A stretch of DNA of 35,048 nucleotides, taken from IMG/VR virus record IMGVR_UViG_3300024520_000260, positions 1 to 35,048 of that record. One strand, 5' to 3'. The stretch comes from a virus. The translations under genes were made by a program, and so were the position numbers. The notes beneath the pieces were generated by a model that was not told where the DNA came from, ran no database searches, and saw nothing but the letters and a program-made list of their open reading frames with translations. Positions 1 to 35,048 of the stretch are shown in pieces (position 1 is the stretch's first letter; every line of letters starts with the position of its first letter).

Positions 1-327
1 TTTAAAAAAAAAAAATAAAATATTTTAAAAAAAAAAAAAACGCAAACACTTTGTAAGGTAATAATATATTACTGTATATATTATATACTATTACCTCTAC
101 TTCTCATAGTTTGAAATTAGAATATAATAATATATATACAATATAAGGTAATAGTACCTATAGAATCAATAACTTATCGTTTACGCCTGAAAATACAGTT
201 TTCCGGAAACATTATTAAAATCATATACTTACAACTTAAATTCTAGGTGAAAATCGTGCAAGAAATGATCAGTTGAAAAATTAGTTGCTAGAAACAGCCT
301 TTTTTCGAGTATAAGAGAATACGTATT

Positions 328-717
328 ATAACCAGATGTTATAAAATATTCTTTTTATTTGCAAACTGGTTTGCTAAAAATTCACCTTATATGTTAACCC
401 TCTAAGACGTATTCAGTAATAACCTGGGGTTATAGATCTTATGATCTGAGGCGATAACCAGTGTATTTTTATAACCGTTAACAACCGCTAATTATTTAAC
501 TGAATATTAAATACAAATCTTATCAACCTTTTATAAACTTAAGTTATAATACAATACGTCTTAGAGGGTTACGCTATGATAAGTGTTCACTAACATTATT
601 TAGTTATAACCAGTGTATTCTTATCAAATTCTTAATTCTCTACAATATAATAGGTTTGTTTTTTATAACTTATATTTATGTTCAAATAATCTAAAGTTAT
701 AAGAATACACTGGTTAT
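328..717. repeat. Cluster of ATAACC half-sites (iteron- or operator-like)
   Basis: ATAACC or its complement recurs here: 328-342 (ATAAC, five bases, GTTAT), 419-433 (ATAACC-TGG-GGTTAT, a perfect dyad), 454-459, 471-476, 606-611 and, inverted, 712-717. Three copies share the longer 19-mer ATAACCAGTGTATTYTTAT: 454-472, 606-624, and the complement at 699-717. Repeated sites of this kind in a non-coding region usually bind a repressor or replication initiator. No candidate binding protein is encoded in the window. Confidence 0.6.
395..571. repeat. 19-bp perfect inverted repeat (395-413 / 553-571)
   Basis: The left arm 395-413 (TAACCCTCTAAGACGTATT) and the right arm 553-571 are exact reverse complements, separated by 139 bp. 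The enclosed DNA holds the ATAACC dyad at 419-433 and one copy of the 19-mer at 454-472. The arms share no sequence with the neighbouring 34-bp repeat. No transposase gene is near, so this looks like a phage control or packaging element, not an insertion. Confidence 0.85.
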
Positions 718-732
718 AACTAAATAATGTTA
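591..732. repeat. 34-bp perfect inverted repeat with 74-bp centre
   Basis: The left arm 591-624 and right arm 699-732 are exact reverse complements over 34 bp and mismatch immediately on the inner side. Each arm contains one 19-mer ATAACCAGTGTATTCTTAT. The 74-bp centre (625-698) is very AT-rich. There is no T tract after the right arm, so it is not an ordinary intrinsic terminator. It ends 13 bp before the -35 box of the late promoter candidate, which suits regulation, origin or packaging roles. Confidence 0.9.
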
Positions 733-745
733 AAACAGGGCAAAC

Positions 746-774
746 TTGATATAAGCGGTTGTAAGTCCTACAAT
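746..774 (+). promoter_or_regulatory. sigma70-type promoter for the late operon
   Basis: TTGATA (746-751) and TACAAT (769-774) are 17 bp apart, each one mismatch from consensus. The predicted transcription start, near 781, lies about 25 bp before the first gene, whose SD is AAGGTG. It is the best promoter match in the non-coding region and points into the terminase operon. Confidence 0.65.
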
Positions 775-805
775 TTCTTAAAACCAACAACAAAGGTGTG
801 GCTGA

Positions 806-1144
806 ATGAGTGGCGATGAATTAGTGAAGTGGATTCTAGGGGTAATGACAACAGGGTTATTTGTGATGGTCGGTATACTGGATAAGCGCAGAACAGCACG
901 GATTGATCAAATTGAAAGGGTACAGATTGCACAGCAAGTAGAACTAACTAAGCTGCAAACGTTAGGTAAATCAGTTGATGCAGTGCGTGCAGAATTGCGT
1001 GATACACACAATGAGACAAATCACGAATTAGCCCAAATACGGTTGGCTATGGACACCAATTTTACTAAATCGAATGAATCAATAGAAAAGATATATGAAA
1101 TTATGATACGGCAGAATCAAAGTAATGACTCTCGACCAAATTAA
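806..1144 (+). CDS. Small membrane protein with coiled coil, holin-like candidate
   Basis: A 112-aa protein with one hydrophobic segment near the N-terminus (about residues 8-26, WILGVMTTGLFVMVGILD) followed by positive residues (KRR), then a long polar helical part with heptad-like spacing to the end. This layout occurs in small phage membrane proteins such as XhlA-like holin partners and Rz-like proteins, but no family motif settles it. SD AAGGTG lies 8 bases before the ATG. It is the first gene after the late promoter and its end overlaps the terminase small subunit by 20 bases, so the two are co-translated. A holin role is inference from topology; no endolysin is visible nearby. Confidence 0.6.
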   Translation: MSGDELVKWILGVMTTGLFVMVGILDKRRTARIDQIERVQIAQQVELTKLQTLGKSVDAVRAELRDTHNETNHELAQIRLAMDTNFTKSNESIEKIYEIMIRQNQSNDSRPN

Positions 1145-1706
1145 TGCATATGAGAAATTAAGTGATCTGGCAAAGCACACAGTCAATGCATACCTAGCTG
1201 GTAAACCTCATGCGGATATGCCTGGCGATATCAGTTGTGCCGATGCTTATTTGAAAGCATGCAATAAGCTGAATAAGAACCCCGGTAATAATCCAAGTTC
1301 GGCAGGACGTGCAATTCTTACCGGCGACAAGGCACAAGCATATATAAAGCTAGTGATATTCCCTAAAGATGTGGTTGATGCTGCAGCGGCTATTATGAGT
1401 CGGGAACAGATACTGATTGAACTAACTCAAATGGCTGAAGTGTCGATTTGTGACATTATCAGGATCACTGAGGATGGTGTGATTGTTATAGATGATTGGA
1501 ATCGATTACCCCGTGCATATCGCAAATGCATACAGAGTGTCAAACAAGGTAAATACGGTCTTGAGCTTAAAATGTATGATCGATTCAGGGCACTGGCTCG
1601 AATACTCATTGCACAAGGTGGTGATGCTGCTATCAAATTTCAACAAGTGAATGAGGATAAGGAATTAACTCCGTGGAATGATATAACAGCCGGTGTCGAT
1701 GAATGA
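1125..1706 (+). CDS. terS: Terminase small subunit
   Basis: A 193-aa protein placed directly before the large terminase and overlapping its start (ATGA). The N-terminal half is helical and carries a segment resembling the phage terminase small subunit family (Terminase_2): residues about 40-75 contain the 'ADAYLKACNKLNKNPGNNPSSAGRAI' kind of helix-turn-helix repeat, and residues about 90-115 the typical 'MSREQILIELTQMAEVSICDI' helix. It should bind the packaging site and bring DNA to the large subunit; a site in 1-805 would be the natural target. There is no strong SD, so translation is probably coupled to the upstream gene it overlaps by 20 bases. Confidence 0.85.
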   Translation: MTLDQINAYEKLSDLAKHTVNAYLAGKPHADMPGDISCADAYLKACNKLNKNPGNNPSSAGRAILTGDKAQAYIKLVIFPKDVVDAAAAIMSREQILIELTQMAEVSICDIIRITEDGVIVIDDWNRLPRAYRKCIQSVKQGKYGLELKMYDRFRALARILIAQGGDAAIKFQQVNEDKELTPWNDITAGVDE

Positions 1707-3178
1707 GATTAGAATGGAATCCACAGGTATCATTTGCTGATTACTTCTATACCACCGTTGAAGATATATTAAAATATCGTTCTGTATTTCGCGAAGAAAT
1801 CACATATTTTGTACCGTACGGTGGCAGGGGATCAGGTAAAACGTTTACATTTGCTGATGCTGTGGTGATTGAGGGTACATTAAGAAAGGTGCGTATACTT
1901 GTCACTCGTGAGCTACAGTTATCAATTGAAGAATCAATAAAAGCAGAAATTGAAGCCGCTATAGTTGAACGTGGTCTGGAGCATTTCTATACAATTCAGA
2001 AAACCGTGATAATTGGCAAGAATGGCACCCGGTTTATTTTTAAGGGATTAAAAAACAACATCGGCTCACTGAAATCAATTAGTGACGTTGATATTGTGCT
2101 GTGCGAAGAATCAGAGAATATCAGCAATAACAGCTGGACTAAGTTTCTACCCTCAATACGACCACGCGACAAGGTGACACGAGGTGGTGAAGAAATTGTA
2201 ATCGTTATTTATAACCCTGATGATGAACTTGATGATACACATCAGCGGTTCGTTGTTAACCCACCTGCACGATGTGTGTCCAGACTAATAAACTGGCGCG
2301 ACAATAAATATTTCCCGGCTAACCTTGAACGGCAAAGGCAGGATTGCAAACGCTTGCGACCACCAGATGAATATGAAAACGTATGGGAGGGCAAGTGTAA
2401 AGGTGGTGATGATAATCAAATCATACAGTTAGAATGGATTAAGGCTGCACGGTTTGCATCACGTAACCCTGATTTTGTTAAAACGGGTTCACGTAGGTTT
2501 GCTTATGACCCTGCAGGACAAGGAAAGGATAGTAATGCTGGTGTGGCCAAAGATGGCAATATAATCAATTACATAGATGAATGGTTGCGCTCAAAAGACC
2601 TACGTGTAGCCACTAAACGCGCATTTAATGCGGCGCTCGGATTCGGTGCTGAACAATTCAGCTATGATACCTGTGGTGGCTATGGTGATGGTGTTAGTGT
2701 ATTCGTTGATGACATTATGGCACAGCATAGAATAGAATTTGCACAAGAATACAATATTCATGCAGATGTGATTAAAATACACCCATTTGATGCAGGTGCT
2801 GGCGTTATAAACCCTGATAAAAAAATACCTGGCACTAAGAAAACATGGGGTGAGCAGTATGGAAACGCTAAGGCACAAGCGCAAGCTGTCACTGCAAATT
2901 TGCTCTATACCACATACAGGTTTATAGTAAATGGTGACAGGGATATGAAACCTGATGAATTATTGAGCATCGACATTGATGATGATGATGTGTTCAATAA
3001 ATTATGCAAAGAATTGAAAACACCGTTATGGGTGAAATCTAATGTAAATTCGAAGAAAGTTGTTGAATCTAAAGAGGATATGGAAAAAAGGACCGGATTG
3101 AAATCACCGAATATCGGTGATGCTATACACATGGTGAATGCACCGACTAAAGCAGTATTTATACCTACGGCGGGTTAA
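1703..3178 (+). CDS. terL: Terminase large subunit (packaging ATPase and nuclease)
   Basis: A 491-aa protein with both terminase domains. ATPase: Walker A GGRGSGKT at residues 40-47, Walker B with catalytic glutamates (DIVLCEE, 130-136). RNase H-like nuclease: acidic residues at D269 (YDPAGQGKDSNA), D322 (YDTCGG) and about D473 (SPNIGDAIHM). It closely resembles the PBSX/Terminase_3 type. It pumps DNA into the prohead through the portal and cuts it. Its ATG overlaps the stop of terS as ATGA. Unusually, the portal gene is not next but about 4.9 kb downstream. Confidence 0.95.
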   Translation: MRLEWNPQVSFADYFYTTVEDILKYRSVFREEITYFVPYGGRGSGKTFTFADAVVIEGTLRKVRILVTRELQLSIEESIKAEIEAAIVERGLEHFYTIQKTVIIGKNGTRFIFKGLKNNIGSLKSISDVDIVLCEESENISNNSWTKFLPSIRPRDKVTRGGEEIVIVIYNPDDELDDTHQRFVVNPPARCVSRLINWRDNKYFPANLERQRQDCKRLRPPDEYENVWEGKCKGGDDNQIIQLEWIKAARFASRNPDFVKTGSRRFAYDPAGQGKDSNAGVAKDGNIINYIDEWLRSKDLRVATKRAFNAALGFGAEQFSYDTCGGYGDGVSVFVDDIMAQHRIEFAQEYNIHADVIKIHPFDAGAGVINPDKKIPGTKKTWGEQYGNAKAQAQAVTANLLYTTYRFIVNGDRDMKPDELLSIDIDDDDVFNKLCKELKTPLWVKSNVNSKKVVESKEDMEKRTGLKSPNIGDAIHMVNAPTKAVFIPTAG

Positions 3179-3180
3179 AT

Positions 3181-3531
3181 ATGATTAAGAAGTATTTAGT
3201 TGATAAGGAAGGTGAACCGGATAAGCCGTATTTATTGCTTGAAGATATTCACTATATGAGTCGGTATGGTCACGAGGTGTATGTACCAGCCGGTAGACGC
3301 TCAGACGGTGCAACCGGTGCTTTTGATATCATCAGCAATTCATGGTGGATACATGATGAGTTATGCAATAATGGATGCTTTCAGGATGCTTTTATATGTA
3401 CAAATTTGATGGCATCGACAGTGCTAAGCGATGTTTTAAAAAGTGAAGGCAGGTGGATACGCGCGCGCTATTGGTTTTTATTTACCTTGGCGCTAGGTGG
3501 TGGTGAAGCTCGTGACAATGGTTTATTTTAA
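3181..3531 (+). CDS. DUF1353 family phage protein
   Basis: A 116-aa protein matching the DUF1353 pattern: a strand-rich start, 'VPAGRRSDGATGAF' (about residues 36-49), 'WWIHDELCNNG' (about 56-66) with the HDxLxxxG core, then a helical end with 'GEARDNGLF'. DUF1353 genes are common in tailed phage late regions, but their function is not established; the conserved histidine/aspartate and DGA residues have led to suggestions of an enzyme. It starts 2 bases after terL, so expression is linked to packaging genes. Family call is good; role unknown. Confidence 0.75.
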   Translation: MIKKYLVDKEGEPDKPYLLLEDIHYMSRYGHEVYVPAGRRSDGATGAFDIISNSWWIHDELCNNGCFQDAFICTNLMASTVLSDVLKSEGRWIRARYWFLFTLALGGGEARDNGLF

Positions 3532-3549
3532 TTAATTGAGGGTGTGACA

Positions 3550-3972
3550 ATGAGTGCAGAAAAATCATATAGAGGCGTGCAAACTCGGGAGGTGTGGGAT
3601 TTTCGCCTATCAACCGCTTCACCGGTATTACACAACAGTGGTAAAACATGGCGTATTGACATACATCCACTCGTTGATGGCACTGGTACACCGCTTGAAA
3701 GCATTGAAACTGATATACCCGTTGAAAAGGGTGAAAAAGGTTTAATCAAAGGTCAAGCTGCATGCTTTGCTATTCTTCGTACCATGCGTGATAAGTATTC
3801 GCATCCTGATATCGAAGAATTAAAACCCGTTGCAGCTGCTATTAATGCTAAGGCAGACTCGATATCTGCGTTATTAGAGGGCAAATCGCGTGCTGAAGCA
3901 ATGGAATTTTTGAGCGGTAATTTTGAAAAGGCGGTTGCTGAACTTGAAACTGAATTAGGTGAACAATCATGA
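3550..3972 (+). CDS. Unknown phage protein, alpha/beta N-terminus with helical tail
   Basis: A 140-aa protein starting MSAEKSYRG. The ATG at 3550 is preferred over an in-frame GTG at 3544 because GAGG at 3538-3541 is 8 bases before the ATG but only 2 before the GTG. The first 60 residues look beta-rich (TREVWDFRL, KTWRIDIHPL), followed by GEKGLIKGQ and a helical, charged C-terminus from about residue 70. No family recognised. It overlaps the next gene by 4 bases (ATGA). A virion or assembly role is inferred only from its place between terminase and portal. Confidence 0.7.
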   Translation: MSAEKSYRGVQTREVWDFRLSTASPVLHNSGKTWRIDIHPLVDGTGTPLESIETDIPVEKGEKGLIKGQAACFAILRTMRDKYSHPDIEELKPVAAAINAKADSISALLEGKSRAEAMEFLSGNFEKAVAELETELGEQS

Positions 3973-4361
3973 GTCAGAATAGAACAGACGCATTGCGTAC
4001 AGCATTAATGGATGCATTAGTTACCCAACGTGGTACTAGTGCGAGGATTGAAATTCGCACGCTGGCTAACACCGGTTCTGCTGGTGTGGGAACGTTACTG
4101 GCATTGATCACAGGTAACGTTTCACAATGGGGTACGGTGTCAGCCGGTGTATTGACATCCAGTGCAACCACTGCAGAAACAAGTGCACCTGCAGGCGGTA
4201 CAGCGGCGCACTATGAGCTGCTGACATCAGGTTCAACATTCCTTGAAGATGGTTTATGTGATGTAGGTGGCACCGATGGTGTAACCATTGACAACGCGAC
4301 TATTACACTCGGTCAAACGGTTCAATTGTCTGGTAACTGGGTTAACACTGCAGCTTACTAA
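3969..4361 (+). CDS. Small beta-rich virion protein, unknown family
   Basis: A 130-aa protein with an N-terminal helix (RTDALRTALMDALVTQRG) then a Ser/Thr/Gly/Ala-rich, strand-rich body (IEIRTL, GTVSAGVLTSSATTAETS, AHYELLTSG, TITLGQTVQLSGNW). I recognise this shape from small uncharacterised proteins in phage structural regions: a short helix followed by a beta-sandwich giving a property such as 'STFLEDG'. It has no catalytic motif. It overlaps the preceding gene (ATGA) and precedes the secreted FnIII-like gene. Likely a minor virion or decoration component; this is inference from composition and place. Confidence 0.65.
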   Translation: MSQNRTDALRTALMDALVTQRGTSARIEIRTLANTGSAGVGTLLALITGNVSQWGTVSAGVLTSSATTAETSAPAGGTAAHYELLTSGSTFLEDGLCDVGGTDGVTIDNATITLGQTVQLSGNWVNTAAY

Positions 4362-4372
4362 TAGGTGAGATT

Positions 4373-4882
4373 ATGAAAAATTTAATATATTCAGCGTTAA
4401 TGTTGTTAATGTACCTGGTGTTCCCTTCGATGTCTTATGCAGTGGAACCACCACCAGTGCCACAGATTGAGCAACTTAATGATGTATTGCTTATATGGGA
4501 TGATGCTGACAAGCGTGAAAACGGTGGCGTGTTACTGCCTGCTGATATACGGGGTTACTTGCTTGTATACGGGTTAACGAGTGACAGCGGTATTGTTGAG
4601 CCTATTGAACTGAATAGAGTCAACGAGTACCCAATTAACAACCTAGCACCAGGTGAGTATTCGTTTTTCATTGCAACGGTTGATACTGGCGGTCTGCAAT
4701 CTGTGTGGGCTGAAACTATCACAACGATAGGATCACAGTTCAGACCATCGCCACCCGGTGGATTCTCGGCAAGTGTAAACAAGGATGTGGTTGGTGCTGT
4801 CAATGCTGTTATATCGTGTATGACAAGCAATAGGTGCGTGACAACTATTAAATTGAAGCATGCTGAACTAGACAAATCATAA
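4373..4882 (+). CDS. Secreted FnIII-like protein
   Basis: A 169-aa protein with a clear Sec signal peptide: MKN, a hydrophobic core (LIYSALMLLMYLVF) and a likely signal peptidase I site after SMSYA (about residue 23). The mature part reads like one fibronectin type III or Ig-like domain: 'VLLIWDDADKRENG', 'IRGYLLVYGL', 'GEYSFFIATVDTGGLQS'. The last 50 residues contain two cysteines (SCMTSNRC) that could pair in the periplasm. A signal peptide inside a phage structural block is odd, since virion proteins assemble in the cytoplasm. It may act in the host envelope, for instance against superinfection, but no direct evidence shows this. Confidence 0.7.
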   Translation: MKNLIYSALMLLMYLVFPSMSYAVEPPPVPQIEQLNDVLLIWDDADKRENGGVLLPADIRGYLLVYGLTSDSGIVEPIELNRVNEYPINNLAPGEYSFFIATVDTGGLQSVWAETITTIGSQFRPSPPGGFSASVNKDVVGAVNAVISCMTSNRCVTTIKLKHAELDKS

Positions 4883-4892
4883 TAGGTTCACT

Positions 4893-5186
4893 ATGACAAT
4901 TGAAATTGAAAAGATAGAAAAAAGCACGGTAAGAGATGGCTATCTTGTTCATTTTGTCGGTGGTCCGGTGCTAGGTTTTAGAACGATTGAACGAATGGCC
5001 AAGGCTAGTAAAAGTCATAAATTAATTGATGCAAATTATGAACGAGATACAGATATAAAATCAGCAATTGCTGCTATTGTCGCTCGATTGCAAGCCGGTG
5101 ATAGCTGGTCAACGGTGCAACGAGATAACGAAAAGCAAAAATATACAAGGCCAGACGTAATTAGAGAGGTGGTTACACGTGGCTAA
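4893..5186 (+). CDS. Small unknown protein
   Basis: A 97-aa protein: N-terminal strands (TIEIEKIEKSTVRDGYLVHFVGG), a central Lys-rich helix (ERMAKASKSHKLIDANYERDTDIKSAIAAIVARL) and a polar C-terminus. No family or motif is recognised. It overlaps the next gene by 8 bases. It sits between a secreted protein and a putative receptor-type virion protein. Confidence 0.6.
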   Translation: MTIEIEKIEKSTVRDGYLVHFVGGPVLGFRTIERMAKASKSHKLIDANYERDTDIKSAIAAIVARLQAGDSWSTVQRDNEKQKYTRPDVIREVVTRG

Positions 5187-6282
5187 TGAGCTGCTGACAA
5201 GTTTAAACGGTCTATGGTATCCCGGTGCAATTGATGATGGTCCAGGCTCATATTCAGTATATGCACTCAATGTTGACTGGAATTATAGCCATAGTACAGG
5301 TAGTGGTGATTGTTACGGGGTTGTTCTTGTACCAGATAAAGATTATGTGAATGCTGACGTAGATGTAAGCGTATTCATTGACACTTACAGTGGTTCACCT
5401 GAAATGTATGCAGAGGTTAGAAATTCTTGGATCAGTGGCGCTAACCCTACCAGACCAGACAGTACGGTTTCCCCATTAGGTGTATCTCCTACTGCAAAGA
5501 TTCCTGCAGCCAACACAGCATGGCATGCACTAGACACTATCCCTAATGTTTCAATGGATGTTGAAAAAGCATATTTTGTCGAGGTATTCTGTGACAATTT
5601 ATCGGGTGACTCTGCTACAGTGGTTACACGTGGTGAATTAGATGGGTTAGGTGCAGTTGGTACAATCGGTGGTACAACTTTTAGAGGTTTCACCGAAGAT
5701 GCTGGTTTTAGTGGAAACTACACTGAAACAATCGGTAATCCAATTATAGCGATATCTATTGACGGTACACCATTTGGCTTTGTCTTTCCAAGCCAGATTA
5801 CACGAGCGAACAACCAAGATTATCGAGGCAATAGCTATATATTTGACAGCGATGTATATATTGACGGCATGCGATACCCTAGTATTGATGGACCGGTTCC
5901 ATTTGATACGGGTACATTTGGTATATGGCCCTCTGATAGCGCAACTGAAATTGTAAAAGTGACAGCCACTGCATCACCGCAAAATCATTTTCAAGGTGTA
6001 CGATGGCCTAGGCAATTGATTGAGGCAGGGCAGGAAGTGCATATAATGTGTGCCCCTGCTAGTAACAGCACATTCGGTGATTTATATGAGATGGGAACAA
6101 ATGCGGATTCTAATAGTGTGGTTTCTGATTGTGGATGGTATCAAGCGCATGCGGTAGAGGGTACACTGGGAAGCATTGTTTCAATGCCATACGAATGGTC
6201 TGGAATGTGTCCGATGGTATCGAACGTTAGTAATCCCGCAGGTAGCGATTTAATCGTGCCGAACAGAAAGATTTTTATATAA
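5179..6282 (+). CDS. Large beta-rich virion protein, receptor-binding candidate
   Basis: A 367-aa protein rich in Gly, Ser, Thr, Asp and aromatic residues, with no signal peptide or membrane segment. It starts at GTG 5179 (VANELLTSL) with GAGAGG about 10 bases upstream. The first half contains 'YALNVDWNYSHSTGSGD', 'FIDTYSGSPEMYAEVRNSW' and 'YFVEVFCDN', like carbohydrate-binding jelly-roll folds; the second half is looser (FVFPSQITRANNQDYRG, WPSDSATEIVK). Such composition is common in tail fibre tips and capsid decorations. A receptor-binding function is inferred from composition, not from a recognised domain. Confidence 0.55.
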   Translation: MANELLTSLNGLWYPGAIDDGPGSYSVYALNVDWNYSHSTGSGDCYGVVLVPDKDYVNADVDVSVFIDTYSGSPEMYAEVRNSWISGANPTRPDSTVSPLGVSPTAKIPAANTAWHALDTIPNVSMDVEKAYFVEVFCDNLSGDSATVVTRGELDGLGAVGTIGGTTFRGFTEDAGFSGNYTETIGNPIIAISIDGTPFGFVFPSQITRANNQDYRGNSYIFDSDVYIDGMRYPSIDGPVPFDTGTFGIWPSDSATEIVKVTATASPQNHFQGVRWPRQLIEAGQEVHIMCAPASNSTFGDLYEMGTNADSNSVVSDCGWYQAHAVEGTLGSIVSMPYEWSGMCPMVSNVSNPAGSDLIVPNRKIFI

Positions 6283-6298
6283 TTGATAGGTGATTCTC

Positions 6299-6742
6299 AT
6301 GGGTAGAATATATTCAGCGTCAGTCGAAGAGGTTGCGCTTGTAACAGCAACTGATCTAATGCGTATCGTCGCACCTAGTGATGCAATTGTGGTGCTCACA
6401 AGCGTTATTGTGACCTTTGATGCTAGTGCAGCCGACACTGCAATTATTGAAATATTTAAGGGCACAGGTGGTGGTACTGCAGCGGTGACACCTGAAAAAG
6501 CAGAGGCTAGTGATACAGCATTTGGCGGCACAGTTCACGACTTGACTGGTACAACCAATGTCACCAAAACAGCCGGTAATTGGGTGCGTGAAGAAATCGA
6601 CGTAAGAGCGGGGTTCTATTGGCAACCATCGCCAAAACAATACTTGACCCTAGCACCAAGTGGTATTTGTTCGATCCGATCTGATATAGATATCACAAGT
6701 GCAAACTGCAGCGTGACCGCTTGGTTTGAAGAAATAGGATAA
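6299..6742 (+). CDS. Small beta-sandwich virion protein
   Basis: A 147-aa protein starting MGRIYSASVEEVALV. ATG 6299 is preferred over an in-frame GTG at 6290 because AGGTG (6288-6292) gives proper SD spacing only for the ATG. Conserved-looking blocks are 'TDLMRIVAPSDAIVVLTSV', 'SDTAFGGTVHDLTG' and an end 'GFYWQPSPKQYLTLAP ... SVTAWFEEIG'. I associate this pattern with a widespread group of uncharacterised proteins in marine phage structural regions. No catalytic motif. Probably a minor virion protein; the family link is from memory. Confidence 0.6.
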   Translation: MGRIYSASVEEVALVTATDLMRIVAPSDAIVVLTSVIVTFDASAADTAIIEIFKGTGGGTAAVTPEKAEASDTAFGGTVHDLTGTTNVTKTAGNWVREEIDVRAGFYWQPSPKQYLTLAPSGICSIRSDIDITSANCSVTAWFEEIG

Positions 6743-6748
6743 TAACCC

Positions 6749-7687
6749 ATGGCACGGCGCATTGTAGTCGTATCAGAAGAGTATGGTGCGTTTCGTTCTG
6801 CACAACTGGTTTCATCGCGTCCAGTTCACCAGTTGTTTCTGTTCGATACTGTAGGTCCACCGACCGCAAGCATAACAGCATCTCAGAATGAACTTGGTGA
6901 TAGTACAACTGCAAGTGTTGAATCACTGATACAATTTACAGCATCACAGAATGAACTTGGTGATAGTACTACTGCATTAATTCAAGCACCTGCACAGATT
7001 ACAGCATCACAGAATGAACTTGGTGATAGTACTACTGCAGCGGTTGAAGTTGTACCGCTTGCAGCAAGCATTACAGCATCACAGAATGAACTTGGTGATA
7101 GTACTACTGCATTAATTCAAGCACCTGCACAGATTACAGCATCACAGAATGAACTTGGTGATAGCACTACTGCCAGTGTTATAGGTGTACTCACAAGTGA
7201 GATAACAGCATCTCAGAATGAACTTGGTGATAGTACAACTGCAAGTGTTGAATCACTGATACAGTTTACAGCAAGTCAGAATGAACTTGGTGATAGCACT
7301 ACTGCATTAATTCAAGCACCTGCACAGATTACAGCATCACAGAATGAACTTGGTGATAGCACTACTGCAAGCATTAGCAGCATACTTACCAGCAGTATTA
7401 CAGCATCACAGAATGAACTTGGTGATAGTACCACTGCAAGCATTGAATCGATTATTGAAGTCAGTGCAAGTCAAACTGAAGAGGGTGATAACACCGTTGT
7501 ATCAATCGGTGTGGTGGCACAGTTTACAGCAAGCCAGAATGAAGCAGGTGACACTACCGTTGCGGTGGTGGTAGGTATACCCATCGTGATACCGGTGTCT
7601 GCTACACTAAGGTCGAGAATTAGTGATATAACCACTGTCACATCGGCTATAAATGATGTGGCAACTGTTAGGAGTAAAGTAGGCTAA
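6749..7687 (+). CDS. Repeat protein with 11 TASQNELGDSTTA-type units
   Basis: A 312-aa protein with a unique N-terminus of about 40 residues (MARRIVVVSEEYGAF), then nine perfect TASQNELGDSTTA motifs and two divergent ones (SASQTEEGDNTVV, TASQNEAGDTTVA), spaced 20-24 residues apart by variable linkers, then a 40-residue tail. The linkers repeat too: SVESLIQF followed by LIQAPAQI occurs at units 1-2 and again at 6-7. This regular strand/turn pattern suits a beta-solenoid or a string of strands, as in fibre shafts. Its stop overlaps the next start (TAATG). Function unknown; a structural spacer or fibre is the best guess. Confidence 0.75.
   Translation: MARRIVVVSEEYGAFRSAQLVSSRPVHQLFLFDTVGPPTASITASQNELGDSTTASVESLIQFTASQNELGDSTTALIQAPAQITASQNELGDSTTAAVEVVPLAASITASQNELGDSTTALIQAPAQITASQNELGDSTTASVIGVLTSEITASQNELGDSTTASVESLIQFTASQNELGDSTTALIQAPAQITASQNELGDSTTASISSILTSSITASQNELGDSTTASIESIIEVSASQTEEGDNTVVSIGVVAQFTASQNEAGDTTVAVVVGIPIVIPVSATLRSRISDITTVTSAINDVATVRSKVG
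6872..7572 (+). repeat. In-frame tandem repeats within the 312-aa protein gene
   Basis: Eleven units of about 60-72 bp share the core ACAGCATCACAGAATGAACT and its continuation. Several units are nearly identical at DNA level, including third codon positions, which shows recent expansion or gene conversion. The last two units are more diverged and are probably older. Copy number could vary between related phages or be mis-assembled from short reads. Confidence 0.9.
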
Positions 7688-8046
7688 TGCAAAAAATATC
7701 TACTACTGATGAAGGTACAATATTGCGGATTGTCGGTGATTTTGACATGTCGTCATACACTGATTTAATTGTAACGTTTACTAATCCCAACGACGGTACA
7801 ACGTTTGTTAAATCGTTTTTAGCTGGTGCAAAAATCACATTGGGCACTGTTGAAGTGGTTGACACTAACGTGAATGAAACGCTAGCGGCTAATACATATG
7901 TGGAATATTTAATTGAAACACCGTTTCCGTTTGAAGTGGGTTATCCATGGAAAGCATTATTAACATATGAAAATACAACCGCTAATCCAGACATCAGAAC
8001 AAGCGGTAAAACCACAGGCAGATTTAAAGTATGTGTAGGAGGTTGA
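7687..8046 (+). CDS. Ig-like small virion protein
   Basis: A 119-aa, wholly strand-rich protein: 'GTILRIVGDFDMSSYTDLIVTFTNPNDGTT', a 'GAKITLGTVEVVDTN' strand, 'NTYVEYLIETPFPFEVGYPWKALLTYEN' and a final 'GRFKVCVGG'. The layout resembles Ig-like N-terminal domains found in baseplate upper proteins (BppU type) and similar short phage proteins. It starts on the overlapping TAATG after the repeat protein and is followed by the portal gene with its own AGGAGG. Probably a virion accessory partner of the repeat protein; inference. Confidence 0.6.
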   Translation: MQKISTTDEGTILRIVGDFDMSSYTDLIVTFTNPNDGTTFVKSFLAGAKITLGTVEVVDTNVNETLAANTYVEYLIETPFPFEVGYPWKALLTYENTTANPDIRTSGKTTGRFKVCVGG

Positions 8047-8050
8047 TACC

Positions 8051-9394
8051 ATGAGCGAACCGGTTGACATGGTGAAATATTTAAAAAATCAGGCAAGCAC
8101 ATTGCGTTATGCATTGGGTGCAATGCTCGGTTTATCCCATAACGATGAACGTGACATCTATAACATCTATGGTTATCCAGCACAATTAGAATATTCGATC
8201 ATGCGCCAATACGCCGGTAGACAAGGTATTGCTAACCTGATAACACACGGTGTTGCTAAATCATGCTGGCGCGATGGTTTCGAAATCTATGCAAATGCCG
8301 ATGAAGATGCAGAGCCAGAATTAGTAAATGAATTAACAGCGTTGAAAAAAGCAGGATTGAATAAGAAGCTAGAACAAGCTGATATTTTAAACCGTATCGG
8401 TAAATTTTCTGTTTTGTTTATAGGTGTACCTGATGAACAGGAAGCAGATCAACCGGTTGGCAGAGTGTCAGCATCAAATCTTGATAAGTTGTATTTTAAG
8501 GCATTTGCGTACGATGGTATTACAATTCATAAACAAGTGCAGGATACAAAGGACCCTCGTTATGGTCTGCCTGAGTTATACCAGGTGCAGCAAACAAATA
8601 GCAGTGCATTTGAAAAGGATGTGCAACGCAATGCTATCACTGTGCACTGGACTCGTATCGTGCATTTTAATGAGAATGCATTGGAATCCGATGTGGAAGG
8701 CATGGGTCAATTGGAACCTGTATTTAATAGGATTCTTGATCTTGATAAAGCTTGTGGTGGTTCAGCGGAGGCATACTTTCGTAATGCACGTGGTAAAATG
8801 GCGTATGAGGTTGATCCGAAGTTTGCCAGTGATCTATTAGACGATGAGACAGCTAGCGCAGCATTTGATGAAGGCGCGAAAAAATTTACCAACCAACAAC
8901 AAGATTTTATCAAGTTATCCGGTGCATCGGCTAAAGTACTGGACACACCGCATGCATCGCCTAAAGATACGATTCTAGCGGCACTGTGGGAAATTTCAGG
9001 CTATACAGGTATTCGCATTAGAATACTCACAGGTCAAGGTGCAGGACAGCATGCAGGCAGCGAGGATCAATTAGCTTATAATGCATTGATTGCAGGTAGA
9101 CAAGATTTACAGTGTGCTGGTTGGGTCGTCAATGTATTAGAGGTGTTAGCTAACGCTGGTATGCTGACACTACCAGAAAATTATGAGATTAGATTTCCAG
9201 TTCAGAAAGCAGTAACAGAAGTAGAAGCAGCCGGAATTGCAAGCACAAAAGCAACAACGATTAAATCAGTATCAGAAGCAGGTAGTACAATAGGTGGTGA
9301 TGATTTAGATGTTGAAGGTACTTTAAAATTGCTAGGCATTGATGTTGAAATATCTAGTATAGGCAACGGAGTGAGTGAAGATGAAAATGAATAG
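8051..9394 (+). CDS. Portal protein
   Basis: A 447-aa protein of the DUF1073-like portal group. Evidence: an N-terminal 'ERDIYNIYGYP...MRQYAGRQGIANLITHGVAKSCWRDGFEIYA' segment typical of portals, a middle 'KFSVLFIGVPD' strand, 'GLPELYQV', 'ITVHWTRIVHFNE' (the W-x-R-I-x-H-F portal element), and a C-terminal 'AALWEISGYTGIRIRILTGQ' crown/stem region. It forms the dodecameric ring at the capsid vertex through which TerL packages DNA. A strong AGGAGG (8037-8042) sits 8 bases before the ATG. Its end overlaps the next gene by 14 bases. Confidence 0.88.
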   Translation: MSEPVDMVKYLKNQASTLRYALGAMLGLSHNDERDIYNIYGYPAQLEYSIMRQYAGRQGIANLITHGVAKSCWRDGFEIYANADEDAEPELVNELTALKKAGLNKKLEQADILNRIGKFSVLFIGVPDEQEADQPVGRVSASNLDKLYFKAFAYDGITIHKQVQDTKDPRYGLPELYQVQQTNSSAFEKDVQRNAITVHWTRIVHFNENALESDVEGMGQLEPVFNRILDLDKACGGSAEAYFRNARGKMAYEVDPKFASDLLDDETASAAFDEGAKKFTNQQQDFIKLSGASAKVLDTPHASPKDTILAALWEISGYTGIRIRILTGQGAGQHAGSEDQLAYNALIAGRQDLQCAGWVVNVLEVLANAGMLTLPENYEIRFPVQKAVTEVEAAGIASTKATTIKSVSEAGSTIGGDDLDVEGTLKLLGIDVEISSIGNGVSEDENE

Positions 9395-10460
9395 AATTAT
9401 AGCGGGTGTATCGTTTGCGTTACTGTGCTTGATAGGGTTGTCAGTAACTGGAGATGTTGTACCACCACAAGTATTTGTACCTGCAACACCTATGCAGATT
9501 TCAAGCGGTAATGGTTCGGGTTATTCATGGATAAGTAAATTTGGTGAAAATCCTGACATTGATTCAGGTGGTGGTTTTGAGGTTATTTGGGATGCAGGCG
9601 GGGATTATGTTGCGCCTACAACCGCACGATTACATGATATTGCGTCAGATAATGCGGCTGATGTGGGTGTGGTTGTGTCAAGTGGTGTGGCAACTGGCGG
9701 TAGCGATGTAACCTTGGTTGATACCAGCGCAACGTTTTCCAGTGATGGCGTGATTGCAGGTGACTTCCTGCTGAATGACGACGATGTAACGATAGGCCGT
9801 GTGTTATCGGTGTTGAGTGAGACTGCTGTCTTCGTTAGTCGTATGGCAGACCCTAGGGGCGGTCTATCGATAGGTGTAAATCATGTCGGGAGTAATTACC
9901 GCATTGTGTCACCTAATGGCACAGGTGCAGGGATAATGCATTTAAGCGGTGTAGATGCGACCGCTGCAGAATTTCAATCTGAATTTGTTGTAATTAACGG
10001 TGCAAGTAATGTGGCAACTGCAAAAAGTTATTTTATGATCCACCGTTGCCGAATTTTCGTTGCTGGCGCAACTAACGGTGCAGTAGGTGTAATTACAGCC
10101 ACAGCACAGACTGATGGTACAGTTACTTGTCAAGTGGTGGACGGTAATAACCAATCGGAAATGGCTGTTTTTATGGTGCCAAGAAATTACACGGCATATT
10201 TGACATCATGGTGGGCGTCGATTTCTAGCAGGAATACATCTAGCTCAGTTGTAAAATTGCGTGCAGGTGAATTAAACGGCGTATCATATGTTACGCAAGT
10301 GCGTGCACTGAATTCATCCGGATCAGGTAATTTTATTTATGTATATCCTATCCCCACCACGATACCCGGTGGCGCTTCAATATTTATTGAGGCTGACTCA
10401 AGTGCCAATAATACTGCGTTATCAGGTGGTTTTGAACTGACACTAATTAGAAATAGATAA
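9381..10460 (+). CDS. Virion-type protein with signal peptide, marine phage-like
   Basis: A 359-aa protein from ATG 9381 (GGAG 9 bases upstream; a GTG at 9375 is too close). It begins with a signal-like segment (MKMNR then IIAGVSFALLCLIGLSV). The rest resembles structural proteins I know from marine tailed phages: 'FGENPDIDSGGGFEVIWDAGGDYV', 'ARLHDIASDNAADVGVVV', 'GGSDVTLVDTSATF', a central strand region and a C-terminal 'SEMAVFMVPRNYTAYL ... GGFELTLIRNR'. In relatives I recall no signal peptide, so the N-terminus is odd. Alternatively the hydrophobic stretch anchors the protein. It lies between portal and MuF genes. Confidence 0.6.
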   Translation: MKMNRIIAGVSFALLCLIGLSVTGDVVPPQVFVPATPMQISSGNGSGYSWISKFGENPDIDSGGGFEVIWDAGGDYVAPTTARLHDIASDNAADVGVVVSSGVATGGSDVTLVDTSATFSSDGVIAGDFLLNDDDVTIGRVLSVLSETAVFVSRMADPRGGLSIGVNHVGSNYRIVSPNGTGAGIMHLSGVDATAAEFQSEFVVINGASNVATAKSYFMIHRCRIFVAGATNGAVGVITATAQTDGTVTCQVVDGNNQSEMAVFMVPRNYTAYLTSWWASISSRNTSSSVVKLRAGELNGVSYVTQVRALNSSGSGNFIYVYPIPTTIPGGASIFIEADSSANNTALSGGFELTLIRNR

Positions 10461-10461
10461 T

Positions 10462-12303
10462 ATGGGCAAGCTAGATAACCCTACACGCACCGCGCAGATT
10501 GAAAAAGCCTGGCTACGCGAGATAAACAAGCGCTGGTCTGAATTTCAACGTGTTGCTATTGTCGAATTAAAACGCATGAATCGACAGGCGCAATTAACTA
10601 ACGTTATGGCGTTAGATAATAGTCAGATTCGTGTGTACATCGCATTTCTTGAAACACAGATTAATGATATTTTGTTATCCGCGCAAATCGGTGCAAGTGA
10701 TAACTGGCAGGCTAAATATCAGTTGCAAAGTTATCAACGTGGGTTAGCTCGAAGTCGAGCTATTCTAAAATCACAGGGTGCAACGTTAGCACCCTCGTTT
10801 TCTGAACTGCAAGCGGCGCAGACTATACCTGGCTTTGCATTAACACCATCGCTAGGCACCGCTGCAGGATTGCCACCGATTCACAGTGACGCACTTGAGT
10901 TTTTATTTGAAAGATCGTTTGATTCGTTAAAAGGTGTGACGGATAAAATGCAGGTTGAATTGCGTCAAGAATTATTCAACGGTGTTCAACAAGGTCAAGG
11001 TATCACTAAGGTAACAAAAAATATTGTTGAGCGTATTGGTGTCAGTGAATCACGAGCGCAATTAATCGCACGCACTGAGACAATTCAAGCACATCAGATT
11101 GCAAGCACTAACGCAGCTAAACAGGCAGCGATTGAATTGGATGAACCTGTGTTAATGCGATGGATTGCCGCCATTGACAACCGTGTTAGACATCAACACG
11201 CGGTGTGGCATGGTACATTAGTGACACCTGAAAAGAATGCAGCACGTATACAGGTGTCACCGTGGAATTGTCGTTGTGCTCAAATACCGGTTATTGAAGA
11301 ATTAAACACCCCTGAAGAAAACGCGGTATTTGCTAAAGAACGTAAAGCGATTATGAAAGCAAAAGCAACACCACCACCGATTGCACCTCGCAAACGTACA
11401 ACACCGTATAAAAATGTTAAACCTAAAGCTAATCCTACGGGGTTTAAAAAGACATTATTGAAAGGTGCAGATAATGAAACGATTGCTTTTATGGACAAGG
11501 CGATAACAGACCCTGCATACAAAAAGATCGTTAACCGTGCCGGTGTGACTAGTGCGATACCTCGCAATAAATCAGGTGCGCATTTTATACCGAATCGTGG
11601 TATCCACATGGCAGGGTATAGCGCGAATAATCAAGCGGGTAAAGCTGTCTACCGCCATGAATACGCACACTACATTGACCATGCATTGGGTGACATTACT
11701 AACACAAAACAATATCAGGACGCACTAACGATTGCTAAAGCAAAGTTGACTGATACCGATAAATTGTTCTACATGAATAATCGCGCTAATACACCGTTTG
11801 CAAAAAAACGTTATTCAGCTACACGTACTAAAATTATATTTAAGCATGTGCGACACCCTGAATTAGAAGCATTGCGCGATAGTAAAAAAACACCGATTGA
11901 ATATGGCAAGACGAATACAAAAGCAGGTGGTATTGCTCGTTTGTTAGTAAATAAGCTTGCTAAAACCACCGCTAAAACAGATCGTCTTGAGGTAATTGTA
12001 TCCTCGTTGATTACCGCTGAAAAACACAATTACAATTTAGGTTATGTATACGCATTATCTGAAGGTGGTGGTAGCGTCTACCTTAGTAAAATTTGGCGCG
12101 AAGCGGGTCAAGTGGCTGACTTGGTTGGTAGTATGTCCAAAAATAAATGGGGTGGTGGTCACAAAAATAGTTATAAATATTTTGATGCAGAAACATTTGC
12201 TCAAGTTTTCAGCCTATCACAAAAAGATGCAGGCAAATTAGGACCGATGTTTGTGGATGAATTTGCTAGTGAATTAAAAGGTGTATTAGATGAGTACAAT
12301 TAA
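10462..12303 (+). CDS. MuF-type head morphogenesis protein with C-terminal zinc-peptidase-like domain
   Basis: A 613-aa two-part protein. Residues 1 to about 280 form a MuF/SPP1 gp7-like head protein: helical start, 'RAQLIARTETIQAHQIAS', 'WIAAIDNRVRHQHAVWHG' and the CRC motif in 'PWNCRCAQIP'. After a Lys/Pro linker (about 295-330), the C-terminal part carries HEYAH (residues 399-403), a HExxH zinc site with glutamate E400, and a possible third ligand E577 in 'YFDAETFAQVF'. MuF proteins fused to toxin-like enzymes are known (MuF polymorphic toxins). The MuF part joins portal and enters the head, so the peptidase could be injected with DNA. Protease activity is inferred from the motif. Confidence 0.8.
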   Translation: MGKLDNPTRTAQIEKAWLREINKRWSEFQRVAIVELKRMNRQAQLTNVMALDNSQIRVYIAFLETQINDILLSAQIGASDNWQAKYQLQSYQRGLARSRAILKSQGATLAPSFSELQAAQTIPGFALTPSLGTAAGLPPIHSDALEFLFERSFDSLKGVTDKMQVELRQELFNGVQQGQGITKVTKNIVERIGVSESRAQLIARTETIQAHQIASTNAAKQAAIELDEPVLMRWIAAIDNRVRHQHAVWHGTLVTPEKNAARIQVSPWNCRCAQIPVIEELNTPEENAVFAKERKAIMKAKATPPPIAPRKRTTPYKNVKPKANPTGFKKTLLKGADNETIAFMDKAITDPAYKKIVNRAGVTSAIPRNKSGAHFIPNRGIHMAGYSANNQAGKAVYRHEYAHYIDHALGDITNTKQYQDALTIAKAKLTDTDKLFYMNNRANTPFAKKRYSATRTKIIFKHVRHPELEALRDSKKTPIEYGKTNTKAGGIARLLVNKLAKTTAKTDRLEVIVSSLITAEKHNYNLGYVYALSEGGGSVYLSKIWREAGQVADLVGSMSKNKWGGGHKNSYKYFDAETFAQVFSLSQKDAGKLGPMFVDEFASELKGVLDEYN

Positions 12304-12487
12304 CGATGAAACAGTAATAGAATATATGTTGATGTATCCACATTCCATATCATGGGAATACTTTGATACATTGGATGATGATGATAAATCATTATTAATT
12401 GAAAGCATGCGAGAGGTGATTGCAGGTAATGCACCACCGCTGTCTGATGATGATTTACCGGGTAATCCACCAGAAACATTGACATAA
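12290..12487 (+). CDS. Small acidic protein overlapping the MuF gene
   Basis: A 65-aa, strongly acidic protein (TLDDDDKSLLIES, LSDDDLPGNPP) starting inside the end of the MuF-peptidase gene (14-base overlap) with AAGG 8 bases upstream, hence tightly coupled. No family recognised. Immediately downstream acidic genes of toxin-like MuF proteins can encode inhibitors, so an inhibitor of the HExxH domain is a reasonable idea, but a head accessory role is equally possible. The sequence itself shows only size, charge and coupling. Confidence 0.6.
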   Translation: MSTINDETVIEYMLMYPHSISWEYFDTLDDDDKSLLIESMREVIAGNAPPLSDDDLPGNPPETLT

Positions 12488-12512
12488 CGCAATAAAAGTA
12501 TAGGATTGTAGA

Positions 12513-13781
12513 ATGTTAAGAAAATTTACCATTAATTCAAAGTCAACCGGCAAATACGAGAAAAAGATTGTTAATTCTCGTGAGTGTATTGTAACCAGTA
12601 TGGTTTCAATCGTTGGTGATTCAGTAATGAATCGTTTAGGCTATCCATTTGCGCAAGTTGTTAATTCTTATAAGCAACTTGATAACTTACACGCACCTGC
12701 GGGACACCCCAGTGTAGGCGGCACTAACGTATCAGCGTTTCTACCATCGGCCGTTAATGCATTCGGTGTGGGTGGGTCTGTATCTAATCCTCGTCTTGAC
12801 GGTCGTCGTGTTATCAATGATCTGGTATTTGATATTGAAGCTGCAAACAAGGATGAACGCGGTAAAGAAATCATCCAACGTATTGAAAACGGTGAAAAAA
12901 TTGGTGTCAGCACTGGTTTAAATGCTGATGTCAGTGAAGAATCTGGCATGATGGATGGTGAACAATACACAGGGCTAGTGAGCAATATACAGTTTGATCA
13001 TGTTGCTGTTTTATTGACAGAAACACCTGCAGGCAAAGAAACCTTCACTGTAAACAGCGATGAATTGATGATCTGTAACGTTGCTGAATCAGTGCGAGAA
13101 TTAGAAGACAAGGTCTGGTCTGCAGTAAAAGAGAAATTTGGCGAAAATGCATATCCTTCTGAAATCCTGTTAAATCCTGATCAAATTGTAGTCAGAATAG
13201 ATGAAGCTTTGCTTTTAGTCAGTTTTGGCTATAATGAAGCTCAGAATATTGTTTTTACTGGTGAACCTGTACCAGTAGAGAAAAAAGTAACTTTTGAAAA
13301 AATATCTAACAACGAGGCCGATGATATGGACCAGCTAAAATTTATACTTGCGTTGATTGCAAATGCAACCAATTCGCTTACTGCAGTCGATCAGGATAAA
13401 CTAATGGCGATGTCTGAAACTGGGCTCGCATCGTTTCTGTCAAATCTTGCAGAACTGACCATTGAACAAGCCACCGCATACGTGACTAATGCAGGATTCT
13501 TTGTTAATTCGATCAGTCCTGAGGATTATCAAGCGTATCTTGATAACCAGGCAGGTTATGAAGCGTATCAGTTGCAGCTAGCAAATGAACGCGAATCGAT
13601 GACAAATGCTCTCGTTGAAAAATCGAAAATGTCTAAAGAACAACTTGACGCATTGCCGATTGAAACACTTAAAAGCATTGCAAACGAGATTGCACCTGAT
13701 CAAAATTATGGTTTGCAGGGTGCTCAAGTCACTAATGCAACTCCCGGTTCATCCACTCTGAAACTCTGCGAGGGTTCCTAA
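12513..13781 (+). CDS. Prohead protease fused to scaffold (DUF2213-like)
   Basis: A 422-aa protein. The N-terminal 200 residues match DUF2213-type prohead proteases: 'LHAPAGHPSVGG' (H65), 'NGEKIGVSTGL' with probable nucleophile S133, and 'VSNIQFDHVAVLL' with H163, the expected His/Ser layout. A low-complexity acidic linker follows, then a helical Gln/Ala/Glu-rich C-terminus (about 270-400) typical of an internal scaffold. It should nucleate the prohead, then digest scaffold and itself before packaging. It lies just before the decoration and capsid genes, the standard order. An internal start producing scaffold alone is possible at the methionine near residue 272 (MDQLKF). Confidence 0.8.
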   Translation: MLRKFTINSKSTGKYEKKIVNSRECIVTSMVSIVGDSVMNRLGYPFAQVVNSYKQLDNLHAPAGHPSVGGTNVSAFLPSAVNAFGVGGSVSNPRLDGRRVINDLVFDIEAANKDERGKEIIQRIENGEKIGVSTGLNADVSEESGMMDGEQYTGLVSNIQFDHVAVLLTETPAGKETFTVNSDELMICNVAESVRELEDKVWSAVKEKFGENAYPSEILLNPDQIVVRIDEALLLVSFGYNEAQNIVFTGEPVPVEKKVTFEKISNNEADDMDQLKFILALIANATNSLTAVDQDKLMAMSETGLASFLSNLAELTIEQATAYVTNAGFFVNSISPEDYQAYLDNQAGYEAYQLQLANERESMTNALVEKSKMSKEQLDALPIETLKSIANEIAPDQNYGLQGAQVTNATPGSSTLKLCEGS

Positions 13782-13783
13782 TC

Positions 13784-14224
13784 ATGACTGCCTCAGCTAT
13801 TTTTGTTACACCTGAACAACCTGGCACACGTGCCGAAGCGCTCGCGGGTGCTGCCGGTATTTTACCCGGTGATCTATTAATTCAATCTGGTGTCGATGTC
13901 GTTGTGAATGCAACTGCAGAAGATGTACCGGTCGCAGCGTTGTTTGCTGATATCAGTACTGGCGGTGCGGGGCGACTTGACACCGCTTATCTTGACAATG
14001 AAACTGTTAACTATGCCGCTGCTCAAAAAGGCGCATTAGTTACCGCACGGTTTGCAGTGGGTATTACACTTGCACACGGTGCAGAAGTTGCCAGTGCAGG
14101 CGATGGCAGCCTGAAAGCGCCAGCGGTTGCGGGTGTTGGTGTGTTGGGTTATGTTCAGGAAGTTGTTACAGCAGGTGTCGGTGCTAGTTCTGGTACTGGT
14201 TTTGGCGTTATTCGAATCCTATAA
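13784..14224 (+). CDS. Head decoration/stabilising protein candidate
   Basis: A 146-aa Ala/Gly/Val-rich, strand-rich protein with 'EQPGTRAEALAGAAGILPGDLLIQSG', 'KGALVTARFAVGITLAHGAEV' and 'GDGSLKAPAVAGVGVLGYVQEV'. Proteins of this build between protease/scaffold and major capsid genes are trimeric decoration proteins or DUF2190-like capsid accessories. The 'LPGDLL', 'A-x-GAEV' and 'VLGYV' pattern fits that group. SD GAGGG lies about 10 bases before the ATG. Assignment rests on order and composition, with moderate family support. Confidence 0.65.
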   Translation: MTASAIFVTPEQPGTRAEALAGAAGILPGDLLIQSGVDVVVNATAEDVPVAALFADISTGGAGRLDTAYLDNETVNYAAAQKGALVTARFAVGITLAHGAEVASAGDGSLKAPAVAGVGVLGYVQEVVTAGVGASSGTGFGVIRIL

Positions 14225-14236
14225 GGGTAATTAATT

Positions 14237-15265
14237 ATGAAAGGTTCAATTTTAGGACAAGGTCGAAGCTACGCGCAATTAGGCCGATATACACTTGATG
14301 AAGTGCGTGCAGCCGGTTGGGCTGAAAAACTTATTGATAATCAAGATGGTGCAATGCTTGGCAATGCTGCAGGTACACTCCACTATGATGATCATCGGCG
14401 AATGATGGATGATGTAACAATGGTCCGTCAGTACGAAGATTCAGTCTATGATATCCTCGTTGCTGCACCTGGTATTGCTCAGAATGTTTCTCTGTTTGAA
14501 ACAATGATCGGTGATCAGGACATGAATGATTTTTCCGGTCAAGTGTCCATGAATGTCAGTGACCGTCAAAGTCAACAGACTGATTATGCATTCAACTGGA
14601 CACCACAGCCTATTTATCACTGTGATTTTCATATTCCATGGCGTCAAACTGGTTTCGGCTATAAGCCCGGTGACGGTGCAAGTGCTGCAACTATCGCGGT
14701 CAACCTGGTACGTGATCAAACTTTGATTCTTGGTAACGCTTCTATAGCTGTTAATGCCAATGGCGCGGTTTCAACGCTCACAGGGTTGACCAATGCAGCC
14801 GGTACACTGGCACAAGCCGCATCAATGACTGATTGGTCATTAGTTGCAAACGTTGCTAGCGTATATCCCGAAGCGGTGGCACACATGCAAACAATGTTTA
14901 CCACAGATCGTGCAGCACAGACACCCAACAGTGTTTTAATGCTGGTTGCTAATGATATTTGGCCCGCTCTTGAGTTTGTCAATAACGCAGGTAATAGCGA
15001 GCGTACTAACCTTGAACGGTTAAAAGCAATGTCTGCAATCAAAGATGTGAAACCCTGTCAATGGTTAGTCGATGGTGCAGTGCTCTACATTGAAATCACA
15101 CCATCTAGTGTTCGCATTCCTCGATCTGCAGAAACAACTATCGCGCCTTGGTTGCGCACAGAACGTTTCGAAGATTCGAAGTTTACTGTATTTAGCGCGA
15201 GCACTAATAAGGTGTTGCAGGACCGTAACGGCAGATCGGGTGTGAGTTATTGCACCAAAGCATAA
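14237..15265 (+). CDS. Major capsid protein
   Basis: A 342-aa protein directly after protease/scaffold and decoration genes and followed by an intrinsic terminator, as expected for the most abundant head protein. It has an N-terminal helical arm (residues 1-60), 'YEDSVYDILVAAPGIAQNVSLFETMIGDQDM' (E-loop-like region), 'FNWTPQPIYHCDFHIPWRQTGFG', a central A-domain-like part with 'NLVRDQTLILGNA' and a C-terminal 'SVRIPRSAETTIAPWLRTERFED'. This resembles HK97-fold capsids of the DUF2184-like group. AAGGG precedes the ATG by about 10 bases. Confidence 0.82.
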   Translation: MKGSILGQGRSYAQLGRYTLDEVRAAGWAEKLIDNQDGAMLGNAAGTLHYDDHRRMMDDVTMVRQYEDSVYDILVAAPGIAQNVSLFETMIGDQDMNDFSGQVSMNVSDRQSQQTDYAFNWTPQPIYHCDFHIPWRQTGFGYKPGDGASAATIAVNLVRDQTLILGNASIAVNANGAVSTLTGLTNAAGTLAQAASMTDWSLVANVASVYPEAVAHMQTMFTTDRAAQTPNSVLMLVANDIWPALEFVNNAGNSERTNLERLKAMSAIKDVKPCQWLVDGAVLYIEITPSSVRIPRSAETTIAPWLRTERFEDSKFTVFSASTNKVLQDRNGRSGVSYCTKA

Positions 15266-15291
15266 TTGATAATTTCAGGTAGTATCATTCG

Positions 15292-15319
15292 CGCAGTGCT
15301 TTTATAGCGCTGCGTTTTT
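15292..15319 (+). terminator. Intrinsic terminator after the capsid gene
   Basis: CGCAGTGCT (15292-15300) pairs with AGCGCTGCG (15306-15314), with one G-T pair, around a 5-base loop, followed by five T then ATTT. It lies 27 bases past the capsid stop inside the late operon. It could be partly read through, so that capsid and upstream genes are made in greater amount than connector and tail genes, or protect the 3' end of capsid mRNA. Confidence 0.75.
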
Positions 15320-15346
15320 ATTTCTGACTAATGAAAGGTTAATACG

Positions 15347-15550
15347 ATGGCTGACAAAATGGTGAAGCGAGTTATTCAACGCGGTAGAATGGCAATAGGC
15401 ACAGGCCCTAATAAAAAGGTCTATGGTCCCGGTGAAGAAAATGGTAACGTGGTTGAATTGTCTGAAGCCAATGCAAAGATTTTCGAGCACATGCTACGTC
15501 CAGTTTTAAAAGGTTCCAATTCGAAGACTGAAGTACCACAGGCTAAGTAA
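15347..15550 (+). CDS. Small unknown protein after capsid
   Basis: A 67-aa basic protein: 'MVKRVIQRGRMAIGTGPNKKVYGPGEENGNVVELSEANAKIFEHML'. The pattern 'Y-GPGE-V-LS-A-A' is common in tiny phage proteins encoded between capsid and connector genes, whose role is usually unknown. It is the first gene after the intrinsic terminator and ends exactly where the next gene starts. No further assignment is supported. Confidence 0.65.
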   Translation: MADKMVKRVIQRGRMAIGTGPNKKVYGPGEENGNVVELSEANAKIFEHMLRPVLKGSNSKTEVPQAK

Positions 15551-15961
15551 ATGACTATCTGTTCACCTCGTACCGACTCGGACAGCGTTGAAACTATCAG
15601 CGGGACTACACTGGGTAGTGGTGTTATCGACATGTTTATACAGTCTGCAACGCTGGTAATTGACAGTATTGCAACGTGTGCAAGTAATTATGGTGTCACT
15701 GATGAACAATTGAGCCTGGCAGAATGTTGGTTAACGGCTCACATGATATCAATCAGTGATGTGGGGCAGGCTAACGGAACCGGTGTGAAAAAGTCTGAAA
15801 CCTTTGAAAATTATAAGGTTGAGTACGCTGTTAGTGCCAGCACCGGGCAAGGTGTTTTGTCCACAGGATATGGTAGGACAGCTAATTCATTGACCAAAGG
15901 TTGCTTGGCAGAAGTCGATAAAAGACAGGCCAAGGTTGGTTTTTGTGGCGGTGCAGGTTAA
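15551..15961 (+). CDS. Head-tail connector (head completion adaptor-like)
   Basis: A 136-aa protein with a helix-rich start ('GSGVIDMFIQSATLVIDSIATCASNYGVTDEQLSLAECWLTAHMI'), a 'KSETFENYKVEYAVSASTGQGVLSTGYG' middle and a short end. This is the layout of DUF4054/gp15-type adaptors that sit under the portal: helical bundle, then a loop with 'S.kvG.~sv~y'. It starts directly after the 67-aa gene and its stop overlaps the next start (TAATG). Position between capsid and tail genes supports the call. Confidence 0.7.
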   Translation: MTICSPRTDSDSVETISGTTLGSGVIDMFIQSATLVIDSIATCASNYGVTDEQLSLAECWLTAHMISISDVGQANGTGVKKSETFENYKVEYAVSASTGQGVLSTGYGRTANSLTKGCLAEVDKRQAKVGFCGGAG

Positions 15962-16272
15962 TGTTTCCACTGCCTGACCGTATCACAGTATGGAATGTTG
16001 CGGGCAATGACGGTGCAGGCGGTTTAACGTATTCTGCACCGGTTCAGTACGATGCTCGGATTGCATACAAGCAAGAAAAATTCACTGATAAAAACGGTGA
16101 TCAGTTGATGTCGGTGGCAGTATGTTACAGTCCAGGTGTAGAGATGCTGATTGATTCACAAGTATTGTTTAGTGAATCCGTTGACGCGAGTCCACCGGCT
16201 GCAGCAAATGATGTGCGAGCGTTGTCAGCAACACCAAGCGGTACAGATTTAAAAAAAGCGTGGTTTGCGTAA
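15961..16272 (+). CDS. Head-tail joining protein (stopper-like)
   Basis: A 103-aa protein starting MFPLPDRITVWN at ATG 15961, which overlaps the previous stop; an upstream TTG (15943) is less likely. It is beta-rich: 'DRITVWNVAGNDGAGGLTYSAPVQYDARIAYKQEKFTDKNGDQLMSVAVCYSP'. This matches the shape of phage head-tail joining/stopper proteins (small beta-barrel, 'R.~~~~~~~~~~dG~~~~s~a~~y~~'). It closes the connector after packaging. Its stop overlaps the next ATG (TAATG). Confidence 0.7.
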   Translation: MFPLPDRITVWNVAGNDGAGGLTYSAPVQYDARIAYKQEKFTDKNGDQLMSVAVCYSPGVEMLIDSQVLFSESVDASPPAAANDVRALSATPSGTDLKKAWFA

Positions 16273-16673
16273 TGGCTAAGAATATGAAGATTACTGGTGA
16301 AAAAGAAATTGCTAAGAATCTCGGCAAAGCTATTGCAGGTATTGAGGGTGACATTAGCAAAGGTTTAAAAGCAGCCGGTTTATTTATACTAGCAAAAGCG
16401 GTTCCGCTAACACCTAAAGAATTTGGCAACCTGAGAAATTCAACATATGAAAGTACATCTATTGGCTTGAATGGTCCTAAAATGACAGTAGGCTATACTC
16501 AAGAGTATGCACCACACGTGCACGAGATGCCAATGGTAAACCCCGGTAAACCTCGATCAGGTGATCGAAAGGGTACATATTGGGAGTCAGGTGAAAACAA
16601 GTTTTTAGAAAAAGCGGTTGTAAGAAATGTTACCGCTATTTTAAATGTCATTAAGAAGCGTGCAAAACGATGA
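16272..16673 (+). CDS. HK97 gp10-like tail completion protein
   Basis: A 133-aa protein starting MAKNMKITGEKEIAKNLGKAI at ATG 16272. It has the HK97-gp10 pattern: an N-terminal strand and helix with 'KEIAKNLGKAIAGIEGDISKGLKAAGLFILAKAVPLTPKEFGNLRNS', a strand 'KMTVGYTQEYAPHVHEMP' and a C-terminal 'FLEKAV...ILNVIKKRAKR'. These proteins act at the head-tail junction or in tail termination. It is translationally linked on both sides (TAATG and an ATGA-type overlap). Confidence 0.8.
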   Translation: MAKNMKITGEKEIAKNLGKAIAGIEGDISKGLKAAGLFILAKAVPLTPKEFGNLRNSTYESTSIGLNGPKMTVGYTQEYAPHVHEMPMVNPGKPRSGDRKGTYWESGENKFLEKAVVRNVTAILNVIKKRAKR

Positions 16674-17068
16674 GTAATGCACCCTCGTTTGATATCATGA
16701 CATTGTTGGGTGCTAATGGTTTCGGCACGATAGGCACAGATTTATTTTGCTTGATGTGGAATCCAGGCACAGACAAACAAACGTTGGTAATGGACTCAGA
16801 AGGTTTTGACACAGAACAAAAGGACCAGTATGAGCAACCTGGTTTTCAGATTTTAGTAAGAGGTGACAAAAGAGAATCACCGAAAATTGTACATGATCGA
16901 GCTAGGCTGATATGGTTGTTTATAAAGGATTCAAGCGATTCAGTAACAATCAATAGTGTTGAGTATCTTGGTTTTGAGCTGTCCGGTAATATGGTTACAC
17001 TGGGTAAAGATGAAAACGAACGGTTTACTTATAGTATGAATTTTTTTACTTATCGAAACCCTGAATAG
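16670..17068 (+). CDS. Tail terminator-like minor protein
   Basis: A 132-aa alpha/beta protein: 'SFDIMTLLGANGFGTIGTDLFCLMWNPG', 'PGFQILVRGDKRESPKIVHDRARLIWLFIKDSSD' and 'YLGFELSGNMVTLGKDENERFTYSMNFFTYRNPE'. The two final strands, the 'Q.~vRg' strand and its place just before the tail tube gene match the 'minor capsid protein'/tail terminator family that caps the tail tube and limits its length. Overlaps the gp10-like gene by 4 bases. Confidence 0.75.
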   Translation: MSNAPSFDIMTLLGANGFGTIGTDLFCLMWNPGTDKQTLVMDSEGFDTEQKDQYEQPGFQILVRGDKRESPKIVHDRARLIWLFIKDSSDSVTINSVEYLGFELSGNMVTLGKDENERFTYSMNFFTYRNPE

Positions 17069-17079
17069 GAGCGTAGAAC

Positions 17080-17502
17080 ATGTCGAATAATTTGAAGGGT
17101 CGCACGTTATTGCTGGAAATTTTTGATAGCGGTGTATGGAAAAAAATAGGAGGTGTCAAGACTAAATCAAATAGCCGTGATAATCCGGTTGCAGACGCCA
17201 CAAGCTCAAGCACACCTGGTTCCAGTAATGAAACTGAAGCGTGTTTCACCGGTTTTGCTACTGAGACAATTGAAGCAAGCGGTATCCCTGATACACGGTC
17301 AGGTGCAGCATTGCTTGCATATAAAGTGCTTGCAAGCTTGGCTCATAATGCCGTGCCAGTTGCTACACTTCGATTCAGCAACGCACTTGAACAGATTTCA
17401 GGTGACTGGATTATCACTAATTGGGAATCGTCTGGCGAAGAAACTGATTTAGTAGCTTTCAGTTGTTCTTTCCAGAATGAGGGTGAACTGAGCTATAGCT
17501 AA
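17080..17502 (+). CDS. Major tail tube protein
   Basis: A 140-aa protein of the small tail tube type: 'KGRTLLLEIFDSGVWKKIGGVKTKSNSRDN' (opening strands with the G-x-R-x-x-x 'K.~s~~' loop), 'CFTGFATETIEASGIPDTRSGAALLAYKVLASLAHNAV' (helix and linking region) and 'GDWIITNWESSGEETDLVAFSCSFQNEGELSYS' (final strands with the typical 'vts~~~~~~~~~~~~~s~tl~~~G~i'). It polymerises as hexamer rings around the tape measure. It is followed at once by the triplicated cassette, whose products may decorate this tube. Confidence 0.85.
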   Translation: MSNNLKGRTLLLEIFDSGVWKKIGGVKTKSNSRDNPVADATSSSTPGSSNETEACFTGFATETIEASGIPDTRSGAALLAYKVLASLAHNAVPVATLRFSNALEQISGDWIITNWESSGEETDLVAFSCSFQNEGELSYS

Positions 17503-17512
17503 TAGGAGGTGA

Positions 17513-17872
17513 ATGATGGCACATTTGCCGATTCAGAAAGTGTTTGTGTCTGCTACTATACTCGGTGCAGGCATGGTTGCAGCTAGCGCAGGTGGTGATA
17601 CATTTGACAGTCATGAGGGTGTGTTCGTCCATGCATTGAACGAAAGTGGTGGCGACATCACTATCACGATTGAAGCAGTAGACCTTGAGATACCTACAAG
17701 CGAGGGCGGTAGTAGGTCAGTAGTTGACATGGTTGTCACTGTACCTATCGCAGTTGTTGAAGGTGTATTTTTCCAAGTACCTCCTGCATATATTTCAGGT
17801 GGTGTCGTTTCAATGGTGTACTCAAGTGTAACTGATATTACAGTGGGTATATTCGAGGTGAAGCATGACTAA
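17513..17872 (+). CDS. Tail-region paralog A1 (cassette copy 1)
   Basis: A 119-aa beta-rich protein starting MAHLPIQKVFVSATIL. Key blocks are 'SAGGDTFDSHEGVFVHALNESGGDITITIEAVD', 'VTVPIAVVEGVFFQVPPAYISGGVVSMVYSSVTDITVGIFEV'. The GDTFD...G.FVH..N..G..ITITI core followed by 'F.VPPAY' and 'G.V.M.YSS' recalls small phage proteins with a 'GD.F.n.G.tfl.vkN' pattern. It has AGGAGGTG as SD and overlaps the next gene by 8 bases. It is three residues shorter than A2 and A3. Probably a tail or head decoration subunit. Confidence 0.75.
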   Translation: MMAHLPIQKVFVSATILGAGMVAASAGGDTFDSHEGVFVHALNESGGDITITIEAVDLEIPTSEGGSRSVVDMVVTVPIAVVEGVFFQVPPAYISGGVVSMVYSSVTDITVGIFEVKHD

Positions 17873-18233
17873 ATTAGCACATCAAATAGTTAGCCAAACC
17901 GATCAAGTAGTTACAATGGTTTCTGCAAGTGCGAGCGGTGATACTTTTGATAATATTCCAGGTACATTTGTCTATATTGAAAACGGTGATGCATTTATAA
18001 GAACTATCACCATTGAACCTTCAGAATCGTCAATTTCAGGCAATAAATCAGGCGGAATGCTTGTGGCAGATATTGATTTAGACGTACCGGCTTTTTCTGG
18101 TGGAGTAAGAGGTAAGTTATTATTTGCAGTACCTTCAATATATCAGAATGCAAAGGGTGTGGTCGAAATGACATACAGCGATGAAAGTGGTCTGATTGTC
18201 GGTGTTGCACGTGTTGACCAAAATCAGTTATAA
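17865..18233 (+). CDS. Tail-region paralog B1 (cassette copy 1)
   Basis: A 122-aa beta-rich protein starting MTKLAHQIVSQTDQVV. Its core 'ASASGDTFDNIPGTFVYIENGDAFIRTITIEP' aligns with the A-type core, and 'LLFAVPSIYQNAKGVVEMTYSDESGLIVGVARV' aligns with the A-type 'VPPAY...G.V.M.YSS' end, so A and B are related. B differs by a hydrophilic 'SGNKSG' loop and the ending 'VARVDQNQL'. Start overlaps A1; SD GAGGTGA is inside the end of A1. Confidence 0.75.
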   Translation: MTKLAHQIVSQTDQVVTMVSASASGDTFDNIPGTFVYIENGDAFIRTITIEPSESSISGNKSGGMLVADIDLDVPAFSGGVRGKLLFAVPSIYQNAKGVVEMTYSDESGLIVGVARVDQNQL

Positions 18234-18246
18234 CGGAGGGTGAATT

Positions 18247-18615
18247 ATGGCACATTTGCCAATTAATAAAGTTGAGCGTGCTAGCCTAGACTTGCAAATG
18301 AATTCTATATTACTGAATGCCGCAAGTGCAGGTGGTGATACATTTAACAGCCATGAGGGTGTGTTTGTTCGCGCAGTCAATGATAGTGGTGGAAACATCA
18401 CTATCACCATTGCAGCGGTGGACACACTTATCCCTACCAGTGACGCTGGTGCGAGATCAGTCAACGATATGACTGTTGTGGTGCCTACTGCAACCAGCAA
18501 CGGCATATATTTTGAAGTGCCCCCTGCATTCATTGGTTTAGGTGGCATAGTCACAATGACTTACAGCACTGAAGTTGGTTTATTCTTGACTGTAATGGAG
18601 GTGAACCATGACTAA
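18247..18615 (+). CDS. Tail-region paralog A2 (cassette copy 2)
   Basis: A 122-aa protein with the same start (MAHLPINKV) and core as A1: 'SAGGDTFNSHEGVFVRAVNDSGGNITITIAAVDTLIPTSDAGARSVNDMTVVVP', then 'YFEVPPAFIGLGGIVTMTYSTEVGLFLTVMEV'. The stretch after MAHLPINKV (ERASLDLQMNSIL) differs strongly from A1 and A3, whereas the GDTF and VPPA blocks stay constant, which indicates a fixed fold with a variable N-terminal segment. SD is GGAGGG 8-9 bases upstream. Confidence 0.75.
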   Translation: MAHLPINKVERASLDLQMNSILLNAASAGGDTFNSHEGVFVRAVNDSGGNITITIAAVDTLIPTSDAGARSVNDMTVVVPTATSNGIYFEVPPAFIGLGGIVTMTYSTEVGLFLTVMEVNHD

Positions 18616-18976
18616 ACTAGTGTATCAGTATATAAGTCAAACTAACATTGCACTAACAATGGCCAATGCTGCCTCCAGTGGGGATACATTTGATAATTTA
18701 CCTAAAACATTTGTTCATGTTGAAAATTCAAATGTTGCAAACAGAACAATTACTGTTAAGCCGCGAATTGATGAAAGTGCAGGTAATAAATCAGGTGTAA
18801 TTCCACTAGTGGATTTAACTATTGTGGTTGACGCCTCGTCCGGTGGTGATCCAGGGTTAAGGGTGTTTTCAATACCACCCGCATATCAAAGTGCAAAAGG
18901 TGTTGTTAAAATGACTTACAGTGATAGCAGTGGGTTAACAGTGGCGGTTGCTCGTGTCAATAGACAGCAGTTATAA
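18608..18976 (+). CDS. Tail-region paralog B2 (cassette copy 2)
   Basis: A 122-aa B-type protein: 'MTKLVYQYISQTNIALTMANAASSGDTFDNLPKTFVHVENSNVANRTITVKP', then 'GNKSGVIPLVDLTIVVD', and 'FSIPPAYQSAKGVVKMTYSDSSGLTVAVARVNRQQL'. It keeps the B-specific GNKSG loop and QQL ending. Basic residues (KPRIDES) replace the acidic/polar ones of B1 at the same place, so surface charge differs between copies. Overlaps A2 by 8 bases. Confidence 0.75.
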   Translation: MTKLVYQYISQTNIALTMANAASSGDTFDNLPKTFVHVENSNVANRTITVKPRIDESAGNKSGVIPLVDLTIVVDASSGGDPGLRVFSIPPAYQSAKGVVKMTYSDSSGLTVAVARVNRQQL

Positions 18977-18989
18977 CGGAGGGTGAGTT

Positions 18990-19358
18990 ATGGCACATTT
19001 GCCAATTAATAAAGTTACATCAGGTGCAGGTGTATCGGGTAATCCGTTAGTAGCTGGCATGGTGTCGGCTGAATCAAGCGGTGATACGTTTGACAGTCAC
19101 GAGGGTGTGTATGCACATGCTGAAAATGATGGTGGGGCTGACATCACTATCACGATTAAACCTATTGCTGTTGACATTCCAACGAGTGAGGCACAGCGAA
19201 GAGTCATCGCTGATATGACCGTAGTTGTACCTTATACATCAGATGTAGGTGTATTTTTCGAAGTACCCCCCGCATACATAAGCGGTGGAAAAGTAAAAAT
19301 GAAATATTCAAGTGTAACTGGTTTAACAATCGGTGTATTTGAGGTGACTAATGACTAA
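18990..19358 (+). CDS. Tail-region paralog A3 (cassette copy 3)
   Basis: A 122-aa A-type protein: 'MAHLPINKVTSGAGVSGNPLVAGMVSAESSGDTFDSHEGVYAHAENDGGADITITIKP', then 'ADMTVVVPYTSDVGVFFEVPPAYISGGKVKMKYSSVTGLTIGVFEV'. Its ending is closest to A1 (PPAYISGG, YSSVT), while its start and SD are closest to A2 (MAHLPINKV, GGAGGGTGA). This mosaic is consistent with recombination or gene conversion between copies. Confidence 0.75.
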   Translation: MAHLPINKVTSGAGVSGNPLVAGMVSAESSGDTFDSHEGVYAHAENDGGADITITIKPIAVDIPTSEAQRRVIADMTVVVPYTSDVGVFFEVPPAYISGGKVKMKYSSVTGLTIGVFEVTND

Positions 19359-19719
19359 GTTTACACATCAACATGTCAGTCAAGAAAACAATACGTTATC
19401 AGGTCAAGCGGCTACACCTAGTGATACATTCGATAATGTACCGGGAACGTTTGTCTATGTTCAAAATGCAGATACACTTGCGACTAGAACGATTACAATT
19501 AGCGCACAGACTACACCGATTACCGGCAACGAATCAGGTGCAATATCACTGCCTGATTTGACAGTAGTTGTTCCCATGGCAGTAGGAAGTGAAACAGGTA
19601 AGCATATGTTTTCTGTGCCACCTGCCTATCAAAATTTAGCAGGTGTAGTCACCATGGGTTATGATGATGAAACAGACCTTGTGGTAGGTGTTGCACGTGT
19701 TGACAGGCAGCAATTATAA
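19351..19719 (+). CDS. Tail-region paralog B3 (cassette copy 3)
   Basis: A 122-aa B-type protein: 'MTKFTHQHVSQENNTLSGQAATPSDTFDNVPGTFVYVQNADTLATRTITISAQ', 'GNESGAISLPDLTVVVP', 'FSVPPAYQNLAGVVTMGYDDETDLVVGVARVDRQQL'. It is the last cassette gene and ends directly against the tail chaperone gene (TAA then ATG with no gap). The conserved glycine before DTF is replaced by proline-serine (TPSDTF), the only copy to do so. Confidence 0.75.
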   Translation: MTKFTHQHVSQENNTLSGQAATPSDTFDNVPGTFVYVQNADTLATRTITISAQTTPITGNESGAISLPDLTVVVPMAVGSETGKHMFSVPPAYQNLAGVVTMGYDDETDLVVGVARVDRQQL

Positions 19720-20223
19720 ATGAAAAGTAAATTACAAGGCTATGAAGAGGTTGACAGCGAAGGTTTAATTTATATTTTCCGGTCAAACTTTCAATTCATT
19801 ATGGCATTAAATGAAGTATCCGAATTTGACGCTATAGAAATAGCTGAAAAAGTGAATACATATGACCCTGAATGTATACGCGATGTATTGATTGCATCAC
19901 TGCATTGTCGCGATGGTGTTGGTACTAATGAAATCAGCATGGAAGATAAAAAATCTATTATTGAGGATTTTATCACACTACACGGGTTACAAGAATGTTG
20001 TATTCTGGCACAAAGTTTGATAACGCATTCAATGATTGGTAGCCTTAAAAAAAAACAAATCGAAGAGAACCAGACAGTATCAGGGATGATAAACGGGTTG
20101 CTATTTTCCCCGTGGCAGAATTTAAAAAATCATGCATTGCTATGGGCGTATGTATCGATGATTTTTATAGCCTTACAATGTACGACTACCAAGATATATC
20201 CGCTGCTCACTGCATTAAATTAG
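19720..20223 (+). CDS. Tail assembly chaperone, upstream frame
   Basis: A 167-aa protein placed between tail tube genes and the tape measure, the usual place of the G/GT-type chaperone pair. Residues 1 to about 112 look like a real helical domain ('LIYIFRSNFQFIMALNEVSEFDAIEIAEKVNTYDPECIRDVLIASLHCRDG'). Past the A9 run (codons 110-112) the zero frame carries on for 55 residues, but its last 30 or so (LLWAYVSMIFIALQCTTTK) look less protein-like, while the overlapping -1 frame holds the next gene. As in other siphoviruses, a fraction of ribosomes probably shifts to make a longer chaperone. It follows B3 with no gap and no clear SD of its own. Confidence 0.7.
   Translation: MKSKLQGYEEVDSEGLIYIFRSNFQFIMALNEVSEFDAIEIAEKVNTYDPECIRDVLIASLHCRDGVGTNEISMEDKKSIIEDFITLHGLQECCILAQSLITHSMIGSLKKKQIEENQTVSGMINGLLFSPWQNLKNHALLWAYVSMIFIALQCTTTKIYPLLTALN
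20047..20055 (+). promoter_or_regulatory. Candidate -1 ribosomal frameshift site (A9 run)
   Basis: Nine A bases are read in the chaperone frame as AAA AAA AAA before CAA. A -1 slip on the second and third AAA gives full re-pairing of both tRNAs. The -1 frame is open from 20049 (its last stop is TAA at 20046-20048) to 20306. The product would be about 195 aa. The same pattern could also reflect a homopolymer sequencing error. Slippage further on, at TTTTCCCC (20104-20111), is possible but pairs less well. Confidence 0.5.
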
Positions 20224-20306
20224 GATTGCGTGAAGATGGGAGCGACCCGGACACAATGAACCTTGATGATTTAGATGATTTAGAGCGGTCAATGGGGAGA
20301 ATATAA
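20112..20306 (+). CDS. Tail assembly chaperone, -1 frame extension (T-like)
   Basis: The open frame contains 'AEFKKSCIAMGVCIDDFYSLTMYDYQDISAAHCIKLG', which has the look of the downstream chaperone domain (C..MG...DDF..LT..EY). It lies in the -1 frame relative to the upstream chaperone and overlaps it by 112 bases. As a free-standing gene it would begin at GTG 20112 or ATG 20142, but neither has a clear SD, so it is best read as the C-terminal part of a frameshift fusion entered near 20047-20055. It ends one base before the tape measure ATG. Confidence 0.6.
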   Translation: MAEFKKSCIAMGVCIDDFYSLTMYDYQDISAAHCIKLGLREDGSDPDTMNLDDLDDLERSMGRI

Positions 20307-20307
20307 A

Positions 20308-22317
20308 ATGGCGTTAAAATTAGGCACGTTGTTTTATGAATTCGGCGCAAACACTTCTAAGCTGAAAAAAGCACAGAAAGAAGTAATCACCACTAATAAA
20401 AAAGTTTCTAACAGTTTTAGCAGTTTAGGCACTGTTATTGCTGGCGTGTTAAGCATTGAAACTGCCCGACGTGTGTTAATGATTGCAGATGGTATGACTC
20501 GTTTGAAAGGTCGTATTGATACACTGACGAAAAGTCAAAAAGAATCATCCAGGGTATTCAATGAATTAGTTGCTACTGCCAATGAACTTGGAATAGAACT
20601 TAATGGTGTGGTATCCGCGTTTCAACGTTTTGCACTGGTTAAAGATATCGTAGGTGCTAGCAATGCGCAAACGTTGCAGTTCACTGAGAATATTCAAAAG
20701 CTCGGCATTGTTTCCGGTGCCACCGGGCAAGAAATTACAAGTACTTCTATCCAGATCGGGCAAGCGCTCGCTAATAACTTCGAAGCTGCAGCACAGGAAA
20801 TAAACTCAATCAATGAGCAGATGCCGGAAGTGGCGCGAGCGGTTGAACGGAGTTTAAAACTGCAAGCTGGCAGTTTCAAAAAAGCGGTGACATCAGGCAA
20901 AGTGACATCAGAACAATTTTTTAATGCTATCCTGCAACAGACTGATTTGATCAATGAAAAATTTGCTAAATTGCCGGTAACTATTGAACGTGCAACGGCA
21001 ATGCTTGCCACTAATTTTGCAGTAGCGTTGACTGAAGCTGACGACATTCTTGGTACTACACAAGCTATAGCTGAAAGCTTGCAAGGTGGCGCAAAGATCA
21101 TAGCCACTGATTTTAGTGATGTGTTGATACACCTTCGAACAGGGTTTATACAGTTATTCGGTGAACTTGATAAAGGTATGATTAATTTCCAAAAATCAAC
21201 CCGTGGTTTTGTCGTTAACTTAGGTTTAGCCATTCAAAATGTCTTAGGGTTGCAAACAGCCGGTAGCTTGAAACGACTTGCCGAAATAGAAAATGAACGC
21301 AAAGCAGAATTACAAGGTGCAAAAGATGCTACAGCCGGTTTACTTGCTGAATTAGAAAAACGTAGAATAGCAAGAGCTGCAGCACGCAAAAAAGCAGACG
21401 ATGAGCGCAATACACCTGTGATTGCCCGGTTAGATAATGAAGCAAACAAAGTCGAGGGTCTTAAAGGTGGTACAGGTGATGTTGAAAACAAAGCACTTGA
21501 TTCTATCGTCAAATCAATGGCAAGTGAGACACAGGCTATTGAATTAGCCTTACTTGATCGTGAAAGTAAAATATTAAAACTTGAGGGTATTACAGAGGCC
21601 AAACGATTCGAGCTACTTACACAGTCTGCAGCTATACGTAATAAACAAATAGCGGAATTAGAAGCGGCAAACCAGCAAGCAGCATTTACCGCTGCGCAGA
21701 ATTTCGGTAACACATTAAATAGTGCCATGCGTGCAACCGGCAAAGAAGGTACTGCAATAGCCAAAACAATATTCCTAGCAAATAAAGCTGTTTATGTAGC
21801 AAGTATTATTGCAGCAACACAAGCGGCTGCAGCAAATGCATCAGTTACTGCATCCGTTGCTGGTCCACTGGGTTATTTTACAACCAAAGCGGGTATACTC
21901 ACAAGTGGTTACGCAAGTGCTGCAGCGGTAGCGGGTATGGCCGTTGGTAGCGTTGCTGGCGGTCGTCAGTCAGGCGGTCGCGTATTCCCCGGTGCAATGC
22001 ATCCGATTAATGAAAACGGTGATCCTGAACTATTACAGCAAGGTGCACGGCAGTTTCTGCTACCTGGTAACAAATCTGGTAATGTAACCGCGTTGAAAGA
22101 CGGTGCAACCGGTGGCGCACCTAAAATTGTGATCAATAACAATGCAGCCGGTGTTGATGTTGATGTGGTGAGCATCACCCGTGATGAAGTGCAAATTATG
22201 ATCAATCAAGGTAATAAAGCAACCGAAAACAAAATCAATGCCGGTTTAGCACGCGGTCAAGGTCCTACATCACGAGCGCTGAGATCAGGTTTTGATACAC
22301 AAAGGAATTTAGGCTAA
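20308..22317 (+). CDS. Tape measure protein
   Basis: A 669-aa protein with the N-terminal tape measure domain (tape_meas_nterm type): 'MLIMADGMTRLKGRIDTLTKSQKESSRVFNELVATANELG'-like region from about residue 50, then 'VVSAFQRF', 'GATGQEITSTSIQIGQALANN', 'SINEQMPEVARAVERSL'. The middle is charged and coiled-coil-like (RKAELQGAKDATAGLLAELEKRRIARAAARKKADDE). A hydrophobic Ala/Gly-rich stretch near 485-560 could cross the host membrane during DNA entry. At about 1.5 angstrom per residue the tail would be near 100 nm. No peptidase motif is seen inside it. Confidence 0.9.
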   Translation: MALKLGTLFYEFGANTSKLKKAQKEVITTNKKVSNSFSSLGTVIAGVLSIETARRVLMIADGMTRLKGRIDTLTKSQKESSRVFNELVATANELGIELNGVVSAFQRFALVKDIVGASNAQTLQFTENIQKLGIVSGATGQEITSTSIQIGQALANNFEAAAQEINSINEQMPEVARAVERSLKLQAGSFKKAVTSGKVTSEQFFNAILQQTDLINEKFAKLPVTIERATAMLATNFAVALTEADDILGTTQAIAESLQGGAKIIATDFSDVLIHLRTGFIQLFGELDKGMINFQKSTRGFVVNLGLAIQNVLGLQTAGSLKRLAEIENERKAELQGAKDATAGLLAELEKRRIARAAARKKADDERNTPVIARLDNEANKVEGLKGGTGDVENKALDSIVKSMASETQAIELALLDRESKILKLEGITEAKRFELLTQSAAIRNKQIAELEAANQQAAFTAAQNFGNTLNSAMRATGKEGTAIAKTIFLANKAVYVASIIAATQAAAANASVTASVAGPLGYFTTKAGILTSGYASAAAVAGMAVGSVAGGRQSGGRVFPGAMHPINENGDPELLQQGARQFLLPGNKSGNVTALKDGATGGAPKIVINNNAAGVDVDVVSITRDEVQIMINQGNKATENKINAGLARGQGPTSRALRSGFDTQRNLG

Positions 22318-23237
22318 TGGCTGAAACATTCCCGGTTACATTAGCGGGTGCTTTATTCAGTGCACTGCAAGTAGGTGAGCAAGCATCAACGCGCACCGAC
22401 AATAGTGAGATAGGTCCTGCTACTTATCAATTATTGTCGTTGAACGGTCCCACTGATTTCCAGGTAACCTGGTTATTTTATCCGTTCGATTTTCAGGTGT
22501 TTGAAGGTTGGTGGCGCTATGATCTATTGAAAGGTGCAAACTCATTTGATATTGATTTACCGGTTGGTGCAGGTATTAAATCGCACGAGTGTAATTTTAC
22601 CGGTGATCCGCCCTACACGGTGACATATCAAGGGCGATTGGTGCGAGTGTCTGCCACACTTCGCGCACTGGCAAAGCAGTATGTCAGTGAAGATGATTAC
22701 GACGATATATTAATACTTGCGGATTTAATTACTGACAAAAATAAAATGCCAGTGATTAAGCAGATTTTGCAAACATCAGGTACTATTCTTCCTAACGGTT
22801 GGCAGGATATAGATTATGGCACTGACACTGAAGGTATTGACTTATTGTGTCCACTGGTAACTGTGCGTCCCACTGGTTCACCTGATCATGATTTCGGCAC
22901 ACAGTCTGCACCGTTTAATGTCATATCGTCAGCTATACCGATTACAGGTTGTCAGGTGGTATATTGGGAAATCGATGTGGCAGGTACGCCTAGTCTTGTA
23001 ACTTTTACATTCGGCAGTCTATACGCCCCTGGTAATTCATTCAATCTGTATATTTTTAATAATGTAGGTACATTGGTGGGTGAAATACTCAAGGTTGATA
23101 TGGCAATCGGTACGATAACCTTTGAATCAGAAGCATTCGGTGTATTCGGTGTAGGCACTTGGACAGCGGTTGCAGTAGGTAACACCAGTGATGATATTGA
23201 CACAACCGGTATTGCCTGCAGGGCGATTATAGTGTAA
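22317..23237 (+). CDS. Distal tail/minor tail protein
   Basis: A 306-aa protein starting on TAATG after the tape measure. It has an N-terminal tail-hub-like region: 'YQLLSLNGPTDFQVTWLFYPFDFQVFEGWWRYDLLKGANSFDIDLPVGAGIKSHECNFTGDPPYTVTYQGRLVRVSATL', the pattern of the minor tail proteins encoded just after tape measure genes in phages of this type. The C-terminal half from about residue 180 is a separate beta-rich domain (TPSLVTFTFGSLYAPGNSFNLYIFN), perhaps a carbohydrate-binding addition. Likely builds the ring at the tail end. Confidence 0.7.
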   Translation: MAETFPVTLAGALFSALQVGEQASTRTDNSEIGPATYQLLSLNGPTDFQVTWLFYPFDFQVFEGWWRYDLLKGANSFDIDLPVGAGIKSHECNFTGDPPYTVTYQGRLVRVSATLRALAKQYVSEDDYDDILILADLITDKNKMPVIKQILQTSGTILPNGWQDIDYGTDTEGIDLLCPLVTVRPTGSPDHDFGTQSAPFNVISSAIPITGCQVVYWEIDVAGTPSLVTFTFGSLYAPGNSFNLYIFNNVGTLVGEILKVDMAIGTITFESEAFGVFGVGTWTAVAVGNTSDDIDTTGIACRAIIV

Positions 23238-23755
23238 TGGCTGCTATAGATGATCATATAAAATTCTTAGCAAACAAACCGCCTCATGAGCGAGAATACC
23301 GTACACTAGAATTTTATCACGTTGATTTTCCATCACCACTTAGATTTGTTAAAGATTTTACTGACATTGACTTTACATTAGAGTCAACCGCACCACGTGA
23401 CCCAAGTACACTGCAATCGTTTGCAGCACTGAGCATGTCAATTGTTGAACCGGCTGAAAATCTTGACGGTGTTCAAATATTAACTTGCAGTATTGGCGCA
23501 ACTAATGATTTCCTACAGGATCAACTAAACTTAATCACCCCTGCAAACGTATTTGAACCTGTTGAAGTAATTTATAGGAAATACTATAGCGGTAACCTAA
23601 CAGAACCTGTAAAAGTATTATATTTGTCAATGACATCAGTTGAAATGCAAGGATATACAAAGAACAGTATTATCGCGGAGGATCAAGATATTGCAAGCAA
23701 ATCATCAGGTGAGCTTTACACCCTTGACCGATTCCCAACGATTAGAAATTTATAA
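23237..23755 (+). CDS. DUF1833 minor tail protein (lambda gpL-like)
   Basis: A 172-aa protein with the DUF1833 signature: 'REYRTLEFYHVDFPSPLRFVKDFTDIDFTLES' (the 'E.yHPdf.~p.rvv~d~~d' type opening), then 'ALSMSIVEPAENLDGVQILTCSIGATNDFL' and 'PVEVIYRKYYSGNLTEPV...YLSMTSVEM'. Members sit beside NlpC/P60 and J-like genes and play the gpL role at the tail tip. It starts on TAATG after the previous gene and its end overlaps the peptidase gene. Confidence 0.78.
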   Translation: MAAIDDHIKFLANKPPHEREYRTLEFYHVDFPSPLRFVKDFTDIDFTLESTAPRDPSTLQSFAALSMSIVEPAENLDGVQILTCSIGATNDFLQDQLNLITPANVFEPVEVIYRKYYSGNLTEPVKVLYLSMTSVEMQGYTKNSIIAEDQDIASKSSGELYTLDRFPTIRNL

Positions 23756-24167
23756 TCGTTATGTCGGAATACCTTGGGTAAAAGGCGGTAACACAATAGC
23801 AGGTGCTGATTGTTGGGGATTGTTCACACTCGCATCAAATGATGTACATGGTGTGATAGTTAAGGAATACATTGGTAGTACAGTGACTGGTAATGAACTG
23901 AGTGGTATTATCGAAACACAGCTAGCCAGTGAAAATTGGCACGAATCAAGTCTACCTAGGGATGGTGACCTTGCTGTAATGTATGACAAAGGGACTAGAA
24001 GACCTGGACACATGGGTATGTTTATTGGCAACGGGTTGATCCTACATTCGCCCGATCATGATGGATCACCTGTGAAACTAATCACATCGTCAATTCACCC
24101 GGTGCGATTACTTAAGAATATTTTTCATAAAATAGAATTTTATCGATATGATAACGATACTGAATGA
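23691..24167 (+). CDS. NlpC/P60 tail tip peptidase (lambda gpK-like)
   Basis: A 158-aa cell-wall peptidase. The frame is open from 23640, but the likely start is TTG 23691, because GGAGG (23677-23681) sits 9 bases upstream; this gives a 65-base overlap with the DUF1833 gene. Catalytic cysteine C41 is in 'GADCWGLF', the histidine H107 in 'RPGHMGMFIGNG', with a third polar residue near H119 ('ILHSPD'). It cuts peptidoglycan stems during tail penetration. The domain is nearly the whole protein; the JAB domain present in lambda K is missing. It overlaps the J-like gene by 20 bases. Confidence 0.88.
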   Translation: MQANHQVSFTPLTDSQRLEIYNRYVGIPWVKGGNTIAGADCWGLFTLASNDVHGVIVKEYIGSTVTGNELSGIIETQLASENWHESSLPRDGDLAVMYDKGTRRPGHMGMFIGNGLILHSPDHDGSPVKLITSSIHPVRLLKNIFHKIEFYRYDNDTE

Positions 24168-26892
24168 CCCTGCAGGCATTGCAAAGCAAGAACTAATTCC
24201 GATCACGGAAGGTATGTTACTGCTCAAATGGTTGATTGGTGAATATGGGTCCAATGGTTTTCATGTACCAACTTCAGTATATAGGGACCTTGTCACACCT
24301 GAGTGTGAAATTATTTTAGAAAATTATGTCGGTACAGATTACCCTTTGTCAGTGGATGACAATATTATCATTGTACATAGGCCACAGGGTTTTGATCCGC
24401 TCACCATAGGTCTAGCAGTGTTTGCATTCACTGCAATAGCATTTGCATTGCCATCCGTGCCGACACTGACACCACCACCTGTGACACCAGAAGTGAACAC
24501 ACCAACAGAGTCGCCTAATAATTCACTATCCGGTCAAACTAACATTGTTAGACCGTTAGAGCGTATACCCGATCTATACGGTAAAAATAAAGTATACCCT
24601 GATCTGATAATTAAACCTTACTTTGAATATGTTAATCATGTAAAAACACTAATTGAATATATGTGCATTGGGCGAGGTGCGTATTCTATACCGGCTGCAA
24701 CTCGAAAAACAGGTGACACAACGCTCAGTGACATAGACGGCACCACTGATATTATTTATGGTCCTAGTTTAATACAACCGGGGTTATTGAATGTCACCGA
24801 ATCAAACGAGGTAAACGGACAGGAATTATTTGGACCTAATGTTTTAAAAGTTGATATCAGACGTGCGACCATAAGCTTCCCTACTACCAGCACATTTCAA
24901 GGTACTGATAGCAGGTTAGCAGCGTTTGCCAGTATGACCACATTTGATAATATAGACATCTTAGATGACCCACCCACATTAATGCCTTCTGTGCCTTGTG
25001 ATTTTTTAAACGATACTATCACACTAACAGGTACTGATGATTGGAATAATTTTTTAGTAAACGATTTAATTACAGTGGCCAGTACGGTGTCAAATAACGG
25101 GACGTGGATTGTCGATACTATTTCTGAGAAAATCATAACATGCATTGATGAGTTTACCGGTGCCGCTGCAACATTTACCACGGAAACATCACCGACTACA
25201 TCGGTAGGTGGAACCTTAAGCCCGAATGCAGGGAGCTTTAGTGTCACAAACTATAGCGCTGTTGATTTTTTTGGGATAATCATTTACACGATTACAGTGT
25301 TTGGTACACCGTTCACCACAGGATATCAACCTTACAATCTCGCATTAATATCAACCGGGGTGTTTTTAAACCCTCCGATTGTTGGACCTTTCAATGTTCC
25401 GGGGTTACCTGATCAAGTGTGGATAGATGTACTTGCGCCACAGGGTTTAATTAATCTCACCAACAGGGTAACTGTAAATATTCAAGTATCCCTGCAAGAA
25501 ACAACAAGCGGCGGTACACCTATCGGTTCACCGGAGTTATCAACGGTTACATTATCAGATCGTACACATGATGCACGGTTCTATACATTTAAACTAACAC
25601 CCGCTAACCCCGGTGGATATTACACGATATCGCTTGAGCGATTTACCAATACAGATACTACTGCAGGTGTTGGTGAAAGAACGGTATGGGGTAGGCTCGC
25701 AGGTGTTGAAAACAACACCGTTGCTGACTTTGGTGATGTTACAACATGGTATGTTAAAACGCAGGCAACCGATCAAGCAACGAAAGTACAGCAACGAAAG
25801 TATAATCTAATATGTACACGCATGTTATCAACATATGATCGTATCAATGATGATATGAGTACACCGCTTGCAGCTACTGCACGCATAGCCGATGCTGTGG
25901 TGCACATGCTCACGGATTCCGCGATGGGCAACAAAGCAGAATCACAGATAGATTTAGAGGGATTGTATGATATTCAGGATGACTTAGATGTGTTTCCAAT
26001 TTACGGTGATACACTCGGTAGGTTCTGTTATTCGTTTTCAAACACACGCACACCTGTAGGTGACGAGGTTAAAACCGCTTTGCGCGCCGGTAGAATGTTC
26101 ATGTATCAAGACGGTAATATAATTCGATTTGGACGTGACAAAGCGCAAAGCACTCGTAGAATGCTCATCAATCGACGCATTAAAAAACCGGATTCAGAAA
26201 CTAAAACTATTAGACAATTTAAGCTTAATGATTTTGACGGTATTGAGCTACGATGGACAGGTGAGGAGTCTGGCGAGGCTGAGACAATCATATTTCCAGA
26301 ATCACCTGGGGTGACTGTTAACCCTATGCGAATTGACGCTGCAGGGATTAAAAATTACCAACAAGCATGGAATCGTGCCGCGATAGAATATAATATTTTA
26401 ATCTATCGCAGGACTACAGTCACAACAACCGTATTACGCGACGGGTTGATACTACACCCTAACTGGCGAGTCGGCAACGTTGACTCAACAACGTTATCAA
26501 CACAAGACGGTGAGATCATCAGCGGTACTTTGATGCTGTTAGGCACAAGCGAGCCTATTGATTTTGAAGGTAACCCGAGTGGTGAGGTGATTCTCAGATT
26601 CGAAGATGGTAGCGTAAGCGTCCCTATAACGTGCACACCTCGCTTCGATGGTGTTGACGGGTTTATATTGGCTGTACCTGCTAGCGGTGCTATCTACCAC
26701 CGTGGCGATATAGATAACTATCAAATGGGTACTCTATACACGTTTTCACCTGATAGTGATCTTGAACCAACTGACTACACAGTGCAAGAAATTACACCCG
26801 GTGAAGATGAGGCACACGTTGACTTAGTGTTGGTTAATTTTACTAATTCTGTATACACACCTGATGTAACAATACCTACGGTGTGGCCATAA
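24148..26892 (+). CDS. Central tail tip protein, J-like host specificity protein
   Basis: A 914-aa protein, the largest in the window, following the L- and K-like genes in lambda order. The N-terminus has 'NDPAGIAKQELIPITEGMLLLKWL', a hydrophobic stretch (about 85-107), a Pro/Thr-rich segment and 'RPLERIPDLYGKNKVYPDL' (about 134-152), typical of J/TipJ proteins. The middle holds hub and FnIII-like beta domains; the C-terminal third ('IRQFKLNDFDGIELRWTGEESGEAETIIFPES', 'TTTVLRDGLILHPNWRVGNVD') resembles the phage tail protein domain of hub proteins. The separate I-like gene seen in lambda is absent; its role may be taken by the N-terminal part. Determines host contact. Confidence 0.82.
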   Translation: MITILNDPAGIAKQELIPITEGMLLLKWLIGEYGSNGFHVPTSVYRDLVTPECEIILENYVGTDYPLSVDDNIIIVHRPQGFDPLTIGLAVFAFTAIAFALPSVPTLTPPPVTPEVNTPTESPNNSLSGQTNIVRPLERIPDLYGKNKVYPDLIIKPYFEYVNHVKTLIEYMCIGRGAYSIPAATRKTGDTTLSDIDGTTDIIYGPSLIQPGLLNVTESNEVNGQELFGPNVLKVDIRRATISFPTTSTFQGTDSRLAAFASMTTFDNIDILDDPPTLMPSVPCDFLNDTITLTGTDDWNNFLVNDLITVASTVSNNGTWIVDTISEKIITCIDEFTGAAATFTTETSPTTSVGGTLSPNAGSFSVTNYSAVDFFGIIIYTITVFGTPFTTGYQPYNLALISTGVFLNPPIVGPFNVPGLPDQVWIDVLAPQGLINLTNRVTVNIQVSLQETTSGGTPIGSPELSTVTLSDRTHDARFYTFKLTPANPGGYYTISLERFTNTDTTAGVGERTVWGRLAGVENNTVADFGDVTTWYVKTQATDQATKVQQRKYNLICTRMLSTYDRINDDMSTPLAATARIADAVVHMLTDSAMGNKAESQIDLEGLYDIQDDLDVFPIYGDTLGRFCYSFSNTRTPVGDEVKTALRAGRMFMYQDGNIIRFGRDKAQSTRRMLINRRIKKPDSETKTIRQFKLNDFDGIELRWTGEESGEAETIIFPESPGVTVNPMRIDAAGIKNYQQAWNRAAIEYNILIYRRTTVTTTVLRDGLILHPNWRVGNVDSTTLSTQDGEIISGTLMLLGTSEPIDFEGNPSGEVILRFEDGSVSVPITCTPRFDGVDGFILAVPASGAIYHRGDIDNYQMGTLYTFSPDSDLEPTDYTVQEITPGEDEAHVDLVLVNFTNSVYTPDVTIPTVWP

Positions 26893-26907
26893 ATAGGAGA
26901 ATTTAAA

Positions 26908-27228
26908 ATGTCTGGATTATTAGATAAAAAAATATTAGCAGAGCTAGCAACCGGTTTAACTGCTTTGCGTGATTTAGTCAACGGTGACGAAAATACAATA
27001 GTGAAAATGCCTAATGGTGTTCATGTACCGTGTGTTGCTCGTGTTGCTGCCATTCATCGCGCAAAAGGTAAAACAGCACGAGCGGTAAAGGCATCACGAA
27101 AAACCGAAAACACTACTGTTGAAGATTTAACACCTGAAGAAGTTTCTGACTATGTTGATGAATTAGATAGCGATGGTGTTAAAGAATTGTTGAAGCATCT
27201 GATGTGGAAAATACAGCAATACGACTGA
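26908..27228 (+). CDS. Small unknown protein at the end of the late operon
   Basis: A 106-aa protein: helical N-terminus (LLDKKILAELATGLTALRDLVN), a short strand region 'NTIVKMPNGVHVPCVARVAAIHRAKGKTARAVKASRK' that is basic, then an acidic helical end (EDLTPEEVSDYVDELDSDGVKELLKHLMWKIQ). The basic middle and acidic end are notable. AGGAGA precedes the ATG by 9-10 bases. No family recognised. Being last before the terminator, after the tail tip, it could be a tail tip accessory or belong to lysis. Confidence 0.65.
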   Translation: MSGLLDKKILAELATGLTALRDLVNGDENTIVKMPNGVHVPCVARVAAIHRAKGKTARAVKASRKTENTTVEDLTPEEVSDYVDELDSDGVKELLKHLMWKIQQYD

Positions 27229-27234
27229 AATAAA

Positions 27235-27269
27235 AGCCGGGTGAGGTGGTTAGAATCCCCGGCTATTTT
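27235..27269. terminator. Bidirectional terminator between convergent operons
   Basis: AGCCGGG (27235-27241) pairs with CCCGGCT (27258-27264) around a 16-base loop. On the plus strand ATTTT follows; on the minus strand CTTTTATTTC follows. It lies between the end of the late operon (27228) and the end of the leftward replication operon (27282), so it should stop transcripts from both sides. Confidence 0.8.
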
Positions 27270-27281
27270 AGTTAGTCCATG

Positions 27282-27533
27282 TTATTTATCCTCCTTGATC
27301 ATAGCGAGTTTGCGCTCGCATGCTTGCATTATCTCAGTAATAACTTTTTCCTCGCTATCGCCCTTACCAGTCCATCGTAGACCCTTTTTTACGATCTGTT
27401 CCCTTGCACCACCGCCAATACCTAAAACTTCACAGATGCGATAAGGATCAAGCACAAGGTGTATTTGTTTTGCTTTTATTTCCTCGTCTGTTAGATTTCT
27501 AATCCATATATTATTATAGTGTTTCGGCTGCAT
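27282..27533 (-). CDS. Small unknown protein, last gene of leftward operon
   Basis: An 83-aa protein starting MQPKHYNNIWIRNLTDEE. ATG 27533 is preferred over TTG 27548 because GAGGAG lies about 7 bases before it. It contains 'EEIKAKQIHLVLDPYRICEVLGIGGGAREQIVKKGLRWTGKG', then a charged helical C-terminus (EEKVITEIMQACERKLAMIKED). The GIGGGAREQIVKK stretch resembles a small nucleotide- or DNA-binding loop, but no family is recognised. It overlaps the upstream lipoprotein gene by 20 bases. Confidence 0.65.
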   Translation of the reverse strand: MQPKHYNNIWIRNLTDEEIKAKQIHLVLDPYRICEVLGIGGGAREQIVKKGLRWTGKGDSEEKVITEIMQACERKLAMIKEDK

Positions 27534-28125
27534 TGCTATTCTCCTCAAACCATCGTTCCCATCGATTCATAAGCCGAGATACATACCATTTGCACACCGG
27601 TTTCCATTGTTCATCAGTCAGTGATGCAGGCTCATTGATTGCCATATAGTACATAGCATTGGGTCGTTGTTCGTCTGTGCGTTCTGTATGACCCAATGTA
27701 TACCTGTGTCCCATCTCATGCATTAGTATGCGTTCAATTGTAGTATCGCTTGGCATTTCCATCCATCGAATATAAATTATGTTGACTGCAGGCGCATACC
27801 CGTAATACATTCCGATAGAATTCGATGCGTCAGTGTCAAGAAAAATAACAGTATCCGCTTCTTTATGTTCGTCAGATATTAACAGATTGCTGATTAGGAA
27901 ATAATCCCTATGTTTTCCCAACTCAGCACGCAACAAAGGCATGTACATGGGTGGAATCTCAACCTCTGTCCACACCATAGGATGTTTACACTCGTCTAAG
28001 TATTGTGCTGATATATTTTCTTTTACCACATCGGGTAAAACCACACCCGGCAAACTATATACAACTGTTTCACCAATACATGCGGTTAAACTTAAACTGA
28101 TTAGTATTAATAATAATTTTTTCAT
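27514..28125 (-). CDS. Lipoprotein with matrixin/metzincin-like zinc protease motif
   Basis: A 203-aa protein with a lipoprotein signal: MKK, hydrophobic LLLILISLS and lipobox LTAC with C16 as the lipidated cysteine. The mature domain ends in HEMGHRYTLGH (residues 136-146), a HExxHxxxxxH zinc site, followed by a possible Met-turn at 'NAMYYM' (M158) and 'LTDEQWKPVCKWY', which is the order in matrixins. The usual glycine at the eighth position of the motif is threonine. It should be exported and membrane-anchored in the envelope. Its gene is overlapped 4 bases by the polymerase stop, so it is transcribed with replication genes. Target unknown: envelope proteins, superinfection or lysis are options. 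Confidence 0.75.
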   Translation of the reverse strand: MKKLLLILISLSLTACIGETVVYSLPGVVLPDVVKENISAQYLDECKHPMVWTEVEIPPMYMPLLRAELGKHRDYFLISNLLISDEHKEADTVIFLDTDASNSIGMYYGYAPAVNIIYIRWMEMPSDTTIERILMHEMGHRYTLGHTERTDEQRPNAMYYMAINEPASLTDEQWKPVCKWYVSRLMNRWERWFEENSNAAETL

Positions 28126-30167
28126 TCTGTTACCCCGTTGATTAATTTCATTGTTTCGTTAATGTAATATTCATAGTTCAAATTATCCCAGTTAAAATTA
28201 CTTATGTTATTGCACTCTGTTACTTTCCACCCTGCTTCTAAATTACTTATTCGATAATCATGCACTGATTCGTTTTTAGTGTGTATTTTCGGATTGTGTA
28301 TTGTATTATCTGCAGCGTTGTAAATTTCTTTTGATGTGTTGTTATTTTTCTTGTATTCACCGAGTACCCCAGTTGGCGGTCTGGTTACTTTAATTTCGCC
28401 ACCGCGATTGCCGACGTAATACCGTGAGCGTCTTTGCAGCACAGTTTTACCCACCGTTAAAACTTCCGCATTCGTAGTTTTTGTGAAGATCATAAAATCA
28501 TAGGGATCACTGCAGCCGGTAATAAATTCACGCACATCTTTAAAATGCAATAGATTTGCCTCAGTAGCCTTTGCAACAATTAACGATGATTGATTCTGAT
28601 GCCATTCTTTTTCATAATCATACGCACCTTTGCGCTTTACTTTTCCATCTTTATAAACCGCAATATAATTATTAACATCACGGATATACATAGTGGAATA
28701 TATAGCTTCTTCCAAATCTAATAACGTGAATTTTTCCCACTGGTGATAAATTTCTCGTGATCGTTCTAGTGATGCGTGCTTACACCGGTAGGTGATGCCA
28801 TCAGTATTGCATTGAATAATTTTTAAATCCGGTATTGTTAACAACCATTCAGCAAGAACACACAATAATAATTGCCCATTGATAGTAATCGTCATCGTAT
28901 ATTGGGGGTCATAGAAACAAGTGTATTTATTGTTGCTATTGCCGAATCCTGAATTCATGGCTAATTTATAGGCTGCATTTTCCAGCGTACCCTTTTTGTA
29001 TTTCAAGCGCTCGTTTTTTAATTTCTCTACCACTGGATAAAACGATTCACCTAAGTGTTCTGGACTAATTCTATTAACAATGCCAAGCGATGGATAGTAG
29101 CTTGTGACATCAATGTCAATAACAATATACTCATGATTACTATGAACCGTTGCACCGGGAATGCTGGCATGTAATCCGCCTAAACCGAATACATAGCGCA
29201 AACCATCAACCGTGCATTCTAATTCTTCAAATAATCCTTTTGTTTCTTTGATGACTTGCGATGATAGATAATCTTTTATCCGGTTAAATTCTGGATTGTT
29301 AAATTTTATGTATGGAAAAATTACATGTTTTAGCGCGATGAAATCACGTGGTGTTTGTCGTTTGTTACCGAATTTATCAAAACATAAATCATGTCCTAAG
29401 TGATGCATAGTGATGTCAACACCGATTTTAGTATCGTTAAAATTCATAAAACTTTTATCATATTTTTTGCTCAATTCTTCCCTAAATTCAATCATTGGAA
29501 TTGATTCGATGTAAAATTTAAACGTGTTGATTACATCGAATTTATTGTATTGAATTAATTTATCTATTTCATTTTTCTTGAGTAGTGTACCCGGTTTGAA
29601 AGGTAAATCTTGAATATCATGCGAACGCATTGCAAATTCTATTTGCTTCAATGATGTTGATTTCTGACTGTTATCAAAGTGGTGAATTTTAAATAAATCG
29701 ATTTGTTTTATATAATAGTCCGACTCCCATATGTTATTATCAAAACGGTTTTTCCATGGTGTTGAAATCAACCGGTCTGATTCTATATAAATATCATTCG
29801 GTTCGATTTTACCGAATCGTTTATATCGATCGATCATCCAATGCAACAACAGATAGTCATAACCGACATTATTAAACCCGATGAATACAACATTTTGTTT
29901 CATCACGTATGTTAAAAAATTCATAAATGCTGCAGTCTGATTTTTTCGATAACTTATTTCATATTCGTAATGAGTTTTATCAGCACAGTGATAAATACAG
30001 ATTGTAAATACCCATGGGTAGCATTCAATATCATAAATATAATGCGCAGGATCATAACCCATATCAATACTAAACTCTTCACGTGTTGAACAAGCGGGGC
30101 ACTGCAAATCACTGTGATTATACAGCATCCCGCAACCGTTTACCGGATCACATTGGCGTGCACGCAC
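28122..30167 (-). CDS. Family B-like DNA polymerase with 3'-5' exonuclease
   Basis: A 681-aa protein. A small zinc-finger-like N-terminus has C6, C12, C23 and C26. Proofreading motifs: Exo I D46/E48 (YDIECY), Exo II N100 and D104 (FNNVGYD), Exo III Y207/D211 (YNKFD). Polymerase motifs: A with D353 (DIDVTSYYPS), B with K401 and N405-G407 (KLAMNSGFG), C as CNTDG (N454-D456) where DTD is usual. It copies phage DNA. No protein-priming inserts are recognised with certainty. It is co-transcribed with the SSB-like, nuclease and lipoprotein genes; start and stop codons overlap its neighbours. Confidence 0.88.
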   Translation of the reverse strand: MRARQCDPVNGCGMLYNHSDLQCPACSTREEFSIDMGYDPAHYIYDIECYPWVFTICIYHCADKTHYEYEISYRKNQTAAFMNFLTYVMKQNVVFIGFNNVGYDYLLLHWMIDRYKRFGKIEPNDIYIESDRLISTPWKNRFDNNIWESDYYIKQIDLFKIHHFDNSQKSTSLKQIEFAMRSHDIQDLPFKPGTLLKKNEIDKLIQYNKFDVINTFKFYIESIPMIEFREELSKKYDKSFMNFNDTKIGVDITMHHLGHDLCFDKFGNKRQTPRDFIALKHVIFPYIKFNNPEFNRIKDYLSSQVIKETKGLFEELECTVDGLRYVFGLGGLHASIPGATVHSNHEYIVIDIDVTSYYPSLGIVNRISPEHLGESFYPVVEKLKNERLKYKKGTLENAAYKLAMNSGFGNSNNKYTCFYDPQYTMTITINGQLLLCVLAEWLLTIPDLKIIQCNTDGITYRCKHASLERSREIYHQWEKFTLLDLEEAIYSTMYIRDVNNYIAVYKDGKVKRKGAYDYEKEWHQNQSSLIVAKATEANLLHFKDVREFITGCSDPYDFMIFTKTTNAEVLTVGKTVLQRRSRYYVGNRGGEIKVTRPPTGVLGEYKKNNNTSKEIYNAADNTIHNPKIHTKNESVHDYRISNLEAGWKVTECNNISNFNWDNLNYEYYINETMKLINGVTE

Positions 30168-31075
30168 TAGATAATAATACCCTTTGCACGCAATTCATCG
30201 TCATTCATAACCGCACGCCATTGTTCCAGCGTGTGTTCACCGGCTAACGGTGTGAGCGTAGGTTCTACAGCTGGTGTTGCGTTGTTGAACTCTTTCACGA
30301 ATTGACCTGGTGACAACACTTGACCAGTTGGTGCAGCAGACGCTTGTGGTGCACTTCCTGGACCTGGCTGTGCTTGTGGTGCACTTCCTGGACCTGGCTG
30401 TGCTTGTGGTGCACTTCCTGGACCTGGCTGTGCTTGTGGTGCACTGGCAACCGGTGATGTCTGCGCAACACCTGCAGGTAAACCTACAACGGGCGCTGCA
30501 CCCTCAAACACCTTAGAAGTGCTTATATTTCCACCAACGGATGCAAACGGCTCACCATAGCCAACCACCTGTAAATGCTCCATACGCATAATGATTTGTA
30601 AACCGAATTTAGGATGATTAAACGGGAACATTCGCAACATACCGCGCAGGAAAATACCGGGATAAATTTGAGAAGCTTCTACAGCTTGCCCGTTGATGTC
30701 AACAATACCGAATGGTACAGGCTCACCGTTATTTGAACCGCTGCGATACTTCATCCACCAGTGGTCTTTGTGACCTTCGTATTGTTCGTTAGTGTCATTG
30801 CTAAAACAATTCGCGGCGTTACCGTCTGCGAAATCTGGCGCAGAACAAGTAATAGCACCGTTTGCATCAATCAGACTGTTAATCTGTGCGCATTTTTGGC
30901 GCATTTCATAAAACCATTGCAAGTTGGAAAAATCATTGTTACCAAGATTCGGATATAACGCACGTAAATCATAGGCGGGTTTATCAGGGTCAAATGTATT
31001 CGGTGTTGCAACGTTGACGAACGTGGCACGAAATGCAGGTGTATATTCCTCGACATGTTGATATTTATCAGTCAT
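30167..31075 (-). CDS. DUF2815-like single-stranded DNA-binding protein
   Basis: A 302-aa protein starting MTDKYQHVEEYTPAF. ATG 31075 is chosen since GAGG is 9 bases upstream; a GTG at 31090 is part of that SD region. Residues up to about 185 match DUF2815-type ssDNA-binding folds: 'RATFVNVATPNTFDPDKPAYDLRALYPN', 'YPGIFLRGMLRMFPFNHPKFGLQIIMRMEHLQVVGYGEPFA'. After that comes a disordered region with three exact copies of SAPQAQPGPG, and a conserved-looking acidic end (EQWRAVMNDDELRAKGIII), as in other SSBs where tails recruit partners. Overlaps the nuclease gene by 8 bases. Confidence 0.75.
   Translation of the reverse strand: MTDKYQHVEEYTPAFRATFVNVATPNTFDPDKPAYDLRALYPNLGNNDFSNLQWFYEMRQKCAQINSLIDANGAITCSAPDFADGNAANCFSNDTNEQYEGHKDHWWMKYRSGSNNGEPVPFGIVDINGQAVEASQIYPGIFLRGMLRMFPFNHPKFGLQIIMRMEHLQVVGYGEPFASVGGNISTSKVFEGAAPVVGLPAGVAQTSPVASAPQAQPGPGSAPQAQPGPGSAPQAQPGPGSAPQASAAPTGQVLSPGQFVKEFNNATPAVEPTLTPLAGEHTLEQWRAVMNDDELRAKGIII
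30341..30444 (-). repeat. 30-bp tandem repeat in the SSB-like gene
   Basis: Three full 30-bp units (30341-30370, 30371-30400, 30401-30430) plus 14 bases of a fourth are nearly identical, the first differing at its first base. On the minus strand they encode the SAPQAQPGPG linker. Exact identity means recent expansion; copy number may vary between isolates and it lengthens the flexible linker in 10-residue steps. Confidence 0.9.
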
Positions 31076-32198
31076 TTTTAAAAACCTCACTTGTAGTTGC
31101 TATTGCTTGTCGGCTATCACTGAGCAATGCTATTTTAGTGTCGCCAACGGGTTTATATGAATATTTTTCTACTACTTCTAACAGTTTCTTTTTACCTTTG
31201 AATGTTTTCTCCAGTTGACTCGGTGACTTTAATTTATTCGGTGCGTAAATTTCAACAAGCGGTGCACCGGCTGCAATCAACTGTGTTTCTGTAGCAGTTG
31301 TGTCCGTTATTATCCGGTGCTTATTAGTGCGTACTAATTTACAACCGGGTATTTTAAAACCTCGTTGAATCCGTTCAGTACCGAATGCTATTGCTTCATT
31401 TTTAAGTTTTTCAACAGTCGGTGCAACTGTTAATATTTCCGCGATGGATTCCTCCGTTAGTGGGAACGGTGGTTCTATCGCACCCTTACACCATTCATTA
31501 TATTCAGGGCAGTTAATTTTAGCTTTGCAGTGCTTGCAGTGCGCACCCGGTGAACGTTTCGCTAATGGATTTTCCACCGCTTTTACAGTGGGTTCAAGCT
31601 TAGTTTTACCCCAATGCAAAACATCGTGATAATTTACAACCTGGCTACTGTATTTTACACCGCTGTTACTGCGTGGTTGAAAAATTCCCATTTGAACCTT
31701 AGCAGGAACAATGCTGAATTTTACTTGTAAATAATTCAACATCATCAATGCATAAATCCATAACTGATAATTATCAACCGCTGATACATCGTCAAATCCA
31801 TATTTTAGATCGTCAACATATAACATGCGCTCAGCGTGTGCATAGGTGCCATCGTCCAGCGTACCAAATAAATCCTTGCTAATTTCCGGCAATGACATTT
31901 TCAGTTCAATAAAACGGTGCTCAGGGCGTGCAGATCGTGAGCTAAGCAAATCAAGATATTCTTGAATGTGTTCAACCTGATCTGCAGTGACTTCAAAACC
32001 GTTAAACTTGCGACCGAGAAAACTACTTGCAGGTAAACCTACCAGCTTACAAGCTTCACTGTGCATGTGTGCACCTGTACCCTGTTCAGCCGGTTCAGAA
32101 TACAGGTCTGGCAGGTGTAACTGTGCAAGGCTGCTACCATGACAGTTGAACCATTTATTCGCACCCGAAGGCGATAGTAAATTACTATGCGTTAGCAT
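31068..32198 (-). CDS. DUF2800 Cas4-like PD-(D/E)XK nuclease
   Basis: A 376-aa protein counted from ATG 32198 (an upstream GTG at 32216 is possible). It has the DUF2800 opening 'LLSPSGANKWFNCHGSS' with Cys at about 19, 'EQGTGAHMHSEACKLVG', the nuclease core 'LFGTLDDGTY' (D115), 'YVDDLKYGFD' (D130, K132) and 'DNYQLWIYALM' (Q145), and a C-terminal C-x2-C-x5-C-x6-C run (C221-C237) that with the first Cys could hold an iron-sulphur cluster as in Cas4/AddB. It likely resects DNA ends for recombination together with the SSB-like protein. Overlaps both neighbours. Confidence 0.8.
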   Translation of the reverse strand: MLTHSNLLSPSGANKWFNCHGSSLAQLHLPDLYSEPAEQGTGAHMHSEACKLVGLPASSFLGRKFNGFEVTADQVEHIQEYLDLLSSRSARPEHRFIELKMSLPEISKDLFGTLDDGTYAHAERMLYVDDLKYGFDDVSAVDNYQLWIYALMMLNYLQVKFSIVPAKVQMGIFQPRSNSGVKYSSQVVNYHDVLHWGKTKLEPTVKAVENPLAKRSPGAHCKHCKAKINCPEYNEWCKGAIEPPFPLTEESIAEILTVAPTVEKLKNEAIAFGTERIQRGFKIPGCKLVRTNKHRIITDTTATETQLIAAGAPLVEIYAPNKLKSPSQLEKTFKGKKKLLEVVEKYSYKPVGDTKIALLSDSRQAIATTSEVFKND

Positions 32199-32943
32199 GA
32201 TGTTCCAATAATTCACTAATTATCCAGTCAGTAACCTCTGAAGTAGGTTCATTCAGTAACTCACTGTGATCATAACCCGGTTCGCCTCGTCCGACTTTCA
32301 TCAGTCGATGTCTGAGTGTTTCGTCACCGTGTACAGCAACGTGACGCGCACAGACTTCCATAAAACCGATACCCGGTTCATTAATATCCTGTGGTTGTGG
32401 TGACATTTGCGCAGCTTGTGGTATCGTTGCTGCAGCTTGCGGTGTTATCTGTGTTACATTCGATGTGGGTGCAGCAGTGGTTGTTTCGGTGACTGGTGCA
32501 ATAACATCATCGATTTCATTGTCTGCGGCTGCAGCGATTAACACGCGACGATCAGCCGCATACATGTCAGGTGTATAAGCTGCAGATTTGATTTTGGCAA
32601 AACATCCTTTAGTTGCGCCGGTTTTGTTCTTGCTGCGAGTGCCTGACATCATACCGCTGTGCCATGGGCAATTCATCGCGTCAACGTCATTCCAGTCGAT
32701 ACTACCATCGGGTAAACTGTCAATAGCACAGTTATCAGGTGTTTCTTCAGTGTCTTCAGTATCGGTGTCGTCAAATAAACTAGGCTTGACATCAGATGGG
32801 ATACCTTCTAAATCATTTACAACCGGTGCAAAATGTTGCATAGCGGTCATTGTTTGACGTAATTGATTGTTGAAAATTTCCATCGATCTTGTTAGATTTT
32901 CAACACCTGTTGTTAATACCTTAACGCTTTCTTCAAGTGACAT
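32185..32943 (-). CDS. First gene of replication operon, unknown (PWH motif)
   Basis: A 252-aa protein starting MSLEESVKVLTTGVENL; ATG 32943 has GAGG 9 bases upstream while ATG 32958 has none. N-terminal 45 residues form a coiled-coil-like helix; then an acidic linker (FDDTDTEDTEETPD), 'IDWNDVDAMNCPWHSGMMSG', a Thr/Gln/Ala/Pro-rich linker and a helical C-terminus. The 'D..N.PWH..M' stretch followed by Lys/Thr/Gly residues resembles the 'GVPWD.RIH' peptide motif found in many phage recombination and replication proteins. Overall it appears as a partner of the nuclease and SSB-like proteins, with no enzyme motif visible. Confidence 0.65.
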   Translation of the reverse strand: MSLEESVKVLTTGVENLTRSMEIFNNQLRQTMTAMQHFAPVVNDLEGIPSDVKPSLFDDTDTEDTEETPDNCAIDSLPDGSIDWNDVDAMNCPWHSGMMSGTRSKNKTGATKGCFAKIKSAAYTPDMYAADRRVLIAAAADNEIDDVIAPVTETTTAAPTSNVTQITPQAAATIPQAAQMSPQPQDINEPGIGFMEVCARHVAVHGDETLRHRLMKVGRGEPGYDHSELLNEPTSEVTDWIISELLEHHANA

Positions 32944-32977
32944 TTTAAATTTCCTCATTTATGTAAGTTTCTGGCGT

Positions 32978-32989
32978 TTCCTGTAGGAA
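32978..32989. promoter_or_regulatory. Operator-like palindrome between divergent genes
   Basis: TTCCT-GT-AGGAA is a dyad with 5-base arms. It lies just past the -10 box of the leftward promoter and just upstream of the extended -10 of a rightward promoter, so a bound protein could control both the replication operon and the helicase operon. No second copy was found in the spacer. Confidence 0.4.
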
Positions 32990-32991
32990 CC

Positions 32992-33000
32992 TGCAATAAT
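32992..33000 (+). promoter_or_regulatory. Possible rightward extended -10 promoter
   Basis: TGC AATAAT on the plus strand fits an extended -10 (TGn then one mismatch to TATAAT). The -35 position (about 32972) is poor, so the promoter may need an activator. It overlaps the leftward -10 box and lies 34 bases before the helicase ATG, so the two promoters probably compete. Confidence 0.35.
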
Positions 33001-33026
33001 CTAGTCTATCAACAATCAAGAGTCAA
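32998..33026 (-). promoter_or_regulatory. Leftward promoter for the replication operon
   Basis: On the minus strand TTGACT (33026-33021) and TAGATT (33003-32998) are 17 bp apart. Transcription would start near 32990, inside or next to the TTCCT-GT-AGGAA palindrome, and reach the first leftward ATG (32943) after about 50 bases. Confidence 0.6.
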
Positions 33027-33033
33027 CAATTAA

Positions 33034-34701
33034 ATGGTAATTAAACCTCGTTGGTATCAACAACCGCTTATAGATGCTACATATGAAAAGTGGAATAGTG
33101 GCTTTCAAAACGTTGGTATGGTAGCACCGTGTAGATCAGGTAAATCGTACACGATGGGTTTTATCGCACGTGAATTCAACCAACGGCAAAAATACGTTGT
33201 ACAGTTTGCACACCGTGATGTGTTGCTATCGCAATTGAGCATAAGCTATGCAAATTTAGGTATTCGACACAATTTAATGTGCAATACCAAAGCAAAAAAA
33301 TTCATTGCAAATCTGCACGTTGAAGAATTAGGTCAATGTTTCTATGACGAGCGTGCAACCGTAACTATCGCATCAACTAAAACCTATTACAACGCTAATA
33401 CAATAAATATAGATAATAAAATTGGTCTATCGTTGATGGATGAATGTCACCACAGCATAGCAGATAACCAGTCTGGTAAAGTTATTTTATCCATGGAAAA
33501 TGCATATCACTTGGGTGTTACTGCTACGTTTTGCAGGTTGGATAATAAAGGTTTAGGCAGGAAATCGCACGGTGTTTATGACACTGTAGTGTCTGGTGTG
33601 ACTGCACACGACCTATTTCAAACCAGTGATCTATGCAAATATCGCATTGTTGCAACAAAGTTATCTAAGCAATTTCATCATGATATCAAACAGATAAAAC
33701 AGGGTAGAGAATACGACCCTGAACAAAAACGAATCATGCTTAACGATACTCGGCGCAATGTAGTGGGTGATGTGGTTGGCACCTATAAAAAACATGCTAT
33801 GGGTTTATCTGGGTTAACGTTTTGTCAGGATATTGATGCATGTGAGAAAATGGCAATGGCTTATCGTGCAGCCGGTGTTAGCGCTATTTCTCTTAGTTCA
33901 AATAATTCTAATGACGAAATTTGGGAGGGCCTTAGATTATTTCGCGCCGGTAAAGTGCTACAGATATGCAATTGTAAACTATTCGGTGAAGGTTTTGATA
34001 CACCGATTTGCTACAGTGTATCGTTTGTAAATCCAACAAAATCATATACTAACTACACACAAGAATTTTTTAGAGGGTTGACCAATGCACCTGGTAAAAA
34101 ATATTCTTGGATATTTGACCATGTGGGCAACATCGAAGAGCACGGTTTACCGGACCATGGGTTAAATTGGGAGGATTATCTACACGCACCGGCTGATAGA
34201 CCGAAGCGAAAAAATGATACAGAGTCAGCACATAAGACAACAACGTGTGTTAATCCTGAATGCAATAGTGATTATTTTCTACCAGCCAGTGTATGTCCGT
34301 GGTGTGGTACACCGTACCAGGTAGTCTCAAGAAAGCCATTAAAGACCGTTGACGGTGAACTGGTGGAGTTAACACAGGAAGAGTTAAACCGATTGCGCGG
34401 TAAAAGACGTGTTGTTGAAATGTCACCGGAAGCATTTAAAAAGAATTTAGAATTTAAAGGGATGTCACATATGCGATTTGGGGCTATGATTAAAAACCAC
34501 AATGTGAGATTAGAAATACATGAAGAGTTGAAAATACTTATTGATGAATTTGCTATGCAGGCATACGATGCAGGGTTATCTGTATCACAGGCACAACATC
34601 AATTCAATGAAATGTACGGTCATTGCATAGATAGCGTCCACAGCTTGAACACAGTAGAAGCAAGAAAACTGATTGACAGGTTGACTTGTGAAAACCTGTA
34701 G
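33034..34701 (+). CDS. SF2 DNA helicase with zinc ribbon
   Basis: A 555-aa helicase. Motifs in order: Q-like 'RWYQQPLIDA' (6-15), Walker A PCRSGKS (32-38), Walker B DECH (136-139), motif III-like GVTATF (161-166), 'FGEGFDTP' motif V (317-324) and 'QEFFRGLTNAPGK' motif VI (343-355), with R347 as the likely arginine finger. A four-cysteine zinc ribbon follows (C405, C410, C421, C424), then a C-terminal helical domain. This is the ResIII/SSL2-like group found beside phage replication genes. It probably unwinds DNA for the family B polymerase. Only a weak AAGAG lies upstream of the ATG, at long spacing. Confidence 0.88.
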   Translation: MVIKPRWYQQPLIDATYEKWNSGFQNVGMVAPCRSGKSYTMGFIAREFNQRQKYVVQFAHRDVLLSQLSISYANLGIRHNLMCNTKAKKFIANLHVEELGQCFYDERATVTIASTKTYYNANTINIDNKIGLSLMDECHHSIADNQSGKVILSMENAYHLGVTATFCRLDNKGLGRKSHGVYDTVVSGVTAHDLFQTSDLCKYRIVATKLSKQFHHDIKQIKQGREYDPEQKRIMLNDTRRNVVGDVVGTYKKHAMGLSGLTFCQDIDACEKMAMAYRAAGVSAISLSSNNSNDEIWEGLRLFRAGKVLQICNCKLFGEGFDTPICYSVSFVNPTKSYTNYTQEFFRGLTNAPGKKYSWIFDHVGNIEEHGLPDHGLNWEDYLHAPADRPKRKNDTESAHKTTTCVNPECNSDYFLPASVCPWCGTPYQVVSRKPLKTVDGELVELTQEELNRLRGKRRVVEMSPEAFKKNLEFKGMSHMRFGAMIKNHNVRLEIHEELKILIDEFAMQAYDAGLSVSQAQHQFNEMYGHCIDSVHSLNTVEARKLIDRLTCENL

Positions 34702-34729
34702 ACTATTGTAACTCTTTGGAGGTGACGTT

Positions 34730-34918
34730 ATGAAACGTAGAATCGAAGTTGCAAGGTTTATCGAAAACCAAATGGTTAACACTAATGGAAAGGTCAAGGA
34801 ATTCAATACCTGGCATTACGGATACATTGAATTACGAAATCTATTAGATTTTTTATATGATAGAAAACCTATTTTCGATGGTGAAAAACTAAAAAACCAC
34901 AGGAGTGATACAACATGA
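34730..34918 (+). CDS. Small unknown protein downstream of helicase
   Basis: A 62-aa protein starting MKRRIEVARFIENQMVN with strong SD GGAGGTGA 7-8 bases before the ATG. It contains 'EFNTWHYGYIELRNLLDFLYDRKPI', a helix rich in aromatic residues, and a basic end. The 'YGYIELRNLLDFLYD' stretch is common in small phage proteins of unknown role near replication genes. Overlaps the next gene by 4 bases (ATGA). Confidence 0.65.
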   Translation: MKRRIEVARFIENQMVNTNGKVKEFNTWHYGYIELRNLLDFLYDRKPIFDGEKLKNHRSDTT

Positions 34919-35048
34919 TCGTTAATAAATATGCGCAACAAATGATTCAGTTAGTGTTAGGTTTAGGCACTAGAAAGAATGTACAGATAGGGTGCACCCT
35001 GGACACTTACTTGCAAGAACAGAATAGAAGCAAGGAAAATCTTCGACT
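34915..35048 (+). CDS. Partial gene cut by window end
   Basis: An open frame from ATG 34915, with AGGAG about 10 bases upstream and ATGA overlap with the preceding gene, runs to the window end without a stop: MIVNKYAQQMIQLVLGLG and so on, 44 residues. Only the N-terminus is visible and no family can be named. The SD and overlap make it a real gene of the helicase operon. Confidence 0.65.
   Translation, partial: MIVNKYAQQMIQLVLGLGTRKNVQIGCTLDTYLQEQNRSKENLR

Follow-up and report, generated by a model that had tools for sequence, protein, structure and literature searches.

Six diverged tandem copies of a small tail-module protein family in a virus genome, and a possible role on the outside of the tail

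The stretch of DNA analyzed here (hereafter the window) comprises positions 1 to 35,048 of the IMG/VR virus record IMGVR_UViG_3300024520_000260. ORF calling identified six intact genes arranged head to tail on the plus strand at 17513-19719, where two gene types, A and B, alternate in the order A-B-A-B-A-B. The first of them, A1 (17513-17872), encodes a protein of 119 amino acids, or of 118 if translation begins at a second ATG at 17516. Each of the other five encodes 122 amino acids: B1 at 17865-18233, A2 at 18247-18615, B2 at 18608-18976, A3 at 18990-19358 and B3 at 19351-19719. The B starts (17865, 18608 and 19351) are exactly 743 nt apart, as are the starts of A2 and A3, and A1, counted from 17516, begins 731 nt before A2. 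The end of every A gene overlaps the start of the B gene behind it by 8 nt (ATGACTAA), and 13 nt containing a GGAGGGTGA site separate B1 from A2 and B2 from A3. An earlier sequence-only reading of this DNA had described the fixed B spacing and the conserved overlaps, and both are evident in the ORF coordinates. B2 alone is basic (pI about 9.1), and the remaining copies have acidic pI values of 4.3-4.7.

The six genes carry some of the strongest start signals in the window. The energies of the duplexes between their Shine-Dalgarno (SD) sites and the 3' end of the 16S rRNA are -9.9 to -14.5 kcal/mol, whereas 19 further genes of the window have a median of -5.1 kcal/mol (Mann-Whitney p 4e-4), and only the portal gene (-11.4 kcal/mol) falls in the same range. 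Together with the six open frames, this agrees with the proposal that starts, SD sites and lengths (119-122 amino acids) have been held across the copies. Given that the strong SD sites are found in all six genes, we predict that the proteins are abundant, and decay of the copies is argued against. The fixed overlap of each A gene with the following B gene suggests coupled translation, which may result in matched amounts of A and B.

Amino acid identity is 50-61% among the A proteins, 50-53% among the B proteins and 29-38% between the two types. In a blastp comparison within a set of 15 sequences, A1 and B3 match with an E value of about 1e-16, and all six proteins match a family profile with E values of 1e-46 to 1e-50 (4e-49 for A1), although this profile was built from sequences that include these same six. 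The level of similarity is far above chance, and the blastp and profile comparisons agree with the suggestion that A and B are themselves related. The motifs on which that suggestion was partly based, a GDTFD core and a VPPAY/YSS end, are recognizable but not invariant: the core reads GDTFN in A2 and SDTFD in B3, and the end reads VPSIY in B1 and VPPAF in A2, with YSD or YDD rather than YSS in the B proteins. A search of the whole record with the family profile for a seventh copy returned only these six.

A separate contig (L007) is identical to window positions 13018-19550 over 6,533 nt and holds all six members, the last of which is cut by the contig end. Given that this contig carries all six, and that the copies are too divergent for reads to be mis-joined, the array is not an assembly artefact, and the observation of six genes is confirmed. 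Within B3, at window positions 19551-19659, L007 and the window differ at nine sites in 109 nt, mostly silently. This break may mean either that recombination between strains has occurred within the last copy or that the contig end is chimeric.

The copies appear to be old. Synonymous divergence between them is about 1 or saturated and pairwise dN/dS is about 0.14-0.42, which points to old duplications with each copy under purifying constraint. None of the six frames contains a stop codon; with the strong SD sites, this speaks for retention of the copies, for which decay had been named as the condition to check. It was also proposed that the divergence of the copies implies selection for diversity, but the dN/dS values indicate purifying selection overall and do not bear this out. 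In the phylogenetic tree the three A proteins form one clade (support 100/99) and the three B proteins another (99/99). Thus, the A/B pair predates the multiplication of the pair, as had been suggested. When the A/B split was placed before versus after the divergence from two related contigs described below (L008 and L010), the AU test favored neither order (p 0.20-0.36). Recent gene conversion between the copies was also considered, but no case for it was found: the A genes show a clustering of shared sites over all positions (p 0.001) that is absent from third positions, and the B copies show no clustering of shared sites.

The array lies within a tail module, between tail tube and chaperone genes as the sequence-only reading had placed it. 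Upstream are genes for a tail terminator (16670-17068, plus strand; Pfam Phage_tail_terminator_6, E 1.4e-10) and the major tail (tube) protein (MTP; 17080-17502, plus strand), a 140-amino-acid protein that matches Phage_tail_2 over residues 6-138 (E 4.6e-9) and phrog_1407 (E 1.3e-15). The tube protein consists of a single domain and has no Ig-like extension. Downstream, the plus-strand gene at 19720-20223, with a -1-frame extension to 20306, probably encodes a tail assembly chaperone, judged from its position and reading frames; searched against Pfam and PHROG, it matches no family above threshold. Within this gene, nine consecutive A residues occupy 20047-20055, and the -1 frame is open from there to 20306, so a G/GT-type programmed frameshift is likely. 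L010 also has an overlapping -1 ORF, and orthologues of the chaperone gene are present in L008 and L010. The tape measure protein (TMP) is encoded next on the same strand, at 20308-22317 (669 amino acids; Pfam TMP_3, E 1.2e-39).

Five of the six proteins match phrog_16194, a family labelled "tail protein". The E values are 2.5e-4 for A1, 9e-7 for B1, 4e-5 for A2, 8.5e-7 for B2 and 3.8e-6 for A3; B3 alone lacks a match, and it is 50-51% identical to B1 and B2. The label comes from annotation rather than experiment and does not specify the function further. Members of the family are 107-122 amino acids long and occur in the Rhodococcus phages Shagrat (gp15) and REQ1 (gp72), the Streptomyces phages phiSASD1 (gp31), Chymera (gp13) and Yara (gp17), and the environmental phage ctuI7215. 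These phages were reached by using the L008 and L010 proteins as bridging queries, and a tblastn search of phages with A3 and B1 returned nothing useful. A profile built from the window, L008 and L010 members recovers one member in each of these distant phages, with E values of 4e-5 to 1e-14. Thus, the family was already on record, and the new part is its amplification: it is normally single-copy, and in the virus of the window it has been amplified six-fold into two subfamilies.

When viral contigs were scanned with A, B, A plus B, tail tube, TMP and chaperone queries, the close family appeared only in L007, L008 (IMGVR_UViG_3300023220_000415) and L010 (IMGVR_UViG_3300023284_000379), and TMP profiles run against bacterial genomes turned up no relative. 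L008 and L010 share with the window the order MTP, family, chaperone/TMP, and their tube and tape measure proteins are 56-61% (61% in L008) and 46-57% (57% in L010) identical to those of the window. They differ from it in copy number. The comparison of cassette number in relatives that had been called for gives one copy in L008 and two in L010, and apart from L007, which has six, every other phage searched that has the family carries one. In L008, and not in the window, a small ORF (1740-2036) lies between the tail tube and family genes; its product has an N-terminal membrane segment, a coiled coil and a weak spanin-like match.

The family gene adjoins the MTP gene in the window, L008, L010, Chymera, Yara and ctuI7215, and is one gene away from it in Shagrat and REQ1. 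The order in ctuI7215 (MTP, family, TAC_11, TMP) is that of the window; in Shagrat, REQ1, Chymera and Yara the family gene lies between the terminator and MTP genes. The exception is phiSASD1, where it lies among head-tail connector genes, three genes upstream of MTP. In ctuI7215, the gene annotated "phage tail tube protein" (MW202777.1, 33361-33702; L018 5388-5729) matches the chaperone family Phage_TAC_11. The true tube gene of this phage (L018 4574-4987), labelled "putative secreted protein", matches Phage_tail_2 (E 2.7e-42) and directly precedes the family member.

AlphaFold2 models of single chains, computed with nine-sequence alignments, predict a jelly-roll-like beta-sandwich of about eight main strands for both A1 (pLDDT 87, pTM 0.78) and B3 (pLDDT 84, pTM 0.76). 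Positional entropy is higher in predicted loops than in strands (1.37 versus 1.00, p 0.006), as would be expected if the fold is conserved and its surface varies. Among solved structures, Foldseek against the PDB gave no significant match (best E 0.05, TM about 0.3). The weak, non-significant matches are to jelly-roll folds such as TNF/C1q-like proteins, carbohydrate-binding modules and viral coat proteins, and also include the KHP40 cement protein and the phage 7-7-1 decoration protein. Sequence searches of solved structures gave chance-level matches only. Uncharacterized predicted phage proteins of 113-119 amino acids match at TM 0.54-0.72 with E values below 0.001.

The family lies close to the tail-tube gene in phages whose hosts differ widely, which supports a role in the tail, and a tail location of the A and B proteins is likely. 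More specifically, we suspect, tentatively and at somewhat less than an even chance, that the six proteins occur in large numbers as surface subunits of the tail, most likely on the outer side of the tube. Tail tubes often have outer decoration domains, which are often Ig-like (PMC13243795), and domains of this kind on the tube and capsid of the mycobacteriophage Douge bind glycans of the host (PMC13033339). The likeness that we propose to the Ig-like tube domains of lambda, T5 and Douge is that of a surface domain repeated along the tube. In those phages, however, the domain is fused to the tube protein, whereas in the window the genes are separate; the A and B models are jelly-roll-like rather than clearly Ig, and no sequence similarity to such domains was found. 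A literature search for a tail decoration family returned only the LSH1 paper, in which the tail-tube decoration is a fused domain (PMC13243795), and for members of phrog_16194 it returned no virion proteomics or structure.

In this scenario, an old tandem amplification of one small beta-sandwich family in a siphophage tail module would have supplied proteins that assemble on the tail, most likely on the exterior of the tube. There they could stand in for the domain, separately folded and often Ig-like, that is fused to the tube in other phages, so that a minimal single-domain tube of 140 amino acids would receive its outer domain from separate genes. In all phages found with the family the MTP is similarly short (137-144 amino acids) and has no fused outer domain. 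However, it is common for tail-tube proteins to be short and to lack an Ig domain, and therefore the co-occurrence of a short MTP with the family is only suggestive. The overlapping A and B genes and their strong SD sites would provide the matched amounts suited to A-B pairing, and the two proteins are perhaps paired. In the least certain step, several diverged versions could give the tail a mosaic surface, either for stability or for weak attachment to more than one surface sugar.

The sequence-only reading had left both tail tube and capsid as sites of decoration. The tail-associated placement of the genes supports the first, and the second is disfavored by a separate head-decoration gene at 13784-14224 (plus strand; phrog_766, E 3.5e-6) beside the capsid genes of the window. 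If the proteins did decorate or cement the capsid, their position next to the tail tube would be incidental. We consider this unlikely, although capsid decoration and cement proteins (lambda gpD type, KHP40 cement, phage 7-7-1 gp002) are likewise small, beta-rich and accessory, two of them are among the weak Foldseek matches, and the phiSASD1 gene sits among connector genes. None of these proteins gives a significant sequence or fold match to A or B, which also have no match to Pfam and PHROG head-decoration families, and the A and B genes lie in the tail module. The family tracks MTP in nearly all relatives, and Chymera has a cementing protein in addition to its family member. The coexistence of the two in Chymera, along with the separate head-decoration gene in the window, makes a head role less likely.

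The frequent placement of family genes between terminator and MTP, or among connectors, would also suit a neck, collar, whisker or low-copy minor tail part, such as one located at the tail's terminator end. This is fairly improbable, given that the strong SD sites in all six copies suggest large amounts, and that a neck has few subunits and no obvious need for six paralogues. There is a slimmer chance that the proteins are absent from the virion and help tail assembly as chaperones for the tube or tape measure. The array does adjoin the tail assembly chaperone genes, but a probable G/GT-type chaperone pair is already present downstream, and tail chaperones are largely helical, unlike the all-beta sandwich predicted here. 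It is very improbable that tandem duplication left the extra copies as neutral remnants heading for loss: copy number does vary among relatives, but at near-saturated dS, neutral decay would by our estimate have left many stops, in place of the constrained, stop-free frames and strong start signals observed.

Returning to the coating of the tail by abundant surface subunits, we see a small chance of a more elaborate arrangement, in which the three A/B pairs would form a heteromeric sleeve with the six subunits in defined places around the tube or along it, and with a multi-specific, lectin-like surface. Pseudo-hexameric rings on the hexameric tube would be one example, and a repertoire encoded in separate genes would then replace a single repeated decoration domain.

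From the perspective of the family, these analyses connect an unnamed group of proteins, whose phages infect unrelated hosts, with a natural series of copy numbers (one, two and six) within one tail-module lineage, and this series makes the role of the family testable. It also raises the question of why a single virus would keep six versions of a tail accessory protein that are both old and different from one another. Should several of these versions coat the tail, this would be a case in which gene amplification broadens the surface contacts of a phage away from the tail tip.

Follow-up and report, generated by a model that had tools for sequence, protein, structure and literature searches.

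Directly behind the DNA polymerase gene of a phage replication operon lies a gene whose product is probably a divergent metzincin and carries a predicted lipoprotein signal peptide of its own. Our reading, in which we place about as much confidence as doubt, is that this accessory gene is coupled behind the polymerase gene and encodes an exported, lipid-anchored zinc endopeptidase of the matrixin-like metzincin type, which would cut one or more host envelope proteins; of the roles such an enzyme might have, we pick the removal of a surface receptor. The sequence comes from a viral record 35,048 bases long, the whole of which is hereafter called the window.

A lipobox protein gene inside a phage replication operon

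The plus strand of the window carries terminase, portal, head, tape measure and tail genes, and the minus strand a replication operon. From its first to its last gene, with the landmarks of the protease gene set in place, this operon reads as follows:

32185..32958, minus strand: first operon gene, 257 aa, unknown, with a 29% identical homolog in the sister phage L012 (PHROG scan, comparison)
31068..32216, minus strand: DUF2800 exonuclease (family matches)
30167..31090, minus strand: single-stranded-DNA-binding protein, Enc34 type/Gp2.5-like (family matches)
28122..30167, minus strand: DNA polymerase, phrog_1252, E = 6e-176 (PHROG match)
28133..28136, minus strand: GGGG, a ribosome-site-like stretch inside the polymerase gene, 7 nt before the ATG of the protease gene (sequence)
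28122..28125, minus strand: ATGA overlap of 4 nt between polymerase stop and protease start (sequence)
27514..28125, minus strand: candidate matrixin-like lipoprotein gene, 203 aa (ORF, best-frame codon use, profile matches beyond the motif)
28078..28125, minus strand: predicted lipoprotein signal peptide, residues 1-16, with lipobox LTAC, C16 and Ile at +2 (sequence and strict lipobox pattern)
27688..27720, minus strand: HEMGHRYTLGH, residues 136-146, with presumed zinc ligands H136, H140 and H146, presumed catalytic E137, and Thr143 (sequence)
27643..27660, minus strand: NAMYYM, residues 156-161, presumed Met-turn with M158 (sequence)
27282..27533, minus strand: last operon ORF, taken here from its ATG (counted from TTG 27548 it has 88 aa), without a family match or an export signal by eye (ORF, family scans)

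Among named phages, the best polymerase matches were to Klebsiella, Escherichia, Salmonella and Edwardsiella phages and the best terminase matches to Vibrio phages, all below 60% identity; the host is likely gammaproteobacterial. Since most of the named relatives in these best matches have genomes of ~42-60 kb, part of this genome is probably missing. Elsewhere in the window, the contig begins with an AT-rich stretch (1-805) without a complete ORF of at least 60 aa, and two proteins of the head/packaging region have signal-peptide-like starts by eye, one matching phrog_8198 (9375-10460) and the other weakly a tail-fibre family (4373-4882). Between the major tail protein and tape measure genes, six consecutive ORFs of 119-122 aa (17513-19719) belong in turn to two types, one beginning like MAHLPI.KV and the other like MTK......SQ, which looks like a gene pair repeated to three copies.

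An earlier note on this DNA had described the ORF at 27514-28125 with its lipobox, zinc motif and Met-turn-like stretch, had singled out E137, and had placed the gene between the polymerase and the operon end with overlaps on both sides; each of these points held, E137 being the right residue. The gene starts with ATG and is the last but one of the operon, ahead of one small ORF, which it overlaps by 20 nt when that ORF is counted from its ATG (27533) and by 35 nt when counted from the listed TTG (27548). Together, the overlaps, the upstream GGGG and a GAGGAG within the 3' end of the protease gene, before the ATG of the next ORF, suggest a gene fitted into the operon so that its translation is coupled. 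For synonymous codon use its frame scored best, at 0.085, a value at the low end of those of the other phage genes (0.060-0.225); the next best of the other five frames, on the antisense strand, scored 0.061. Neither the promoter count (26 vs 20.8 in shuffles, sd 4.7) nor the terminator count (6 vs 5.1, sd 2.4) was in clear excess, and an Rfam search gave no match.

The N-terminus of the protein (MKKLLLILISLSLTAC16, followed by IGE) begins with a few positively charged residues, continues as a hydrophobic run and closes with a lipobox that conforms to the strict pattern. With signal peptide and lipobox both in place, the protein has the features by which lipoproteins are recognised, and lipidation is predicted at C16; its remaining cysteines are only those at positions 46 and 178. 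As to the zinc site, the protein has all three His and the Glu of the HExxHxxGxxH/D consensus, with Thr143 in the place of the Gly, and the chance expectation of HExxHxxxxxH in a protein of this composition is ~0.0005.

For comparison we surveyed viral contigs for HExGHxxxLGH, which gave at least 120 stretches, so that all counts from it are those of a sample. Part one comprised 80 stretches, to which L009 was added and from which L008 was removed, and yielded 71 ORFs; a further 40 stretches in part two gave 37 ORFs, two of them with a strict lipobox (L206, L208). In the first part of these matches, a Met follows within 30 residues of the motif in 69 of 71 phage ORFs; in the protein described here, 11 residues separate H146 from M158. 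Alignment A4, which holds 32 of 48 non-redundant phage matrixin proteins, is invariant at the columns of H136, E137, G139, H140, L144, G145 and H146 and has at least 90% Met at that of M158.

Assignment to the metzincins

Established family models did not claim the protein at their own thresholds. No Pfam model reached its cut-off, and the sub-threshold matches were to M66 (E = 0.015), Reprolysin_5 (0.022), M10 (0.076) and Reprolysin_3 (0.22), all four of which we take to be metzincin families; against PF00413 (Peptidase_M10), the protease scored 13.3 bits vs a gathering score of 24. The sole NCBIfam match was to the M48 protease LoiP (E = 0.0015, 18 bits vs a cut-off of 365), spanning residues 116-149 in the numbering of a query without Met1. 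A sequence search of the PDB gave no match. In these scans, as in most of the homolog searches below and in the single-sequence model, the query was 202 aa long and lacked Met1, and the other minus-strand genes were likewise scanned minus their first residue; residue numbers refer to the complete protein except where stated.

A profile was also made for the purpose. An HMM from 70 phage matrixin cores, the query not included, gave the protease 33.3 bits, compared with a maximum of 27.9 (mean 16.6, sd 3.0) among 2000 shuffles that retained the 11-residue motif and randomised the rest; the HMM and the alignments were drawn from the first part of the motif matches listed. Likewise, hhalign against a profile of 31 other matrixins returned 97.8% with a score of 75.5, and at most 47.0 (mean 32.1, sd 3.6) for 150 shuffles of the same kind. 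As both scores beat the motif-kept shuffles, the flanks, too, resemble metzincins, and not just the motif. Lipobox, motif and profile tests thus bore out the core of the earlier note, a lipoprotein signal and a matrixin-like zinc site inside a replication operon. The active-site region also aligns with Peptidase_M10 (PF00413) and the Cytobacillus matrixin WP_243509776.1 along the pattern YG..IIY..W.E......HE.GH...LGHT; identity in a three-sequence alignment was 26%, and the protease differs by its lipobox and by Thr for Gly. Alignment A5 joins one Cytobacillus matrixin to 30 of the 48 phage proteins.

Structure prediction gave at best a moderate model. A single-sequence AlphaFold2 model was disregarded (pLDDT 42.5), the Foldseek and VIA matches listed for it being unrelated folds. 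The alignment-based model, partly circular in that 32 phage matrixin ORFs were supplied as the alignment, reached pLDDT 60 and pTM 0.47, with ten-residue means of ~69-82 over residues 121-200, and its order of helices and strands is metzincin-like. Of the 50 matches that VIA-align listed for this model, 47 were to zinc peptidases, almost all of them metzincins, the best at Z = 6.2 (82 residues, 3.6 A), a level that is common according to the tool's notes; Foldseek placed a non-metzincin first (E = 0.47) and metzincins from rank 2 at similar E. We regard a metzincin fold as likely, and the protein is probably a divergent metzincin.

Thr143 had been taken in the earlier note as the mark of an unusual metzincin. 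It is indeed rare: at position 8 of the motif, Gly stands in 101 and Thr in one (L009) of the 108 phage HExGHxxxLGH ORFs listed. A scan of viral contigs for HExGHxxTLGH found three loci, with the motif in a 215-aa ORF (L009), in only a 56-aa ORF (L008) and in no ORF of at least 60 aa (L007). On the other hand, HExGHx[FY]TLGH occurs at five loci in genomes, at all but one of which (L092) the motif lies in a long ORF. These four ORFs, from Clostridia, Planctomycetota and Saprospiraceae records, look exported by eye, and the one of them scanned (L093) scored 21.5 bits for Peptidase_M10, whose cut-off is 24. The exchange is thus rare but recurrent, and alone does not mark a new class.

Two rival assignments bear on this site. 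That the protein is an inactive metzincin fold, acting by binding only, would agree with the rarity of the threonine; the three His, the Glu and the Met are nevertheless all retained and the same exchange recurs in the long bacterial ORFs, and we regard inactivity as improbable. The LoiP match, for its part, would make the protein a gluzincin of the M48/LoiP type rather than a metzincin, a reading that we consider very improbable, given a score far under the cut-off, a third His at metzincin spacing, a Met in the Met-turn place and no E[YFWLIV]x[AG]D motif after the zinc motif.

Distribution of the gene and of short lipobox matrixins

Close homologs did not emerge from a tblastn search of 50,697 phage records (E up to 1). 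In the viral contigs, the protein alone found no homolog and alignment A2 gave 292 candidate stretches, none of them confirmed, and no homolog was found in the GTDB contigs, all of these scans requiring prior short peptide-pattern matches. Plasmids gave five weak matches only (E of 0.2 or worse). A set of 398 genomes, presumably Pseudomonadota, gave none, a zero that, without any positive, carries no weight, and a set of 296 genomes, presumably Bacteroidota, gave one (E = 2.5e-4 over 60 residues). Among seven selected records, four had matches (E = 0.0024-0.96), and the record of the sister phage (44 kb) had none. The 91-residue core matched 12 phage records at E of 2 or worse, 10 of them Lactococcus phages; we took these as chance HExxH matches, some of those in Lactococcus phages being annotated 'metallo-protease'.

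L012, the nearest relative found, shares the operon (polymerase 59%, exonuclease 48%, single-stranded-DNA-binding protein 37% and first gene 29% identity) and also its flanks (helicase 53%, tail protein 48%). Behind its polymerase lies only a 93-aa ORF and no matrixin; endolysin and peptide deformylase genes of the sister phage are found beyond the helicase (L222:5932-6450 and 7141-7584). A check named in the earlier note, the presence of the gene in related phages at the same place, failed: of 85 polymerase-match loci, 78 extend 800 bp or more beyond the polymerase, and none of these, the sister phage included, has a plausible protease ORF there. One HExxHxxxxxH match in a 522-aa ORF behind a polymerase (L025) was rejected, as it lacks the matrixin pattern. 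Absent from the sister phage and from these 78 loci, the protease gene is accessory.

Proteins of the same general build are nonetheless found in other phages. In the motif survey, 13 of the 108 ORFs among the matches listed have a lipobox-like start, seven strict and six relaxed (the relaxed ones all in the first 71), compared with three of 1280 stop-to-stop ORFs, a low bar in that many of these are not genes. Neighbours were taken with a greedy ORF picker, and 46 chosen proteins were scanned, 32 of them from the 13 lipobox loci, which lie as follows:

L141: directly behind a helicase gene
L170: directly before a 3'-5' exonuclease gene
L162: before an RNase H-like gene
L123: behind a nuclease gene
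L120: near a helicase gene
L158: beside an endolysin gene
L208: directly behind an endolysin gene, the ends of the two overlapping
L166: beside an amidase gene
L171: two genes from a portal gene
L121: near glycosyltransferase genes

At L130, L142 and L206, the chosen genes scanned included no recognisable neighbours. Thus, a replication or nuclease gene lies within two positions at five of the 13 lipobox loci among the matches listed, and a lysis gene adjoins at three, both counts standing without a background rate of such neighbours. The former count weakens the statement of the earlier note that replication operons rarely hold exported envelope proteases. That short lipoprotein matrixins recur in phages, several of them among replication genes, is the surprising part. 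At L208 (673-2589), the ORF that follows on the plus strand (2011-2589) shows an i-spanin-like hydrophobic stretch close to its start and no PHROG match.

The L170 protein has a relative in Maribacter phages that have been cultivated, found in eight records of which two are RefSeq copies, and this links the survey to a described case. Bartlau et al. 2021 (PMC8776804) report a 199-aa metallopeptidase with a lipoprotein domain in the phage Molly and suggest that it degrades matrix. The zinc-dependent lipoprotein metallopeptidase found in the Maribacter phages Molly and Colly (in Molly_1, QQO97389.1) and the protease described here are both phage proteins of ~200 aa with a lipobox-like start, HExxHxxxLGH and a Met soon after; the Molly_1 protein has LFLSC and HEIAHVLGLGH, i.e., Gly where ours has Thr, and the two share no useful overall identity (a 22-residue BLAST match). 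Molly is a flavobacterial myovirus, and no annotated replication gene lies within 4 kb of its metallopeptidase gene. By size, lipobox and HExxH peptidase domain, our protein fits the Molly kind, of which it is a new divergent member, the kind itself having been noted already in one phage paper. In the accessible portion of PMC10002423, nothing on phage-encoded lipoproteins is found.

Possible roles at the host envelope

If translation is coupled behind the DNA polymerase, the protease would be made alongside the replication proteins, exported and lipid-anchored at Cys16. Under the sorting rule of the E. coli type, the residue after the lipobox Cys, here Ile at +2, sets the destination of a lipoprotein, and in a host with E. 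coli-like sorting the protease would come to lie at the outer membrane. There, the anchored zinc endopeptidase might cleave one or more host envelope proteins, and removal or alteration of a surface protein bound by phages would keep rivals out and spare progeny from being re-bound to debris. Zinc binding, activity, lipidation, outer-membrane location, timing, target and benefit are steps that we infer; so, too, do we infer the early expression and the roles in remodelling, exclusion or anti-defence that the earlier note had put forward. Our choice of exclusion for this gene follows from its position, which favours early or middle expression. If active, an envelope protease installed during replication would change the cell surface from within, and in this it would differ from Llp and Cor, the small non-enzymatic exclusion lipoproteins of phages.

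A rather different reading, somewhat unlikely in our estimate, is that the protease helps lysis: by cutting envelope proteins (e.g., outer-membrane/wall links), an anchored protease could make endolysin and spanins work better or spanins dispensable. The experimental precedent is Mtz of Listeria monocytogenes, described in PMC8235301 as a secreted metzincin that stems from a phage. It depends on its active-site Glu for cutting a lipoprotein partner, Tim, and together with Tim it raises the sensitivity of cells to phage lysis. Mtz resembles our protein as an exported metzincin of phage origin with an extended zinc motif, a Met-turn and an envelope action. It differs in having a Sec/SPI signal and a TIMP-like lipoprotein partner, the lipobox here being on the protease itself; no TIMP-like lipoprotein gene adjoins the protease gene, whose neighbours are the polymerase gene and the last operon ORF described above. 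The same reading gains from the matrixins beside the endolysin and amidase genes (L158, L166) and directly behind an endolysin gene (L208), and from polymerase relatives such as KpV52, in which lysozyme and spanin genes, one of them for a lipoprotein o-spanin, form a cassette 1.2-2.4 kb past the polymerase gene and on its strand. The Rz1-type o-spanin of the Jedunavirus relative KpV52 is, like our protein, a phage lipoprotein with lipobox LTAC whose gene follows that of the polymerase on the same strand, yet it has 78 aa, lacks a zinc motif and belongs to a lysis cassette further downstream. Our protein, with 203 aa and a zinc motif, does not have the marks of an o-spanin, and neither neighbour matches a spanin family. 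It does match an Rz-like spanin PHROG (E = 0.017, residues 2-48 of the query without Met1), but weakly and at the lipobox end. Otherwise no lysis gene was recognised with PHROGs among the 31 scanned window proteins, the contig being probably incomplete; moreover, the protease gene is coupled to replication rather than lysis genes, and the endolysin of the sister phage sits in another region. Our preference for exclusion over lysis is nevertheless weak, as three of the 13 listed lipobox loci adjoin lysis genes, L208 among them, and the experimental precedent concerns lysis; for this gene, the two stand about level.

Two further roles appear quite unlikely to us. Bartlau et al. (PMC8776804) proposed for Molly's metallopeptidase that such enzymes loosen matrix, so that a secreted or surface enzyme would let the phage reach cells or the progeny leave debris and matrix; this is a proposal without experiment, and an anchored protein would remain on the membrane of the infected cell. 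A counter-defence role at the envelope, in which the protease would destroy a membrane or periplasmic defence or stress sensor of the host early on, suits the position with replication genes and the absence from relatives, as arms-race genes would show, but nothing specific points to it.

Beyond this one gene, it would be attractive to suppose that unrelated phages have repeatedly set the gene for a short matrixin with a lipid anchor amid those of early replication as a common takeover tool, an envelope protease that from early infection shaves a receptor or undoes an envelope barrier; we think this generalisation unlikely. The position of L208 directly behind an endolysin gene lowered our estimate for it slightly, and slightly raised that for lysis help. 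As the cultivated Maribacter phages Molly and Colly carry such a protein, its target and benefit are directly testable there. Among the other surveyed matrixins, an identical 177-aa protein occurs in two contigs of 30,905 and 109,558 bases (L132:8507-9037 and L167:352-882), with a lipobox-like start that has no basic end, and a matrixin with a hydrophobic start is flanked in all of L145, L177 and L180 by ORFs of 163 aa and 467 aa, the L145 copies of which match HNH endonuclease and RNA-binding PHROG families.
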